A stretch of 64,000 nt of DNA from assembly GCA_947497265.1 (NCBI GenBank), contig CANMFP010000009.1:1-64000 (forward strand), given 5' to 3'. Position 1 is the stretch's first letter; every line of letters starts with the position of its first letter. Shown one piece after another: positions 1 through 64,000 of the stretch. The notes below the pieces were generated by a model, which was not told the origin of the DNA, ran no database searches, and saw nothing but the letters and a program-made list of their open reading frames with translations. A program made the translations under genes and the position numbers. This DNA comes from an uncultured Isoptericola sp. (GTDB taxonomy: Bacteria; Actinomycetota; Actinomycetes; Actinomycetales; Cellulomonadaceae).

Positions 1-198
1 AGAGGGTGGGGGCCGAGGAACGAGGTACCCGCCCGGCACGGAACGCAGTCCGGCTCCGCGAAGATACCGAGGAGCTGGACGGAGTGAAGTAGAGGGTGGG
101 GGCCGAGGAACGAGGTACCCGCCCGGCACGGAACGCAGTCCGGCTCCGCGAAGATACCGAGGAGCTGCACGGAGTGAAGTAGAGGGTGGGGGCCGAGG
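1..198. repeat. 90-bp tandem direct repeat at window edge
   Basis: Two full 90-bp copies (1-90 and 91-180) differ at a single base (G78 versus C168). A third partial copy covers 181-198. The array is probably longer to the left, outside the window. It ends about 35 bp before the first gene. One frame stays open across a copy, but no recognisable protein results, so I treat it as non-coding. The near-identity of the copies implies recent duplication or slippage. Confidence 0.85.
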
Positions 199-232
199 TG
201 CGGGCAGCGCGCATCGGCCGCACGGTGATCGG

Positions 233-1225
233 GTGACCAGATTCGGATACACCCTGATGACCGAGCAGTCCGGTCCGCGGAGCCTCGTCGACTACGCGGT
301 CCGGGCTGAGGACGCCGGCTTCGAGTTCGAGGTGATGAGCGACCACTACTTCCCGTGGCTCGACTCCCAGGGCCACTCGCCGTACGCGTGGAGCCTGCTG
401 GGCGCCGTCTCGCAGGTGACGCAGCGGGTCGGGCTCATGTCGTACGTGACGTGCCCGACGCTGCGCTACCACCCCGCCGTCGTCGCCCAGAAGGCTGCGA
501 CGGTCGGATTGCTGTCGCAGGGCCGCTTCACGCTGGGCCTGGGGGCGGGCGAGAACCTCAACGAGCACGTCGTGGGCGCCGGCTGGCCTGCTGTGGACGA
601 GCGGCACGAGATGCTCGGTGAGGCGGTCCAGATCATCGCGGCGCTGTTCGAGGGCAACCTGCTGAGCTTTCGCGGCGACCACTTCCAGGTGGACTCGGCG
701 CGGTTGTGGGACCTGCCGGACGAGCCCGTGGAGATCGGCGTCGCCGTCTCCGGGGAGCAGTCGGTGGACAACTTCGCGACGCTGGCGGACCACCTGATCT
801 CCACCGAGCCGAAGCCGGGCATGCTGCAGCAGTGGGATGCCGCGCGCACGGACGCCGACCTGCCGGCGTCCCGCAAGATCGCGCAGATGCCGATCTCGTG
901 GGACCTGGACACCGACGCCGCGGTGGAGCGGGCCCACGACCAGTTCCGCTGGTTCGGCCTCGGCTGGCCGGTGAACGCCAACCTGCCCACCACGGAGGCG
1001 TTCGACCACGCCAGCGCGTTCGTGCGGCCGGAGGACGTCGCGGAGTCGATCCCCTGCGGGCCGGACCTGGACGCGATCGTCGAGGCGGCGTCCGCCTTCT
1101 GGGAGGCCGGGTACACCGACCTGGCGCTGCACCAGATCGGCGACGCCAAGCAGGAGGAGTTCCTCGACACGGCGGCCGGGCCGTTGCTGGAGAAGCTCCG
1201 CGCGGCCGCGCCCACGACGGACTGA
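233..1225 (+). CDS. F420-dependent LLM-class oxidoreductase
   Basis: 330-residue protein of the luciferase-like monooxygenase fold, in the subgroup close to F420-dependent glucose-6-phosphate dehydrogenase and its relatives. It opens FGYTLMTEQ. The early segment EVMSDHYFPW and the GRFTLGLGAGENLNEH segment (about residues 100-115) are typical of this F420-using subfamily. It probably moves hydride between coenzyme F420 and an unknown alcohol or sugar-like substrate in the cytosol. The start is GTG at 233, directly after the 90-bp repeats. No cofactor-biosynthesis gene is nearby, so the substrate cannot be inferred from context. A second F420-linked family member lies at 41851-42291. Confidence 0.85.
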   Translation: MTRFGYTLMTEQSGPRSLVDYAVRAEDAGFEFEVMSDHYFPWLDSQGHSPYAWSLLGAVSQVTQRVGLMSYVTCPTLRYHPAVVAQKAATVGLLSQGRFTLGLGAGENLNEHVVGAGWPAVDERHEMLGEAVQIIAALFEGNLLSFRGDHFQVDSARLWDLPDEPVEIGVAVSGEQSVDNFATLADHLISTEPKPGMLQQWDAARTDADLPASRKIAQMPISWDLDTDAAVERAHDQFRWFGLGWPVNANLPTTEAFDHASAFVRPEDVAESIPCGPDLDAIVEAASAFWEAGYTDLALHQIGDAKQEEFLDTAAGPLLEKLRAAAPTTD

Positions 1226-1235
1226 CTGCCGAGCG

Positions 1236-1433
1236 TCAGGGCGCGGTGACGGCCTTGCCCTGACGCACGGAGCTGATCTGCGCCATGCGTTCCTCGCCCC
1301 AGTCGCCGAGCGGACGCAGCGCGCGTTCCAGCGCGGCGCCGTCGTCGGTGAGGCTGTAGACGACCTTGGGCGGCACCTGGTCGTGCACGTCGCGGCGCAC
1401 GACGCCGTCGCGCTCGAGCTCGCGGAGCTGCTG
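1236..1433 (-). pseudogene. 3' remnant of an HxlR-family regulator
   Basis: Reading the minus strand into the TGA at 1236-1238 gives [20 protein letters not shown], then KVVYSLTDDGAALERAL, then GDWGEERM. This is the second half of the HxlR winged-helix domain: recognition-helix exit, beta-wing and C-terminal helix. The first half, with the conserved Cys and the GxWTLLIL segment, is absent upstream in this frame, and no start codon with a ribosome site is visible. HxlR proteins are normally about 110 residues; about 65 remain. It is tail-to-tail with the F420 oxidoreductase, 10 bp away. I read it as a truncated gene; a frameshift hiding a divergent first half is less likely. Confidence 0.7.
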
Positions 1434-1580
1434 GGCGGCGGCGACTCCTGGTCGCGCGTCGTGGACGTGCTGCGCGGGACGGTCCGCACATCCGCGGCAT
1501 AGCCCCGCGGCGGTGCGCCCGGCCGACGGCGGCGAACGTCACCCGCCCCGCGATTGCGCCGTGCCCCCGCGCGCGGAACG

Positions 1581-3746
1581 ATGCAGACCGTGATCCCGTC
1601 TACCCAGGCCACACGCCGACGAGTGGCACTCGCCCCTCGGACGCTGCTGCTCGCGGTCGCGCTGCCGGTGCTGCTCGCCCTCACCGCCCCCGCCGCGCAC
1701 GCCGAGTCGCCCCTGCGGGAGCTGGACGGCGACGTGACGGACGTGGCGGGCGTGCTCAGCGAGGACGACGTCACCGAGGTCCAGGGGGCCCTGGACTCGC
1801 TCGCCCAGGAGAGCCCCTACCAGCTCTTCGTCGTCTACGTGGAGACCTTCGACGGCGTCGACGGGCGGGGGTGGGCGGACGCGACGGCCACCAACGCGCA
1901 GCTCGGCCCCGACGACCTGCTCCTCGCCGTCGCCACCGAGGACCGCCTGTACGGGCTGAGCTGGGACAACAACATCGACCTCTCGGAAGAGCAGCTCGAC
2001 GCGATCCGCGACGCCACCGTCGACGAGCTCCGCGACGACGACTGGGCCGGCGCCACGGTCGCCGCCGTCGACACCACCCTGGCGGTCACCGGCTCCGGTG
2101 GCGCCGCGACCACCGGCAGCGCGGACGACGGCGGCTCCTCCGGCGGGTTCTCGGTGCCCGGGCCGCTGCTGGTCGGCGGGATCGCCGTCGTCGCCGCCGG
2201 GGGCGTCTACCTGTGGTCCCGCTCGCGGCGGGACACCGACCTGACGCGCCGGGGTGCCGCAGCGGCCGCCGCGCGCACCGGGGCCGGCGGACCCGACCCC
2301 GACCCGCTCGCCAACCTCACCACCGAGGAGCTCGCACAACGGGCCGGCAGCGCCCTGGTCTCCGTCGACGACGCGATCAAGACCTCCGAGCAGGAGCTCG
2401 GCTTCGCGCAGGCCGAGTTCGGGATCGAGGCGACGCGCGAGTTCACCGCTGCCCTCGAGCAGGCCCGCACGGACGTCGCCGAGGCGTTCCGGCTGCGCCA
2501 GGGCCTCGAGGAGAGCGTGCCGGCCGGCGGCTCGCTGGGCGACGCGCCGCCGTCGGACGCCGCCCGGCAGCGCGCCGTGCTCGCCGACGTCGTCCGGCGC
2601 TGCCAGGCCGCGGCCGCCACCCTGGACGCCCAGGCCGACTCGTTCGACGACCTGCGCCGGTTGCAGTCGCGGGCGCCGCAGGTGCTCGACGAGACCGAGC
2701 AGCGTGCCGTTGAGATCGAGGGGCGGATCGAGGTCGCCCGCAGCACGCTCGCCGGGCTCACCGCCACCTACCCCGCCTCGGCGCTGGCCTCCGTGCGCGA
2801 CAACCCGGACCAGGCGGCCGCCCTCGTCGCCAACGCCCGCGAGGCCGTCGCGGCGGGCCGGACCGCCGTCCAGAAGCGCAAGAAGGCCGTCGCGGTCGCG
2901 GACGCGCGGGCCGCGCAGAACGCCCTCGGCCAGGCGGTGGCGCTCCTCGACGCCGTGGCGAGCGCGGGTGACGACCTCGCCTCGGCCGCGACGAACCTCG
3001 ACAAGGGCATCGCCTCGATCACGCAGGACATCGTCGACGCCGAGCGTCTCGCGTCCGGCGACCCGGCCGTGCAGGGCGCCGCCGCCGAGGCCCGGTCCGC
3101 CGCCGAGCAGGCCCGCAGCGCCCGCGAGGGCGGCGACCCGCTGGCCGCGCTCGCCCGGCTCACCTCCGCGGAGGCCGCGCTCGACACCGCTCTCGCCCCG
3201 GCCCGGCAGCAGGCCGAGTCCGACGCCCGCGCCAAGGCGCTGCTGCGCGACGTCCTCGGCCGGGTCGAGTCCCAGCTCCGCGCCACGCAGAGCTATGTGA
3301 CCACCCGTCGCGGCGCCGTCGGGCCGGACGCCCGCACCCGGCTGGCCGAGGCCGAGCGCCTCGCCGCCGAGGCCCGCACGTTGCAGGCCACCGACCAGCA
3401 CGCGGCGCTCGCTGCGGCGCAGCAGGCCGAACGGTACGTCCAGCAGGCGACCCAGATGGCGCAGACCGACACCTCCGGCTGGGACATGCGGCACGGCGGA
3501 CCGGGCGGGTTCGCCGGTTCCGGTCGCAGCGCCCCGAACATGGGCGGCATGATCCTCGGAGGGATCGTCCTCGACTCCGTCCTGCGCGGTTCGGGCCGCG
3601 GCCGACGGCGGGGCGGACGCTACGGAGGCGGGTTCGGCGGAGGATTCGGTGGCGGCTTCGGAGGGCCGCGCGGCGGTTCCCGTGGCGGGTTCGGCGGAGG
3701 ATTCGGTGGGGGCGGCGGCCGGGGCGGCGCCGGTGGCCGCTTCTGA
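1581..3746 (+). CDS. TPM-domain membrane protein with Gly-rich tail
   Basis: 721 residues from ATG 1581 (an in-frame TTG lies 27 bases upstream). Order: an N-terminal signal segment ending AHA-ES; a TPM domain (about residues 35-160, with LSEEDDV-like start and LLLAVATEDRLYGL core); a Gly/Ser linker; one membrane span (about residues 195-215, LLVGGIAVVAAGGVYLW); long Ala/Glu/Arg-rich helices likely to form coiled coils (about 240-620); and a tail of GGFGGGFGG-type repeats. TPM proteins are exported or membrane-anchored and often sit beside PspA/LemA-type membrane-stress genes. Here pspA follows after 88 bp on the same strand, so a shared envelope-maintenance role is likely. The catalytic claim for the domain (phosphatase) is not testable from sequence. 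Confidence 0.8.
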   Translation: MQTVIPSTQATRRRVALAPRTLLLAVALPVLLALTAPAAHAESPLRELDGDVTDVAGVLSEDDVTEVQGALDSLAQESPYQLFVVYVETFDGVDGRGWADATATNAQLGPDDLLLAVATEDRLYGLSWDNNIDLSEEQLDAIRDATVDELRDDDWAGATVAAVDTTLAVTGSGGAATTGSADDGGSSGGFSVPGPLLVGGIAVVAAGGVYLWSRSRRDTDLTRRGAAAAAARTGAGGPDPDPLANLTTEELAQRAGSALVSVDDAIKTSEQELGFAQAEFGIEATREFTAALEQARTDVAEAFRLRQGLEESVPAGGSLGDAPPSDAARQRAVLADVVRRCQAAAATLDAQADSFDDLRRLQSRAPQVLDETEQRAVEIEGRIEVARSTLAGLTATYPASALASVRDNPDQAAALVANAREAVAAGRTAVQKRKKAVAVADARAAQNALGQAVALLDAVASAGDDLASAATNLDKGIASITQDIVDAERLASGDPAVQGAAAEARSAAEQARSAREGGDPLAALARLTSAEAALDTALAPARQQAESDARAKALLRDVLGRVESQLRATQSYVTTRRGAVGPDARTRLAEAERLAAEARTLQATDQHAALAAAQQAERYVQQATQMAQTDTSGWDMRHGGPGGFAGSGRSAPNMGGMILGGIVLDSVLRGSGRGRRRGGRYGGGFGGGFGGGFGGPRGGSRGGFGGGFGGGGGRGGAGGRF

Positions 3747-3834
3747 CGTCGAGCCTCCGGGAACCTCGGAGCCCCCGCCGTCGTCCTAGTCATCAACATC
3801 AACATCCGGGCAGCACGGACCAGAAGGGCACGTC

Positions 3835-4572
3835 ATGACGCAGAAGCAGAGCATCCTCGGGCGCATCAGCCAGCTCGCGAAGGCAAACATCAACGCGATG
3901 CTGGACCGTGCCGAGGACCCGGCCAAGATGATCGACCAGCTCATCCGCGACTACACGAACAACATCGCGGAGGCCGAGCAGGCGATCGCCCAGACGATCG
4001 GCAACCTGCGGCTCGCCGAGCAGGACTACCACGAGGACGTGCAGTCCGTGCAGGAGTGGGGCGCCAAGGCGCTGGCCGCCTCCCGCAAGGCCGACGAGCG
4101 GCGCAGCGCGGGCGACACCGCGAACGCCGACAAGTTCGACCAGCTCGCCAAGGTGGCGCTGCGCAAGCAGCTCGACGCCGAGAACGAGGTCAAGTCGGCC
4201 CAGCCGATGATCGAGCAGCAGCAGGTCACGGTCGAGAAGCTGAAGACCGGTCTCGCCCAGATGAAGGACCGGCTCGTGGAGCTGAAGTCCAAGCGCGACC
4301 AGCTCGTCGCCCGCCAGAAGGCCGCCGTGGCGCAGCAGACCGTGCAGGGCGCGATCAGCTCGATCAACATCATGGACCCGACCAGCGAGCTCTCGCGGTT
4401 CGAGGAGGCGGTGCGTCGCGAGGAGGCGCAGGCCATGGGCCAGGCGGAGATCGCGGCGTCGTCGCTGGAGTCGCAGTTCTCCGAGCTGGAGGGGTCGATG
4501 GAGGACCTCGAGCTGGAGGCGCGCCTCGCAGCCCTGAAGTCGGGCACCCCGCAGAACCAGATCGAGTCCTGA
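3835..4572 (+). CDS. pspA: PspA/IM30 family protein
   Basis: 245 residues, almost entirely helical and charged, opening MTQKQSILGRISQLAKANIN and containing AEDPAKMIDQLIRDY and the later AQQTVQGAISSINIMDP segment, all characteristic of PspA/Vipp1/IM30. These proteins polymerise on the inner face of the cytoplasmic membrane (ESCRT-III-like fold) and protect it under stress. The length is at the long end of normal. The start has a modest AGAAGGG ribosome site. It follows the TPM-domain gene in the same direction. The strong hairpin at 4597-4660 ends the pair. Confidence 0.9.
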   Translation: MTQKQSILGRISQLAKANINAMLDRAEDPAKMIDQLIRDYTNNIAEAEQAIAQTIGNLRLAEQDYHEDVQSVQEWGAKALAASRKADERRSAGDTANADKFDQLAKVALRKQLDAENEVKSAQPMIEQQQVTVEKLKTGLAQMKDRLVELKSKRDQLVARQKAAVAQQTVQGAISSINIMDPTSELSRFEEAVRREEAQAMGQAEIAASSLESQFSELEGSMEDLELEARLAALKSGTPQNQIES

Positions 4573-4596
4573 CCTCCCACTCCCCGCCCCCCTCAG

Positions 4597-4660
4597 CGCT
4601 GTGGGTGCACGACACGCCGTCGTCGGATGGAGTCCGACGGCGTGTCGTGCACCCACAGCG
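4597..4660. terminator. 26-bp perfect inverted repeat, bidirectional terminator
   Basis: Arms 4597-4622 and 4635-4660 are perfectly complementary over 26 bp, with a 12-base loop. The hairpin lies between the converging ends of pspA (stop at 4572) and the amidotransferase gene (stop at 4677), where one structure can stop both transcripts. There is no strong T tract, as is usual in high-GC actinobacteria. The inner part GTGCACGACACGCCG recurs next to the hairpin at 40941-40981. Confidence 0.75.
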
Positions 4661-4676
4661 CGTGGGGGGAAGCCGA

Positions 4677-5459
4677 TCAGGCGACCGCGGGTGCGGCACG
4701 ACGCCCGACGGCGGCACGCACCTGCTCGAGGAACGCCCCGGCGAGCAGGTCAGCGGTGCGTGCCAGACCGTCGTCGTGCGCCGTCACCTGGGCGTGGACG
4801 GCGGCGGTGTCGACGTCGACCTCACCGAGGGCCCAGCGCACGGCCAGGGACGGGCTCGCCTCCGGGTGGAACTGCACGCCGAGCGCGGAGCCCCAGCGGA
4901 ACGCCTGGTAGGGGTACGTGTCGGACCACCCGAGCCACTGCGCTCCGGCGGGCAGCTCGATGATCGCGTCGGAGTGCATGGAGACCGCAGGCGTCACGCA
5001 GCCGGGCGCCTCGACGTCGTCGGCGCACGTCGCCCCGGCGGCACGGACGAGCGGCGCCAGGACCGGGTCCTCCAGCGCCTGGGCGCGCCAGTGCACGTCG
5101 ACGACGCCGGCCTCCCGCCCAGGCGGCGCGGCGACCTGCACCGCTCCGCCCCCGGCGACGGCGAGGAGCTGGGCACCCAGGCAGATCCCGAGCGTGGGCA
5201 GCCCGTCGACGGCCGCGCGCGCCAGCAGGTCGCGCACCGCGGGCAGCCAGGGCGCTGCGGCGTCGTCGTAGGCGTGCATCTGCCCGCCCAGGACGATCAG
5301 GCCGTCGCCGCACTCCTCGAGCGACGGCACGGGATCTCCGGCGAAGAGCCGCACGACGCGGACAGCCGGGAACGTCCGGGCGAACCGGTCGAGCGGCACG
5401 TCGGAGCCGTGCTGCAGGACGGTCACCTGCGGGTGGTCGGAGCTGGAGAAGTCGTGCAC
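4677..5459 (-). CDS. Type 1 glutamine amidotransferase domain protein
   Basis: About 260 residues from GTG 5459. The class I glutamine amidotransferase triad is visible: the nucleophile Cys in LGICLGAQLLA and the His/Glu in QFHPEAS. The DGLIVLGGQMHAYDD segment is typical of stand-alone GATase1 proteins related to GMP-synthase-like amidotransferases. It probably releases ammonia from glutamine or hydrolyses a gamma-glutamyl bond. No synthetase partner is adjacent. An upstream start is blocked because the codon before VHDF in the favourable region is GTA. It is divergent from the NYN gene with an 80-bp gap. Confidence 0.75.
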   Translation of the reverse strand: MHDFSSSDHPQVTVLQHGSDVPLDRFARTFPAVRVVRLFAGDPVPSLEECGDGLIVLGGQMHAYDDAAAPWLPAVRDLLARAAVDGLPTLGICLGAQLLAVAGGGAVQVAAPPGREAGVVDVHWRAQALEDPVLAPLVRAAGATCADDVEAPGCVTPAVSMHSDAIIELPAGAQWLGWSDTYPYQAFRWGSALGVQFHPEASPSLAVRWALGEVDVDTAAVHAQVTAHDDGLARTADLLAGAFLEQVRAAVGRRAAPAVA

Positions 5460-5539
5460 GGCCGCTGAGATTACTCCGACCCGCCGCTGCGGTCCATGCC
5501 CGTCCACCGCGGCGCCGCCGTCCCGCGTACCCTGGGCGC

Positions 5540-6169
5540 ATGGTCTCCCCCTTCTCCGCGCCGACCGCATCGCCTGCGCCGGCACCGACCCCGGCGTCGC
5601 CGAACGAGCCGACCCGCACCACGTACCTCCTGGTCGACGGCGAGAACATCGACGCCACGCTCGGCATGAACGTGCTGAACCGCCGCCCCAACCCCGAGGA
5701 GCGGCCGCGCTGGGACCGGATCACCAAGTTCGCGAGCAAGGTGTGGGGCTCCGACGTCGTCCCGCTGTTCTTCCTCAACGCGACCAGCGGCCAGATGCCG
5801 ATGTCGTTCGTCCAGGCGCTGCTCGCGATGGGCTACCGGCCCATCCCGCTGGCGGCGAAAGGCGACGAAAAGGTCGTCGACCTCGGTATCCAGCGCACCC
5901 TCGAGGCGATCGCGGGGCGCGACGGCGACGTCCTGCTCGCCAGCCACGACGGCGACTTCCTGCCACAGGTCGAGCGCCTCCTGGCCGACGACGGCCGGCG
6001 GGTCGGTCTGCTGGCCTTCCGCGAGTTCGTCAACGGCCAGCTCACCTCGCTGACCGAGGACGGGCTCGAGATCTTCGACCTGGAGGGCGACGTCGACGCC
6101 TTCACCAGCCCGCTGCCGCGGGTCCGGATCATCCCGATCGACGAGTTCGACCCGCTGCGCTACCTCTGA
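5540..6169 (+). CDS. NYN-domain (PIN-like) nuclease
   Basis: 209 residues. After a Pro/Ala-rich lead of about 30 residues, the NYN fold starts at YLLVDGENIDATL, giving the first catalytic Asp. Further conserved acidic residues lie in GDEKVVDLGIQ and in ASHDGDFLPQV. NYN proteins are metal-dependent ribonucleases of the PIN superfamily; bacterial members act in RNA processing or decay. The four-acid arrangement looks intact, so it should be active. The RNA target is unknown. It is convergent with the membrane-protein gene at 6192, with only 22 bp between them. Confidence 0.8.
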   Translation: MVSPFSAPTASPAPAPTPASPNEPTRTTYLLVDGENIDATLGMNVLNRRPNPEERPRWDRITKFASKVWGSDVVPLFFLNATSGQMPMSFVQALLAMGYRPIPLAAKGDEKVVDLGIQRTLEAIAGRDGDVLLASHDGDFLPQVERLLADDGRRVGLLAFREFVNGQLTSLTEDGLEIFDLEGDVDAFTSPLPRVRIIPIDEFDPLRYL

Positions 6170-6191
6170 CGCGCGGCACCACCTCCGACGT

Positions 6192-7562
6192 TCAGGGGGC
6201 GGGCGCCGACCGGCGCTCGCCCGGGACGTCGGCGATGCGCTGCGCGACCGAGATGCCCACGAGGCAGACCGCGAGGAACAGCCCGACCAGCACGAGCCCG
6301 ACCCAGCTGAAGCCCGTCAGGACGACGACCAGGACGGCCACGGCCACCACCACGACCCTGAGGGCGTCGGCGTGCCCGGCGACCCGGCGCGAGATCCCGC
6401 CGCCCTCGCCGTCCGTGGCGCGCAACCACGGCCAGCGGTCCCCGGCCCGACGCAGCCAGGCCGGTCGGCCGAGCAGCACGGCGACGACGGCGCCCACGGC
6501 GGCGACGATCCCGATCAGCCAGAGGATCTCGTGCAGGTCGGCCGCGACGGCGTCGAACAGCACCGTCGCGACCCGCTCCCCGTCGGTCGTCCGCGCGGCG
6601 TCCACCACGAGGTCGCGCAGCCGTGCCACCAGCGCGGCGGCGATCATCAGGCCCGCCACGACGCCGATCCCGAGCTGGACGGTGACCCGGCGCCGGTCCG
6701 GGGCGACCGCCACGGTCACGACGACGAGCAGCACGGTCAGCGCCACCAGGACCCAGACGGCACGGTCCACCGTGGTGACGGTGCCCTGGACCAGGTCGAA
6801 GGTCTCCCGGTCGAGGAGCGCCACCTGGCCGAACCCGTCAGGAAGCCGGGTGCCGAGCGCCGCCCCGAGCTGCGCCCGGGCGTCGGGTGCCCGCTCCATG
6901 AGGGCGTCGGGCAGCGTGACCCCGGGCAGCATGTCGCCGACGCTCCCGAGGGCCTCCCGCAGCGCCTCCGCGATCAGCGGCGTCGTGTCCAGCACGACGG
7001 CGTCGTCGGTCAGGTACACGTCCGGGTGGTCCGCGCCGTCGGCCCGGGCGACGCCGACGGCCGCCCGGTGCGCCCGCTCGACGAGCTGCGGCAGCCGATC
7101 GTGGAACGCCTCGGAGTCGACGAGCCGGTGGACCAGCGTCTCCACGCGCTCCTCGAACCGGTCGGCCACCACGGGTGCGAGCGTGGCGAGGGTGAGTCGG
7201 TCGACGCGCGTGCTCAACGCCTCGAGCAGCGGGCCGGGCTCGGCGTCCAGCTGCTCGACCAGCGCGAGCGCCATCATCTCGTCGAGCTCGGTGAGCCGCG
7301 TGGCGGCGCGGGCGTCGAGGTCGAGGGCCAGCAGCGTCTGCTCGGTCACGTGGTCCGCGAGCGCGTCGTAGAACGCCGGGTCGTCCAGCACCGGCGTGAC
7401 GGCGTCCATGAAGTCGTCGGTGTCGAGCACCGTGCGGTGCGCCCACACCGCCACGGTCGAGGCGACGACCAGGAGCGTGGTCACGACGAGCAGGACCGTC
7501 GCGACCCATCGGCGCACGACGCGGCCGCCCGGACGGGCAGGCAGGATCGCGACAGCAGTCAC
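6192..7562 (-). CDS. Conserved actinobacterial membrane protein, unknown function
   Basis: About 456 residues from GTG 7562; a longer start at 7613 is open but would intrude into the divergent promoter. One N-terminal span (WVATVLLVVTTLLVVASTVAVW) is followed by an extracytoplasmic region opening TVLDTDDFMDAVTPVLDDPA, rich in Asp/Glu/Leu helices. Four or so further spans occupy the C-terminal half. This layout is common in actinobacterial proteins of unknown function. It is divergent from a two-component system, and the shared 88-bp gap holds repeated TTCAGG sites, so it is a candidate target of that regulator. Confidence 0.65.
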   Translation of the reverse strand: MTAVAILPARPGGRVVRRWVATVLLVVTTLLVVASTVAVWAHRTVLDTDDFMDAVTPVLDDPAFYDALADHVTEQTLLALDLDARAATRLTELDEMMALALVEQLDAEPGPLLEALSTRVDRLTLATLAPVVADRFEERVETLVHRLVDSEAFHDRLPQLVERAHRAAVGVARADGADHPDVYLTDDAVVLDTTPLIAEALREALGSVGDMLPGVTLPDALMERAPDARAQLGAALGTRLPDGFGQVALLDRETFDLVQGTVTTVDRAVWVLVALTVLLVVVTVAVAPDRRRVTVQLGIGVVAGLMIAAALVARLRDLVVDAARTTDGERVATVLFDAVAADLHEILWLIGIVAAVGAVVAVLLGRPAWLRRAGDRWPWLRATDGEGGGISRRVAGHADALRVVVVAVAVLVVVLTGFSWVGLVLVGLFLAVCLVGISVAQRIADVPGERRSAPAP

Positions 7563-7570
7563 ACCCGCAT

Positions 7571-7629
7571 CCTGAAGGCAGGAGGGTCGCCCCGCGACTC
7601 GTACGCCGCGCATTCAGGAAACCTTCAGG
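7571..7629. promoter_or_regulatory. Candidate response-regulator binding repeats
   Basis: TTCAGG occurs at 7613-7618 and 7624-7629, an 11-bp direct repeat of the kind bound by OmpR/PhoP-family dimers. An inverted copy of the second site, CCTGAAGG, lies at 7571-7578 (partner CCTTCAGG at 7622-7629). All are inside the gap between the divergent membrane protein and the regulator gene, suggesting autoregulation. This is inference from pattern only. Confidence 0.4.
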
Positions 7630-7650
7630 GATCGGGAGCACACTGAACCC

Positions 7651-8394
7651 ATGGCCGCCACCACCGACACCCCGGAGGCACGGCTCGTCGTCGTCGACGA
7701 CGAGCCGAACATCCGCGAGCTGCTCTCCACGTCCCTGCGCTTCGCCGGCTTCCAGGTGCATGCCGCGGCTGACGGCGCCAGCGCGCTCGAGCTCGTCCGC
7801 GACACCGAGCCGGACCTCGTCGTGCTGGACGTCATGCTGCCCGACATGGACGGCTTCACCGTCACCCGCCGGATGCGCGCCACCGGCCGGCACACCCCCG
7901 TGCTGTTCCTCACCGCCCGCGACGACACCCAGGACAAGATCCAGGGCCTGACCGTCGGCGGAGACGACTACGTCACCAAACCGTTCAGCCTCGAGGAGGT
8001 CGTCGCCCGCATCCGCGCCGTGCTGAGACGCACCGCCGGAGGCGAGCCGGACGACGACGCCGTCGTGCGCGTGGGCGACCTCGAGCTCGACGAGGACAGC
8101 CACGAGGTGCACCGCGCCGGCGTCGAGCTCGAGCTCTCCCCCACCGAGTTCAAGCTGCTGCGGTACCTCATGCTCAACGCCGGCCGCGTGCTCTCCAAGG
8201 CCCAGATCCTCGACCACGTGTGGCAGTACGACTGGGGCGGCGACGCGAACATCGTCGAGTCGTACATCTCCTACCTGCGCCGCAAGATCGACCACGTCAC
8301 GATCACCGGGCCGGACGGCGCGGACGTCGAGCTGCCCCCGCTCATCCACACCAAGCGTGGCGTCGGATACCTCTTGCGCGCACAGCAGCGATGA
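7651..8394 (+). CDS. OmpR/PhoP-family response regulator
   Basis: 247 residues. The receiver domain has the acidic pair in VVVDDEPN, the phosphoacceptor Asp in LVVLDVMLPDMDG, and Thr and Lys in FLTARDDTQDK and YVTKPFS. The winged-helix effector domain (about residues 140-245) has LSPTEFKLLRYLM and ends TKRGVGYLL. The sequence around FSLEEVVARIRAVLRR is closest in style to PhoP/TcrA-type regulators. It overlaps the kinase start by four bases (ATGA), so the two are translationally coupled. The signal sensed is not evident. Confidence 0.92.
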   Translation: MAATTDTPEARLVVVDDEPNIRELLSTSLRFAGFQVHAAADGASALELVRDTEPDLVVLDVMLPDMDGFTVTRRMRATGRHTPVLFLTARDDTQDKIQGLTVGGDDYVTKPFSLEEVVARIRAVLRRTAGGEPDDDAVVRVGDLELDEDSHEVHRAGVELELSPTEFKLLRYLMLNAGRVLSKAQILDHVWQYDWGGDANIVESYISYLRRKIDHVTITGPDGADVELPPLIHTKRGVGYLLRAQQR

Positions 8395-9995
8395 CCTTCC
8401 GCGACCGGCCCGACAGCACCGAGCCGACGTTCGCCGCACCAGCAGCCCCCGGGGCGCCGAGCGTTACGGAGGGACCGCCGTCGGGCACGGACGTTCCCGG
8501 GCCGACGGCGGAGGTCCCGCCGGGCGCACCGGACGAGCAGCACTGGGGCTGGTTCGCGCAGGTGCCGCTGCGGGTACGGCTGGTGGCGATCCTCGTGCTG
8601 CTGCTGGGCGCCGGGATGATCATCGCCGGCCTCACGACGCGCACCGTCGTGTCGAACTACCTGGTCGACCAGCTCGACACCCAGCTCAAGCAGTCGGCAC
8701 AGGGCGTGGCCCGCATGACGGCGCTGAACCCGGCCGAGGGCAGCCAGCACATCCCCAGCGAGTACGCCGTCACCCTGCGCAGCTGCAACGGGCTCGACGG
8801 CGGCCCGGCAGGCTGGACCGCGACGCTCGATCGGTTCGGCGAGCCGCAGATCCCCGACGAGTCGCTGACCGCCGTCGTGGACCGCGGCCTCGAGCCCTTC
8901 ACCGTCGACTCGGAGGGCGGCTCCGACCCGACGACGTGGCGCGTCGTGTCCATCCCCTGCAGCCAGACGCAGGACAGTCCCGTCGAGGGCGCCGCGTACG
9001 TCGCCCTGCCCATGGCCGCGGTCGACAAGACGACCGCCTACCTGTCGAGCTCGCTGCTCTGGTCGGGCATCGGGATCGTCGTGCTCGGCGGCGCGCTCGC
9101 GTTCTGGCTGATGCAGCACTCGCTGCGCCCGCTGCGCCGCATCGAGGCCACCGCCGCCGCGATCGCGGAGGGCGACCTGTCGCGCCGCGTGCCCGAGCAG
9201 CCGCCCTCGACGGAGGTCGGCTCGCTGTCGCACTCGCTCAACGCGATGCTCACGCAGATCGAGTCGGCGTTCGCCGTGCAGGAGGCCTCCGAGCAGCGGA
9301 TGCGGCGCTTCGTGTCGGATGCGAGCCACGAGCTGCGCACGCCGCTCGCCACGGTGCGCGGCTACGGCGAGCTGTACCGGATGGGCGCACTCGACACGGA
9401 CGAGAAGGTCGAGGACACGATGGTGCGCATCGAGGACTCGGCCCGCCGGATGGGCACGCTCGTCAACGACCTGCTCGTCCTCGCGCGCCTCGACGAGGGA
9501 CGGCCCATGCGGCACGAGGTCGTCGACCTCGCGGCGCTCGCCCACGAGACCGCGCAGGACCTGCACGCGCTCGACCCGACGCGCACCGTCTCGGTGACGG
9601 GGCTGGGGGGCGAGGCCCCGCCGTCGGCGCTGCGCACCGTCGGTGACGCGGACCGGCTGCGGCAGGTCCTGACCAACCTCGTGGGGAACGTCGCCCGGCA
9701 CACGCCGGCCGGGTCGCCCACCGAGCTCGCGCTCGGGACCGTGGCGGACGGCGTCGTGGTCGAGGTGCGCGACCACGGGCCCGGGGTCTCCCCGGAGCAG
9801 GCCAGGCGGGTCTTCGAGCGGTTCTACCGCGCCGACTCCTCGCGCAACCGCGAGTCGGGCGGGTCCGGGCTGGGCCTGGCGATCGTCGCCGCGATCCTCG
9901 GTGCGCACGGCGGTTCCGCCTCCGTGGTCGAGACGCCGGGCGGCGGCTTGACCGTGCGGGTTCTCCTTCCGGCTGCCGGCGGCTACGCTGCGTGA
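8391..9995 (+). CDS. Sensor histidine kinase (HAMP-HisKA-HATPase)
   Basis: 534 residues from the ATG overlapping the regulator stop. A Pro-rich cytoplasmic lead (about 60 residues) precedes the first span (VRLVAILVLLLGAGMIIAGL). An extracytoplasmic sensor region of about 140 residues and a second span (about 220-240) follow. Then come HAMP, the His box SDASHELRTPLATV, the N box NLVGNVARHT, and the G boxes DHGPGVS and GGSGLGLAIV. All catalytic motifs are intact. It should phosphorylate the upstream regulator. The long Pro/Ala lead is longer than usual for the class. Confidence 0.92.
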   Translation: MTFRDRPDSTEPTFAAPAAPGAPSVTEGPPSGTDVPGPTAEVPPGAPDEQHWGWFAQVPLRVRLVAILVLLLGAGMIIAGLTTRTVVSNYLVDQLDTQLKQSAQGVARMTALNPAEGSQHIPSEYAVTLRSCNGLDGGPAGWTATLDRFGEPQIPDESLTAVVDRGLEPFTVDSEGGSDPTTWRVVSIPCSQTQDSPVEGAAYVALPMAAVDKTTAYLSSSLLWSGIGIVVLGGALAFWLMQHSLRPLRRIEATAAAIAEGDLSRRVPEQPPSTEVGSLSHSLNAMLTQIESAFAVQEASEQRMRRFVSDASHELRTPLATVRGYGELYRMGALDTDEKVEDTMVRIEDSARRMGTLVNDLLVLARLDEGRPMRHEVVDLAALAHETAQDLHALDPTRTVSVTGLGGEAPPSALRTVGDADRLRQVLTNLVGNVARHTPAGSPTELALGTVADGVVVEVRDHGPGVSPEQARRVFERFYRADSSRNRESGGSGLGLAIVAAILGAHGGSASVVETPGGGLTVRVLLPAAGGYAA

Positions 9996-10094
9996 CGGCC
10001 CGGTCAGCGGGCCGTCGGGGACCCGAGTGTCGGTCGACGGTCGTAGGCTGACAGGGAGACAAGGAACGATCTCCGAGCAAAGGTCTTGATAGCG

Positions 10095-10823
10095 ATGGGC
10101 GTCCCCAGCGCCGGCGCGCCGCAGTGGTTCCTCTCGGCGTTCGTCCGCACCTGCCGGGGGGCGGGCGCCACGGAGCCCGAGGAATCGATCCGTGCGGTGG
10201 GCGAAGAGCTCATCGAACGGTGGTCCGGGCCTGGCCGCCACTTCCACAACCTGCGCCATCTCGCCGCCGTCCTGCACCGGGTCGACGAGCTTGCTCACGA
10301 GACCCACGAGCCCGACCTCGTCCGCCTCGCCGCCTGGTACCACGGCGCCGTCTTCGACGCGGACCGCAAGGTCGCGTACGCGACCCGCGGCGGGGAGCAG
10401 ACCACCCTCAGCGCCGAGCTGGCGCGCACGCAGCTCGTCCAGCTCGGCGTGCGCGTGGAGTCGGCGGACCGCGTCGGGGAGCTCGTGGACACGCTCGCCC
10501 GGCACAAGGCCGCACCCGGCGACTTCGACTCCGCGGTGCTCAACGACGCCGACCTGGGCATGCTCGCCGCCGAGCCCCAGCGGTACAAGGAGTACGTCGC
10601 CGCGATCCGCGCGGAGTACGCCCACATCCCGCTGTCGGACTACCTCGACGCCCGGATCAAGGTCCTGACCAAGCTGCTGGGCCGCCCGAAGCTCTACGTG
10701 AGCCCGCTCGGGGCGACCTGGGAGGAGCCCGCGCGGCAGAACCTCGACGCCGAGCTGCACCGGCTCGTCAAGGAGCGCCGCAAGCTCGGCCAGGAGGCGA
10801 CGGCGGGCCCGGCCCGCCAGTAG
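10095..10823 (+). CDS. HD-superfamily metal-dependent phosphohydrolase
   Basis: 242 residues from ATG 10095 (a TTG start 9 bases upstream is also open). The HD signature is HFHNLRHLAAVL, then DLVRLAAWYHGAVFD, with a later catalytic Asp in VLNDADLGML. This matches the predicted HD phosphohydrolases of the COG4339 type, whose substrate is unknown. It is probably cytosolic and stands alone. The coding region ends in TAG, whose final G is also the first base of the tandem array at 10823. Confidence 0.8.
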   Translation: MGVPSAGAPQWFLSAFVRTCRGAGATEPEESIRAVGEELIERWSGPGRHFHNLRHLAAVLHRVDELAHETHEPDLVRLAAWYHGAVFDADRKVAYATRGGEQTTLSAELARTQLVQLGVRVESADRVGELVDTLARHKAAPGDFDSAVLNDADLGMLAAEPQRYKEYVAAIRAEYAHIPLSDYLDARIKVLTKLLGRPKLYVSPLGATWEEPARQNLDAELHRLVKERRKLGQEATAGPARQ

Positions 10824-10922
10824 CCGAGGTAGTAGCGCTCGCGCCGAGGTAGTACGGCGCACGCCGAGGTAGTAGCGCGAGTGCCGAGGTAGTTGCTCGC
10901 CCGGCGAGGTAGTTCGTCGTCC
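10823..10922 (+). repeat. Stop-anchored 20-bp tandem array, 5 units
   Basis: Five units of exactly 20 bp start at 10823, 10843, 10863, 10883 and 10903. The core is GCCGAGGTAGTA in the first three; units 4 and 5 decay to GTAGTT. About nine variable bases follow each core. The array begins on the last base of the HD gene's stop codon and points along that gene. The first unit is identical, base for base, to a unit at 25995 in the largest array. Confidence 0.9.
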
Positions 10923-11014
10923 ACAGGCTGTGGACGACGGCGGCGCTCGCCCGTCGCTGCCCTCTACCGTCGTGCGCAGCCCGGTCCACCGGGACGACGA
11001 CGGAGGAGACAGCT

Positions 11015-11302
11015 ATGCGGTACGAGGTCGACAGCGAGCGGGTCGCGCAGGCGAGCGCCGCCGTGAACGGTTCCGTGGGTGCCATCCGGGCCGAGGTGGG
11101 GGCGATGATGCGCCACCTGCAGGACCTGCAGTCGAGCTGGCACGGCAGCGCGGCGACGTCCTTCGCGGGCGTCATGACGCAGTGGCAGTCCGCGCAGGCG
11201 CAGGTCGAGACGGCTCTCGACTCGGTGACGGCGGCGCTCCAGTCCGCCTCGACCACCTACGCCGACGCGGAGAGCCAGGCGGCCCGCCTCTTCGCCCGCT
11301 GA
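11015..11302 (+). CDS. WXG100-family (ESAT-6-like) protein
   Basis: 95 residues, all helical, with the WxG turn at SSWHGSAATSF near the middle and an opening YEVDSERVAQASAAVN typical of WXG100 proteins. These are substrates or chaperone-like partners of type VII (ESX) secretion, folding as helical-hairpin dimers. The start has a strong GGAGGAG site. No EccC ATPase, membrane component or LXG toxin is nearby, so it is an orphan in this window. A clear YxxxD/E export tail is not obvious (the C-terminus has YADAE). Confidence 0.85.
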   Translation: MRYEVDSERVAQASAAVNGSVGAIRAEVGAMMRHLQDLQSSWHGSAATSFAGVMTQWQSAQAQVETALDSVTAALQSASTTYADAESQAARLFAR

Positions 11303-11313
11303 CCCGGTTCCCT

Positions 11314-11385
11314 GTTGTGGGCGTGATTTCTGGCCCGAAATGACCGGTTGAGCCGCTTTTCGAGCCCAGAAATCACGCCCACAAC
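11314..11385. terminator. Dispersed hairpin family member A
   Basis: Arms 11314-11333 (GTTGTGGGCGTGATTTCTGG) and 11366-11385 are perfect complements of 20 bp around a 32-base centre. It lies between the convergent WXG100 gene and the MerR gene, where it can terminate both. The same arms recur at 12292-12363 and, with a compensated base pair, at 17532-17603. Confidence 0.8.
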
Positions 11386-11399
11386 ACTTCCGGAGGCGA

Positions 11400-11792
11400 T
11401 CACGCGAGGGCCTCGACGACCGGGCACGGCTCGGCCGGGTCAAGGCGCTCCGCGGTGAGCACCTCCTCGAGGGCCGCCCGCATGCTGCGCAGGTCGGCGA
11501 TCCGCTCGTCGATCTCAGCCAGCTTCCCACGGCCGCGCTCGCGCACCTCGGGTGTCACGCGCAGGCCCGAGCGGGCGTCGTCGGACATCTCCAGGAGCGC
11601 TGCGAGCTCTCCCAGGCGGAACCCGAGCTCCTGACCTCGCCGCAGGAACCGCAGGCGCCGGACGTGCTCGTCCACGTACCGGCGGTAGCCGTCTCTGTCC
11701 GGGCGCGGGTCCGGGAGCAGGCCGCGCCGCTCGTAGAACCGCACCGTGGACACCTTGACGCCGGACCGGTCGGCGAGCTCCGATATCAGCAC
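11400..11792 (-). CDS. MerR-family transcriptional regulator
   Basis: 130 residues. The N-terminal MerR winged helix reads ISELADRSGVKVSTVRFYE, then RRGLLPDPRP, then GYRRYVDEHVRRLRFL. A dimerisation coiled coil follows (about residues 80-120). The C-terminal region has a single Cys (EPCPVVEAL), too few for a mercury-type metal site but compatible with another ligand. The gene sits 9 bp downstream of a small membrane-protein gene on the same strand and is probably co-transcribed with it. The target is unknown; the adjacent membrane protein is the best guess. Confidence 0.85.
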   Translation of the reverse strand: MLISELADRSGVKVSTVRFYERRGLLPDPRPDRDGYRRYVDEHVRRLRFLRRGQELGFRLGELAALLEMSDDARSGLRVTPEVRERGRGKLAEIDERIADLRSMRAALEEVLTAERLDPAEPCPVVEALA

Positions 11793-11801
11793 GCCGCCAG
11801 C

Positions 11802-12251
11802 CTAGGCTCGTGCGGGCTCGGGCTCGGTCCCGAACGCGGCGGAGGTGCGCCGCCTCGCGCTGAGCACCGCGCCGGCCTGGACCACGCCCCAGAGGACCTC
11901 CGGGACCAGGAACGCCACGATCACCGTCGAGGCGCCCGCGGCGAGAGCCACCACCATCGCGAGGCTGAACAGTGCGCGCGCCACGGAGTCGGCGAGCCCC
12001 AGCGCGAGACTCGGCCGCCAGAGCCGCACGAGTGACCACACCGTCACCAGGCTTCCCGTGAGGCTGGCGAACAGCACGACGAACACGTCTGCCGGGTCCG
12101 GTGCGACGCCGTCGAGCCCCAGCCCGGAATGGGCACCGGCGAGCCCGGTCAGGACGAGAGCGGCCGTCCACGGCAGCGCGAACGGAGCCGTGACGAAGAG
12201 GTCATAGGCGGCGGAGAGCCGCACGGTGCGCAGTGCGCCGGTTCGAGTCAT
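11802..12251 (-). CDS. Small integral membrane protein
   Basis: 149 residues from ATG 12251, chosen over the GTG six bases upstream because AGAGGG lies at a proper distance. Four hydrophobic segments are visible: AYDLFVTAPFALPWTAALVL, VFVVLFASLTGSLVTVW, LFSLAMVVALAAGA and VIVAFLVPEVLWGVV. No enzymatic motif is recognised. It is probably an operon with the MerR gene 9 bp downstream. Confidence 0.65.
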   Translation of the reverse strand: MTRTGALRTVRLSAAYDLFVTAPFALPWTAALVLTGLAGAHSGLGLDGVAPDPADVFVVLFASLTGSLVTVWSLVRLWRPSLALGLADSVARALFSLAMVVALAAGASTVIVAFLVPEVLWGVVQAGAVLSARRRTSAAFGTEPEPARA

Positions 12252-12291
12252 GCGCACACCCTCTGGCCTGCACCCCGGTGCAAGGTCAAGC

Positions 12292-12363
12292 GTTGTGGGC
12301 GTGATTTCTGGGCCTGAAAAGCGGATAAATCGGGCAGGACGGGCCAGAGATCACGCCCACAAC
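12292..12363. terminator. Dispersed hairpin family member B
   Basis: Arms 12292-12311 and 12344-12363 repeat the sequence of the hairpin at 11314, with one G-U-tolerated change (GAGATC for GAAATC in the right arm). It lies downstream of groEL and upstream of the small membrane-protein gene, 18 bases beyond the groEL terminator hairpin. It may act as a second terminator. Confidence 0.75.
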
Positions 12364-12381
12364 CCACGGCACGGCACGAGA

Positions 12382-12431
12382 ACGGCGGCCGGCCGTCCCG
12401 GGAGAGGCCTCCCAGGACGGCCGGCCGCCGT
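12382..12431 (-). terminator. groEL terminator hairpin
   Basis: Arms 12382-12398 and 12415-12431 form a perfect 17-bp stem, with a nested GGGAG/CTCCC helix in the loop. It lies 40 bases downstream of the groEL stop codon on the minus strand and is the likely transcription end of groEL. Confidence 0.75.
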
Positions 12432-12471
12432 CGTGCGTGGCGCGGTTGCTACCGCGCCGAGCGGGCGTGGA

Positions 12472-14184
<1,713 letters not shown>

Positions 14185-14233
14185 TCACGGGCGTGGGCGT
14201 GCCTCACCTTTCGACCAAGGTTGTCGACCCCGG

Positions 14234-14260
14234 CTGTCACTCGACAGCCGAGAGTGCTAA
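14234..14260. promoter_or_regulatory. CIRCE operator 1 (HrcA site), weaker left arm
   Basis: The right arm GAGTGCTAA (14252-14260) is a perfect CIRCE half-site. Nine bases before it, CTGTCACTC (14234-14242) matches six of nine bases of the other half-site. It lies upstream of groEL. HrcA binds the TTAGCACTC-N9-GAGTGCTAA consensus and represses chaperonin genes. Confidence 0.7.
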
Positions 14261-14267
14261 CCCATTA

Positions 14268-14294
14268 TTGGCACTCTCCTGTCGAGAGTGCAAG
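14268..14294. promoter_or_regulatory. CIRCE operator 2 (HrcA site)
   Basis: TTGGCACTC (14268-14276), nine bases, then GAGTGCAAG (14286-14294). The arms match the CIRCE consensus at 8/9 and 7/9 positions with the correct spacer. It is centred 34 bp from the centre of the other CIRCE box, so groEL appears to carry a double HrcA operator. Confidence 0.85.
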
Positions 14295-14349
14295 ACGTTC
14301 GCCGTCGGCGCACAACCGCGCCCGACGGCGGCACCCCGGACACGACGAA

Positions 14350-14392
14350 GGCCGGCGCCCCCGACGCATCGATGCGCCGTCGGGCGCCGGCC
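14350..14392 (-). terminator. Cold-shock gene terminator hairpin
   Basis: A GC-rich stem (about 18 bp with one bulge, arms starting GGCCGGCGCC and ending GGCGCCGGCC) lies 33 bp beyond the stop of the cold-shock gene on the minus strand. It separates that transcript from the groEL control region at 14234-14294. Confidence 0.7.
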
Positions 14393-14424
14393 CTCGCCGA
14401 CGCGGTCTGTCTAGATCAGCACGA

Positions 14425-14628
14425 TCAGAGCGGGCGGACCTGCTCCGCCTGCGGGCCCTTCTGGCCCTGGCCGACCTCGAACTCCACCTGCTGACCCTCG
14501 TCGAGGGTGCGGTACCCGTCTGCCTGGATCGAGCTGAAGTGGACGAACAGGTCCTGTCCGCCGTCAGCCGGCGTGACGAAGCCGTACCCCTTCTCGGCGT
14601 TGAACCACTTGACGGTGCCCTGGGCCAT
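14425..14628 (-). CDS. cspA: Cold-shock domain protein
   Basis: 67 residues, the standard CspA length. The RNP motifs are present: KGYGFVTP (RNP1) and LFVHFSSIQ (RNP2), preceded by GTVKWFNAE. It binds single-stranded RNA and DNA and melts RNA secondary structure in the cytosol. The gene stands alone between groEL and a LytR_C-type gene. Whether it is cold-induced or constitutive cannot be told from the upstream sequence. Confidence 0.95.
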
Positions 14629-14797
14629 CTACTTCTCCTCATCGTTCTGGCACACGGGGCCGACGCCCCGCAGTGAACAGGAGACTAGTGGCGGAGGTCA
14701 CTCGAAGGGAAGCATCCGAATCCAGGGTGTCGCGATCTTCGCGGACCGCGCCCGGGTCAGCTGACCGGTTCTACCCGCACGTGCGTGACCAGCGAGA

Positions 14798-15508
14798 TCA
14801 CTCAGCGATGTCGAGGGCTTCCTTGATGACGACCACGACGTCGCCGCTCGCAAGTGGCTGCTGCGACGTCTGTTCCGCCGGGATCCCCATGATCGCTGCG
14901 ACGGCTGCTGCCGTCTCCGCACGGCCTTCGGCGTACCAGACCACGTTGGTCGTCTGGCCAGAGTCACCGTCGTAGTTGTTCGCTTCCGTGTTGGTGAAGC
15001 CGTACGACGAAAGGGCGTCGGATCCCCGTCCGGCCTCGCCGCTCACGCCGCTGTCGTCGTTCAGCACCCGGACCAAGGCGCTGGTGTCGCCCTCAGCGAT
15101 CAGCGCGTCGATGTCCACCGCATCGTCCGTCACCTCGTCGCTCGGCTCCTCGGACGGCTCCTCGGTCTCGTCGCCCTCGCCCTCGTCACCCTCGGACCCC
15201 TCGTCGCCCGAGCCGTCGGTCGGCTCCTCGCCGGAGCCCTCGCCCTCAGAGCCCTCGCCGCCCTCGGAGTCCTCCGGCGCCGCCGACTGCTCGGAGGCCG
15301 CCGGCGGGTTCTCCGTCGGCGTGTCGCCGCCGTCGGAGAGGAAGGAGATGACGCCGATCCCCAGACCGGCGAAGACCACGGCGACGAGCAGGAACGGCCA
15401 GACCGAGCTCCACCCGCTCCGGGGCTCGCGGTGGACTCCCACCGGCGCTCCCTCGGGACCGCGGACGTCGAACTCGTCGGGCGGGTACGGGTACTGGCTC
15501 TTTGTCAC
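14798..15508 (-). CDS. LytR C-terminal domain membrane protein
   Basis: 236 residues from GTG 15508. A cytoplasmic N-terminus is followed by one span ([20 protein letters not shown]) and a strongly acidic Glu/Ser/Gly linker (about residues 70-125). A folded domain with [21 protein letters not shown] and [20 protein letters not shown] matches the LytR_C domain seen at the C-terminus of LCP cell-wall ligases and in stand-alone proteins. The probable location is the outer face of the membrane; function unknown. The next gene (DUF3263) lies 67 bp upstream on the same strand. Confidence 0.75.
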
Positions 15509-15575
15509 GCCGGACAGGGTAGCGGTTCCCCGCCCCGGGACCTACAGCCGTTGTTCAGCATCGCGCCACCGCAGG

Positions 15576-15896
15576 TCAGCCGTTCGTCCCGTCGAGTCGC
15601 CGGGCGGTGCGCGCCCGCTGGCGCGTGGCCCGCATCCGGCGCAGCCGCTTCACGAGCATCGGGTCGTGCTCGAGCGCGGCCGGGGTGTCGATCAGGGCGT
15701 TGAGCACCTGGTAGTACCGCGTGGCCGACATGTCGAAGAGCTCGCGCACGGCCTGCTCCTTCGATCCGGCGTACTTCCACCACTGCTTCTCGAAGGCGAG
15801 GATCTCGCGATCCCGGTCGGTCAGCGCACCGGGTTCGGTGACCGACGACGGGGCCTCCGTCGTGGTGTCGATGTCCTGGACCAGCATCTCGCTCAT
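15576..15896 (-). CDS. DUF3263 family protein
   Basis: 106 residues from ATG 15896. Core [20 protein letters not shown], then [20 protein letters not shown], a small helix-turn-helix-like domain found across actinobacteria. The Trp-Trp pair and the arrangement of helices suggest a DNA-binding regulator, but no function is established. It is encoded divergently from ung (78-bp gap) and codirectionally with the LytR_C gene, a neighbour pairing common in actinobacteria. Confidence 0.85.
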
Positions 15897-15974
15897 AGCG
15901 GCCAGTATGGGGCACCTCGGACGCCGTCCCGGGCATCCTGGGCCGCGCGTCGCGAGTGCGCTAGCGTCTCGTGC

Positions 15975-16667
15975 GTGGACTCCCCGACGACGACGCGACC
16001 CGCCCTGGACACCGTGATGGCAGCCGACTGGGCTGCCGCACTCGCCGACGTCGAGCCCCAGGTCCACGCGATGGGGGACTTCCTGCGCGCCGAGGTCGCG
16101 GCCGGGCGCACCTACCTGCCGGCGCCGGGCGACGTCTTCGCCGCGTTCCGCCGTCCGCTCGCGGACGTCCGGGTGCTGGTGGTGGGGCAGGACCCGTACC
16201 CGACGCCCGGCCACCCCATGGGCCTGTCGTTCTCGGTCCAGCCGCACGTCCGGCCGGTCCCCAAGTCTCTGGCGAACATCTACACGGAGCTGGCGGACGA
16301 CGTCGGCGCTCCCCCGCCGTCGTCGGGCGACCTGAGCCCGTGGGCCGACCAGGGCGTGATGATGCTGAACCGGGTGCTCACGGTGCGGCCGGGGGAACCG
16401 GCGTCGCACCGCGGCAAGGGCTGGGAGCAGGTCACCGAGGCCGCGATCAAGACGCTGGTGGCGCGGGGCGGGCCGCTGGTCGCGATCCTGTGGGGTCGTG
16501 ACGCCGCGTCGCTCAAGCCGTGGCTGGGCGCCACGCCCACGGTGGAGTCCGCGCACCCGAGCCCGCTGGCGGCCTACCGCGGGTTCTTCGGGTCCAAGCC
16601 GTTCTCGCGCGTCAACGCGCTGCTGGAGCAGCAGGGGGCCGCACCCGTGGACTGGCGTCTGCCCTGA
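15975..16667 (+). CDS. ung: Uracil-DNA glycosylase, family 1
   Basis: 230 residues from GTG 15975, which gives the normal family length; an ATG at 16017 would shorten it by 14. Motif A is [18 protein letters not shown] with the catalytic Asp. The DNA-intercalating motif is [13 protein letters not shown]. It removes uracil from DNA in base-excision repair. It is followed 14 bp later by an SGNH hydrolase gene, probably on the same transcript. Confidence 0.95.
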
Positions 16668-16681
16668 GCGACGGGTGCAAG

Positions 16682-17524
16682 ATGGGGGACGTGAACTCGC
16701 CCTCCTCCACCCCGCGCTGGTCCCGCTACGTCGCGATCGGCGACTCGTTCTCCGAAGGCCTGTGGGACCCGTACCCGCACGCGGACGGCACGCCCGTGGC
16801 GGCCGGTACCGCGTCCGACGGCGTCCTGCGCGGCTGGGCGGACCGGCTCGCCGACCATCTGGCCGAGCGCCGCGGTGATGCCCCGTTCGAGTACGGCAAC
16901 CTCGCGATCCGGGGGCGCAAGCTCCGCCAGATCATCGCCGAGCAGGTCCCTCGAGCGCTGGCCATGGAGCCGGACCTGGTGTCGCTGGTCGGTGGCGGCA
17001 ACGACATCCTGCGTCCGCAGGCGGACGTGCACGGGCTCTCGGGGGCGCTCGAGCAGGCGGTCGCCGAGATCCGCTCGACGGGGGCCGACGTCCTGCTCGG
17101 GACCGGCTTCCGCACCGGCGGCGCGCTGAACTGGATGCAGGGCCGCGTCGGCATCTACAACGCGAACATCTGGTCGATCGCGCAGCGCCACGGGGCGTTC
17201 GTGCTGGACACCTGGGGCCTGCGTGGCCTGATGGACTGGCGCATGTGGTCCGACGACCGCATCCACCTCACCGACGAGGGGCACCGCCGCGTGTCGAACG
17301 CCGCGCTCGTGGGCCTGGGGCTCGAGCCGGACGACCCGGCGTTCGACGTCCCGCTGGACGTCGCGCCCCCGGTGCGGTTCTACCGGAAGCTGCAGGCGGA
17401 CGCGCAGTGGGCGCGGGTGCACGTGGCCCCCTGGGTCCGACGGCGGATCACCGGCACGTCGAGCGGTGACGGCCGGCTGGCCAAGTGGGCCGAACCGTCG
17501 ATCTGGCCGCCGTCCGAGCGCTGA
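16682..17524 (+). CDS. SGNH/GDSL hydrolase
   Basis: 280 residues from ATG 16682 (a GTG at 16691 is also possible; neither has an ideal ribosome site). SGNH blocks: the catalytic Ser in YVAIGDSFSEGL, the Gly block, Asn in LVGGGNDILRP, and the Asp/His pair in DDRIHLTDEGHRR. It is an ester hydrolase of unknown substrate. No signal peptide is visible, so it is probably cytosolic. It lies directly downstream of ung. Confidence 0.85.
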   Translation: MGDVNSPSSTPRWSRYVAIGDSFSEGLWDPYPHADGTPVAAGTASDGVLRGWADRLADHLAERRGDAPFEYGNLAIRGRKLRQIIAEQVPRALAMEPDLVSLVGGGNDILRPQADVHGLSGALEQAVAEIRSTGADVLLGTGFRTGGALNWMQGRVGIYNANIWSIAQRHGAFVLDTWGLRGLMDWRMWSDDRIHLTDEGHRRVSNAALVGLGLEPDDPAFDVPLDVAPPVRFYRKLQADAQWARVHVAPWVRRRITGTSSGDGRLAKWAEPSIWPPSER

Positions 17525-17531
17525 CCACAGT

Positions 17532-17603
17532 GTTGTGGGCGCGATTTCTGGGCTGGATATCGGCCCGAAAGGGACGAATCGGGCCAAAAATCGCGCCCAC
17601 AAC
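17532..17603. terminator. Dispersed hairpin family member C, with compensatory change
   Basis: Arms 17532-17551 and 17584-17603 repeat the hairpins at 11314 and 12292, but GCGTGATT has become GCGCGATT in the left arm, with the matching AATCGCGC in the right arm. The paired change indicates selection for the stem. One other position is mismatched. It lies between the convergent SGNH gene and tRNA-Thr. Confidence 0.8.
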
Positions 17604-17610
17604 GGAACGG

Positions 17611-17686
17611 TGGAGCCGCCTGTCGGATTCGAACCGACGACCTTCCGTTTACAAGACGGGAGCTCTACCAGCTGAGCTAAGGCGGC
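17611..17686 (-). tRNA. tRNA-Thr (anticodon UGU), CCA encoded
   Basis: The minus strand folds as a cloverleaf. The acceptor GCCGCCT pairs with AGGCGGC. The D-arm is GCTC...GAGC. The anticodon loop CTTGTAA carries TGT at positions 34-36. The T-arm is GTCGG-TTCGAAT-CCGAC. The discriminator is T73 and a genomic CCA follows (17611-17613). The anticodon stem has one C27-A43 mismatch at its base. It reads ACA/ACG threonine codons. Confidence 0.95.
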
Positions 17687-17738
17687 GGGAGCGGGGACCA
17701 GCCTACCGCGCGGCGGTCGGCCGGCCCCCGCGAGAGGG

Positions 17739-18608
17739 TCAGCCCTCCGCGGCCTCCTCCTCGGCCGGCTCCTCCTCGGCCGCGGGCTCGCCGCCCTGCA
17801 CGGCCGTCAGCAGGCCACCGGGCTGGTTCCAGCCCTCGAAGCGCTCACCGTCGACCAGGATCGTCGGCGTACCGAAGCCTCCGTTGGCGTTCATCAGCGA
17901 CTCGTCGGCGGTCGCATCGTTCGTCAGCGAGTACACGTACTGGCCGAAGGTCGCGCGGGCGGTGCCGTCGGCGATGCCCGCGGCGACGTCCGCCGGTGCG
18001 CCGGCGCCCTCCGCCAGGTCGGCGATCGCCTCGTCGTCGAGGCCGGGGGTGTCCTCCTCCGGCTGGTTCGCGAACAGCGCCTCGTTGAAGGCGAAGAACG
18101 CCTCCGGCGCGCGGTCGGCCACCCAGTAGGCCGCCGAGGCCGCGCGGGTGGAGTACTCGGTGTTTTTGGAGGCCCGGTCCAGGATCGACACGGGGTGGAA
18201 GACGACGGTGGCGTCGCCGGACGTGACCATCGTCTCGACGTCGGCGCCGTTGACCTGCTCGAACTGGCCGCAGACCGGGCACATGTAGTCGAGGTACTCG
18301 TCGACCACGGGTGCACCCTCGTTCTCGGTGCCGGCGACCAGGTCGGCACCCACGGGGATGCCGCCCGACTCGAGCGCCGTGGACGGCACGTCGGTGACCT
18401 CGGCCAGCGGGATGTCCTCGACGTTCTTCTTGGCGCCCTCGTTGATGAGGATGAACGCCGCCACGGCGACCAGTGCGGCGATCGCGAGGCCGAGGCCACC
18501 GAAGACCAGGATCCGGTTGCGCCGGTCGCGCTGCACCTGCTTCTGCTGCCGCGCGAGCGCTTCCTGGCGCGCCTCCTCGCGGAGCTGGGCCTTGTTCTTG
18601 TTCGACAT
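17739..18608 (-). CDS. Membrane-anchored DsbA/thioredoxin-fold oxidoreductase
   Basis: 289 residues. A charged cytoplasmic lead (residues 1-32) and one span (ILVFGGLGLAIAALVAVAAF) precede an exported thioredoxin-fold domain. The redox motif is CPVC in YLDYMCPVCGQFEQV. The cis-Pro region is FGTPTILVDGERFEG. The Glu/Ala-rich tail is disordered. It is of the DsbA/DsbG-like type that oxidises or isomerises disulfides in secreted actinobacterial proteins. No VKOR or DsbD partner is adjacent. It lies between tRNA-Thr and a membrane kinase on the same strand. Confidence 0.88.
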   Translation of the reverse strand: MSNKNKAQLREEARQEALARQQKQVQRDRRNRILVFGGLGLAIAALVAVAAFILINEGAKKNVEDIPLAEVTDVPSTALESGGIPVGADLVAGTENEGAPVVDEYLDYMCPVCGQFEQVNGADVETMVTSGDATVVFHPVSILDRASKNTEYSTRAASAAYWVADRAPEAFFAFNEALFANQPEEDTPGLDDEAIADLAEGAGAPADVAAGIADGTARATFGQYVYSLTNDATADESLMNANGGFGTPTILVDGERFEGWNQPGGLLTAVQGGEPAAEEEPAEEEAAEG

Positions 18609-18732
18609 CTCGGTACAGGTCCTTCGGGTCGTCGTGGGTTCCGGGCGGCAGATCCGCGCGTCAGCCTACCTGCGGCCGGACGTCGGCCCGCGAGAACCTA
18701 GCGCGAGGACCTGGGAGACACCTGGGAGGCCG

Positions 18733-20664
18733 TCAGAAGAACGACGGCGGGCCGTCCATGGGCCACCACTCGACCGGGTGCGAGAGCTGTGCGTACAGGA
18801 TCCACGACCCGACCAGGCACACCGCCACGACGACGGCCGCGCCGAGCAGCCCGGGCGCGAGGTTGGCCAGGATCGTCCGTGCGCCGTCGCGCGCCGTGCG
18901 CCCGGCCGGCCCGAACCAGGTCGCCAGCACCGCCGACACCATCGAGCCGGCCAGCACGAGACCGAAGACGACCGGGGCGTTCCGCCCGCCGACCGACCGG
19001 GAGGCGACGTCCTCCAGCGGCACGACGATGAGGTTGCCGTCCCCGAACAGCCAGTAGCCGCCCATGACCGCGAGCAGCCCGACGCAGCCGCCGACCAGCG
19101 CCGCCGGCACGACGCCGATCGCGCCGATCGCGGTGTGGTACGGCAGGAGCAGGCCCGCCACGAGCCCGTCGGAGCGGTGCACGCCCTTGCGTTCGCGCCG
19201 CTCGTGGAAGCGGTGGCCCGAGACGCCGACGATCCGGCACAGCACGGTGACGCCGCAGAACACGCCGAACGTGATCAGCGGGTAGAAGGCAGCCAGCACG
19301 ACGAACGGCAGACCGAGCGCCAGCACGGTCCCCCACCGGCGTCCGTGCACAGGGGCCGTGTACGGACCGGCGGGCTGCTCCGGCTCCGGGTCCGGCGTCA
19401 CGTCGGCCAGCTCGTCGTAGCTGCGGTACCGCACGTCCCCGACCGGCAGGACCTGGGTGCCGCCGTCCTGCGCCATCGCCCGCTCACGCTCGTCCGCCGA
19501 CATCACCTGCCCGGCGTCCTGCGGGTCCGGCGGCGGCGGTACGGGAGGCCCGACGACGGCGGTCTCGTCACCCGCGGGCACCCCCACGGACCGGGCCGCC
19601 CCATGGCCCACGACGTCGCCGTCGGGCTCCCGGTCCGGTGCCGTGCCGCCGTCGTCCCCGGACTCGCCGGAGACCGCGGTGTCGTCCCCCTGGTGGGCCA
19701 TCGCCCCTGCTGCGCCCGCGAGCGCCGCCGTCGCCGCACCGGCGGCGACCACGATGCGCTGGGTGGCGTGCGGGTCCTCCGGGACGCCGACGACGTCGCT
19801 CGTCCCCTCCTCGAGGTCTCGGCGGACGGCGCGCACCACGTCGGTGGGACCCCAACGGCGTGCGGGGTCGGCGTGCAGCGCGCCCGCGAGCGCCCGGCCG
19901 GTACGGGCGGGGACGCCGACGAGGTCGGCCCGGCCCTCCCGCGACCGGCGCAGCACCAGGTCGGTGGGCCGCACGCCGAAGGGTGACCGGCCCGTGGCGG
20001 CGAAGGCGAGCAGCGCGGCCCAGCTCCACCAGTCGGTCTCGGGCACGGGGTCGCCGCCGTCGAGGAGCTCGGGCGCGATGTACCCCGGGGTGCCCATCAC
20101 GAACCCGGTCATGGTGGTGCGGGCGTCCTCGGGGCTCTGCGCGATCCCGAAGTCGATGAGCGACGGGCCGTCGCCGGTGACCATCACGTTGGAGGGCTTG
20201 AGGTCGCGGTGCACCACCCCGGCGGCGTGCACGGACTCCAGGGCGTCGGCGAGCTGGTCCGCCAGGGAGAAGAGGTCGGCGACGTCGAGGGGGCCGCGCG
20301 CGTCGACCTCTTCCTCGAGCGTGAGCCCCTCGATGAGCTCGGTGACGACGAACGCGTGGGGCCCCTCGAACTCTGCGTCGAGCACCTGGGCGACGGCCGG
20401 GTGCCGCAGACGCTGCAGCGCCGCGACCTCGCGCCGCAGACGCTGCCGGCCGGCGGGGTTGGCGTCCACGTGCGCGTGCAGCACCTTGAGGGCGACGCGC
20501 TGCCCGCCGCCGTCGACCGCCTCGTAGACGGCGCCCATCGCCCCGCGGCCCAGCAGGGACACGACGGAGTAGCCGCCGACGTCGGCCCCGACGGGCAGCG
20601 TCCCGTCGGCTCCGGACACCGGGGCGCCCGCCGTCATCACCTGCGACTCGTCGCCCTCTCCCAT
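18733..20664 (-). CDS. Ser/Thr protein kinase with multi-span C-terminus
   Basis: About 643 residues from ATG 20664 (a GTG nine bases upstream and an ATG further in are alternatives; none has a strong ribosome site). The kinase domain occupies about residues 25-270: glycine loop LLGRGAMGAVYEA, Lys in VALKVL, catalytic loop VVHRDLKPSNVM, DFG in SLIDFGIAQ, APE in YIAPELL. All catalytic residues are present. An Ala/Gly linker with possible membrane contact (about 310) follows. After about residue 425 come four to six predicted spans with no PASTA or other sensor repeats. The layout differs from PknB. Confidence 0.88.
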   Translation of the reverse strand: MGEGDESQVMTAGAPVSGADGTLPVGADVGGYSVVSLLGRGAMGAVYEAVDGGGQRVALKVLHAHVDANPAGRQRLRREVAALQRLRHPAVAQVLDAEFEGPHAFVVTELIEGLTLEEEVDARGPLDVADLFSLADQLADALESVHAAGVVHRDLKPSNVMVTGDGPSLIDFGIAQSPEDARTTMTGFVMGTPGYIAPELLDGGDPVPETDWWSWAALLAFAATGRSPFGVRPTDLVLRRSREGRADLVGVPARTGRALAGALHADPARRWGPTDVVRAVRRDLEEGTSDVVGVPEDPHATQRIVVAAGAATAALAGAAGAMAHQGDDTAVSGESGDDGGTAPDREPDGDVVGHGAARSVGVPAGDETAVVGPPVPPPPDPQDAGQVMSADERERAMAQDGGTQVLPVGDVRYRSYDELADVTPDPEPEQPAGPYTAPVHGRRWGTVLALGLPFVVLAAFYPLITFGVFCGVTVLCRIVGVSGHRFHERRERKGVHRSDGLVAGLLLPYHTAIGAIGVVPAALVGGCVGLLAVMGGYWLFGDGNLIVVPLEDVASRSVGGRNAPVVFGLVLAGSMVSAVLATWFGPAGRTARDGARTILANLAPGLLGAAVVVAVCLVGSWILYAQLSHPVEWWPMDGPPSFF

Positions 20665-20836
20665 GGGCCACACCGTAGCGCCGGGGTGGGGGTCCGCGCG
20701 CTCGCACGGGCCCGGCGAGCCCGTCTCCCTGCCGTGACCGAGCAGGCGGCAGACCTGGTCGGTAAGGTGCCCGGTGGGAGTCTGGCTACCCTGTCAAGAA
20801 AGAGCAGGATGCCACCAATCTTGGGAGAGAACACCT

Positions 20837-22300
20837 TTGAAAGGTCAAGGATCGGCAAACGGCTCCGACGGATCCGGAGGCTACGACCTGGTCGTCGTGG
20901 CGAACCGGCTCCCGGTCGACTTCTCCGTCGGTGCCGACGGCGAGGTGGACTGGCAGCGGTCGCCCGGAGGACTGGTCTCGGCGCTGGAGCCGGTCATGCA
21001 GGGCAACGACGGCGCCTGGGTCGGCTGGTCCGGCGCCCCCGACCTGGCCCACGAGCCCTTCGAGGCCGACGGCATGATGCTGGTCCCGGTCACGCTCTCC
21101 GCGAGCGAGATCCGCAAGTACTACGAGGGGTTCTCCAACGACACCCTGTGGCCGCTGTACCACGACGTGATCGCGCCGCCCACCTACCACCGGCAGTGGT
21201 GGGAGGCCTACCGCCGCGTCAACCAGCGCTTCGCCGAGGCCGCAGCCTCGCAGGCCGCCCGCGGCGGCGTCGTGTGGGTGCACGACTACCAGCTGCAGCT
21301 CGTGCCGAAGATCCTGCGCGACCTCCGACCCGACCTGCGCATCGGGTTCTTCGACCACATCCCCTTCCCCCCGGTCGAGCTGTTCCAGCAGCTCCCGTGG
21401 CGCCGGAGCATCCTCGAGGGCCTGCTCGGCGCCGACCTCGTCGGTTTCCAGCGCGGCGGGGACGCCTCCAACTTCGTCCGCGCGGTGCGACGCCTCACGG
21501 ACCACCCGACCCGCGGCTCGGTCGTCTCCATGGACTCCGACGACGGCTCCCCCGGCCGGCGGGTGCGCGCGGCGGCCTTCCCGATCTCCATCGACACCGC
21601 CAAGTTCGACGAGCTGGCCCGCAGCCCCGAGGTCCAGGCCCGCGCCAAGGAGGTCCGCGCCGACCTGGGCGACCCGGACGTCGTCATGCTCGGCGTCGAC
21701 CGCCTCGACTACACCAAGGGCATCCGCCACCGGATCAAGGCCTACGGCGAGATCCTCCAGGACGGCCGCATCGAGGCCGCCAACACCACGCTGGTCCAGG
21801 TCGCCAGCCCGTCACGCGAGAACGTCGGCGCTTACCAGGAGCTCCGCGAGCACGTCGAGAGCCTCGTGGGACGCCTCAACGGCGAGTTCGGCGAGATCGG
21901 GCACTCCGCGATCCACTACCTGCACCACTCCTACCCGCCGGAGGAGATGGCGGCCCTCTACCTCGCGGCGGACGTCATGCTCGTGACCTCCCTGCGCGAC
22001 GGCATGAACCTCGTCGCCAAGGAGTACATCGCGGCCCGCTCCGACCTGGGCGGCGTGCTCGTCCTGTCCGAGTTCACCGGCGCGGCCGACGAGCTCGCCC
22101 CCGGGCCGCTGCTCGTCAACCCGCACGACATCGACGGCATGAAGGACATCATCGTCACCGCCGCCCACATGGACCCCAAGGAGAAGCGCCGCCGCATGCG
22201 CCGCCTGCGCCGCAAGGTCATGGGCGACGACGTCGCGAAGTGGTCGAAGTCGTTCCTCGGCGTCCTGACGGCCATGCCGACCCGGGACACGCATGTCTGA
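20837..22300 (+). CDS. otsA: Trehalose-6-phosphate synthase
   Basis: 487 residues from TTG 20837, chosen because GGGAGAG lies seven bases upstream; longer frames have no such site. GT20 fold: [11 protein letters not shown] with the N-terminal substrate loop ([13 protein letters not shown]), [22 protein letters not shown], and the nucleotide-sugar site [17 protein letters not shown]. It couples UDP- or GDP-glucose with glucose-6-phosphate. The stop overlaps the otsB start by eight bases, so the two steps of trehalose synthesis are coupled. Confidence 0.95.
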
Positions 22301-23132
22301 CCCGATCGACACCCCCCTCGTCGCCGCGCTGGAACGGCTCGTGGCCGACGACGGCGCCGCGGTGCTCGTCGCCCTCGACTTCGACGGGGTGCTCGCCCCG
22401 CTCGTGGACGACCCGACGGCGTCCCGCATGACGCCGGCGACCCGCGCCGCCGTGGACCGGCTGGGGGCGCACGTGCGCGAGGCCTCCGGTGCGGCTGGGG
22501 CGGCGGGTCGTGCCCGGATCGCCTTCGTCTCGGGGCGCGACCTCGACGACCTGGCGCTGCGTTCCCTCCCGCCCGCCGGCACGTACCTCGTGGGCAGCCA
22601 CGGGGCGCAGACCGGCCACGCGACCGCCGACGGGATCGACGCCGTCCCGCTCGAGCTCACGCCTGAGCAGACCGACGTCCTGGCCGAGCTGACGGCCGCG
22701 CTGGACTCCGCCGTCGTCGGCCGCGAAGGGGCGTGGGTGCAGCGCAAGCCGAGCGCCGCCGTCCTGCACACGCGCACGGCCGGGCCCGCCGACTCGGCCG
22801 CTGCCGTCGAGGCGGCCGACGCCGCAGCAGCACGTCTCGGGCTGGACGCCATGCACGGCAAGGATGTGGTCGAGATCGCCGTCCTGCACACGTCCAAGGG
22901 CGAGGCGCTGGAGCGGCTGCGCACCGTCGTCGCGCACGACGTCGGCGCCCCGGCCACGCGTGTCCTGTACGCGGGCGACGACACCACCGACGAGAAGGCC
23001 TTCGCCGTGCTCGGTGCAGGCGACGTCACCCTCAAGGTCGGCTCGGGCGAGACCCTCGCCGAGCACCGCGTCGCCGACAGCGACGGCGTCGCCGCGGTCC
23101 TGGACCGGATCACCGACCTCCTCGCGGTGTGA
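22293..23132 (+). CDS. otsB: Trehalose-6-phosphate phosphatase
   Basis: 279 residues. The HAD motif I is [14 protein letters not shown] (nucleophile Asp). Motif II lies near [12 protein letters not shown]. The metal-binding motif III/IV is [12 protein letters not shown]. It removes phosphate from trehalose-6-phosphate. It begins inside the end of otsA, so co-translation is expected. Trehalose is a common osmoprotectant and a precursor for cell-surface lipids in some actinobacteria. Confidence 0.95.
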
Positions 23133-23162
23133 CGCACGGCCCTGCAGGGACGTGACCAGCGA

Positions 23163-23190
23163 CATGGCGTGATCCCGGTCACGGCCATGT
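23163..23190. promoter_or_regulatory. Candidate CRP/GlxR-type palindrome upstream of sugar ABC ATPase
   Basis: GTGA-TCCCGG-TCAC (23169-23182) is an exact inverted repeat with the six-base spacer of CRP/GlxR sites (TGTGA-N6-TCACA). It is flanked by outer arms CATGGC and GCCATG, extending the symmetry to 28 bp with one extra base. It lies about 150 bp upstream of the ABC ATPase start, close to a possible TACGAT -10 element. Sugar-dependent control would make sense; inference only. Confidence 0.4.
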
Positions 23191-23250
23191 ACGATCAGTC
23201 AGCGCGAGGCCGCCGGAACGGTCCGGTATGCGCGCGCAGGACAACAGAAT

Positions 23251-23266
23251 GTGTCACCGCTGACAC
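23251..23266. promoter_or_regulatory. Second inverted repeat upstream of sugar ABC ATPase
   Basis: GTGTCA-CCGC-TGACAC is a perfect 6-bp-arm palindrome, 73 bp upstream of the ATG of the ABC ATPase. It could be an operator for a LacI/GntR-type sugar regulator or a small hairpin in the leader. No regulator gene is adjacent. Confidence 0.35.
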
Positions 23267-23338
23267 GCCAGTCGTGAACGCAAGACACCCGACCACAACG
23301 GATCGTCCGGCACGTACCTGCCGGTGGAGGGAATCACC

Positions 23339-24454
<1,116 letters not shown>

Positions 24455-24477
24455 ACGACGCCTGAGCGGTAGCACCC

Positions 24478-24515
24478 GGCGGGGCGGGTCCGGCATCGGC
24501 CGGACCCGCCCCGCC
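24478..24515 (+). terminator. Terminator hairpin after the ABC ATPase
   Basis: A perfect 17-bp stem (24478-24494 with 24499-24515) closed by an ATCG tetraloop, 23 bp after the ATPase stop. It is only 20 bp before the next gene on the same strand, which must therefore start its own transcript in or after the hairpin or rely on read-through. Confidence 0.85.
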
Positions 24516-24535
24516 GTCGTCTACGCTGACTCCCG

Positions 24536-25813
24536 ATGGAACAGCTGCAGATCACCTCGGCGACGCCGAACTCGGCGCTGCTCGACCTGCCCTGGCGGCA
24601 GCCCCTCGCCGAGTGGCCGGCCGACGTGCTGGCCGCCCTGCCCCGCGGCATCTCCCGGCACGTGGTGCGGTTCGTGCGCCTCGACGGCCGCGTGCTCGCG
24701 ATCAAGGAGATCAGCGAGTCGATCGCGTTCCGCGAGTACGAGATGCTGCGCCAGCTGCGCAAGCTCGAGGTGCCCGCCGTGAAGCCGGTCGGCGTCGTCA
24801 CGGGCCGCCGGTCCGACACGGGCGAACCTCTCGAGGCCGCCCTCGTGACCGAGCACCTGGCGTTCTCGCTGCCATACCGTTCCGTGTTCAGCCAGGCCCT
24901 GCGCGACGAGACCGCGAACCGGCTGATCGACGCCCTCGCGGTGCTCCTCGTGCGACTGCACCTGACCGGGTTCTTCTGGGGCGACGTGTCGTTGTCCAAC
25001 ACGCTGTTCCGGCGCGACGCGGAACAGTTCGCGGCGTACCTCGTCGACGCCGAGACGGGAGCCCTGCACCGCGAGCTCACCCGGGGGCAGCGGGAGTACG
25101 ACCTCGACCTCGCGCGGACCAACATCATCGGCGAGCTGATGGACCTCGCCGCGGGCGAGCTGCTCGACGAGGAGGTCGACGAGATCGCCATCGGCGACTC
25201 GCTGGTCGAGCGCTACACCGAGCTGTGGCAGGCGCTCACCGGCGTCGAGGCCTTCCACGCCGACGAGCGCTGGCGGGTCGCCGCCCGCATCGAGAGGCTC
25301 AACGAGCTCGGCTTCGACGTGGGCGAGCTGTCGATCACCACGGACATCGGCGGCACCACGGTGCAGATCCAGCCCCAGGTGGTGGATGCGGGGCACCACT
25401 CGCGGCGGCTGCTCAAGCTCACCGGCCTGGACGTTCAGGACAACCAGGCTCGCCGGCTGCTCAACGACCTCGACTCCTACCAGGCGGCGACCGAGCGGCA
25501 GGACGACGACGAGCAGCTCGTGGCACACGACTGGCTGCAGAACGTCTTCCGGCCGACCATCCGTGCGGTGCCCCGCGAGCTGCGACGCAAGCTCGAGCCC
25601 GCGCAGCTGTACCACGAGATCCTCGACCACCGGTGGTACATCTCCGAGCAGGCGCAGCGCGACGTGCCGATGCCCGAGACGGTCGCGTCGTACGTCGAGA
25701 ACGTGCTCCAGCACCGCCCCGACGAGAAGGCCATCCTCGGGCTCGCCCCCGGAGAGACGCCCGAGGACGGGCCCGAGTCGGACTACTTCCACTACGCCTC
25801 GTCGGACGGCTGA
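24536..25813 (+). CDS. DUF4032 protein with kinase-like fold
   Basis: 425 residues. The N-terminal half resembles lipopolysaccharide-kinase/aminoglycoside-phosphotransferase-like enzymes: FVRLDGRVLAIKEI has the Lys position, FFWGDVSLSNTLF the Asp-x4-Asn catalytic-loop spacing, and YLVDAETG the metal-binding Asp. The C-terminal half (from about residue 230) is the actinobacterial DUF4032 domain of unknown function. Substrate unknown; probably cytosolic. The TGA is followed one base later by the largest CCGAGGTAGTA array. It is convergent with rlmB. Confidence 0.82.
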   Translation: MEQLQITSATPNSALLDLPWRQPLAEWPADVLAALPRGISRHVVRFVRLDGRVLAIKEISESIAFREYEMLRQLRKLEVPAVKPVGVVTGRRSDTGEPLEAALVTEHLAFSLPYRSVFSQALRDETANRLIDALAVLLVRLHLTGFFWGDVSLSNTLFRRDAEQFAAYLVDAETGALHRELTRGQREYDLDLARTNIIGELMDLAAGELLDEEVDEIAIGDSLVERYTELWQALTGVEAFHADERWRVAARIERLNELGFDVGELSITTDIGGTTVQIQPQVVDAGHHSRRLLKLTGLDVQDNQARRLLNDLDSYQAATERQDDDEQLVAHDWLQNVFRPTIRAVPRELRRKLEPAQLYHEILDHRWYISEQAQRDVPMPETVASYVENVLQHRPDEKAILGLAPGETPEDGPESDYFHYASSDG

Positions 25814-25814
25814 C

Positions 25815-26054
25815 GCCGAGGTAGTAGCACGGCCGCCGAGGTAGTACGGACCTTGCCGAGGTAGTACCGGGTTTCGCGAGGTAGTAGGGCTGGGGCCGAG
25901 GTAGTAGCGCTTCCGGCGAGGTAGTCGGGCTTGCGGCGAGGTAGTCGGGCCTCCACCGACGTAGTACCGCCGTCGCCGAGGTAGTACCGGTTCGGCCGAG
26001 GTAGTAGCGCTCGCGCCGAGGTAGTGCCCGACGGCGCGAGGTAGCGCCCGGGCG
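25815..26054 (+). repeat. Stop-anchored 20-bp tandem array, 12 units
   Basis: Twelve units start every 20 bp exactly from 25815 to 26035. Bases 2-12 of each unit follow CCGAGGTAGTA, with GGCGAGGTAGT and CGCGAGGTAGT variants and decay in the last two units. The remaining eight or nine bases are variable and mostly GC. The array starts one base after the TGA of the DUF4032 gene and runs in its direction. It faces the minus-strand array at 26168-26247 across a hairpin. No gene is seen in 25814-26248. Confidence 0.95.
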
Positions 26055-26065
26055 CAAACGCTCAA

Positions 26066-26159
26066 GCCGGGTGTCGGGTGCCGTGCACGGTCGTCAATCC
26101 CGAAGTGGAGGGCGCCCAGCGCCCGTGAACGCGACCGTGCACGGCGCCCGACACCCGGC
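26066..26159. terminator. 29-bp stem hairpin between facing arrays
   Basis: Arms 26066-26094 and 26131-26159 pair over 29 bp with two wobble positions, around a 36-base centre that itself contains a short GGGCGCC-type helix. It lies midway between the convergent DUF4032 and rlmB genes, flanked by the two tandem arrays. It is the likely bidirectional terminator of the junction. Confidence 0.8.
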
Positions 26160-26167
26160 GGAACCCG

Positions 26168-26247
26168 ACCGGGCCAACTACCTCGTCACGCGACCCACTA
26201 CCTCGGCGCGCGTCCCACTACCTCGCGCAATCCGGTACTACCTCGGC
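26168..26247 (-). repeat. Stop-anchored 20-bp tandem array, 4 units
   Basis: On the minus strand, four 20-bp units begin one base after the rlmB TGA, with exactly the same junction (TGA-C-GCCGAGGTAGTA) as the DUF4032 array. Cores: GCCGAGGTAGTA, CGCGAGGTAGTG, GCCGAGGTAGTG, GACGAGGTAGTT, decaying away from the gene. The orientation follows rlmB transcription. Confidence 0.92.
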
Positions 26248-26248
26248 G

Positions 26249-27241
26249 TCAGGCGGTGGCCGCGGCCCGGGCCTGCGCCACCTCGTACAGCGTGATCCCC
26301 GCGGCCACGCCGGCGTTGAGCGACTCCACCGACGACGCGATGGGGATCGACGCCACCGCGTCGCAGGTCTCGCGGACCAGGCGCGAGAGCCCCTTGCCCT
26401 CGGAGCCGACCACGATGACGAGCGGGTCCGTCGCGAAGGCCAGGTCCCGGATCTCGGTGTCGCCGCCGGCGTCGAGCCCGACGACGAACAGGCCCGCCTT
26501 CTTCAGGTCGGTCAGCGTCCGCGCCAGGTTGGTCTCCTTCGCGACCGGCACGCGGGCCGCGGCCCCGGCCGAGACCTTCCAGGCCGACGCCGTGACGGAG
26601 GCCGAGCGCCGGGAGGGCACCACCACGCCGTGCGCGCCGAACGCGCCCGCCGACCGCAGCACGGCCCCGAGGTTGCGCGGGTCGGTGACCGAGTCGAGCG
26701 CCACGATGAGCGGCGGCTCCCCGGCGTCGGCGGCGGCATCGAGCAGGTCCTCGACGTCCTTGTACTCGTACGGCGGCACCTCGAGCGCCACGCCCTGGTG
26801 CACGGAACCCTCGGTGAGCTGGTCCAGCGCCCCGCGCGACGACTCGAGCAGCCGCGCCCCCCGCATCGAGGCGAGCTCGATGATCTCGCGGGTGCGGTCG
26901 TCGTGGTCGATGCGCTCGGCGATGTGCACGGCCGTGACGGGAGCCTGCGTGCGCAGCGCCTCGAGCACGGCGTTGCGGCCGGCCACCACCTCCGCGCCAC
27001 CGGTCGCCTTGCGCGTGCCGCGGGAGACGCCCTTGCGTGCGCCCTGCGCCTTCTGCGACTCCTGCCGCTTCTCCGCGGCGACCTTCTTCTTGTGCGCCGG
27101 GTGGTAGGTGCGGTCCTCGGCCCGCGGCGTCGGCCCCTTGCCCTGGAGCGCCTTGCGGCTGTGGCCGCCGGTACCGACCTGTGCGCCCTTCTTGGTGCTG
27201 CCCTTGCGCTTCGCGCCGGGACGCTGCGAGTTGCCCGCCAT
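26249..27241 (-). CDS. rlmB: 23S rRNA (guanosine-2'-O-)-methyltransferase RlmB
   Basis: 330 residues. A basic, Lys/Gly-rich N-terminal extension of about 90 residues precedes the substrate-binding domain and the SPOUT (TrmH) methyltransferase domain. SPOUT motifs: motif 1 DPRNLGAVLRSAGAFGAHG, motif 2 IVVGSEGKGLSRL, motif 3 PIASSVESLNAGVAAGI. It is expected to methylate the peptidyl-transferase-loop guanosine (G2251 in E. coli numbering) with SAM. The start overlaps the cysS stop (ATGA), a common actinobacterial pair. Confidence 0.93.
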   Translation of the reverse strand: MAGNSQRPGAKRKGSTKKGAQVGTGGHSRKALQGKGPTPRAEDRTYHPAHKKKVAAEKRQESQKAQGARKGVSRGTRKATGGAEVVAGRNAVLEALRTQAPVTAVHIAERIDHDDRTREIIELASMRGARLLESSRGALDQLTEGSVHQGVALEVPPYEYKDVEDLLDAAADAGEPPLIVALDSVTDPRNLGAVLRSAGAFGAHGVVVPSRRSASVTASAWKVSAGAAARVPVAKETNLARTLTDLKKAGLFVVGLDAGGDTEIRDLAFATDPLVIVVGSEGKGLSRLVRETCDAVASIPIASSVESLNAGVAAGITLYEVAQARAAATA

Positions 27242-28674
27242 CAGCTGTTCTCCTCCGTGGTGGACAACGCCCAGCGGGCACCGTCCGGTGAGTCCTGCAC
27301 GACGACGCCCGCCGCCGCGAGGCGGTCCCGGATCGCGTCGCTGGTGGCCCAGTCCTTCGCGGCGCGGGCCGCGGCACGCGCCTCGAGCTCCGCGCGCACG
27401 ACGGCGTCGAGCGCGTCGGCCACCTTGGTGTCGGCTTCCGCGGCCCAGTGCGGGTCGGCGGGGTCGAGGCCGAGCACGTCCAGCATCCCCCGCAGCGTCA
27501 CCAGCGCCAGGCGAGCGCCGTCGTCGTCCCCTGCGGCCAGGGCGCTGTTGCCGGAGCGCAACGTCTCGTGCACGACGGCGAGCGCGGCCGGGACGTTGAG
27601 ATCGTCGTCCAACGCTGCCTCGAAGGCCGGCGGCAGCGCCGACGTGGCGACCTCTGTGCGGGACACGTCACCGACGCGCTCGGAGGCGCGTGCCACGAAG
27701 CCGACGAGCCGCTCCCAGGTGTGACGCGCCTCGTCGAGCGTGTCCGGCCCCCACTCGAGCATCGAGCGGTACTGGACCGCCGCGAGGGCGTAGCGCACGA
27801 CCGGAGCGGGCGCCTTGGCGAGCACCTCGCCGATGAGCAGCCCGTTGCCGAGCGACTTGCTCATCTTCACGCCCTGCTGGGTCACCCAGGCCGAGTGCAT
27901 CCACCGGTCGGCGAACCCGTAGCCCGCGGCTCGGGACTGGGCCTGCTCGTTCTCGTGGTGCGGGAACCGCAGGTCGAGACCGCCGCCGTGGATGTCGAAG
28001 GACTCGCCCAGGTACCGGCGCGCCATCGCGGAGCACTCGAGGTGCCAGCCCGGCCGGCCGCGCCCGAACGGCGTGTCCCAGGCCGCGGTCGCCGGCTCCC
28101 CGGGCCGCGACGCCTTCCACAGCGCGAAGTCGTGGGGGTCGCGCTTCTCCGTCGCGACGGCGTCGTCCGTGGACTCGGGGTTGAGGTCCTCGAGCCGCTG
28201 CGTGGTCAGCTCGCCGTAGGCGGGCCAGGAGCGGACGTCGAACCAGACGTTGCCGGGCCCGGTGGTGTACGCGTGCCCCGACTCGACGAGTCGCTCCATC
28301 AGGTCGATCATCTGCGGCACGTGGCCGGTGGCGCGCGGCTCGTAGGTGGGTGGCAGGACGCCCAGGGCGTCGTACGCGGCGGTGAACTCCCGCTCGTACG
28401 TGGCGGCGTGCGCCCACCACTCGACCCCGGCCGCGGCGGCCTTGGTCAGGATCTTGTCGTCGATGTCGGTGACGTTGCGGATCAACGTCACGTCCAGACC
28501 CTTGCGCTGCAGCCAGCGGCGCAGCACGTCGAACGCGACGGCGGGGCGCAGGTGGCCGACGTGCGGCGACGACTGGACGGTCGCGCCGCACAGGTAGATG
28601 CCGACCTTGCCAGGGGTTCGAGGGACGAGCTCGCGCACGGTGCGCGTGGCGGTGTCATACAGGTGCAAGGTCAC
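27241..28674 (-). CDS. cysS: Cysteinyl-tRNA synthetase
   Basis: 477 residues, normal length. Class I motifs: the HIGH equivalent [14 protein letters not shown], and [13 protein letters not shown]. Zinc-site cysteines include IYLCGATVQ and the WHLECSAM segment. It charges tRNA-Cys in the cytosol. The related MshC ligase of mycothiol synthesis shares this fold, but the length and the C-terminal anticodon-binding region ([13 protein letters not shown]) indicate CysS. It is upstream of and overlapping rlmB. Confidence 0.95.
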
Positions 28675-28728
28675 CGGTCCAGGGTACCGGCCTGGTCGCC
28701 GCTCCTCGGAGCCGGGCGGCGTGGACCC

Positions 28729-29922
28729 TCAGCCGAAGGTGCGACCCTCGCCACGGTAGGTCGGCACCGTCCCGACCACCTCGTCGCCGCGCACCAGGTG
28801 CACGGCGGCGAACCGCTCCATCAGCTCGCCCGCCTTGGCGTGACGGAACCACACCCGGTCCCCCACGTCCAGAGGACGCCCACCCCGCAGCCGCAACGGC
28901 GTCTGCACCTCGCCGGCGGCCTCCTGCCGGGTCAGCGCCCAACCGGGAGTGACCAGCCGCGGCAGGCGGGACCGGCCCGCGGGGCCGGAGGCGATGTACC
29001 CGCCGCCGAACGCCGTCGCCCACCCGGGCCCCGGGTTCCGCACGACGTCGAGCCCGAAGAAGGCGGACGGCCGCTGCGTCACGGAGCGCATCGCGTCGAA
29101 CGTGCCGGGGACGAACAGCCCGGACCCCGAGGTCACCTCGGTCACCCCGGTCCCGGCCGCGGACGTCTCGAGGGAGCCCGTGCCACCGGCGTTGACCAGC
29201 TCGACGTCGTGCCCGACGGCGGCACGCACCGCCGCGAGGATGCCGCGGCGCCGCTGGTCGACGTCCGGCACGGAGAGCGCCTTGACCACCCGGACCGCCG
29301 GGGTGTCGGGCACGCCGGCGACCTGCGCCTCGTAGAACATCAGGCCCCGCAGGCGCAGACCCTCGGTGCCGGCCACCTCGACCGCCAGCGCGGCGACCTG
29401 CTCCGGGCTGCGCAGCGGCGACCGCCGGGTGCCCAGGTGGAGCTGGAGGGGACCCCACCCGACCCGCAGCGAGGAGTCCACGTCGAGGCACACCGCGACG
29501 TCCGGCAGCGCGGGCTCTCCGGCTGCTGCGTCCCGTCCGGCGAGCGCGGTCCGCACGAGCGCGAGCTGCGCGACGTCGTCGACCATGAGGGTGATCTCGC
29601 GGCGTGCGACCGGGTCGCCGGCGAGCCGGGCGAGCGCTCCGGCGTCGACCGTCGGGTAGCCGAGGAGGACGTCGCGCACGCCGGTGCCCACCAGCCACAT
29701 GGCCTCGTCCAGTGAGAAGGCCATGACGCCCGCGAACCCGGCCCCCAGTGCCCGCTCGATCAGCGAGCGCACCCGCACCGACTTGGCGGCCACGCGGACC
29801 GGGGTGCCGCCGGCCCGGCTGAGCAGGCTCGCGGCGTTGGCGTCGAACACGTCGAGGTCGACGACGGCGAGCGGCGCGGGCAGACCGTCCGTGGCCCTGG
29901 TCAGCCGCTCGGTCTCGCCCAT
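28729..29922 (-). CDS. Alanine-racemase-fold PLP enzyme (D-threonine aldolase-like)
   Basis: 397 residues from ATG 29922. The N-terminal alanine-racemase-type barrel has the PLP Lys in RVAAKSVRVRSL. The later segment GGTGSLETSAAGTGVTEVTSGSG contains the phosphate-cup region, and the C-terminal beta domain has GDRVWFRHAKAGEL. This matches the amino-acid deaminase/aldolase group that includes D-threonine aldolase and D-serine dehydratase. The substrate is probably a beta-hydroxy D-amino acid. It is divergent from the lactone oxidase with a 44-bp gap. Confidence 0.8.
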   Translation of the reverse strand: MGETERLTRATDGLPAPLAVVDLDVFDANAASLLSRAGGTPVRVAAKSVRVRSLIERALGAGFAGVMAFSLDEAMWLVGTGVRDVLLGYPTVDAGALARLAGDPVARREITLMVDDVAQLALVRTALAGRDAAAGEPALPDVAVCLDVDSSLRVGWGPLQLHLGTRRSPLRSPEQVAALAVEVAGTEGLRLRGLMFYEAQVAGVPDTPAVRVVKALSVPDVDQRRRGILAAVRAAVGHDVELVNAGGTGSLETSAAGTGVTEVTSGSGLFVPGTFDAMRSVTQRPSAFFGLDVVRNPGPGWATAFGGGYIASGPAGRSRLPRLVTPGWALTRQEAAGEVQTPLRLRGGRPLDVGDRVWFRHAKAGELMERFAAVHLVRGDEVVGTVPTYRGEGRTFG

Positions 29923-29966
29923 GCACGCACGGTACACCGGCGGCCCGGCGTGGCAGAGTGTTCGCC

Positions 29967-31331
29967 GTGACGTTCACCACCTGGGGGCGGACCTTCACCG
30001 CCGAACCGGCACAGCGTGCGACGCCCCGCGACGAGCCGGCGCTGCGCGCCATGGTGGCCCGCGCGGCGGCCGACGGCCTGCGGGTGCGCGCCGTCGGGGC
30101 CGGGCACTCTTTCACCGACGCGGCCGTGACGGACGGGCTGCTGCTCAGCCTGGACCACCTGCGTGGCCTGGAGTCGATGCAGCGGCTGCCCTCGGGAGGT
30201 GCGCTCGTGACCGTGGGAGCGGGCACCCGGCTGCACGAGCTCAACGCGATCCTCGCCTCGCACGGCCTGGCGATGCGCAACCTGGGCGACATCGACCGGC
30301 AGTCGGTCGCCGGCGCGATCTCGACCGGTACGCACGGCACGGGCGCCCGGCTCGGCGGGCTGGCCACCCAGGTTCGCGGCCTGCGGCTCGTGCACGCCGA
30401 CGGCACCGTGCGCACCGTGACCGACGACGACCCCGCCGGCTCGCCCGAGCGGGTGCTCTTCGAGGTGGCCCGGCTCGGTCTCGGCACGGTGGGCGTGCTC
30501 GCCGCTGTCACCCTCGAGGTGGTACCGGCCTACCTGCTCCGCTCGACGGAGACGGTACGGCCGTGGCGCGAGGTCGTGGAGGGCTACGACGAGCTCGTGG
30601 CGCAGCACCAACGGGTCGACGCCTACTGGTTCCCCGGCACGGACCGCATGCTCACGTGGTGCAACGACCCCCTGGACCGTGACGAGGCTGCCGCGCACGC
30701 CGAGCGTCAGGAGGGCCTCGCCGGCACGGTGCGGCGTCTGGGCGCAGGGGCGCGCACCGTCCTCGACGAGGAGGTGCTGGCCAACGGTGCCCTCGGGGTC
30801 GCCATGCGGCTGGCGGCCGCGGCCCCCCGCTGGGTCCCACGGATCAACCGGGTGAGCGCGGCCGCGCTCGGCGACCGCACGTACGTGGCGCCGTCGGACC
30901 GCGTGCTGGTGACACGGCGGCGGGTGCGCTTCGCGGAGATGGAGTACGCCGTGCCGCGCGCCGCGCTGCGCGAGGTGCTGACCGATCTCGCGGCCTGGCT
31001 GCGGACGTCCGGCGAACCGGTGCCGTTCCCCGTGGAGGTGCGCTGCGCGGCGGCGGACGACGTGTGGCTCTCGACGGCGCGCGGCCGGGAGACGGCGTAC
31101 GTGGCCGTGCACCAGTACCACCGCATGCCGCGCGAGCGGTACTTCGCCGCGGCGGAGGAGATCTTCGTGGCCGCGGGTGGGCGGCCGCACTGGGGCAAGC
31201 TGCACACCCGTACCGCCGACGACCTGGCCGAGCACTACCCGCTCGACGACGTCGCGAGCGTCCGTGCCGTCGTCGACCCCGCCGGAACGTTCCGCAACGC
31301 GTACACGGACCGGGTCCTCGGCGCCCTCTGA
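29967..31331 (+). CDS. FAD-linked sugar-lactone oxidase (ALO family)
   Basis: 454 residues from GTG 29967; GTG 29958 is an alternative. The N-terminal FAD-binding PCMH domain has the probable covalent-flavin His in GAGHSFTDAAV, followed by VAGAISTGTHGTGARLGGL. The C-terminal ALO domain carries the family HWGK signature (RPHWGKLHTR). Relatives oxidise D-arabinono-1,4-lactone, L-gulono-1,4-lactone or alditols. The exact substrate cannot be set from sequence. It converges on ispF with 3 bp between stops. Confidence 0.88.
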   Translation: MTFTTWGRTFTAEPAQRATPRDEPALRAMVARAAADGLRVRAVGAGHSFTDAAVTDGLLLSLDHLRGLESMQRLPSGGALVTVGAGTRLHELNAILASHGLAMRNLGDIDRQSVAGAISTGTHGTGARLGGLATQVRGLRLVHADGTVRTVTDDDPAGSPERVLFEVARLGLGTVGVLAAVTLEVVPAYLLRSTETVRPWREVVEGYDELVAQHQRVDAYWFPGTDRMLTWCNDPLDRDEAAAHAERQEGLAGTVRRLGAGARTVLDEEVLANGALGVAMRLAAAAPRWVPRINRVSAAALGDRTYVAPSDRVLVTRRRVRFAEMEYAVPRAALREVLTDLAAWLRTSGEPVPFPVEVRCAAADDVWLSTARGRETAYVAVHQYHRMPRERYFAAAEEIFVAAGGRPHWGKLHTRTADDLAEHYPLDDVASVRAVVDPAGTFRNAYTDRVLGAL

Positions 31332-31334
31332 GCG

Positions 31335-31838
31335 TCAGGGGCGACCCTCGGCGTCGTGGGAGGCGACCAGTGCCGTCGCGACCGCCGCGACGCCCTCGCC
31401 GCGACCGGTGAGCCCGAGCCCGTCGGACGTCGTCGCGCTCAGCGACACCGGTGCGCCGGCAGCCTCCGACAGCGCCGCCTCCGCCTCCGACCGGCGCGGC
31501 CCGACCTTCGGCCGGTTCCCGATCACCTGGACGGCGACGTTGCCGATCTCGAAGCCCGCGGCACGCACCCGGCGCGCGGCCTCCGCGAGCAGGGCCGCAC
31601 CGCTCGCCCCGGCCCACTCGGGCTCGCTGGTACCGAAGTGCGACCCGAGGTCGCCGATGCCCGCCGCGGAGAACAGCGCGTCGGCTGCCGCGTGCGCCGC
31701 GACGTCCGCGTCCGAGTGACCCGCCAGCCCACGCTCCCCCGGCCAGTGCAGACCGCCCAACCACAGCTCACGGTCCGAACCCTCGGGGGCGAACGCGTGG
31801 ACGTCGACGCCGACGCCGGTCCGCGGCAGGGCGCTCAT
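31335..31838 (-). CDS. ispF: 2-C-methyl-D-erythritol 2,4-cyclodiphosphate synthase
   Basis: 167 residues. Metal ligands: Asp and His in GVDVHAFAP, His in [17 protein letters not shown]; the fold-defining [15 protein letters not shown] is present. It catalyses the cyclisation step of the MEP isoprenoid pathway. The ATG overlaps the ispD stop by four bases. In some bacteria ispD and ispF are fused; here they remain separate but coupled. Confidence 0.95.
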
Positions 31839-32572
31839 CGTTCCTCCAGCAGGATGGTGGCGACGGCGAGGTCGCGTTCCGTGGTGATCTTGAGCGCCGC
31901 GGCGTCGCCGGCGACGACGTGCACGGGCTCACCGAGCGCCTCGACCAGCCCCGCGTCGTCCGTGGCGGCCAGGTGCTCGGCGGCTGCCCGGGAGGCGCCC
32001 TCGGCGTGCGCCCGGACCAGCAGGTCGTGGTCGAAGCCCTGCGGCGTCTGCACGGCACGCAGCACGCTGCGGTCCGGGGTCTCGACGACTCGCTCGACCA
32101 CGGGCGCACCGGAGGCGGAGCGTCCGGCCGGGGCGCCGTCGTCGGGCGCCACCCGCTTGATCGTGTCCGTGACCGGCAGGCCGGGGACGACGGCGGGATG
32201 CCCGCTGCGCACGGCCGCCACGACGCGCCGGACGAGCGCGGGCGGGGTGAACGGCCGGGCGGCGTCGTGCACGAGGACGACGTCCGTGCCCGGGACCGCC
32301 CGGGCGAGCCCGGCGGCGACGGACGCCTGACGCGTCACGCCGCCGTCGACCACGTGCAGCTCGAGATCGAGCGGGCCGACGGCGGCACGCATCTCCGCGC
32401 TGCGACCCGGCGGCGCGGTGATGACGAGGACGTCCACCACGCCGGAGCCCGCCAGCGCCCGGGCGGCGTGCGTGATCATCGGCAGGCCGCCGACCTCGAC
32501 CAGCGCCTTGGGGACGTCCCGCCCGAGCCGCGTGCCGGAGCCGGCCGCGGTGAGGATCGCGAGCGTCGTCAG
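31835..32572 (-). CDS. ispD: 2-C-methyl-D-erythritol 4-phosphate cytidylyltransferase, CTG start
   Basis: 245 residues if translation begins at CTG 32572. The nucleotide-binding motif [18 protein letters not shown] lies upstream of the first in-frame ATG (32479), so the ATG cannot be the true start. The frame contains no ATG, GTG or TTG between carD's end and that motif. The CTG overlaps the carD stop (CTGA) with GAGGTG 6 to 11 bases before it, mirroring the ATGA overlaps of this operon. Other motifs: [26 protein letters not shown]. It makes CDP-methylerythritol in the MEP pathway. Confidence 0.88.
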
Positions 32573-33051
32573 GAGGCGAGCACCTCGTCGATGATGGCGC
32601 CCGCCTTCTCCTCGTCGACGCCCTCGGCGAGGGCGACCTCGGACTCGAGGATCTGACGAGCCTTGGCGAGCATGCGCTTCTCGCCGGCGCTCAGCCCACG
32701 GTCCGCGTCACGGCGCGAGAGGTCGCGCACGACCTCGCCGACCTTGATCACGTCGCCGGACGCGAGCTTCTCGAGGTTCGCCTTGTACCGCCGTGACCAG
32801 TTGGTCGGCTCCTCGGTGTACGGGGCGCGCAGCACGTCGAAGACCCTGTCGAGGCCTTCCTGGTCGACCACGTCGCGCACGCCGACGAGGTCGACGTTCT
32901 CGGCCGGGACCTCGATCGTCAGGTCGCCCTGGGCGACCTTGAGCTTGAGGTACATCTTCTCTTCACCACGGATCTTGCGCGTCTTGACCTCTTCGATCAG
33001 CGCGGCGCCGTGATGCGGGTAGACAACCGTCTCGCCTACTGTGAACGTCAT
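32569..33051 (-). CDS. carD: CarD-family RNA-polymerase-binding regulator
   Basis: 160 residues from ATG 33051. The N-terminal Tudor-like RNAP-interaction domain ([20 protein letters not shown]) is followed by the helical DNA-binding domain, with the conserved Trp in [17 protein letters not shown]. CarD binds the RNAP beta subunit and stabilises open promoter complexes, chiefly at rRNA promoters, and is essential in mycobacteria. It leads the carD-ispD-ispF operon, a gene order common in actinobacteria. Confidence 0.95.
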
Positions 33052-33062
33052 CTGTAGATGTC

Positions 33063-33098
33063 CCCTTTCCCAGTAGGTGAGTCTATCACGGGAAAGGG
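33063..33098 (-). promoter_or_regulatory. carD leader/promoter with inverted repeat
   Basis: CCTTTCCC (33063-33070) and GGGAAAGG (33091-33098) form an 8-bp inverted repeat around GATAGACT (minus strand), a plausible -10 element. The near arm also carries the carD ribosome site (AAAGGGG). The structure might hide the ribosome site or act as an operator. The rest of the 249-bp gap to the divergent lipoprotein gene shows only a possible TAGGAT -10 near 33206 for that gene. Confidence 0.35.
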
Positions 33099-33300
33099 CT
33101 CGCTCTGCGTGCCCGGAGGCGTTCACGCCGTGGCTCGCGACAGCATCGCCGCAGGTCAGAGCGTTGCCGGGAACCTCGGTGGATGTAGGTCGGCGAACCG
33201 CACTAGGATAGCGCCGGGCGCTCTGCGTCCTCCCATCCAGTGACACAACGCGTGCACAAGACCCGCTGTCGGCACGCACGCTCCAGCCGAAGGAGAGCAC

Positions 33301-33771
33301 GTGGCCCGCTCCGCCCGTCCTGCCCGAACCACCCTCGCCGTCGCGGGCGCCGCCGTCGGAGCGCTGCTGCTGGGGGCGTGCGCACCGATCACCACGCAGC
33401 TCGCCTACTCGCCCTCGGACGGCAGCCGTGTCGACTTCGAGGACGCCGACGTGCGCGGTCTCAACCTGATGGTCGTGTCCGCTGCCGAGGGTGAGCAGGG
33501 CAGGGTGCTGGGCGCTCTCGCCAACGAGTCCTCCGAGGACGTCGAGTTCGTCCTGACCACCCCCGGCTCCGGCCCGGTGAGCGTCCCCGTGCCCGCGAAC
33601 GGGACGGTCTACCTCGGCACCGAGGACGGCGAGCAGGTCATGCTCGGCTCCGTGGCGGCGATCCCCGGCGCGAACCTCGAGGCGTCGCTCTCCGCCGCCG
33701 GCGCGACGGAGGACTTCTACCTGCCCGTCCTCGACGGCACGCTCCCGGAGTACGCCGAGTACCTCCCCTGA
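33301..33771 (+). CDS. Putative lipoprotein, unknown function
   Basis: 156 residues from GTG 33301, with GAAGGAG seven bases upstream. A type II signal peptide with the lipobox LLLGAC (Cys about residue 27) marks it for lipid anchoring on the outer face of the membrane. The mature part is a compact beta-rich domain ([20 protein letters not shown], then [20 protein letters not shown]), similar in style to copper-chaperone-like or DUF461-type cupredoxin folds but lacking Met/His metal motifs. Function unknown. It is divergent from carD and convergent with pstB. Confidence 0.75.
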
Positions 33772-33774
33772 CCC

Positions 33775-33826
33775 CCGAGGTAGTAGCGGCGCCGAGGTAG
33801 TAGCGGCGCCGTCGAGGTAGTAGGAA
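33775..33826 (+). repeat. Stop-anchored array, 3 units
   Basis: Cores CCGAGGTAGTA at 33776 and 33792 and TCGAGGTAGTA at 33812, i.e. spacings of 16 and 20 bp. It starts four bases after the lipoprotein TGA and follows that gene's direction, ending at the terminator palindrome at 33829. Confidence 0.88.
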
Positions 33827-33828
33827 GA

Positions 33829-33856
33829 GGCCCCTCCCGCTCGAGCGGGAGGGGCC
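33829..33856. terminator. 28-bp perfect palindrome terminator
   Basis: GGCCCCTCCCGCTC followed directly by its reverse complement, then TTCTCGTT. It lies midway between the convergent lipoprotein gene and pstB, with a tandem-repeat array on each side. Confidence 0.85.
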
Positions 33857-33883
33857 TTCTCGTTGCGACGCGGCGGCCGGCGG

Positions 33884-33912
33884 TACTGCCTCGGCAGGCG
33901 CGGTACTACCCC
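33884..33912 (-). repeat. Degenerate stop-anchored array, 2 units
   Basis: On the minus strand, GGGGTAGTA (ending at plus 33904) and CCGAGGCAGTA (ending at 33884) are spaced by 20 bp and begin about four bases after the pstB TGA. The cores are weaker than elsewhere but spacing, orientation and position fit the family. Confidence 0.65.
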
Positions 33913-33916
33913 GCGG

Positions 33917-34696
33917 TCAGCCGAAGCGGCCGGAGACGTAGTCCTCGGTCGACTTCTCGGCCGGCGACGAGAAGATCGTCGACGTGTCGTCCATCTCGAT
34001 CAGCTTGCCCGGCTTGCCGGTGCCGGCGATGTTGAAGAATGCCGTCCGGTCGCTCACGCGCGCCGCCTGCTGCATGTTGTGCGTGACGATCACGATCGTG
34101 TAGTCGTTCTTCAGCTCGCCGATCAGGTCCTCGATCGCGATGGTCGAGATCGGGTCGAGGGCCGAGCAGGGCTCGTCCATGAGGAGCACCTGCGGCTTCA
34201 CGGCGATGGCCCGAGCGATGCACAGCCGCTGCTGCTGCCCGCCGGAGAGTCCGGACCCCGGCTTCTCGAGGCGGTCCTTCACCTCGTTCCACAGGTTGGC
34301 GCCGTGCAGCGAGGACTCGACCAGGTCGTCGGCGTCGGCCTTGGAGATCCGCTTGTTGTTGAGCTTGACGCCCGCCAGCACGTTGTCGCGGATCGACATC
34401 GTGGGAAACGGGTTGGGTCGCTGGAACACCATGCCCACGTTGCGGCGCACCGCGACCGGGTCGACGTCCGACCCGTAGAGGTCGACGCCCTCGAGCTGGA
34501 CGCTGCCCTCGACGCGCGCACCAGGAATCACCTCGTGCATCCGGTTGAGCGTGCGCAGGTACGTCGACTTGCCGCAGCCGGACGGGCCGATGAGGGCCGT
34601 CACCGACTCGGGCTCGATCGTCATCGCGACGTCCTGCACGGCGAGGAAGTCGCCGTAGTAGATGTTGAGATCCTTGACATCGATGCGCTGTGCCAT
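33917..34696 (-). CDS. pstB: Phosphate ABC transporter ATPase PstB
   Basis: 259 residues. Walker [21 protein letters not shown], signature [15 protein letters not shown], Walker [18 protein letters not shown]-loop [14 protein letters not shown]. These details ([13 protein letters not shown]) are specific to PstB. It powers high-affinity phosphate uptake. It is the last gene of pstSCAB on the minus strand, 46 bp after pstA. Confidence 0.97.
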
Positions 34697-34742
34697 CGTT
34701 ATTTCCTTCTTCTGAGCTGCGTCTGGTCGGCGGGTCTGCGCG

Positions 34743-35705
34743 TCAGCGCAGCTTCGGGGAGAACCAACGGTTCACCAGTCGGCCGACGATGTTGAGGACC
34801 AGGACGATCGCGATGAGCACGAGTGCGGAGCCCCACGCGTTCTGGAACGCGATGTCCGCCACGCACGACGCCGACTCGCCGGACGGGCAGGGCGCGTAGC
34901 CCTGGTGGTACTGCCGGTAGCTGAAGACGGGCAGCGTCATCATGCGGCCGTCGAACGGGTTCATGTTGATCGAGTCGGTGACGCCCACGGTGACGAGCAG
35001 CGGGGCCGTCTCGCCGATGACGCGGGCGACGGCGAGCAGCACGCCCGTGGTCAGGCCCGCGATCGAGGTGCGGAGCACCACCTTGACGATCGTCAACCAC
35101 TTCGGCACGCCCAGCGCGTAGGAGGCCTCGCGCAGCTCGTTCGGGACGAGCTTGAGCATCTCCTCGCAGGAGCGCACCACCACCGGGATCATGAGCACGG
35201 AGAGCGCGATGGCGCCCATGAAGCCCATCTGGGCGCTCGGGCCGAGGAAGAGGGCGAAGAGCGAGAAGGCGAAGAGCCCGGCGACGATCGACGGGATGCC
35301 GGTCATGACGTCCACGAAGAACGTGACCGCCTTGGCCAGCCAGCCGCGCCCGTACTCGACGAGGTAGATCGCCGTGAGCACGCCCACCGGTACGGAGATG
35401 AGCGCGGCGATTCCGGTGATCACGAGCGTGCCCATGATCGCGTGGTAGATGCCGCCGGTGGGGTCGCCGCCGAAGATGTTGCGCATCGACAGCGACAGGA
35501 AGTCGATGCTCATCCGGCCGACGCCCTCGACCGTGACGGTCCACAGGAGCCAGACCAGCGGGACCATCGCCAGGGCGAAGGCGAACCAGATGAGGCTCCG
35601 CATGACGAGGTCGGTGCGGCGGCGGCCCGGGTCGGCCGCCGTGAGCAGGGCGCGGGTGCGCTCGGTGGCGTCCGCGGTGTTCGTGGTTCCGGTCGCGACG
35701 CTCAT
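34743..35705 (-). CDS. pstA: Phosphate ABC transporter permease PstA
   Basis: 320 residues from ATG 35705. Six predicted spans, with the transporter coupling loop [27 protein letters not shown] (the EAA-type loop of PstA) near residue 210. It forms the channel with PstC. The start overlaps the pstC stop by four bases (ATGA). The unusual loop near the C-terminus ([18 protein letters not shown]) has two cysteines that could form an external disulfide. Confidence 0.95.
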
Positions 35706-36691
35706 CAGTTGGCCCCCGAGAATTCCTTGCGGCGCGCGACGATCCAGCGCGCGGTCATGTTGACGGCCAGCGTGATGACGAACAGGGCGAGGCCGGTCGC
35801 GATCAGCGTGTTGATGCCGAGCCCGGTCGACTCCGGGAAGTCTGCGGCGATGTACGCGGCGATCGTCTGGTGCTGCCCCGCGGCGAGGATGTCCAGGCCG
35901 TAGGAGAACCCGGGCGAGATGATCATCAGCACGGCCATCGTCTCGCCGAGCGCGCGGCCCAGACCGAGCATGGCCGCGGAGATCACGCCGGACCGCCCGA
36001 AGGGCAGGACCGCGGTGCGCACGACCTCCCAGCGGGTGGCGCCGAGGGCGAGCGCCGCCTCCTCGTGCAGCTTGGGCGTCTGGAGGAAGACCTCGCGGGA
36101 CACCGCGGTGATGATCGGCAGGATCATCACGGCCAGCACCACGCCGACCGTGGCCATCGCTCGCCCGGTCGTGGACGCCTGGCCGCCGTACAGCGGGATC
36201 CAGCTCAGGTTCTCGTTCAGCCACAGCCAGAGCGGCGTCAGCACGGGCGCCAGCACGAGGAAGCCCCAGAGGCCGTAGACGACCGAGGGGATCGCGGCCA
36301 GCAGGTCGACGAGGTAGCCCAGCACCTGCGACAGGCGCCGCGGCGAGTAGTGCGAGATGAACAGCGCGATGCCGATCGCCACCGGGACCGCCAGGCACAG
36401 TGCGAGGACCGCGGCCAGGAGCGTGCCGAAGACGAGGGGTCCCACGTACCCCAGGAGGGACGTCTCCTCCGGGTAGCGGGGCACGGCCGACGCGAGCTCG
36501 GTGCTGCCCGCCGTGATCGCCGGCCATGCCTGCCACAGCAGGAACAGTGCGACCGCGGCCAGCACGACGAGGATCAGGACGCCGGCGCCGACGGCGATCC
36601 AGCGGAAGGCGCGGTTGAAGCCGCGGTCGGACGACCGCCGTCGGCGGACCGCGCGGGTGCCCGCTCGAGGCGGGCTGTCGGTGATGCTCAC
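35705..36691 (-). CDS. pstC: Phosphate ABC transporter permease PstC
   Basis: 328 residues. An N-terminal basic cytoplasmic segment and six spans; the EAA loop is HEEAALALGATRWEVVRTAVLPFGRSGVIS, followed by GLGRALGETMAVLMI. It forms the phosphate channel with PstA. It lies 130 bp downstream of pstS, with a hairpin between. Confidence 0.95.
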   Translation of the reverse strand: MSITDSPPRAGTRAVRRRRSSDRGFNRAFRWIAVGAGVLILVVLAAVALFLLWQAWPAITAGSTELASAVPRYPEETSLLGYVGPLVFGTLLAAVLALCLAVPVAIGIALFISHYSPRRLSQVLGYLVDLLAAIPSVVYGLWGFLVLAPVLTPLWLWLNENLSWIPLYGGQASTTGRAMATVGVVLAVMILPIITAVSREVFLQTPKLHEEAALALGATRWEVVRTAVLPFGRSGVISAAMLGLGRALGETMAVLMIISPGFSYGLDILAAGQHQTIAAYIAADFPESTGLGINTLIATGLALFVITLAVNMTARWIVARRKEFSGAN

Positions 36692-36754
36692 TCGGATTCC
36701 TCGCTCATGCTGGGTGCGCTGCTCTCGACTCTGCTCTGGTGCCAGACGGCGGTG

Positions 36755-36802
36755 CCGGCGGCCGGGCGTCGCGCCTCGGTGGGCGTGGCGCCCGGCCGCC
36801 GG
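36755..36802 (-). terminator. Intercistronic hairpin between pstS and pstC
   Basis: A perfect 14-bp stem (36755-36768 with 36789-36802) just after the pstS stop on the minus strand. Such stem-loops often protect the upstream mRNA or partly stop transcription, giving more binding protein than permease; this is inference from position. Confidence 0.65.
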
Positions 36803-36820
36803 CCGGAGCCTGTGGTCGGG

Positions 36821-37948
36821 TCAGCTCGCGGAGATCGACTCGATGCCGGGCATGATCGCCTGGCGGATCGTGTCGGACAGCGGCGCGGAACCGGCGGCGT
36901 CGGAGGCGGCCTGCTGGCCCTCCTCGCTGGCGAGGTAGGTCAGGAAGCCCTTGACCAGCTCGGCGGTCTCCGCGTCGTCGTAGGACGTGCAGGCGAGCGA
37001 GTACGACACGAGCACGATCGGGTAGGTGCCCGGGATGTCGCGCTCCAGGTCGATCGAGTAGACGTACTCGCTGGTGCCCTCGGTACGCGGCGACTGGGCG
37101 ACGACCTCGGCGGCGGCCTCGGCCGAGTACGGCACGAACTCGTCGCCGACACCGACCGCGACGGTGCCCAGGTCGGCGACCTGGGAGGCGTCGGCGTAGG
37201 TGATGGTGCCGTCACCGGCCTGGGCGGCGCCGACGACCCCGGAGGTGCCCTGCGCGGACTCCTGGCCGTCGATCGGCCAGACACCGGACGGCTCGGTCGT
37301 CCAGATGTCGGGTGCGACCGTGTAGAGGTACTCCTCGAAGTTCTCCGTCGTGCCCGACTCGTCGGAGCGGTGCACCACGGTGATCGCCGTGCCGGGGAGC
37401 TCGGCGTCCGGGTTGTCGGCGGCGATCGCCTCGTCGTCCCAGGTGGTGATCTCGCCGAGGAAGATGTTGGCGATCGTCTCGGGCTGCATGTTCAGCGAGT
37501 CGACGCCCTCGAGGTTGAAGGCCACCGCCACAGGGCTGACGTAGCCGGGGAACTCGATGACCCCGTCCGGGCCGCACTGGGCCTCGGCGGCGGCGAGCTC
37601 CTCGTCGTCCAGCGCGGCGTCCGAGCCGGCGAACTTGTAGGAGCCGTCACCGAACCCGGTGCGCCCGCCGCCCGAACCGACCGGGTCGTAGTTCACGGTG
37701 GCGTCCGGGTTCGCCTGCTGGAAGCCGGCGCGCCAGGCGTTCATCGCGGCCTCCTGCGACGAGGCACCGCCGCCCGAGAGCTCGCCGGAGAGCGAGGCCG
37801 TCGCGTCGCCGGTCTCCGTCGACTCCGCGCCGTCGCCGCCCGAGGCGGTGTCCGCAGGCTCGGGGTCCGAGCCGCACGCGGCGAGGCTCAGGGCGAGCAC
37901 GCCGACGGCGACGGCAGATCCTGCACGAGTGAATCGGCTGAGGTTCAC
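36821..37948 (-). CDS. pstS: Phosphate-binding lipoprotein PstS
   Basis: 375 residues from GTG 37948, with GAAGGA nine bases upstream; an upstream GTG (37966) lacks a ribosome site. Signal peptide with lipobox LSLAAC, an acidic Ser/Gly linker, then the PBP domain with GGGASSQEAAMNAWRAGF, PVGSGGGRTGF and FAGSDAALDD phosphate-binding loops and TVVHRSDESGTTENFEEYL. It captures phosphate outside the membrane for PstCAB. The PHO box at 38021-38060 lies directly upstream. Confidence 0.97.
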   Translation of the reverse strand: MNLSRFTRAGSAVAVGVLALSLAACGSDPEPADTASGGDGAESTETGDATASLSGELSGGGASSQEAAMNAWRAGFQQANPDATVNYDPVGSGGGRTGFGDGSYKFAGSDAALDDEELAAAEAQCGPDGVIEFPGYVSPVAVAFNLEGVDSLNMQPETIANIFLGEITTWDDEAIAADNPDAELPGTAITVVHRSDESGTTENFEEYLYTVAPDIWTTEPSGVWPIDGQESAQGTSGVVGAAQAGDGTITYADASQVADLGTVAVGVGDEFVPYSAEAAAEVVAQSPRTEGTSEYVYSIDLERDIPGTYPIVLVSYSLACTSYDDAETAELVKGFLTYLASEEGQQAASDAAGSAPLSDTIRQAIMPGIESISAS

Positions 37949-38020
37949 GAGTCGTCCATCCTTCACGCATGTGGTGGCACCGGCGGCCGCCGGCGTTCGG
38001 ATGGAACGCTAAGGAGGCCA

Positions 38021-38060
38021 GATGACCCGGTGACCAGGAGCAGGTGAACGACTCATGAAC
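38021..38060 (-). promoter_or_regulatory. PHO box upstream of pstS
   Basis: On the minus strand GTTCATG and GTTCACC are spaced exactly 11 bp (plus 38054-38060 and 38043-38049). A further GGTCATC lies 22 bp on (38021-38027), in the same 11-bp phase. Streptomyces-type PHO boxes are 11-bp direct repeats of GTTCACC. RegX3, encoded next door, is the expected activator in low phosphate. Confidence 0.75.
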
Positions 38061-38089
38061 AGCCGAGGGCCTGTTGGCGAGACCGCCTC

Positions 38090-38803
38090 TCAGGACTCGT
38101 CGGCCAGCTTGTACCCCAGCCCGCGCACCGTGAGGAGGAGGGCCGGCGACCCGGGGTCGGCCTCGATCTTGGAGCGGATGCGCTTGACGTGGACGTCGAG
38201 CGTCTTCGTGTCGCCGACGTAGTCGGCGCCCCACACCCGGTCGATGAGCTGCCCGCGGGTCAACACGCGACCGGCGTTGCGCAGCAGCAGCTCGAGCAGG
38301 TCGAACTCCTTGAGGGGCAGCGAGACCGCCTCCCCGCCCACGGCGACCGTGTGCCGCTCCACGTCCATGCGCACCGGGCCGACCTCGAGGACCGACTCGC
38401 CGTCGTCGTCGTGACCGTTGGCGCCGCTGTCGGCACCGGCCGCCCCACGCCGCCGCATGACCGCACGCATGCGCGCCAGCAGCTCGCGGAACGAGTACGG
38501 CTTGGTGACGTAGTCGTCCGCGCCGAGCTCCAGGCCCACGACCTTGTCGATCTCCGAGTCCTTGGCGGTGAGCATGATGATCGGCACGTCTCCTCGCTGC
38601 CGCAGCTCCCGGCACACCTCCGTGCCGCTGAGGCCGGGGAGCATCAGGTCGAGCAGCACGAGGTCCGCGCCGCCGTCGTCGAACCGGTCCAGCGCGTCGT
38701 TGCCGTTCGACGTCGCCACGACCTCGTAGCCCTCGCGGGTCAGCTGGTACGTCAGCGGGTCGCGGTAGGACTCCTCGTCCTCGACCACCAGGATGCGCGT
38801 CAC
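38090..38803 (-). CDS. regX3: Phosphate response regulator RegX3
   Basis: 237 residues from GTG 38803. Receiver: ILVVEDEESY, phosphoacceptor Asp in LVLLDLMLPGLSG, IIMLTAKDSEIDK, YVTKPYSFRELLARMRAV. Winged-helix domain with SLPLKEFDLLELLLRNAGRVL and ending TVRGLGYKLA. Together with SenX3 it controls the phosphate regulon. The start overlaps the senX3 stop by four bases. It lies between pstS and senX3, all on the minus strand. Confidence 0.95.
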   Translation of the reverse strand: MTRILVVEDEESYRDPLTYQLTREGYEVVATSNGNDALDRFDDGGADLVLLDLMLPGLSGTEVCRELRQRGDVPIIMLTAKDSEIDKVVGLELGADDYVTKPYSFRELLARMRAVMRRRGAAGADSGANGHDDDGESVLEVGPVRMDVERHTVAVGGEAVSLPLKEFDLLELLLRNAGRVLTRGQLIDRVWGADYVGDTKTLDVHVKRIRSKIEADPGSPALLLTVRGLGYKLADES

Positions 38804-40080
38804 GCGCCTACCTCCTCGTTCGTCGGGCCTTCCGGCCCGTGCTCATGGTCACCGCCGCGCCCCGCCCTCGGGGGCACGTGCGAAGCGTGGGTCACGTCGT
38901 CGGTCGCGTCTGCCGGGCTCGCCGTCGACCCGGGCGGCTCGCCGGCCGGGAGGTCTGCGGCAGGGATCCGCAGCGTGAAGGTCGACCCCTTGCCCGGCTC
39001 GGACCACACGCGCACGTCCCCACCGTGGTCGGCCGCGACGTGCTTGACGATGCTCAGCCCGAGGCCCGTGCCGCCCGTGTCCCGCGAACGCGCCGGGTCG
39101 ACGCGGTAGAAGCGTTCGAAGACTCGCTCCTGCACCTCCGCGGAGATACCGATCCCCTGGTCGACGACGTCGATCTCGACCAGGCCGCCGCGCTCGTGCA
39201 CGCCGACGCCCACGCGGGTGTTCTCCCCCGAGTAGGACACGGCGTTGTCGAGCAGGTTGCGCACCGCCGTCACGAGCAGGTTGTGGTCACCGAAGACGAC
39301 GCAGTCCACCGAGCCGCCCACCGTGATGGTGATGTTCTTGCCCTGCGCCGTGGTGCGGGCCCGGTCGACGGCCTCGTCGACGACGTCGCGCACCGGGACG
39401 GGGCGGACCTGCTGCAACGCTCCGGCCACCTGGAGGCGCGAGAGCTCGATGATCTCGTGCACCAGGGCGGACAGCCGGTGCGCCTCGGACTGCATCCGCT
39501 CGGTGAACCGGCGCACGGCCACGGGGTCGTCAGCGGCGTCCTGCACGGTCTCCGCGAGCAGCGCGAGCGCGCCCACCGGCGTCTTCAGCTCGTGGGAGAC
39601 GTTGACGACAAAGTCCCGACGGATGGCCTCGACGCGCCGCGCCTCGGTGCGGTCCTCCGCCAGGACGAGGAGGTTGTCGAGCCCCAGCGCCGCGACCCGC
39701 ACCTGCAGCAGCACCGTGCCGGAGCCGATCGGGCCGCGCGGCAGCTCCAGCTCCTCCTCGCGGATGACGCCGTCGCGGCGCACCTCCCGCACCATGTCGA
39801 CGATCGCCGGGTGCACCAGCGCGTCGTTGCGCACGATGCCGAGCGCGTACGCGGGCGGGGACGCCCGGATCACCTCGTCGTCGTCGCCGAGCACCACGGC
39901 GGCGGAGCGCAGCACCGACAGCACCCGCACGAGACCACTGTCGAGCTCCGACGTCCCGGCGTCCGCGTCACGGCGCTGGATGCGGTCCGAGAAGCGGAAG
40001 GCGAGGGCAGCGACCAGCCCGACGACGACGCCGAGCACGCCGGCGACGACGGCGGTCGCACCCTGGATGATTCCCTCCAC
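38800..40080 (-). CDS. senX3: Phosphate sensor kinase SenX3
   Basis: 426 residues from GTG 40080. One N-terminal span (ATAVVAGVLGVVVGLVAALAF), a PAS-like domain (about residues 45-150), the His box FVNVSHELKTPVGALAL, the N-box region HNLLVTAVRNLLDNAVSYS, and the G boxes DVVDQGIGIS and DTGGTGLGLSIVKHV. It phosphorylates RegX3; PhoU and the Pst transporter inhibit it when phosphate is plentiful. It is divergent from phoU, with a PHO box in the shared gap. Confidence 0.95.
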   Translation of the reverse strand: MEGIIQGATAVVAGVLGVVVGLVAALAFRFSDRIQRRDADAGTSELDSGLVRVLSVLRSAAVVLGDDDEVIRASPPAYALGIVRNDALVHPAIVDMVREVRRDGVIREEELELPRGPIGSGTVLLQVRVAALGLDNLLVLAEDRTEARRVEAIRRDFVVNVSHELKTPVGALALLAETVQDAADDPVAVRRFTERMQSEAHRLSALVHEIIELSRLQVAGALQQVRPVPVRDVVDEAVDRARTTAQGKNITITVGGSVDCVVFGDHNLLVTAVRNLLDNAVSYSGENTRVGVGVHERGGLVEIDVVDQGIGISAEVQERVFERFYRVDPARSRDTGGTGLGLSIVKHVAADHGGDVRVWSEPGKGSTFTLRIPAADLPAGEPPGSTASPADATDDVTHASHVPPRAGRGGDHEHGPEGPTNEEVGA

Positions 40081-40152
40081 GCCCTCAGCCTAGGTCGCGC
40101 CGGAGCCCTCGCCGTGCCAGGGCGCCGTCTGCTCCCTGACGTGTCGTCCAGT

Positions 40153-40185
40153 GTTCACCTGTGGACCTCGCGACGTTCACCTGGG
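40153..40185 (+). promoter_or_regulatory. PHO box between senX3 and phoU
   Basis: GTTCACCT occurs at 40153-40160 and again at 40175-40182, exactly 22 bp (two 11-bp repeat units) apart, with a degenerate middle unit GACCTCGCGAC. It lies 54-86 bp upstream of the phoU start and 70-105 bp from the senX3 start, so RegX3 could control both. Confidence 0.75.
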
Positions 40186-40238
40186 AGCCTGGGCCGGCTG
40201 CGAGAGTTGCTCAGCACAAGAATTCCGGGAGGACACCC

Positions 40239-40907
40239 ATGCGAGAGATCTTCGACGCCGAGCTGCAGCAGATCGGTGAGGGACTGGTGGAGATGAGCCG
40301 GCTGGTCGAGTCCGCGATCACGCGGGCCGGCTCGGCGCTGCTCGACGGCGAGCACCAGCTCGCGCAGGACGTCATCGCCGCCGATCACGAGATCGACCGG
40401 CTCGAGAAGGAGCTGGACGAGCGCTGCGTGCACCTGCTGGCGCAGCAGGCACCCGTCGCGACCGACCTGCGGGTCGTGATCAGCGCCCTGCGCATCAGCG
40501 CCACGCTGGAGCGGATGGGCGACCTGGCCCAGCACGTCGCGGAGGTGGCGCGCGGCCGGTACCCGGCGCCCGCCGTGCCGGACGGCGCGCGCGAGACGTT
40601 CGTCAGCATGAACGAGGCCGCGATCCTCGTGGCCCGCCGCACGACCGAGCTGCTGGCGACCCGCGACGTCGCGCTGGCCGCAGAGGTGGAGCAGGGCGAC
40701 GACACCCTCGACCAGCTCCACCAGGACACGTTCGCGGCCACGCTGTCCCCGGACTGGACGGGCACCGCGCAGGAGACGGTGGACGTCACCCTGCTGGGCC
40801 GCTACTACGAGCGGTTCGGCGACCACGGCGTCTCCGTGGCACGACGCATCACGTTCCTCGTGACGGGCGACTTCGACGCGGAGCACTCCCGCGTCGCCGA
40901 GGCCTGA
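40239..40907 (+). CDS. phoU: Phosphate-signalling protein PhoU
   Basis: 222 residues from ATG 40239, with GGGAGGA upstream. Two repeated three-helix PhoU domains carry the metal-cluster signatures: VVISALRISATLERMGDLAQHVAEV and VTLLGRYYERFGDHGVSVARR. It transmits the Pst transport state to SenX3 and restrains the regulon when phosphate is abundant. It is convergent with gpmA across the hairpin at 40941. Confidence 0.96.
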   Translation: MREIFDAELQQIGEGLVEMSRLVESAITRAGSALLDGEHQLAQDVIAADHEIDRLEKELDERCVHLLAQQAPVATDLRVVISALRISATLERMGDLAQHVAEVARGRYPAPAVPDGARETFVSMNEAAILVARRTTELLATRDVALAAEVEQGDDTLDQLHQDTFAATLSPDWTGTAQETVDVTLLGRYYERFGDHGVSVARRITFLVTGDFDAEHSRVAEA

Positions 40908-40940
40908 GCGGCGCACGCGGCGCTCCGGCCCCTGTGGACG

Positions 40941-40981
40941 ACGACGGCGGCGCTCCCCGCGATGGGGGGCGCCGCCGTCGT
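40941..40981. terminator. Bidirectional terminator between phoU and gpmA
   Basis: A 17-bp stem (ACGACGGCGGCGCTCCC with its near-perfect complement) around a short loop, located between convergent stops. The bases right after it (TGCACGACACGCCG) match the stem sequence of the 4597-4660 hairpin. Confidence 0.75.
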
Positions 40982-41016
40982 GCACGACACGCCGGACGTG
41001 CCGGTGTGCCGGAGGG

Positions 41017-41757
41017 CTACTTGCCCTGGTTGGCCACGGCCGCGATGGCTTCCTTCGCGGCCTCCGGGTCCAGGTAGGTGCCACCCGGGTTGGTGGGCTT
41101 CAGCGTCTCCTCGTCGAGCTCGTAGAGCAGCGGGATCCCCGTCGGGACGTTCAGCCCCGCGATGGTCTCGTCGTCGACCCCGTCGAGGTGCTTGATGATC
41201 GCGCGCAGCGAGTTGCCGTGCGCGGCCACCAGGACGGTCTTGCCCGCCTGGAGGTCGGGCACGATCTCGCCGTCCCAGTAGGGCAGGGCCCGCTCCAGCA
41301 CCTGCTTGAGCGCCTCGCTGCGCGGGATCGGCTCCCCCGCGTAACGGACGTCGGCGTCCTGGGAGAACTCCGAGCCGAGCTCGATCTCGGGCGGCGGAAC
41401 GTCGTACGAACGACGCCAGAGCATGAACTGCTCCTCGCCGTACTGGTCGCGGACCTGCTTCTTGTCCTTGCCCTGCAGGTCGCCGTAGTGGCGCTCGTTC
41501 AGGCGCCAGCTGCGCTTGACGGGGATCCAGTGGAGATCCGCGGCGTCGAGCGCGAGGTTCGCGGTCGAGATCGCACGGCGCAGCAGCGAGGTGTGCAGCA
41601 CGTCGGGCAGCACGTCGGCCTCCGTCAGGAGGGTGCCGCCGCGCTTCGCCTCCTCGATGCCCTTGTCCGACAGCGGGACGTCGACCCAGCCGGTGAAGAG
41701 GTTCTTGGCGTTCCACTCGCTCTCGCCGTGGCGGAGCAGCACGAGGGTGTAGGTCAT
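41017..41757 (-). CDS. gpmA: 2,3-bisphosphoglycerate-dependent phosphoglycerate mutase
   Basis: 246 residues from ATG 41757. The phosphohistidine motif is [19 protein letters not shown], with [15 protein letters not shown] and the second catalytic His in [17 protein letters not shown]. It interconverts 3- and 2-phosphoglycerate in glycolysis. It is full length and stands alone downstream of the DDN-like gene (93-bp gap). Confidence 0.96.
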
Positions 41758-41850
41758 GCCTCCATCCTGCCCTGACCGAGGGACCGGACGCACTTCCCGG
41801 CCGGATCGCGGACGTCTGGCGTCCGTCGTCTCGCCGTCGGCGAGCCGCCG

Positions 41851-42291
41851 TCAGGCGTCGGCGCGCTCGAGGACGAACACGGGGATCTCGCGATCCGTCT
41901 TCGTCTGGTACTCGGCGTAGTCAGGCCACGCCTCGACCGCGCGCTCCCACCAGGCCGCCCGCTCCTCGCCGGCGACCTCGCGGGCGACGTAGTCGTGCTT
42001 CTCCGTGCCGTCCTGCAGCTCGACCTGCGGGTTCGCCACGATGTTGTGGTACCAGACGGGGTGCTTCGGCGCACCGCCCATGGAGGCGACGACGGCGTAG
42101 GCGCCGTCGTGCTCGACGCGCATCAGCGGCGTCTTGCGCACCTTGCCGCTCCGGGCGCCAAGGGTCGTCAGGATGATGACCGGCTTGCCACGCAACGTGG
42201 TGCCCTCGGTGCCGCCCGAGGACTCGTACGTCGAGACCTGCTCGGCGGCCCAGGTGGACGGGCTGGGGACGTATTCTCCGGTGATAGGCAT
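41851..42291 (-). CDS. Deazaflavin (F420)-dependent nitroreductase family protein
   Basis: 146 residues from ATG 42291 (a longer frame to 42324 adds 11 residues with no support). The DDN/DUF385 fold signatures are [42 protein letters not shown] and [16 protein letters not shown]. Members bind F420H2 and reduce quinones or nitro compounds, often at the membrane. The physiological substrate is unknown. It lies downstream of mshA on the same strand. Confidence 0.88.
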
Positions 42292-42336
42292 GTCCGCGCC
42301 AACGTCGTCGGACCGCCAGGTCATTCCCGGCGGTCA

Positions 42337-42383
42337 CCACCTCTGCCGGGGCGGTACTACCTCGGCGGGGTGCGCTACCTCGC
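42337..42383 (-). repeat. Stop-anchored array at mshA end, 3 units
   Basis: Read on the minus strand: GCGAGGTAGCG, then CCGAGGTAGTA, then AGAGGTGGTGA, with spacings of 18 and 20 bp. The first unit's TAG is the stop codon of mshA, whose last codons are GCG AGG. The array runs away from the gene in its own direction. Confidence 0.82.
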
Positions 42384-43673
42384 GCGGCGGACCTTGCCGG
42401 CCTGCTCGTACACGTCCAGCATCGCCGCGGCCGCGCGGTCCCAGGAGAAACGCTCGCTCGCTCGCCGGGCACCCGCCGCGAGCCGGACGAGCCGGGGCTC
42501 GTCGGCCAGCAGCCCGGTCAGCTCCCGCGCCCAGGTCCACGGGCTGTGGTCGCGCACCAGCACGCCCGAGACGTCGTCGACCACCACGGTCTGCAGCCCG
42601 CCCACGGCCGCGGCGACGACCGGCGTCCCGCAGGCCTGCGCCTCGGCCGCCACCAGGCCGAAGGACTCGTTGTGCGACGGCACGGCGACGACGTCGGCCG
42701 CCCGGTACCAGTCGGCGAGCTCGCTGCGCGGCACCGGCGGACGCACGTCCAGGTGCTCCCCGACCCCCGTCTGGTGGGCCAGGGCCTCGAGCTCGCGCAC
42801 CGCCGTCGGACGACCGCTCGCACCACCCAGGACCACGAGCCGCGGGAGCAGCTGGTCCTCCGGCGCGCCCGCCGGGTCCGTGTGGTCCGCCATGACCCCC
42901 CACGCCCGCACGAGGACGTCCGGCCCCTTGAGCAGCTGTACCCGGCCCGCGAAGAGCACGACGGGCCGGTCGTCCGGCAGGCCGAGCCGCTCGCGGAGCG
43001 CGCGCCGAGACTCCGCCGTCGTCCCCGCGGGCGACGCCGGGGCGAACTCCTCCAGGTCGACGCCCGGGGCCACCACGTGGACCCGGTCCGGGTCTGCGTG
43101 GCAGTACCGCACGAGGTCGTCGGCCTCTTCGCGCGTCGACGCGACCAGCGCGTCCGAGGCCTCGACCACCTGCTCCTCGCCGATGATGCGGCCCTGCGGC
43201 TCCGGGACGTCCCCCGGGGCGAGCGCCGCGTTCTTCACGCGCGCCATCGTGTGCATGGTGTGCACCAGCGGGACGTCCCAGCGCTCGGCGGCCAGCCAGC
43301 CGACCTGCCCCGAGAGCCAGTAGTGCGCATGCACGACGTCGTACCAGTCGGCCGGGCGGTGCGCCTCGGCGCGCAGCACCCCGGCGGTGAACGCGCAGAG
43401 CTGGCCCGGCAGGTCGTTCTTGTCGAGGCCCTCGTACGGCCCGGCCGACACGTGCACGACCCGGATGCCCGGCTCGACCTCCACGACCTTCGGCTGGGCC
43501 GACGTCGTCGCGCGGGTGTAGATCTCCACCTCGGCCCCGCGCCCGGCGAGCGCCCGGGACAGCTCCAGGACGTAGACGTTCATCCCGCCCGCGTCGCCAG
43601 TGCCCGGCTGGTCCAGGGGCGAGGTGTGGACCGAGAGCATCGCGACCCGCGGGCCCGGCCGGGCGGGGGTCAT
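42375..43673 (-). CDS. mshA: Mycothiol glycosyltransferase MshA
   Basis: 432 residues from ATG 43673. The opening [20 protein letters not shown], then NVYV, is diagnostic of MshA. GT4 features: [40 protein letters not shown], and the E-x7-E motif in [22 protein letters not shown]. It joins UDP-GlcNAc to inositol-3-phosphate, the first step of mycothiol synthesis. The start overlaps the upstream lactonase stop. The C-terminus (AR-stop) appears to lie inside a repeat unit. Confidence 0.95.
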
Positions 43674-44770
43674 CGCGCCACCACGACGCACGCCGGGGGC
43701 GTCGCCCACGGGACGCGGGAGACGACCTCACCGGCACCGGAGCCGCCGTCCAGCCGCACCGCGGCGAGCTCGCTCGACCCCTGCAGGGCCACGACCACGA
43801 GCTCCGCCCCGTCCGCGTCGAGCACCTCGTGGTGCCGGGGCCAGCCGCCGTCCCCCAACGAGGTGTCGGCGAGGTGCGTGATCGTCGGTGCGGCGCCGTC
43901 CGCCACCTCGTGGACCGCGAGCACGTCCGGCCCACGCACACCCACGTGCAGCCGCGTGCCGTCCCCGCTCACGGTGACGTGCCCGCCGAAGTCCTCCCCG
44001 GCGACGGCGCCCGGCCTGACCGGCACGGCGCCCGCGTGCTCCCACCCCGCACCCGACGGGACCAGCACGTGCAGCTGCGCGTCGAGCTCGCCGACCACCA
44101 CCAGTGCACCGCTCGGCAGGACGACGAGGTGCCGGGGACCGGTGCCGGCGGGAAGGCGTGCCGCGACGTCGTCGTCCACGGACGGGTCGTCGGCCGCGGG
44201 CGAGCGGCTCGGGCCGGCGTCGCCGGGGCCCGCGTCGACCGGGTACCGCCGGACCAGGTCCGCGCCGAGGTCGGTCACCAGCACGTGGTCGCCGACGACC
44301 GTGACCTGATGGGCGTGCGGGCCCTCCTGCCGATCCGTGACCGGCCCGGTCCCCTCACCGAGGTGCACCGCCCGGTGGTCCTCCGCCGGGGTGCCGTCGT
44401 CGGCCACCGCGACCGCCGCCGCGGCGCCGTCGCCGTAGTTCGCGACCCAGACGGTCCGCGGCGTCGCGGCCACGTGGCACGGGTCGTCGCCGCCCGAGGC
44501 GAGCGCGCCGAGCGGGGTGGCGCCCCCGTCGTCGGAGACGTGCAGCGCGGTCAGCCTCCCGGGCGCCGTCTCGGAGACGGCGTAGAGCGCCGGAGCGTGC
44601 GGGTGCAGAGCCAGGAAGGACGGCGCCGCCACCTCCGCGGCGAGCGTCGGGGTGCCGAAGGCCCCGGTGCCCGGGTCCACCTCGACCCGCCACACGCCCT
44701 CACCGGTGCCCGGCGTGCTGCCCGCGGGATAGGTGCCGATCCACAGGGTCCGGGAGCTCGAGGAGATCAT
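43670..44770 (-). CDS. Lactonase-family beta-propeller protein
   Basis: 366 residues. Seven-bladed propeller of the 6-phosphogluconolactonase YbhE/Pgl type: [94 protein letters not shown]. It may hydrolyse 6-phosphogluconolactone in the pentose phosphate pathway, but substrates of the family vary. It is coupled to mshA by a four-base overlap. Confidence 0.85.
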
Positions 44771-44849
44771 GGGGCCAGCCTAGGCTCCGGACAGCACCGC
44801 GCCCCGGCGGGGCTGATCCGACCGGGGCGCAGGCTGGTTGTGGTGAGGG

Positions 44850-45182
44850 TCAGTGAGCGGCTTCGTAGGCCTCCAGGACGCGACCCGGGATGCGGCCGCG
44901 GTCGTTGACCGTGTGACCGTTCTCGCGCGCCCACTCGCGGATCTTCTGCAACTGCTCACGATCGGTGCGGCCACGGCGCGACGCCGTGGCGCGAGGGGTG
45001 GACCTTGCCACCGTCTTGCGTCCGTGCCCGATCCACTGGGACAGGGACTCGCGGAGCTCGGCAGCATGCGCTGCAGAGAGGTCGATCTCGTACGACGCAC
45101 CGTCCAGCGCAAAGGTGACGGTCTCGTCACCCTCGCTCCCGTCGATGTCGTCGATCAGTACGACCTGTGTCTTCTGAACCAC
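44850..45182 (-). CDS. lsr2: Lsr2 nucleoid-associated protein
   Basis: 110 residues from GTG 45182, supported by GGAGGG at the right distance; an upstream frame adds 15 residues without family similarity. The dimerisation domain ([21 protein letters not shown]) and the C-terminal DNA-binding domain with the AT-hook-like core [20 protein letters not shown] are intact. It silences AT-rich and foreign DNA. It lies downstream of lysS as in other actinobacteria, although a small membrane protein intervenes. Confidence 0.96.
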
Positions 45183-45223
45183 GCTGTCACCCTCCGGTGC
45201 CTCGAATTGACTGAGCGATTCGA

Positions 45224-45252
45224 GCATGCCCGAGCAGAGAATGAATTGTCAA
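45224..45252 (-). promoter_or_regulatory. Possible lsr2 promoter
   Basis: On the minus strand a perfect TTGACA (plus 45247-45252) is followed after about 17 bases by a weak CATGCT-like -10. The flanking DNA is noticeably AT-richer than the rest of the window, as expected for an Lsr2-sensitive autoregulated promoter. The -10 match is poor. Confidence 0.35.
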
Positions 45253-45266
45253 CTCACCACGACCGG

Positions 45267-45464
45267 TCAGGCGTTCTTGATTGCCTCGGCAGAGTCATTC
45301 GCGGAATTCTTCTCCGCAGCCATCCGCGCCTCGGCATCATGGAGCTCGAGCGCCGCACGCTCGTTCCGGTCGGCCCGCATGATCTTCCGCATCACGAACC
45401 AGAAGAGCAGACCGACGCCCACGGAAGGGACCAGCCCGGCAAGCACCGCCCAGAAGGTATCCAT
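45267..45464 (-). CDS. Small single-span membrane protein
   Basis: 65 residues. One N-terminal span (FWAVLAGLVPSVGVGLLFWFVM) is followed by a charged helix (MRADRNERAALELHDAEARM). It sits 12 bp downstream of lysS, so it is almost certainly on the lysS transcript. Small proteins of this layout are frequent between lysS and lsr2 in related genomes (from memory). Function unknown. Confidence 0.75.
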   Translation of the reverse strand: MDTFWAVLAGLVPSVGVGLLFWFVMRKIMRADRNERAALELHDAEARMAAEKNSANDSAEAIKNA

Positions 45465-45476
45465 GTCTCGATCCTC

Positions 45477-46991
45477 TCAGTGCGTCGGCTTGACGAGCGG
45501 GAACAGAATGGTCTCGCGGATGCCGGCGCCGGTGAGTGCCATGAGCAACCTGTCGATGCCCATCCCCATTCCACCGGCCGGCGGCATCGCAAACTCCATC
45601 GCCGTCAGGAAGTCGTCGTCGAGACGCATGGCCTCGTCGTCGCCGGCCGCAGCCAGCAGCGCCTGGGCCTCGAACCGCTGGCGCTGGATCACGGGGTCCA
45701 CGAGCTCGGAGTAGGCCGTGGCGAGCTCGAAACCGCGCACATAGAGGTCCCACTTCTCGACCTGGCCCGGGACGCTGCGGTGGTCGCGCGTGAGCGGGGA
45801 GGTCTCGACCGGAAAGTCCCGGACAAAGGTCGGCGCGTGCAGGTGGTCGCCCACGTGGTGCTCCCACAGCTCTTCGACGAGCTTTCCGTGACTGGCCTTC
45901 TTCGGGTCGATCGAGATCTCGACCTTCTCGGCGAGCGCCATGAGATGCTCCACCGACGTCTGCGGCGTGATCTCCTCTCCCACGGCCGCCGAGAGGGAGT
46001 CGTACATCTTGATGTCGGCCCACTCGCCGCCCAGGTCGTACTCCTCGCCGTCGGCCAGGGTGACCAGGGTGGTACCGAGGACGTCCTCGGCAGCCCGCTG
46101 CACAAGATTCTTGGTGAGATCCGCCATCGTGTCGTAGTCACCGTACGACTCGTAGGCCTCGACCATCGCGAACTCGGGCGAGTGGGAGGAGTCCGCGCCC
46201 TCGTTGCGGAAGTTGCGATTGATCTCGAAGACGCGCTCGACACCACCGACGACGGCCTTCTTGAGGAACAGCTCCGGCGCGATCCGCAGGAACAGATCCA
46301 TGTCGTAGGCGTTCATGTGCGTCTCGAAAGGCCGCGCAGAGGCGCCCGAGGCGACCGTCTGCAGCATCGGCGTCTCGACCTCGAGAAAGTCACGGCGGTG
46401 GAAGTTCTCGCGCAGCGAGCGCACGACGCCGGCACGCACCCGCACCATGTCGCGTGCGGCCGGGCGCGCGATGAGGTCCACGTACCGCTGGCGGACCCGT
46501 GCCTCCTCCGAGAGCTCCTTGTGCAGGACCGGCAGCGGGCGCAGCGCCTTCGCCGCCATCCGCCAGGAGTCGGCGAAGATGCTCAGCTCACCCCGGCGGG
46601 AAGCCCCGACGCGTCCGTGGACGAACAGGTGGTCGCCGAGGTCGACGTCGGCCTTGAACGCGGCCAGCGACTCCTCCCCGACCACCTTCTGGCTGAGCAT
46701 CGCCTGCAACCGGTTCCCCTCGCCGTCCTGCAGCGACACGAAGCAGAGCTTGCCGGTGTTGCGCAGGAAGACCACCCGGCCGGCGACGCCGACGAGGTCG
46801 TCAGTCTCGACGCCGGGCTCGAGGTGTCCGTACCCGTCGCGGACCGCGGCGATCGTGGTCGTGATCGGGAGGCTGACGGGGTACGCCTCACCGCCCTCGG
46901 CGATGATGCGGTCACGCTTCTCGAGACGGACTCGCAGCTGCTCGGGGAGGTCGTCGGGCGCGGCGGAGGCGGGATTCTCGGGGGTCGTCAC
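45477..46991 (-). CDS. lysS: Lysyl-tRNA synthetase, class II
   Basis: 504 residues. OB-fold anticodon domain ([21 protein letters not shown]) followed by the class II core: motif 1 in [26 protein letters not shown], motif 2 [21 protein letters not shown], motif 3 [21 protein letters not shown]. It is full length and lacks the N-terminal membrane domain of LysX. It charges tRNA-Lys. It is transcribed toward lsr2. Confidence 0.96.
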
Positions 46992-47027
46992 CGTTCGATT
47001 CTACGGGCCTGCCGAGGGGCCCTGGCC

Positions 47028-47846
47028 TCAGACCAGCGACACCCGGCGGTTCCAGGAGCGCACGCTCCAGACGACGCACACCAGGGCCACCAGCAGCAGC
47101 GCCGGCAGGAACCCGATGGGCATGACGTCGGCGGGGGTGCCCGCCACCATCTCGACGAACACAGCGAAGCGGACGATGCTCAGCCGGCCGTCGTCGACCC
47201 CGATCGCCAGCGGCACGAGGGCGAACGAGGCGAAGGTGGCGACCTGTGTGACCAGGTACACACCTACCCAGACCACGACGGGGCCTCCCACGCCCAGCCG
47301 GTTCAGCGGTGCCTGGCTCCCGATCGATGCAGCGAAGAAGTACTGCACCGGCCAGATCAGGACGAGCGAGACGACCGCGACCACGATGGCGACGACGCCC
47401 CAGGCGGGCGCCATCTCGACCAGTCGCGCCCAGCCCTCGCGCAGCGGCCTGAACAGGTCGCCCCGCCCCGTCCCGTCGCCGGTGCCGACCAGGGGCGACA
47501 CGGCGAGCGCGATGCCGAGGCTGAGGGCGATCCCGGCGAGGGAGACCAGCCACGCCCAGACCGTCTTGGCCCAGTAGATCGAGGATCCTCGCACCGGCAA
47601 CGTCTGGGTCAGGTATCCCCGGCGGCCGTAGCTGGACTGCCAGTAGGCCACGGCCAGCACGATCTGGGCCGCGGGGACGACGGCGAAGACCGCTCCCACC
47701 GTGAGCATCGTGCCGACCGGGGCGAGCACCGGCCAGCCGGTCGCGGCGAACAGGGCACCGACGGCGGCCACGAGGACCGCGGCACCGCCCACGACCCCGA
47801 GCATCGCGCGGGTCAGGACCAGTTCGTGCCTCAGGAGCGTGATCAT
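47028..47846 (-). CDS. ABC transporter permease
   Basis: 272 residues with about six predicted spans (for example AMLGVVGGAAVLVAAVGALFA, PAAQIVLAVAYWQSSYG, WGVVAIVVAVVSLVLIWPVQ). There is a Tyr/Gly-rich segment RRGYLTQTLPVRGSSIYWAK, as in ABC-2-type permeases. The start overlaps the ATPase stop by four bases. It probably forms an exporter with that ATPase, under the GntR regulator upstream. The substrate is unknown. Confidence 0.8.
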   Translation of the reverse strand: MITLLRHELVLTRAMLGVVGGAAVLVAAVGALFAATGWPVLAPVGTMLTVGAVFAVVPAAQIVLAVAYWQSSYGRRGYLTQTLPVRGSSIYWAKTVWAWLVSLAGIALSLGIALAVSPLVGTGDGTGRGDLFRPLREGWARLVEMAPAWGVVAIVVAVVSLVLIWPVQYFFAASIGSQAPLNRLGVGGPVVVWVGVYLVTQVATFASFALVPLAIGVDDGRLSIVRFAVFVEMVAGTPADVMPIGFLPALLLVALVCVVWSVRSWNRRVSLV

Positions 47847-48550
47847 GAGCGGTACACCTTTCGGAAGATCTGGTCGAGGCTCGCGCCGTGCTCGGCGCGC
47901 AGGTCGTCGACCGCACCGGTGAGGGCCACGCGGCCGTGGCGCATCATCACCACCGAGTCCAGCGCGGTCTCGAGGTCGTGCACCAGGTGGGTGGCGACGA
48001 GCAGCAACGACCCGGGTTCGAGGTTGCGGAGGATGCCGTCGAGGATCCCGTCGCGCGCGGCCGGGTCGACGCCGGAGATCGGCTCGTCGAGCAGGAACAC
48101 GCGCGCCCGGCGTGCCATCGCGAGGGAGATCTGCACCTTCTCGCGCATGCCCTTGGACATCTCCTTGAGCCGCATCGACTCGTCCAGCCCGAAGGTGGAG
48201 ATCAGGTCGCGTGCCCTGCCCTCGTCGAAGTCTCCGAAGAAGTCGCCGAACAGGTCCAGGCAGTAGCGCACCCGGACCCGGTCGGGCAGGGAGCTCGTGT
48301 CCGGCAGGTAGGACACGATCGCCTTCGACTCGGGGCCGGGAGCGTGCCCGCCGACCCGGACGTCGCCGGTGTAGTCGGCGTACACACCGGCGAGGGTCTT
48401 CAGCAGCGTCGACTTGCCGCAGCCGTTCTCTCCCAGGAGACCGACGATCTGCCCGGCGGGGAGGTCCAGGTCCAGGCCGTCCAGGGCGGTGCGGGACCCG
48501 TATCGGACGGTCAGGTCGCGGACGCTGACCAGCCCACGCTCAGGCGTCAT
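47843..48550 (-). CDS. ABC transporter ATPase (YtrB-like)
   Basis: 235 residues from ATG 48550, which has GGGAGAG six bases upstream; a longer start at 48589 lies deeper in the regulator gene. Walker A GLLGENGCGKSTLLKTL, signature variant EMSKGMREKVQISLAMA (SKG in place of SGG, common in exporters), Walker B VFLLDEPISGVDPAARD. It overlaps the regulator's stop by 11 bp and the permease start by four. Operon order matches the ytr-type antibiotic or cell-envelope stress exporters. Confidence 0.88.
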   Translation of the reverse strand: MTPERGLVSVRDLTVRYGSRTALDGLDLDLPAGQIVGLLGENGCGKSTLLKTLAGVYADYTGDVRVGGHAPGPESKAIVSYLPDTSSLPDRVRVRYCLDLFGDFFGDFDEGRARDLISTFGLDESMRLKEMSKGMREKVQISLAMARRARVFLLDEPISGVDPAARDGILDGILRNLEPGSLLLVATHLVHDLETALDSVVMMRHGRVALTGAVDDLRAEHGASLDQIFRKVYRS

Positions 48551-48941
48551 CGTGCTCTCCCCGGGCGACAGTGCGGATGTGGTCGTCATGGTTCCATCTC
48601 TCCTCGATCAGCTGCCGGGCCCGGGTCCGGGACATGCCCAGCCCTCGCGCCCGGTGGACGTAGTCGTCCGCGGCACCGACCGCGAGCCGAGCCCGGACCT
48701 CGTCGATGACCTGCTCGTCGGACGTGACGAACCGGCCCGCGGTGCGCTCGGAGCGGCACAGCCCGCGGCGTTCCATCTCGGCCAGCGCCCGCTGGACGGT
48801 GTTCGGGTTGACGCCGAGCTCGGACGCCAGCTCGCGGACGCCGGAGATCCGGCCGCCCGCCGGCCAGGCCCGCGTGACGATGCGCCGCGAGAACTCGGCG
48901 ACGAGCTGCTCCCAGATGGGCGAGCTGGTGTCGAACTCCAT
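48540..48941 (-). CDS. GntR-family regulator, YtrA subgroup
   Basis: 133 residues from ATG 48941, with AGGAGGG upstream. N-terminal winged helix (SPIWEQLVAEFSRRIVTRAW, then GVRELASELGVNPNTVQRAL, then RRGLCRSERTAGRFV) and a short C-terminal helical dimerisation region, the YtrA plan. It is encoded first in an operon with an ABC ATPase and a permease. An imperfect palindrome overlaps its promoter and should be its own operator. Confidence 0.9.
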   Translation of the reverse strand: MEFDTSSPIWEQLVAEFSRRIVTRAWPAGGRISGVRELASELGVNPNTVQRALAEMERRGLCRSERTAGRFVTSDEQVIDEVRARLAVGAADDYVHRARGLGMSRTRARQLIEERWNHDDHIRTVARGEHDDA

Positions 48942-48959
48942 GCGGCCCTCCTGTCCTAC

Positions 48960-48979
48960 TGTATTAAGTCATTAGTACA
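48960..48979. promoter_or_regulatory. Candidate YtrA-type operator
   Basis: TGTATTAA-GTCA-TTAGTACA: eight-base arms matching at 7/8 positions, in an AT-rich island 18 bp upstream of the GntR gene start and overlapping its presumed promoter. The form (AT-rich palindrome with outer TGTA/TACA) resembles known YtrA-type operators. Confidence 0.6.
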
Positions 48980-48998
48980 ATAGCACGGCCGGCTCGTC

Positions 48999-49014
48999 AT
49001 ACCCTGGGGGGTAT
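48999..49014. promoter_or_regulatory. Candidate CsoR/CstR operator
   Basis: ATACCCTGGGGGGTAT has ATACCC/GGGTAT arms and a G-tract centre, the pattern recognised by CsoR-family repressors (ATACCCC..GGGGTAT). It lies about 40 bp upstream of the small CxxC gene that leads the persulfide module, whose third reading frame is the CstR-like sensor. Confidence 0.65.
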
Positions 49015-49052
49015 TGAGGTATGCTCGGTCGTACCGACGAGAAGGGCAGACC

Positions 49053-49217
49053 ATGTGTAGAGCAGTGACCTGCAAGAACTGCGGCAAGACGACGTGGGCC
49101 GGTTGCGGGCAGCACGTCGACGAGGTCATGCGGGCTGTCCCGCGGGCCGACCGGTGCGAGGGCCACGCGCAGGAGCCTGCTCCGCGCTCCGTCCTCGCGC
49201 GCCTGTTCAGGCGGTGA
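49053..49217 (+). CDS. Small Cys-rich (zinc-ribbon-like) protein
   Basis: 54 residues from ATG 49053, with GAAGGG upstream. Cys pattern: MCRAVTCKNCGKTTWAGCGQ then DRCEGH, i.e. CxxC plus CGQH plus a late Cys-x2-His, a plausible single zinc site. Small proteins of this kind recur in actinobacterial genomes, but no function is established to my knowledge. Its place first in the CstR/CstB cluster, right after the candidate operator, suggests a thiol or metal role in that response. Confidence 0.7.
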   Translation: MCRAVTCKNCGKTTWAGCGQHVDEVMRAVPRADRCEGHAQEPAPRSVLARLFRR

Positions 49218-49260
49218 CCGCCCGCGGCACGCACGCCGCGGCCCGAGGAGAGGAAGAGGC

Positions 49261-49521
49261 ATGGAGCTCGACAAGGACGAGATGAAGAAGGTCTCGAACC
49301 GGCTCAAGCGCGCGCAGGGGCAGCTCTCCGCTGTGGTGCGCATGGTCGACGAAGGCAGCGACTGCGCCGATGTGGTGACACAGCTCTCGGCCGTCTCCAA
49401 GGCGTTGGACCGCGCAGGGTTCGCGATCATCGCCTCAGGCCTGAAGCAGTGCCTCGCCGACGAGGAGAACGGCGCGGCGGACGTCGACCGGCTCGAGAAG
49501 CTCTTCCTCAGCCTGGCGTAG
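49261..49521 (+). CDS. CsoR-family sensor, CstR-like (persulfide)
   Basis: 86 residues, the all-helical CsoR/RcnR fold: VSNRLKRAQGQLSAVVRMVDE, then GSDCADVVTQLSAVSKALDRAGFAII, then GLKQCLADEE. The two Cys (about 35 and 64) match the first and third copper ligands of CsoR. The His expected four residues before the second Cys is replaced by Gly. Cys-Cys without His is the CstR signature, where the thiols react with persulfides instead of binding Cu(I). The downstream genes fit that reading. Confidence 0.85.
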   Translation: MELDKDEMKKVSNRLKRAQGQLSAVVRMVDEGSDCADVVTQLSAVSKALDRAGFAIIASGLKQCLADEENGAADVDRLEKLFLSLA

Positions 49522-49549
49522 CCGCGCCGACGGAGCCCGGCCGATCACG

Positions 49550-49620
49550 TTGCCCGGGATCCTGCGGGGTGTGGGACTCGGCGGGTGCGCCGTCGGGATC
49601 CTGCTGCACCAGGTCTGTCC
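49550..49620 (+). pseudogene. Possible DUF2243 gene fragment
   Basis: One frame reads LPGILRGVGLGGCAVGILLH followed by QV, resembling the first span of DUF2243 membrane proteins (GxGLGGFxDGIxLHQ). No continuation of the family follows; the frame ends at 49713. It fills part of the 199-bp gap between the sensor and the dioxygenase gene. It may be a deletion remnant; chance similarity cannot be excluded. Confidence 0.35.
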
Positions 49621-49720
49621 GGACGTCTCGCCGCACCGGACCGGGTCATGCTCCCGGCCTGGCCCGGCAGCCCTTGTGTCATTGGATACCCCCAGCACGA
49701 ACCTCAAGGAGTGACTCCCC

Positions 49721-51130
49721 ATGCTGCTCGAACGGATCTACGACGAGGACCTCGCCCAGGCGAGCTACTTCATCGGCTGCCAGGCCGAGGGCGAGGCCGT
49801 GGTCGTCGACGCCCGGCGTGACGTCGCCGAGTACCTCGACCTCGCCCAGCGGCACGGCATGCGCATCGTGGCCGTCACCGAGACCCACATCCACGCCGAC
49901 TACCTCTCCGGGACGCGCGAGCTCGCCGCGACCACCGGCGCCGACATCTACGTCTCCGGCGAGGGTGGGCGGGACTGGCAGTACGGGTTCGAGGCGAACC
50001 GCCTGCACCACGGCGACACGATCTCGATCGGCAACATCACCATCGAGGCTCGCCACACGCCCGGGCACACGCCCGAGCACCTGGCCATGCTGGTGACCGA
50101 CGGCGCCTTCAGCGACTCGCCCGGCTACGCCCTCACCGGCGACTTCGTGTTCGCCGGCGACCTCGGACGCCCCGACCTGCTCGACGAGGCCGCGGGCGGC
50201 GTCGACACACGCTTCGAGGGCGCGCGCCGGCTCTTCGCGAGCCTGCGGGACGAGTTCCTCACCCTCGCCGACCACATCCAGGTCTTCCCCGCCCACGGCG
50301 CCGGGAGCGCTTGCGGCAAGGCGCTCGGCGCCCTGCCGTCCACCACGGTCGGCTACGAGCGCCTCAACGCCTGGTGGACTCCCTACCTGCGCGACGACGA
50401 CGAGCAGGGCTTCATCGACGAGCTGCTCGACGGGCAGCCCGACGCCCACGCCTACTTCGCGCGGATGAAGCGCGAGAACAGGGACGGACCGCGGCTGCTC
50501 GGCCCGCTGTCGCCGGTCGACCGGGCGGACCAGGCCGACCTCGCGCGCCGGCTCGAGGCAGACGAGGTGATCTTCGTCGACACCCGCGACCAGCACGCCG
50601 TGCACGCCGGCACGGTCGACCGGAGCCTCCACGTCCCCGGGCTCGCCAAGGCGGCCAGCTACGGCGCCTGGGTCTACGACCCCGAGAGGGAGACCCGTCC
50701 GCTGGTGCTGCTCGCCCCGGACCAGGAGCTCGCCGAGGCGATGCGTGACCACCTGATCCGCGTCGGCATCGACACGGTGATCGGCTTCACGCCCGACCTC
50801 GACGGGCTCCCCCTGACCACGCCCGCCGTCGTCCCGCCGTCCGGGCTCGACGCCGTCGACGCCGCGATGCTGCTCGACGTGCGCAACAGGACCGAGCACG
50901 ACGACGGCCACATCCCCGGCTCGGAGCACCTCAGCGGCGGCCGCGTGCTCTGGCACCTGGACGAGCTGCCCGACGGCGGCACGATCGTGACGTACTGCCA
51001 GTCCGGTGTGCGCAACGCCGTGATCGCCAGCGCGCTGCGTCGCGCCGGCTACGACGCCGTCGAGCTCGAGGGCAGCTACGCGGGCTGGGCCGACCGGCAG
51101 CAGTCCCGGCCCGTCACCGCGCCGGCGTGA
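49721..51130 (+). CDS. Persulfide dioxygenase-rhodanese fusion, CstB-like
   Basis: 469 residues with AAGGAG upstream. The N-terminal metallo-beta-lactamase fold has ETHIHADYLSGTRELA, ARHTPGHTPEHLAML and FPAHGAGSACGK, as in ETHE1-type persulfide dioxygenases with a single Fe site. A middle rhodanese-homology region (about residues 270-360) has no Cys. A C-terminal active rhodanese carries the catalytic loop TYCQSGVRNAVIA. This three-part layout is that of CstB, which converts persulfide to thiosulfate/sulfite. It works downstream of the CstR-like sensor. Confidence 0.9.
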   Translation: MLLERIYDEDLAQASYFIGCQAEGEAVVVDARRDVAEYLDLAQRHGMRIVAVTETHIHADYLSGTRELAATTGADIYVSGEGGRDWQYGFEANRLHHGDTISIGNITIEARHTPGHTPEHLAMLVTDGAFSDSPGYALTGDFVFAGDLGRPDLLDEAAGGVDTRFEGARRLFASLRDEFLTLADHIQVFPAHGAGSACGKALGALPSTTVGYERLNAWWTPYLRDDDEQGFIDELLDGQPDAHAYFARMKRENRDGPRLLGPLSPVDRADQADLARRLEADEVIFVDTRDQHAVHAGTVDRSLHVPGLAKAASYGAWVYDPERETRPLVLLAPDQELAEAMRDHLIRVGIDTVIGFTPDLDGLPLTTPAVVPPSGLDAVDAAMLLDVRNRTEHDDGHIPGSEHLSGGRVLWHLDELPDGGTIVTYCQSGVRNAVIASALRRAGYDAVELEGSYAGWADRQQSRPVTAPA

Positions 51131-51174
51131 CCGGCGCCGGACCCGTCGTCCCGCGAGCCACCTGAGCGACGATC

Positions 51175-52044
51175 ATGGACATCTCGACGGTGCTCGTCCT
51201 CCTGCTGGCGGTGGTGGTGGGCCTCTCCCTCGGCCTGCTCGGCGGGGGAGGCTCCATCCTCACCGTCCCGCTGCTCACCTACGTGGCCGGGTTCCCGCCC
51301 AAGGAGGCGATCGCCGCGTCGCTCCTGGTGGTGGGCGTCACCTCCGTCGCGAGCATGCTCGCCCACGCGCGGCGTGGCAACGTCCGGTGGCGGACCGGCC
51401 TGATCTTCGGCGCGGCCGGGATGGCCGGCGCCTTCGTCGGCGGTCTCGTCGGCGGGCAGGTGCCGGGCACGATCCTCATGATCGCCTTCGCCGTCATGAT
51501 GATCGCGACGGCGGCCGCCATGCTGCGCGGGCGCCGCACGAGGCCCGCTCCGTCGCGCGACGCCGGGGGCCGGCCGTGGCTGCGTATCGTCGTGGACGGC
51601 CTGGTCGTCGGCCTGGTCACCGGCCTGGTCGGCGCGGGCGGCGGGTTCCTCGTGGTCCCGGCGCTCGCCCTGCTCGCCGGGCTGCCGATGGCCGTCGCGG
51701 CGGGGACGTCCCTGCTGGTCATCGCGATGAAGTCGTTCGCGGGGCTGGCAGGCTACCTCACCACGGTGTCCCTCGACCTCGGCCTCGTCGCGGGCGTGAC
51801 GGCGGCAGCGGTCGTGGGCTCGCTGATCGGCGCCCGACTCACCTCCCGGGTGCCCGAGGCGGCGTTGCGCCGAGGATTCGGCTACTTCGTCCTCGCCATG
51901 GGGGTCGTGGTGCTGGGCCAGGAGCTTCCCGGTGCGGCCGCCCTGGTCGTCGTGACGGTCGCCGTCCTGGCCGCAGCGGCCGCGATCATGTGCCGCCTCG
52001 TGCGCAACCGGTGCCCCTGGTCCGCGCAGCCCGGGCTCGGCTGA
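51175..52044 (+). CDS. TauE/SafE-family sulfur oxyanion exporter
   Basis: 289 residues, about eight spans. The paired repeats GLSLGLLGGGGSILTVPLLT and GLVTGLVGAGGGFLVVPALA are the family hallmarks. Such proteins export sulfite, sulfoacetate or thiosulfate. It lies 44 bp after the CstB-like gene, so exporting the product of persulfide oxidation is the likely role. The C-terminal Cys residues (IMCRLVRNRCPW) are unusual and cytosolic by prediction. Confidence 0.85.
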   Translation: MDISTVLVLLLAVVVGLSLGLLGGGGSILTVPLLTYVAGFPPKEAIAASLLVVGVTSVASMLAHARRGNVRWRTGLIFGAAGMAGAFVGGLVGGQVPGTILMIAFAVMMIATAAAMLRGRRTRPAPSRDAGGRPWLRIVVDGLVVGLVTGLVGAGGGFLVVPALALLAGLPMAVAAGTSLLVIAMKSFAGLAGYLTTVSLDLGLVAGVTAAAVVGSLIGARLTSRVPEAALRRGFGYFVLAMGVVVLGQELPGAAALVVVTVAVLAAAAAIMCRLVRNRCPWSAQPGLG

Positions 52045-52076
52045 TCGCCAGGTCCGGCGGCCGGTACCGTGGCGCC

Positions 52077-53012
52077 GTGAGCACGCCCGAGAGCCTCCCC
52101 GACCACTCCCCCGCTGCCGTCGTCCCCGGCCTCGACGCCGACTGGGTCGCGCGCACGGTCGAGACCGCCCTCGACGAGGACCTAGGCCCCGCACCCGGCC
52201 GGGACGTCACCACCCAGGCCACCGTGCCGACGTCGGCCACCGGCACCGCCGAGCTGGTCGCCCGCGAGGAGGGCACCGTCGCCGGTCTGGTGGTGGTCGC
52301 CGAGACCCTCCGGCAGACCGCCGGGCGTCTCGGCCTCCCCGTGCCCGAGGTGACGTTCCACGTCCACGACGGCACCGCCGTCGTCCCCGGCCAGGTGCTG
52401 GCCACGCTGACCGGGCGCACGCAGGTGCTGCTCGTCGCGGAACGGACCCTGCTCAACCTCGCCTCGCGGGCGTCGGGGGTGGCGAGCGCGGCGGCCGCCT
52501 TCGCCCGCGAGCTCGCCGGGACCGGGGCCCAGGTGCTCGACACGCGCAAGACCACGCCCGGCCTGCGGGCGCTGGACAAGTACGCCGTGCGGGCGGGCGG
52601 CGGGACGAACAAGCGCATGGGGCTCTACGACGTCGCGATGGTGAAGGACAACCACGTGATCGCCGCCGGCGGCGTGGCCGCCGCGATCCGAGCGGTGCGC
52701 GACACCTTCCCCGACGTGCTCGTCCAGGTGGAGGCCGACACGACCGCGCAGGCCATGGAGGCCCTCGACGCGGGCGCCGACTTCCTGCTCCTGGACAACA
52801 TGCCCACCGCGGTGCTCGCCGCGACCGTCGCCGCGGTCCGCGAGCGCGAGGGGCACGACGGCGTGGCGCAGCGCGTCGAGCTGGAGGCGACAGGCAACCT
52901 CACGCTCGACCGGGCACGCGAGGTGGCGTCGACCGGGGTGGACTATCTCTCGGTCGGGGCGCTGACGCACTCCGCGCCCATCCTCGACCTCGGGCTGGAC
53001 CTGCGGGGGTAG
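52077..53012 (+). CDS. nadC: Quinolinate phosphoribosyltransferase
   Basis: 311 residues from GTG 52077. Core motifs: LLVAERTLLNLASRASGVAS, LDTRKTTPGLRALDKYAVRAGGG, HRMG equivalent TNKRMGLYDVAMVKDNHV, VQVEADT, DFLLLDNM. It converts quinolinate and PRPP to NaMN in NAD synthesis. It follows tauE by 32 bp, possibly by read-through. It is tail-to-tail with nadB, although the two enzymes act in one pathway. The stop is TAG, followed by array units belonging to nadB. Confidence 0.95.
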   Translation: MSTPESLPDHSPAAVVPGLDADWVARTVETALDEDLGPAPGRDVTTQATVPTSATGTAELVAREEGTVAGLVVVAETLRQTAGRLGLPVPEVTFHVHDGTAVVPGQVLATLTGRTQVLLVAERTLLNLASRASGVASAAAAFARELAGTGAQVLDTRKTTPGLRALDKYAVRAGGGTNKRMGLYDVAMVKDNHVIAAGGVAAAIRAVRDTFPDVLVQVEADTTAQAMEALDAGADFLLLDNMPTAVLAATVAAVREREGHDGVAQRVELEATGNLTLDRAREVASTGVDYLSVGALTHSAPILDLGLDLRG

Positions 53013-53013
53013 G

Positions 53014-53039
53014 TACTACCTCGGGGCGGTACTACCTCG
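53014..53039 (-). repeat. Stop-anchored array between nadB and nadC, 2 units
   Basis: On the minus strand CGAGGTAGTA occurs twice (plus 53030-53039 and 53014-53023), 16 bp apart. The TAG of the first unit is the nadB stop codon (codons GCG AGG TAG, as in mshA). The second unit ends one base from the nadC stop, so the whole convergent gap is made of the element. Confidence 0.85.
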
Positions 53040-54708
53040 CGAGGAGGGTGCCGTCGGTGTCGAGCGAGACGGTGACGCGCCGCTCCCACGCCGGGTCACG
53101 GTCCGGGAAGTCCGTGCGGAAGTGCCCGCCACGGCTCTCCGTGCGCACCCACGCCGCGCGCACCAGCGCCCGCGCGACCTGGTGGACGTTGGTGGTCTCC
53201 CACTCCGCGGCCTGCGGCGCCGCGACGACGTCCGCCTCCCGGTGGGCCGACGTCGTCACCCCGGCCAGCGCGGCGTCCGCACGTTCCAGCGACGCGGCCG
53301 AACGGACCGGCCCGGCGCCGTCGGACGCCGCCCGCTGCACCCGCGAGCGGGCCGCGGCGGCGACGAGGGCCGCGTCGCCCGGACGCTCGGCGGCCTCCGG
53401 CGCGTCACGCAGCTCACCCGCCTCGTACCGCTGCACGACGTCCGCAGCGGCCCGTTGCGCGAACACGAGCCCCTCCAGCAGCGAGTTGGACGCCAGCCGG
53501 TTGGCCCCGTGCACGCCGGTGCACGCCACCTCGCCGACCGCGTAGAGGCCCGGGACCGACGTCCGGCCCCGCAGGTCCGTGACGACACCGCCGGAGTGGT
53601 AGTGCTGGGCGGGAGCCACGGGCACGGGCTCCTCGGTCCAGTCGATGCCGGCCTCGAGCAGACGAGCCGTGATGCCGGGGAACCGGCGGCGCAAGAAGTC
53701 TGCCCCCAGCGCGCGGGCGTCCAGCAGCACGTGGTCGGCGCAGGTCGCCGCCATCTGCCGCACGATCGCGTGCGCGACCACGTCGCGGGGAGCCAGCTCC
53801 GCCATCGGGTGCGCGTCGGGCATGAACCGCTGCCCCGCGACGTCGAGCAGCAGCGCCCCCTCGCCGCGGACGGCCTCGCTGATGAGCGGCAGCTGCCCGC
53901 GCGCCCCGGCGCCGAGCCACAGCACCGTGGGATGGAACTGCACGAACTCCAGGTCGCCGAGCTCGGCGCCGGCCCGCAGCGCCGCCGCGATGCCGTCCGC
54001 CGTCGCGCCGGGCGGGTTCGTCGAGGACCGGAACACCTGGCCCACTCCCCCGGTCGCGAGCACGACCGTCGGCGCGAGGACCGCTCCGACGCCGTCACGC
54101 GATCCCTCGCCGCGCACGTGCAGGGTCACGCCGGCCACCGGTCCCGGACCGTCCGACGACGGCGCCCCGGTCAGGACGTCCAGCACCAGGGCGTTCTCGA
54201 TCACCTCGATGCCGGGGTCGTGCTGGACGGCCTCGATCTGCGCGACCAGCGCCCGGGAGATCTCCGCCCCCGTGGCGTCACCTCCGGCGTGCGCGATCCG
54301 GTCCGCCCGGTGACCGCCCTCACGGGTGAGCGCGATGCCGCCGTCGGCCGCCAGGTCGAACGTCGCACCGCGTCCCACCAGCTCACGGACGCGGTCCGGG
54401 CCCTCCGTGACGAGCACCTCCACCGCCGCGGGATCGCTCAGCCCACCGCCTGCCACGAGGGTGTCGTGCAGGTGTGCCGCAGCGGTGTCGTCGGGGTGCA
54501 GCACGGCGGCGATCCCGCCCTGCGCCCACACCGTCGACCCCGAGGACAGCTCCGCCTTGGTGACGAGCAGCACCCGGGGCACGCGGGTGCGCAGCTCGAG
54601 CGCGGCGGTGAGCCCCGCGATCCCCGACCCGACCACGACGGCGTCGGCGCGCGTCGTCCAGCCCGGCGCGGGAGCGGCGAGGGAGCGGGCGAGCCGGGCG
54701 GGCCTCAC
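53032..54708 (-). CDS. nadB: L-aspartate oxidase
   Basis: 558 residues. Rossmann FAD site [18 protein letters not shown], then [89 protein letters not shown]. It oxidises aspartate to iminoaspartate, the first step of de novo NAD synthesis; nadA is not in the window. The start overlaps the panD stop by four bases. The stop codon lies in a repeat unit. Confidence 0.95.
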
Positions 54709-55202
54709 CGCGCCGCGACGGGGATGCCGGAGCTGACCAGCCCGAAGCCGTCCGGCACCTGGCCCGGGTCGTCGTCGACCTGGACGATCCGGTTCTCGCC
54801 GTCGACGAACACGACGTGCGGCAGGAAGCTCCGCGCGTCGGCGTCGGAGAGCATCCCGTAGGCGATGATGATCACGGTGTCGCCGGGGTGCACCAGGTGC
54901 GCGGCGGCGCCGTTGATGCTGATCTGTCCGGAGCCGGCCTCGCCGGGGATGACGTAGGTGGTCAGCCGCGCGCCGTTGTCCACGTCCACGACGTCGACCT
55001 GCTGGCCGGCGATCAGGTCCGCCGCCTCGAGCAGGTCGGTGTCGACAGTGATCGATCCCACATAGTGCAGGTCCGCCTGGGTGACCGTGGCGCGGTGGAT
55101 CTTGCCGATCATCATCGGGCGTTGCAGCGAGGCCGGCCGGCGCGCGGGCGCGCCCGGTGCGGGGGCCTGCGAGCCCACGGACGAAGCAGTCTGGTCAGTC
55201 AC
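54705..55202 (-). CDS. panD: Aspartate 1-decarboxylase, N-terminally extended
   Basis: 165 residues from GTG 55202. The usual PanD begins at [20 protein letters not shown] (residues 31-50) and self-cleaves at Gly49-Ser50 to give the pyruvoyl group. Here a 30-residue Ala/Pro-rich lead precedes it. An ideal AGGAGG six bases before the GTG, inside the end of panC, supports the long start, although ATG at 55115 would give the classical length. It makes beta-alanine for pantothenate and overlaps panC by eight bases. Confidence 0.93.
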
Positions 55203-56193
55203 GAGATGCCTCCTGGCCTGGGGTTTCGCTGCCGTCGGAAGGCGCGACGACGTCCACGGCCTGGTTGTCGATCAGTCGGGTGGTCCCCACGCGTGCCGCG
55301 ACGAGCAGGAGCGCGGGTCCGGTGTGCTCGGCGGGAACCTCCTCCACGGTATCCGGGTCGACGAGCGCGAGGTAGTCCACCACAACGCTCGCGGCCTCGT
55401 TGAGGATTCCCGAGGCCGTCGCCCGGACCGCCGCGGCGCCCCCGCCGGCGGCCGCCTGCTGCGCCCCTGCCCGCAGCGCGCGGGACAGCGCCAGCGCGGA
55501 GCGGCGCTCGGCGTCGGACAGGTAGGCGTTGCGCGAGGAGAGCGCGAGACCGTCCTCGTCGCGCCGCGTGGCCACGCCGACGATCTCGACGTCCAGGTCC
55601 AGGTCGCGCACCATGCGGCGCACGGCCAGGAGCTGCTGGGCGTCCTTCTGACCGAAGAGCGCGACGTCCGGGCGGGTGACGTGCAGCAGCTTGAGCACCA
55701 CCGTCAGCACCCCGTCGAGGTGCCCCGGCCGGAACGCGCCCTCCAGCACCTCGCCGATCCGGCCCGCGCTGACGCGCACGACCGGGTCGCCGTCGGGGTA
55801 GACGACGTCGGGCGTCGGCGCGTAGACGACGTCGGCCCCCGCGCCGGCGAGCAGCGCGACGTCCCGCTCGAGGTCGCGGGGATAGCTGTCCAGGTCCTCG
55901 CCGGCCCCGAACTGCAGCGGGTTGACGAAGATCGTCACCAGCACCTGGCCACCCGGCCCCGCCTCGGAGCGGGCCCGGCGCACCAGGTCGAGGTGACCCT
56001 CGTGCAGAGCACCCATCGTCATGACGACCGCGCGCCGGTCGGTGGCCTCGGGCGCGGTGAGCGCCCAGGTGGCCATGGCGTCCTGCAGCCGGGACCGGGT
56101 CTCGACGACCACGGGGAGCCGGTGCCCGCCGGACCCGTCGTGCGACGACGTCTCGTCGTCGGCGCCGTGCGCATCGTGGGCCGGCGTGCTCAT
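55195..56193 (-). CDS. panC: Pantothenate synthetase
   Basis: 332 residues. ATP-site motifs: [19 protein letters not shown] (HxGH), [11 protein letters not shown] equivalent [41 protein letters not shown], and [17 protein letters not shown]. It condenses pantoate with beta-alanine supplied by PanD. The start overlaps the stop of the DUF2520 gene by four bases; panD follows with an 8-bp overlap. Confidence 0.96.
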
Positions 56194-57161
56194 TCCTGCT
56201 CCTTGCGTGGTTCGTCGAGGACGTCGAGCAGCGCGCGGGCCGCGGCGTCGTCGATCCGGTGGCTCGCCAGCGCGCGCCGCGTGGCGCCCCGGGCGAGCTC
56301 GGTGTAGCTGTCCGGGACGTCGGTCGCCCCGGTCCGTGCGGCGAGGTCGCCGAGGGCTTCGAGATGGGTCGACACCGTGCCTGCATCTCCGCGGGACACC
56401 GGTCCGGTGAGCGCCGAGACCGCGCCGGGGCCGACGCCGTCCCGCACGTCAGCGGAGCGCGTCGCGCCGTCGAGCGCGGCGCCCAGCAGCGGGGCGAGCA
56501 CCCGGCCAGGACGCTCTATCCCGGCGGCCTCCAGGGCCTGCGCCGCCTGCGCCACCAGGACCACCAGGTGGTTCGACCCGTGCGCGAGGGCCGCGTGGTA
56601 GAGCCCGCGATCCGCCTCGCCGACGACGACGGGCTCCCCGCCGACCTCCACGACCAGCGCCTGACCGATCGGCAGCACGGCACCCGGACCGGTGACGGCG
56701 AACGTGCAGCCGGTCAGGCGGGCGAGGTCGAGCGACGTCCCGGTGAACGTCATCGCCGGGTGGATCGCCAGCGGGATGGCGCCCGCACGCTGCGCCGGGG
56801 CGAGCACGCCGGTGCCGTAGCGGCCCGAGGTGTGCACCACGATCTGCCCGCCCTGCCAGGCGCCCACCTCCGCGAGGCCCGCGACCAGGTCGGCCAGCGC
56901 GTCGTCGGGCACCGCCAGCAGGACGAGCTCCGCCCGCTCGACGACCTCCGGGATCTCGAGGTTCTCCACGCCTGGCAGGAGGGTCTCGATGCGTTCGCGC
57001 GAGTCGTCCGAGACACCGCTCGCCCCGACCACGGCGTGCCCCACCGAGCGCAGGGCGCTGCCCAGCACCGCGCCCACGCGCCCCGCACCGATGACGCCCA
57101 CGCCGAGGCGCCCCGGCCGTACGGCCCCCGCCGGGGTGCCCGACGGCGGTACGACGCTCAC
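56190..57161 (-). CDS. Rossmann/DUF2520 protein
   Basis: 323 residues from GTG 57161. N-terminal NADP-type Rossmann fold GVGVIGAGRVGAVLGSALRSVGHAVVGASG, then VLLAVPDDALADLVAGLA and IVVHTSGRYG. The C-terminal DUF2520 helical domain contains PAMTFTG and ALAHGSNHLVVLVAQAAQAL. It resembles ketopantoate-reductase-like and pyrroline-carboxylate-reductase-like dehydrogenases. Sitting directly before panC, it may supply a step near pantoate, but the reaction is unproven. Confidence 0.85.
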   Translation of the reverse strand: MSVVPPSGTPAGAVRPGRLGVGVIGAGRVGAVLGSALRSVGHAVVGASGVSDDSRERIETLLPGVENLEIPEVVERAELVLLAVPDDALADLVAGLAEVGAWQGGQIVVHTSGRYGTGVLAPAQRAGAIPLAIHPAMTFTGTSLDLARLTGCTFAVTGPGAVLPIGQALVVEVGGEPVVVGEADRGLYHAALAHGSNHLVVLVAQAAQALEAAGIERPGRVLAPLLGAALDGATRSADVRDGVGPGAVSALTGPVSRGDAGTVSTHLEALGDLAARTGATDVPDSYTELARGATRRALASHRIDDAAARALLDVLDEPRKEQE

Positions 57162-58858
57162 GCGTCGCCCTCGGGTCGCACCGGGGCGGGCCCGGGCGGC
57201 GTGCCGGCGTCCTGCTCCGGCCGGTCGTCGCCGCTGGCGGCAGCGACCGCGGCCACCGTCTCCATCCAGCGCTCCGGGGTCTGGTGCGCGCGTGCCGTGC
57301 GGGCGCGCACCGCCTGCTCCGCGATGAGCCGCGCCGCGTCCGGGGCGTCCAGGTGGTGCACGGCCGGGCTGATCGGGCCGGGCGTCGAGTGCACCGTGAA
57401 CGAGGCCACGCCCCGCCGTCGCTGCCACGGCCCCTGCCCGAGGCCGAGCGACTGGGTGCGCTCGTGCGGCACCACCGCGAGCCGGCGCGTCAGGCGCCCG
57501 CCGCGCAGCAGCAGCGCCCGGTCGGTGACGACGAAGCCGTTGCGGCGCCACGTCAGAGGGTCGAGGATCCGCGCGCGGCGAGGGCTCGTGGTGAAGCTCG
57601 TGTCCGTGCGGGAGTCTCCGGTGAGGCCCTCGTCCACCAGCGCGGCCGGGTCCGGGGTGCCGAGCTCCGGCAGGACGAGCCACAGCGCGGTGAGCGCCTC
57701 CTCCCGCGGCCCGACGGGCAGCAGGACGCTCTGGGTGTCCGTGCCCTCGATGCCGTACCCCGCGACGTTGACCTTGATGCGCCACCAGTCCTTGCCACGC
57801 CACCAGATGCCCTGCGTGAGCTCGATGGCCTGCACCCGGCCCGGGGGGATCGTCTGCGCACGCGTCTCGAGCAGACCGTGCCGCAGGCGGATGCCGTCCG
57901 GGGACACCGCGGCACGGAAGCCGAACTCCCCCGCGAACCGGTTGAACAGGAACGTGGCCACACCCAGCAGGGCGGGCAGCATCGAGAACAAGATCCCGAC
58001 GTTGCGCGTCACGGCCACGACGACGCCCACCGCGACGAGCGCGACGAGCGCGAGCCAGACCGCCGGGAGCCGGACCAGCGAGGCCACCAGCCGTCCCGGC
58101 GGCACCTCGTAGACCTGGTTCTCCGGGGCCTCGACCGGCGCGGCGAGCACCGCGGCCGGGGCGTCGTCGGTGTCGGGCGGCTGGTCCGCCGGGGCGTCGG
58201 GACCCGCCGGAGCCTCAGGAGCGGCGGCGTCGGGAGCCGCGCCGTCGGGAGCGTCAGCGTCGGGAGCCCCGACGTCCGCGACTGCCGATCCGGTCCCGTC
58301 GCCCGTCCCGACCGTCGCGGTCGCCGTGCCCCCGGCACCGGCTGCCGCAGCGGTCGCCGGCGCCGTCCCGCTGCGACGCGCCTTCACCCCGGCGGCCCGT
58401 GCGAGCAGGTCCGCACGCAGCGCCGTCGCCTCGTCGAGGCGCAGGAACCCGATCGCCACCGCGGAGTCGGTGCCGCCCGCGACCTCCAACGTCAGCTCGG
58501 CCAGGCCGAAGATGCGCGCCAGCAGCGGCTGGCGCACGTCCACCGCCTGCAGACGGTCCAGGCGGGCGTGGCGCTGCTGGCGGAACAGGATGCCCTTGCG
58601 CAGGTGCGCGGCGTCGTCGTCGACCGCGTAGCTGGTCATGCGCCACGCCAGCGCCGCGTACCCGAAGATCACGACGAGCAGCCCCAGCACACCCAGGGCG
58701 AACACCCACCACAACCGCGCCACGTCGTCGAGGATCTCGCCGTACGGGACACCGTCGAAGCTCTGCTGGGCGACGATGAAGAGCAGGGCGACGATGACCG
58801 CCCAGCCGCGGACGAACGGTGTGACCGGGTGGACCCGGCGCCACTCCTGGTCGCTCAC
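57158..58858 (-). CDS. PH-domain (bPH_2, YdbT-like) membrane protein
   Basis: 566 residues. Two N-terminal spans, a bPH_2 domain (GILFRQQRHARLDRLQAVDV, then RIFGLAELTLEVAGG), a long Ala/Pro/Asp-rich insert (about residues 170-245), two further spans, and two more PH-like repeats (LRHGLLETRAQTIPPGRVQA; RGGRLTRRLAVVPHERTQSL). This matches YdbT of the YdbS-YdbT pair. The low-complexity insert is longer than usual. The partner gene overlaps it by four bases upstream. Confidence 0.85.
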   Translation of the reverse strand: MSDQEWRRVHPVTPFVRGWAVIVALLFIVAQQSFDGVPYGEILDDVARLWWVFALGVLGLLVVIFGYAALAWRMTSYAVDDDAAHLRKGILFRQQRHARLDRLQAVDVRQPLLARIFGLAELTLEVAGGTDSAVAIGFLRLDEATALRADLLARAAGVKARRSGTAPATAAAAGAGGTATATVGTGDGTGSAVADVGAPDADAPDGAAPDAAAPEAPAGPDAPADQPPDTDDAPAAVLAAPVEAPENQVYEVPPGRLVASLVRLPAVWLALVALVAVGVVVAVTRNVGILFSMLPALLGVATFLFNRFAGEFGFRAAVSPDGIRLRHGLLETRAQTIPPGRVQAIELTQGIWWRGKDWWRIKVNVAGYGIEGTDTQSVLLPVGPREEALTALWLVLPELGTPDPAALVDEGLTGDSRTDTSFTTSPRRARILDPLTWRRNGFVVTDRALLLRGGRLTRRLAVVPHERTQSLGLGQGPWQRRRGVASFTVHSTPGPISPAVHHLDAPDAARLIAEQAVRARTARAHQTPERWMETVAAVAAASGDDRPEQDAGTPPGPAPVRPEGDA

Positions 58859-59364
58859 AGGCCCGCCAGCCTCGCCTCGCCGCGGGCCGTGAGGCGGTCA
58901 CGAAGGCGCTCGGCCTCGTCCGGAGCCAGGCCCGGGATCACGGCGTCCGTGCTCGCGGCCGCGGTGTGCAGCTGCACCTTGGCGATGCCGAGCTTGCGGT
59001 CGAGGGGACCCGCCTCGACGTCGACGAACTGCATGCGGCCGTAGGGGACGACGACGAGCTGGCGGAAGAGGATGCCCTTGCGGATCAGCAGGTCGTCGTC
59101 GCGCTCGGCGTACCCCATCGCCCGGACCTGCCGGGGAACGAGCAGCACCGCCCACAGCAGCAGCGCGGCCAGGACGCCGGCGGGGATCCACACCCACGGG
59201 GTCACCAGCACCGCCACGATCGCGCAGGCGATGATCGGGACGCCGAGCATGAGGGCGAGGACGACGAGCCGCGCCGTGATCAGTCGCGGCGAGACACGGT
59301 CCCAGGTGACGCCGGCCGGATCGAACGGGCCGGTAGGTTCGGCGGCAGGGTCCAGCGAAGTCAT
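58855..59364 (-). CDS. PH-domain (bPH_2, YdbS-like) membrane protein
   Basis: 169 residues. Two adjacent spans (ITARLVVLALMLGVPIIACAI and VWIPAGVLAALLLWAVLLV) precede a single bPH_2 domain (IRKGILFRQLVVVPYGRMQF, then LGIAKVQLHTAAAS). It is the small partner of the YdbS/YdbT pair. It lies 25 bp after the DUF3180 gene. The pair's function is not established, although a Bacillus pair has been linked to antimicrobial resistance. Confidence 0.85.
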   Translation of the reverse strand: MTSLDPAAEPTGPFDPAGVTWDRVSPRLITARLVVLALMLGVPIIACAIVAVLVTPWVWIPAGVLAALLLWAVLLVPRQVRAMGYAERDDDLLIRKGILFRQLVVVPYGRMQFVDVEAGPLDRKLGIAKVQLHTAAASTDAVIPGLAPDEAERLRDRLTARGEARLAGL

Positions 59365-59389
59365 GAGTTCATCCTGCCATCCCCCACGG

Positions 59390-59863
59390 TCAGGACGTGA
59401 TCGCCTCTGCCTCGCCGTCGTCGTCCTCGGGCGGCGGGACCTCGCAGAACTTCTCCACGACCAGCCCCACCACGCTCAGCACCACGGCCGCGAGGGCAGC
59501 GACGCCGGAAACGACCGCCTGGTCGCGCCGGGCCTCGATCTCCAGCTCGGGCAGCACGACCAGCACGTGCGCGACGTAGCGGCCCGCAAGCAGCGCCCCG
59601 GTGTACGCGGCGGCCTTGGCCATCGCGAAGGTCCGCGCGGCCCGCAGACCGGGAAGGTCCGGCCGGTCGCCGCGCAGGTAGGCCCGGACCGACCAGCCGG
59701 CCCCGAAGATCAGCCCGGCCAGCAGGAGGATCGCGAAGATCTCGATCCACGCGGCGCCCGGCAGGTAGACCCGCCGCGACTCCAGCAGGCGCAGCAGCAG
59801 CGCGCCGACGACGGCGACGACCGCCGCGACGGCGGCCAGGGTGCGCACGCGGGTGCGACGCAC
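59390..59863 (-). CDS. DUF3180 membrane protein
   Basis: 157 residues from GTG 59863. Four spans: LAAVAAVVAVVGALLLRLLE, AAWIEIFAILLLAGLIFGAG, FAMAKAAAYTGALLAGRYVA, VVSGVAALAAVVLSVVGLVV. The charged segment LRAARTFAMAKAAAYTGALL is the DUF3180 hallmark. It is found directly after folK in actinobacteria. The start lies one base upstream of the folK stop. Function unknown. Confidence 0.88.
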   Translation of the reverse strand: MRRTRVRTLAAVAAVVAVVGALLLRLLESRRVYLPGAAWIEIFAILLLAGLIFGAGWSVRAYLRGDRPDLPGLRAARTFAMAKAAAYTGALLAGRYVAHVLVVLPELEIEARRDQAVVSGVAALAAVVLSVVGLVVEKFCEVPPPEDDDGEAEAITS

Positions 59864-59864
59864 G

Positions 59865-61889
59865 TCAGGAGCGCCCGGGTTCGCCGTCCGGCGCGGGCGG
59901 GATCGGGGCGTGCTGGTGCGGCGCCGGGATGAACGCCTGCTCGTCCTGCGCGGGGTACGACGGTGCGGGCGGGTGCACACCGGCTGGTGGGACCGACGGC
60001 GGGGCCGCCGAGCGGTGCGGGTCGGCGTAGACCGGCTGCGGCCGGGTGCCCTGGACGGACGGCGGCTCCGGCGCGTACTCGGGCTGCGGCGCATAGCCGG
60101 GCTCGGCCGCGTACTCGGGCTGCGGCACGTAGCCCGGCTCCGCCGCGTAGTCCGAGTGCTGCTCGTACGGCCGCTCCGGCGCGTACTCCGGCTGCGGATC
60201 GACGTAGACCGGCTGAGACTCCGGTGCGTACGGGGCCGGCTCCTGCGCGGCCGGGACGAACGCGGGTGGCTCCTGCCGCTCCGGCACCTCCTGCGGCTCA
60301 TACGCCCAGCCTGCCGGGCCGGCGTCCGTCGGCAGCGGCTCGGCCGATGCCTGCCCCGGCTGCTCAGCATGTGCCTGAGGACCCGGTTGCCCCGTCGGTC
60401 CTGCGGTCGGCGGGTCGTCGTGTCGCGGCACCGGGACGGACGGAGGCATCTGACCGGGTGCGGGCTGGACAGGCTGGGGCACGGCCGGGTCGCCCTGCGC
60501 CGGCGTGTAGGGCCCGCCCGCGGGCTGGGGCGAGCGACCGTCCCGGACGGGCAGCGGGTCAGGCTGCTCGGCCGGCTCCGGCTCGGGCTGAGGCTCTGGC
60601 TCGGGCTGAGGCTCTGGCTCGGCCTGGGCCGCCGCCTGCGGCTGAGCGGCGACCGCGCCCGTCGTCGCGGGCTCGGTCAGCCAGTCCAGCGCCAGCCAGC
60701 GGATCCCGGGCCGGTCCGGGGCGGTCGCCGCGAGCTGTGCCACGGGGCCGCCACCGAGCCCGCCGAGGACGGCGTCCGGGTCGACCTCGGCCCACGGCAC
60801 CAGCACGAACGCCCGCTCGCGCGCCCGGGGGTGCGGCAGCTCGAGGTCCTCGGCGCTCGCGACGAGGTCGTCGTACTGCACCAGGTCGATGTCCAGGGTG
60901 CGCGGTCCCCACCGCTCGTCGCGGACACGGCCGTGCATCAGCTCGACCTCCTGGCACGCGCCCAGCACGTCGCGCGGCGGCAGCGTGGTCCGCACGATCA
61001 GCACCGCGTTGAGGAAGTCGGGCTGATCGGGTCCGACGGCGGCGGTCCGGGCCAGCGGAGAGACCTCCATGACCTGCAGGCCCGGGATCCGGTCGATGTC
61101 GGTGACGGCGGCGCGCAGCGTCCCCTGCGGGTCGCCGAGGTTGGACCCGAGGGCGAGGACCGCCTCGACGGGACCGGTGGGCACGGCGTCCAACGGATCG
61201 GACGGCGCGGCCGGCTCGGGCTCCGGCGCGGCCTCGGGCTCGGCCACCGACGCCGGGGCGGCTTGCCCCGGGGCGGGCGCGAACTGCGTGGGCACCGCGG
61301 AGATCATCGTCTCGCCGACGTCCGGGACGTCGGCAGGGTGCTCCGTGGAGTGCTCCGTAGGGTGCTCGGCGGCCGGCTCGGGCGCGGCCGGCTCCGGTGT
61401 CGACGGCACCGGGACCGGCGGCACCGGGGCGGGCTCGTGGGCCACGGCCGCCGGCTCCTGCGTCGCGAAGGCGGTGACCGCGGGCATCCGCGCGCGGTCG
61501 CGACGCACCACGACCTCGACGTCGTCGAACGGCACGCTGATAGGCGCCTGCGGCTTGTGCACGCGGACGTCCACGGCCTGGACGGCGCCACGTTCGAGGA
61601 CCACCGCGGCGATCCGCTCGGCGACGGTCTCGACCAGGTCGGCGGGCGATCCGGCGAGCACGTCGTGCACGTCCTCGGCGACCTCCGCATAGCTCACCGT
61701 CGCGGACAGGTCGTCCGAGCTCGCCGCGGCCTGGGTGTCCAGGTGCAGCACGACGTCGGCGCGGAACGTCTGGCCCTCGGCACGCTCCTCGGGGAGCACG
61801 CCGTGGTGCCCGGTCGCGGTCACGCCCGACAGCCGGATCTGGTCGAGGGGCTGCCCGTCCGGGCCGGGTACGGCATCGGCAAACGTCAC
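59865..61889 (-). CDS. folBK: FolB-FolK fusion with long Pro-rich repetitive tail
   Basis: 674 residues from GTG 61889. Dihydroneopterin aldolase domain (about residues 15-130): SGVTATGHHGVLPEERAEGQ, VSYAEVAEDVHDVLAGSP, VRVHKPQAPI. A Pro/Ala/Glu linker follows (about 145-230). Then the HPPK domain: VEAVLALGSNLGDPQGTLRA, ELMHGRVRDERWGPRTLDID, LPHPRARERAFVLVPW. After about residue 400 comes a disordered tail of roughly 270 residues with PQPEYAAEPGYAP-type repeats. The two enzymes perform consecutive steps of folate synthesis. The tail is not part of either domain. Confidence 0.93.
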   Translation of the reverse strand: MTFADAVPGPDGQPLDQIRLSGVTATGHHGVLPEERAEGQTFRADVVLHLDTQAAASSDDLSATVSYAEVAEDVHDVLAGSPADLVETVAERIAAVVLERGAVQAVDVRVHKPQAPISVPFDDVEVVVRRDRARMPAVTAFATQEPAAVAHEPAPVPPVPVPSTPEPAAPEPAAEHPTEHSTEHPADVPDVGETMISAVPTQFAPAPGQAAPASVAEPEAAPEPEPAAPSDPLDAVPTGPVEAVLALGSNLGDPQGTLRAAVTDIDRIPGLQVMEVSPLARTAAVGPDQPDFLNAVLIVRTTLPPRDVLGACQEVELMHGRVRDERWGPRTLDIDLVQYDDLVASAEDLELPHPRARERAFVLVPWAEVDPDAVLGGLGGGPVAQLAATAPDRPGIRWLALDWLTEPATTGAVAAQPQAAAQAEPEPQPEPEPQPEPEPAEQPDPLPVRDGRSPQPAGGPYTPAQGDPAVPQPVQPAPGQMPPSVPVPRHDDPPTAGPTGQPGPQAHAEQPGQASAEPLPTDAGPAGWAYEPQEVPERQEPPAFVPAAQEPAPYAPESQPVYVDPQPEYAPERPYEQHSDYAAEPGYVPQPEYAAEPGYAPQPEYAPEPPSVQGTRPQPVYADPHRSAAPPSVPPAGVHPPAPSYPAQDEQAFIPAPHQHAPIPPAPDGEPGRS

Positions 61890-62821
61890 GGGGTGGCCTC
61901 CGTCTCGTGGCCCGGTGTCGCGACGGCGTCGCGCTCCGGGAAGGTCTTCTCCTGGGGGGTGCGCGCCGCATCCCAGGCGGCTGCCACGCGCACGGCGTCC
62001 ACGCTCGCACGCGCGGCATGCACGCGCACGCACCACGCCCCGGCGTGTGCGGCCAGCGCCGAGATCGCGGCGGTCGCGTCGTCCCGGGCCAGCGGGGGCG
62101 CCGGGTCGCCCGCGGCGGTCGCGAGCAGGTGCCCGAGGAACCGCTTGCGCGACGCCCCGACCAGCACGGGCCGGCCGAGCGCCTGCAGCGCGTCGAGGCG
62201 TGCCAGCAGCGGCCAGTTCAGGGTGCCCGCCTTCGCGAAACCGAGCCCCGGGTCGAGGACGACCTGCTCGGGCGCCACTCCGGCGTCGTGCAGGGCGGCG
62301 AGGCGCGCGCCGAGCTCGGAGCGCACGTCCGCGACGACGTCGTCGTACACCTCGAGGTCGTCCATGACGTCGGCGTGGCCGCGCCAGTGCATCGCGACGT
62401 AGGCCGCCCCGGTCGCCGCGACGGCGTCCGCCATCGCGGGATCGGCGAGCCCGCCGGAGACGTCGTTGACGATCCTGGCGCCCGCGGCCACCGCGCGCTC
62501 GGCGACCGCGGCGCGCGTCGTGTCGACGGAGACGACGGCTCCGGTCGCGGCGAGACGTCCGATGACGGGGATCACCCGCGCCAGCTCCTCGTCCTCGCTG
62601 ACGCGCGCGGACCCGGGCCGGGTCGACTCTCCGCCCACGTCCAGGATGTCCGCGCCCTCGGCGAGCAGGTCGAGGCCGTGCTGCACGCCCGCGTCCGGCT
62701 CGAACCACTCCCCGCCGTCGGAGAACGAGTCGGGGGTGATGTTGACGACCCCCATGACGAGGCAGCGTCCGGCCCCCGTCAGCTCGGGGAGCCCGGCGAC
62801 CACGGCGTCGCGTCCAGCCAT
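61886..62821 (-). CDS. folP: Dihydropteroate synthase
   Basis: 311 residues from ATG 62821. TIM-barrel motifs: VMGVVNITPDSFSDGGEW, ADILDVGGESTRPGSARVSE, VVSVDTTRAAVAERA, RIVNDVSGGLADPAM, VVLDPGLGFAKAG, VLVGASRKRFLG. It condenses the pterin pyrophosphate with p-aminobenzoate and is the sulfonamide target. The stop overlaps the start of folBK; folE lies 5 bp upstream. Confidence 0.96.
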   Translation of the reverse strand: MAGRDAVVAGLPELTGAGRCLVMGVVNITPDSFSDGGEWFEPDAGVQHGLDLLAEGADILDVGGESTRPGSARVSEDEELARVIPVIGRLAATGAVVSVDTTRAAVAERAVAAGARIVNDVSGGLADPAMADAVAATGAAYVAMHWRGHADVMDDLEVYDDVVADVRSELGARLAALHDAGVAPEQVVLDPGLGFAKAGTLNWPLLARLDALQALGRPVLVGASRKRFLGHLLATAAGDPAPPLARDDATAAISALAAHAGAWCVRVHAARASVDAVRVAAAWDAARTPQEKTFPERDAVATPGHETEATP

Positions 62822-62826
62822 GCGCG

Positions 62827-63456
62827 CTACCGCCCCAGGATGAGGCTCATCGCCTCGGCACGGGTCGCGGCGTTCTGCATGCCGCCCCGCACCGCGGAGG
62901 TCACGGTCCGCGAGCCGGGCTTGCGCACGCCGCGCATCGACATGCACAGGTGCTCGCACTCGACGACGACGATGACGCCGCGGGGGTCCAGGATGCGCAC
63001 CAGGGCGTCGGCGATCTGCGTGGTCAGCCGCTCCTGGACCTGCGGCCGCTTGGCGTAGACCTCGACCAGGCGGGCGATCTTGGACAGCCCGGTGATCCGG
63101 CCGTCGGTGCTCGGGATGTAGCCCACGTGGGCGACGCCGTGGAACGGCACCAGGTGGTGCTCGCAGGTGGAGTACAGCTCGATGTCCTTGACCAGCACCA
63201 TCTCCTCGTGACCGAGGTCGAACGTGGTGGTCAGGACGTCCTCAGGGTCCTGGCGGATCCCCGCGAAGATCTCCCGGTAGGCACGGGCGACCCGTGCCGG
63301 GGTGTCCCGCAGGCCCTCGCGCTCGGGATCCTCGCCGACGGCGATCAGCAGCTCGCGCACGGCGGCCTCGGCACGCTCGGCGTCGTAGGCCGGCACCTCG
63401 GCGGCCGGGCGCATCCCGATCGACACCGGCGTCACCGGCGAGCCCTCCGCGTTCAC
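62827..63456 (-). CDS. folE: GTP cyclohydrolase I
   Basis: 209 residues from GTG 63456. Zinc and active-site residues: [40 protein letters not shown], and [19 protein letters not shown]. It opens the GTP ring to give dihydroneopterin triphosphate, the first step of folate synthesis. The start overlaps the ftsH stop by four bases (GTGA), linking folate genes to ftsH as in mycobacteria. Confidence 0.96.
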
Positions 63457-64000
63457 GGGCTCTCCTCGGTACCGTCGTCGCCGGTCCGGGACTCGCCGGC
63501 GTCCCGCTCCCCGCCGGCAGCGCGCGAGACGCGCCCGCTCACGTCGGACCGTGCCGCGGCCTCCGCCTCGACGTTGCCGACGACGGCGGCCTCGTCCTGC
63601 GGGACGCCCGGCGCACCGTTGGTCGAGTACGCGGCCTTCTCGCCGTCGGTCATGACCGGTCCGCGCGTGTGCACGGCGCGCTGCTCGCTCGAGAGCCACA
63701 CGTCGCGCGCCTCGCGCTTGGTGACGGGGCCGAAGATCTCGGCCAGCTCGGCCTGGTTGAGCGTCTCCTTCTCGAGGAGGTGCAGCACCAGGTCGTCCAG
63801 GACGTCGCGGTACTGGGTCAGGACCTCCCAGGCCTCGTCGTGCGCCGACTCCACGAGCCGGCGGACCTCGTGGTCGACGGTGCCCGCCACGGACTCGGAG
63901 TAGTCCCGCTGGTGGCCCATGTCCTTGCCGAGGAACGGCTCGGAGGACGCCGAGCCGAGCTTGATCGCCCCGACCTTGTCGCTCATGCCGTACTCCATCA
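63453..64000 (-). CDS. ftsH: FtsH AAA protease, C-terminal part (cut by window edge)
   Basis: About 182 residues of the C-terminus are visible; the AAA and zinc-site regions lie off the right edge. The family-specific stretch is [20 protein letters not shown], then [20 protein letters not shown], then [19 protein letters not shown]. The remaining tail of about 75 residues is acidic and disordered, as usual for actinobacterial FtsH. The Met near 63998 is internal, not a start. It is a membrane-anchored ATP-dependent protease and heads the overlapping gene chain toward nadB. Confidence 0.93.

Follow-up and report, generated by a model that had tools for sequence, protein, structure and literature searches.

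Tandem arrays with a fixed step and species-specific core words at gene ends in Isoptericola and related actinomycetes

In the genome of an uncultured Isoptericola sp. (G000, 3.77 Mb), gene ends carry tandem arrays of a short core repeated at a step that is usually 20 bp. Most arrays follow a stop codon in sense orientation, and sister species possess arrays of the same architecture built from other core words, forming species-specific dialects. Near relatives differ greatly in the number of arrays that they carry, and blocks of array units and hairpin have been copied between gene ends. These arrays are tentatively interpreted as BIME-like 3'-end elements, the phased units of which would serve as sites for a putative dialect-specific DNA-binding protein. 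Based on sequence comparison, we favour this reading ahead of an RNA-level element, and the latter ahead of a neutral mobile repeat.

The most extensive arrangement in the window (the whole stretch of DNA that was analysed, 64 kb in length) occupies the junction of two convergent genes at 25813-26249. The upstream gene, on the plus strand, encodes a Kdo/WaaP-like and DUF4032 protein (24536..25813; PF13224, PF06293), and the convergent gene, on the minus strand, an SpoU-family RNA methyltransferase (26249..27241; PF00588, PF08032); the name rlmB for the latter is that of the original prediction. Behind the DUF4032 gene lies a plus-strand array of 12 units (25815..26045) with the core CGAGGTAGT and a period of 20, its first core located 3 nt past the TGA. 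Its cores start at 25817, 25837 and so forth to 26037, giving 11 steps of exactly 20, and 10 of the 12 are exact, the exceptions being unit 8 (CGACGTAGT) and unit 12 (CGAGGTAGC). The facing minus-strand array of four units (26177..26247) has the same core and period, and its first core likewise lies 3 nt past the TGA of the SpoU-type gene; all four cores (26177-26185, 26197-26205, 26217-26225, and 26237-26245) are exact. The original prediction of 12 plus-strand and four minus-strand units of 20-bp period at the convergent stops is thus borne out by the coordinates, as is the identical junction claimed for the two stops, both of which read TGA-C-GCCGAGGTAGTA. The hairpin expected between the arrays is present as well, since 26060-26170 folds at -82.3 kcal/mol (z -8.5). 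The core was put at about 11 bp, a figure that stands only in part: the core that holds genome-wide is the 9-bp CGAGGTAGT, the next A occurring in only 55% of cases in G000.

Five smaller arrays were claimed elsewhere in the window, with approximately 31 units in all, and five are found, every one at a gene end, with about 30 units counted. On the plus strand, a five-unit array (10823..10913) follows a TAG stop and precedes a short inverted repeat, and a three-unit array (33774..33821) with steps of 17 and 20 follows a TGA stop and is itself followed by a GC-rich hairpin. The latter is faced by two degenerate minus-strand units (33885..33915) that follow the stop codon of a gene for an ABC-transporter ATPase, which we take to be PstB-like from its family and neighbours, its profile match being only ABC_tran. 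The other two arrays, both on the minus strand, consist of two units each: one with a step of 18 (42356..42382), in which the TAG of the first core doubles as the stop of a glycosyltransferase gene, and one with a 16-bp step (53015..53039), in which it terminates the gene of an FAD-binding protein, near the stop of a QRPTase gene. With up to one mismatch, CGAGGTAGT has 62 matches in the window, part of them coding background, against a mean of 9.8 (largest 17) in shuffled sequence. Throughout G000, tandem pairs number 21+14 vs. 0 for the reversed pattern, and single cores 186 vs. 23. The raw single-core count overstates the element, because most of the single copies sampled belong to the coding background: 20 stretches of contig C1 contain 26 single copies, of which 10 are intergenic and 16 intragenic. 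All of the intragenic copies are antisense, the word being formed there by the codons GAC-TAC-CTC, and the coding background is similar in species without this dialect.

Placement relative to genes was classified for 142 non-redundant arrays from eight locus sets of several species, with one mismatch allowed per core and genes called by a home-made gene caller trained on the 64-kb window alone. A contig scan gave at least 111 matching stretches, of which 51 were considered, namely those of Isoptericola, Krasilnikoviella, Cellulosimicrobium, and actinomycete metagenome-assembled genomes (MAGs), the other 60 belonging to other taxa; five MAG loci are excluded from the placement count. Most of the classified loci were retrieved by word match, apart from 400-kb samples of G136 and of I. 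halotolerans (G141), which contain 10 and 7 arrays, respectively, and none with the reversed core. Sense orientation behind a stop codon accounts for 99 of the 142 arrays, while 27 lie antisense in the 3' region of the opposite gene, 18 of these facing a partner; the remainder are found in divergent regions (nine), at locus edges (five), and within genes (two). In the sense arrays, the first core lies at a median of +5 nt from the stop, with 83 of 99 within -48..+30 nt, and in 34 the TAG of unit 1, 2 or 3 doubles as the stop codon. Downstream of 60 sense arrays from five sets, the neighbouring gene is convergent in 34 cases and codirectional in 25, with one locus edge; in 20 of the 25 codirectional cases, the next gene is at least 85 nt away. 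The view that the repeats form a gene-end-specific and orientation-biased family therefore holds, with 99 of 142 arrays in sense orientation and none of the reversed pattern in G000. Arrays did not prove equally frequent inside genes (2 of 142), nor did they lack an orientation bias (99 sense vs. 27 antisense).

The step is far more constant than the sequence that it spans. A step of 20 was measured in 78 of 80 cases for I. halotolerans, 55 of 56 for K. flava, and 28 of 28 for I. sp. QY 916. For G000 the figure is 31 of 40, with a few steps counted twice because two loci overlap. In Cellulosimicrobium the step is 21 (25 of 29), and in the actinomycete MAGs it is 19 in five of eight cases. Core identity amounts to 0.90-0.98, a figure flattered by the picking of cores by near-match. 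In contrast, spacers of adjacent units are hardly more alike than spacers of different arrays in G000 (0.44 vs. 0.45), I. halotolerans (0.51 vs. 0.45), K. flava (0.55 vs. 0.49), and G136 (0.54 vs. 0.48), with a larger difference in I. sp. QY 916 (0.65 vs. 0.52); per-lineage patterning of spacers is weak. Spacers of facing arrays are somewhat more alike than those of unrelated arrays, with a best match of 0.79 vs. 0.64 in K. flava and a smaller excess in the other sets. The original prediction of an exact step despite variable spacers is thereby supported, and a step that is held while spacers diverge fits phased binding. The proposed decay of cores with distance from the gene fared less well. 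Among 25 arrays of at least four units, mean core mismatches counted from the stop side rise to 0.6-0.8 from unit 6 onward, as proposed, from 0.08-0.24 in units 2-5, but the first unit is also poor (0.56), and the last unit counted from the far side has 0.72. Since both array ends are poor, decay away from the gene is inseparable from an end effect at these numbers.

Sister species carry the same array architecture with other, largely mutually exclusive cores (CGAGTCAGCGC, CGAGGTAGCGC, CGAGGTAGGCAA, and CGAGATAGAGA), and further cores are found in other genera (CGAGTGGAGCG and CGAGTGCGGGGG). The dialects are most readily compared at the DUF4032 junction, where inspection by eye of 17 assessable genomes of the genus (G144 being excluded at a contig edge) revealed facing arrays in 11 genomes, with steps close to 20 (22 in G145) and six words: CGAGGTAGT in G000 and G141, GTAGGCAA in G134 and G139, CGAGTCAGCGC in G136 and G142, CGAGGTAGCGC in G148, G149, and G150, CGGGTCAGG in G146, and CGAGATAGAGAACCC in G145. 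By eye, a single hairpin occupies this junction in G143 and G147, and no array was seen there in G135, G137, G138, or G140. The sequence CGAG is retained in most words, with exceptions such as CGGGTCAGG. Genome-wide, tandem pairs of CGAGGTAGT occur in five of 18 genus genomes and in 22 of 221 family genomes, many with just one or two (control, one match). Pairs of CGAGTCAGCGC or CGAGGTAGCGC, the latter word being taken from the DUF4032 junctions of G148-G150, occur in seven of the 18 (G136, 73+100; G142, 86+62; G148, 63+44; G149, 65+103; G150, 150+124; G138, 2+12; G141, 4+0), and the reversed-pattern control gave 0 in all 18. GGCAA words are present in G134 among the matches listed, CGAGATAGAGA was found in a 200-kb sample of G143, and both G141 and G145 contain more than one word. 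In 13 of 221 genomes, CGAGTGSNGSG pairs were found, clearly so in G003 (7), G009 (16), G039 (17), and G090 (21); the other nine have one to three pairs each, no more than the reversed control (1-4 in 15 genomes). A generic CGAG-N-CGAG-N-CGAG scan of the 221 genomes was uninformative, as most genomes gave roughly two forward matches per control match whether they have known arrays or not. A tree of 47 genomes was based on DUF4032, its class 'none/unknown' comprising genomes without arrays as well as untested ones. A single branch sets the GTAGCGC word apart (support 92/85), and another does so for the TCAGCGC word (100/99), with the dialects of G139, G143, G146, G148-G150, G003, and G090 taken from one junction or a few loci. 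On the same tree, GTAGT requires four changes and GGCAA two, G145 being labelled GTAGT though its DUF4032 junction has another word. At one further locus (L315, G199), GCTGGTCGAGTTGCCCGCGCAGCGGGCGTATCGAGACC-type repeats and CGCACTCG units intermingle in the gap of a convergent gene pair.

Presence of the arrays is uneven too. Pairs of the CGAGGTAGT dialect number 142 in G141, 33 in G000, and 0 in G140, which branch support (87/66) makes the probable sister of the other two. G140 lacks arrays at both the DUF4032 and the PstB-like junction, and the leading words in 200 kb sampled from it include no array word. Over the genus, G134, G136, G137, G139, G141, G142, G144, G146, and G148-G150 are rich in arrays, whereas G135, G140, and G147 have next to none or none of this type. 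At the PstB-like junction, compared in 16 of 18 loci (the matches in G138 and G149 are paralogues and were left out, and the gene end of G145 looks unreliable), arrays are found in three of 16 species: G000, G141, and G134, the last with its own word. These arrays are bordered by the stops on one side and, on the other, by a hairpin that can also be seen by eye in most species without arrays. Copying between loci is evident from the junctions with a central hairpin. The hairpin and approximately three units on its left are common to L052, L072, L091, and L254 of I. halotolerans and to the window and L002 of G000; on its right, approximately two units are common to L052, L072, and L091 and partly to L254 and the window, and L002 is without an array. 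A further G000 locus, L209, has a shortened hairpin among array units. Since hairpin and flanking units recur together, array-hairpin blocks have been copied between gene ends, at four loci in I. halotolerans and three in G000. The interpretation in the original prediction is in part supported; dialects, copied blocks, high turnover, and the separate nature of the hairpin were missed by it.

In the window, the central hairpin (26065..26163) is approximately 97 bp long and has an asymmetric internal loop (5' CCCGAAGTGGAG / 3' CGTGAACG) between covarying stems. The pattern CCCGAAGTGG...GTGAACGCG occurs in every one of the 18 genus genomes, at 1 to 28 copies each, and in a further 13 genomes of the family, in one of which (G020) the match is unlike the hairpin, and its reversed control in none of 221 genomes. 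In an alignment of 12 of 16 instances, from which near duplicates were dropped and in which some 3' ends were trimmed, both sides have changed in at least one sequence at 21 of 33 predicted pairs; the loop is constant by construction, because loop words located the instances. One copy (L231, 18574-18663) has an altered loop, and at L179 and L186 the hairpin occurs without arrays. Most surroundings inspected place hairpin copies at convergent gene ends. Judged from its sequence, the central hairpin is a separate, structure-conserved element, distinct from the arrays, and a candidate structured RNA or cruciform family.

Other extragenic structures were observed in the same genomes. A second type of central hairpin, CGCGAGAGCAGAGGGAGCGCAGCGACCGATTCATTCGAGCG, lies between facing arrays, with a 41-bp piece identical in another species (L149-L151, G148-G150; L240:7976-8016, G136). 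Species-specific long hairpins mark gene ends in G147 (TGTGGGTACGAAGATGGCGTGG and its reverse; L173, L174, L177, and L159) and in G143 (GTGAGCGGGCGTTTGGCCCTGTT; L199 and L200). Long poly-C/poly-G runs and N stretches in G143 (L194 and L198-L200), several of them beside gene-end hairpins, are probably assembly artefacts at strong palindromes. At 1-198 of the window, a tandem repeat with a 90-bp unit (2.2 copies matching at 99%) contains GGGTGGGGGCCGAGG-ACGAGG-ACCCGCCCG, and a similar-looking sequence at the PstB-like junction of G147 (L334) suggests another shared extragenic repeat.

The claim that the repeat family is unrecognised is consistent with the Rfam and literature comparisons. Within 25700-26400, Rfam 15 gave no match above the gathering score, only two sub-threshold microRNA matches (E 0.09 and 0.13), and no terminator-like site (GC hairpin with T run) was found; a published description of such arrays was not found in open PMC papers, so that no match to a known annotated element emerged from either source. 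REP/BIME elements with a RAYT were considered, as the arrays are extragenic, dispersed, and grouped in inverted and tandem fashion. The domain of the Y1 (HUH) tyrosine transposase, PF01797 (Y1_Tnp), had no match at E <= 0.001 in the 18 genus genomes but matched in 5 of 14 control genomes, and a unit in the form of an imperfect palindrome with a GTAG-like head is lacking in four of six sets, with GTAG absent from CGAGTCAGCGC. CRISPR arrays, characterised by repeats of 24-48 bp, spacers, and cas genes, were likewise rejected, given a unit of approximately 20 bp and the spread over numerous loci in each genome, most of them gene ends.

It is proposed that the arrays are non-coding elements of transcription-unit 3' ends, in which each unit of approximately 20 bp would be one recognition site, made up of a 9-11-bp core, usually CGAG and a variable word specific to the species, and a spacer of which the length, not the sequence, would matter. 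The most likely reader, a putative sequence-specific DNA-binding protein, would occupy one site after another at intervals of about two turns of the helix. Arrays would expand and contract by tandem duplication, and some would spread as array-hairpin blocks to other gene ends. With the specificity of the protein fixed per lineage, the word may be replaced between sister species and old arrays lost. Bound arrays would probably act at the end of the transcription unit, as a boundary, in 3'-end formation, or in protection of the mRNA 3' end. Whereas the anatomy, orientation bias, fixed step, dialects, uneven presence, and copied blocks are observed, we infer the protein itself, its binding to DNA rather than RNA, the mode of array growth, and any influence on 3' ends. 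The simplest account of a conserved core next to a spacer that is free in sequence but locked in length is a row of binding sites kept in register; with a step of 19-21 bp amounting to about two turns of the helix, protein on DNA is favoured. Dialects and the very uneven presence among near relatives, as in G141, G000, and G140, suggest a trans-acting partner with lineage-specific specificity. Placement at gene ends, genome-wide dialects, and copied blocks also count in favour, as does the lack of RNA structure in the first seven units of the window array, which fold like shuffles (z 0.53). Against this reading, no candidate protein was found, 27 of the 142 arrays are antisense and nine lie in divergent regions, and some adjacent units are plain duplicates, so that part of the period is inherited.

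The same observations must be set against an RNA-level element, which we consider somewhat unlikely. Here, a sense 3' UTR with repeated CGAGGUAGU sites (in the G000 species) would be read by an RNA-binding protein, or by a small RNA that pairs with it, and the stability of the 3' end or termination would be controlled in this way. The strong sense bias and the location between stop codon and hairpin suit such a role as well as they suit DNA binding, and the distance to the next codirectional gene agrees with transcription-unit ends. Whole arrays of at least three units fold better than spacer-permuted ones in four of six sets (z -2.7, -4.0, -4.4, and -4.4), which speaks for RNA, with z of -1.4 in I. 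halotolerans and -0.2 in G000; the one facing pair tested, in K. flava (L060), forms a long hairpin (z -11.9). However, single-stranded RNA offers no obvious reason for a rigid step of 19-21, the folded part of the window array is unstructured, and single units fold no better than permuted ones in four of six sets (z -0.5 to 0.4), with z -1.9 in G136 and I. sp. QY 916 (z -3.8) being an exception. Folding of facing arrays also bears on whether they are the two arms of bidirectional intrinsic terminators and only incidentally repetitive. Tight tips are common, with a gap of 8 in all 11 facing pairs among those listed for G039 and G090, and L060 is a further example; yet arrays also stand alone (10823-10913), the hairpin of the PstB-like junction is visible by eye in most species whether flanked by arrays or not, and a terminator would not need one genome-wide word, all of which makes this explanation quite improbable.

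Mobility without host function is another explanation, and an unlikely one. The arrays would then be selfish or neutral dispersed repeats, non-autonomous and moved by a putative mobiliser, that survive only at gene ends and conserve the core only because the mobiliser needs it. Copied array-hairpin blocks, the uneven presence of arrays at the PstB-like junction, and the recurrence of the GTAGT dialect on the tree agree with this, and array ends that are more degenerate than the middles are what neutral tandem turnover predicts, at the expense of the DNA-binding reading. Retention of the step despite diverged spacers argues against it, as does the finding that, outside the copied blocks, spacers are on average not common to different loci; the known REP mobiliser, a Y1 transposase, was found in none of the 18 genomes. 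DNA uptake sequences, as in Neisseriaceae, would account for dialects around a constant part, which the arrays display, and for inverted pairs at gene ends. This candidate was rejected as highly improbable, since samples of six species showed no clear coding enrichment of the own dialect: CGAGGTAGT occurs 10 times in 340 kb of coding DNA in G141 vs. six times in 340 kb in G136 and 5-7 times in approximately 172 kb each in four other species, and CGAGTCAGCGC twice in G136 vs. 0 in the five others. The word 'tandem', moreover, is absent from the main text of PMC3630211.

The preferred DNA-binding reading can be carried one step further, if more speculatively. The arrays may constitute a genome-wide, species-specific address code at transcription-unit ends, a system extending across the family in which a fast-evolving binding protein (or guide RNA) and the phased arrays co-evolve, each species rewriting the word at dozens to approximately 100 gene ends, as extrapolated from the 400-kb samples. 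A fixed step, a free spacer, and a word replaced genome-wide are the sign of a sequence-reading partner, and the search for this partner is directly testable in close relatives whose arrays run from many (G141) through few (G000) to none (G140). Should it be a mobiliser, the arrays would represent a REP-like system without the RAYT enzyme; should it be a 3'-end factor, they would represent a novel type of transcription-unit boundary, one that comes in dialects. To our knowledge, 3' ends in high-GC actinobacteria are poorly understood.

Two known systems share the layout of repeated sites. Plasmid iterons are direct repeats of approximately 20 bp, helically phased and with plasmid-specific words; the arrays resemble them in repeat length, phasing, and specific words, and differ in being dispersed at chromosomal gene ends instead of forming an origin. 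Sal boxes behind mammalian rDNA are tandem terminator-protein sites bound by TTF-I, and thus polar, repeated sites behind a transcribed region like the arrays, which are bacterial, occupy many loci rather than one, come in dialects, and have a protein that is putative. The uptake dialects of Neisseriaceae (PMC3630211) likewise have one main word per species with a constant and a variable part, and inverted pairs near terminators. Uptake sequences number 2245 and 3269 copies in two genomes according to PMC3630211, whereas the arrays have far fewer copies, no clear coding enrichment, and a tandem arrangement with a 20-bp step. A further likeness is to REP/BIME elements, which, according to PMC2817692 and PMC3733652, are extragenic, present in many copies per genome, grouped in inverted and tandem fashion, divided into species-specific sequence classes, and copied as composites. 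In contrast to REP/BIME, the arrays described here have non-palindromic single units in four of six sets and no PF01797 match in 18 genomes, and their unit is a site of approximately 20 bp with a free spacer and a fixed step.
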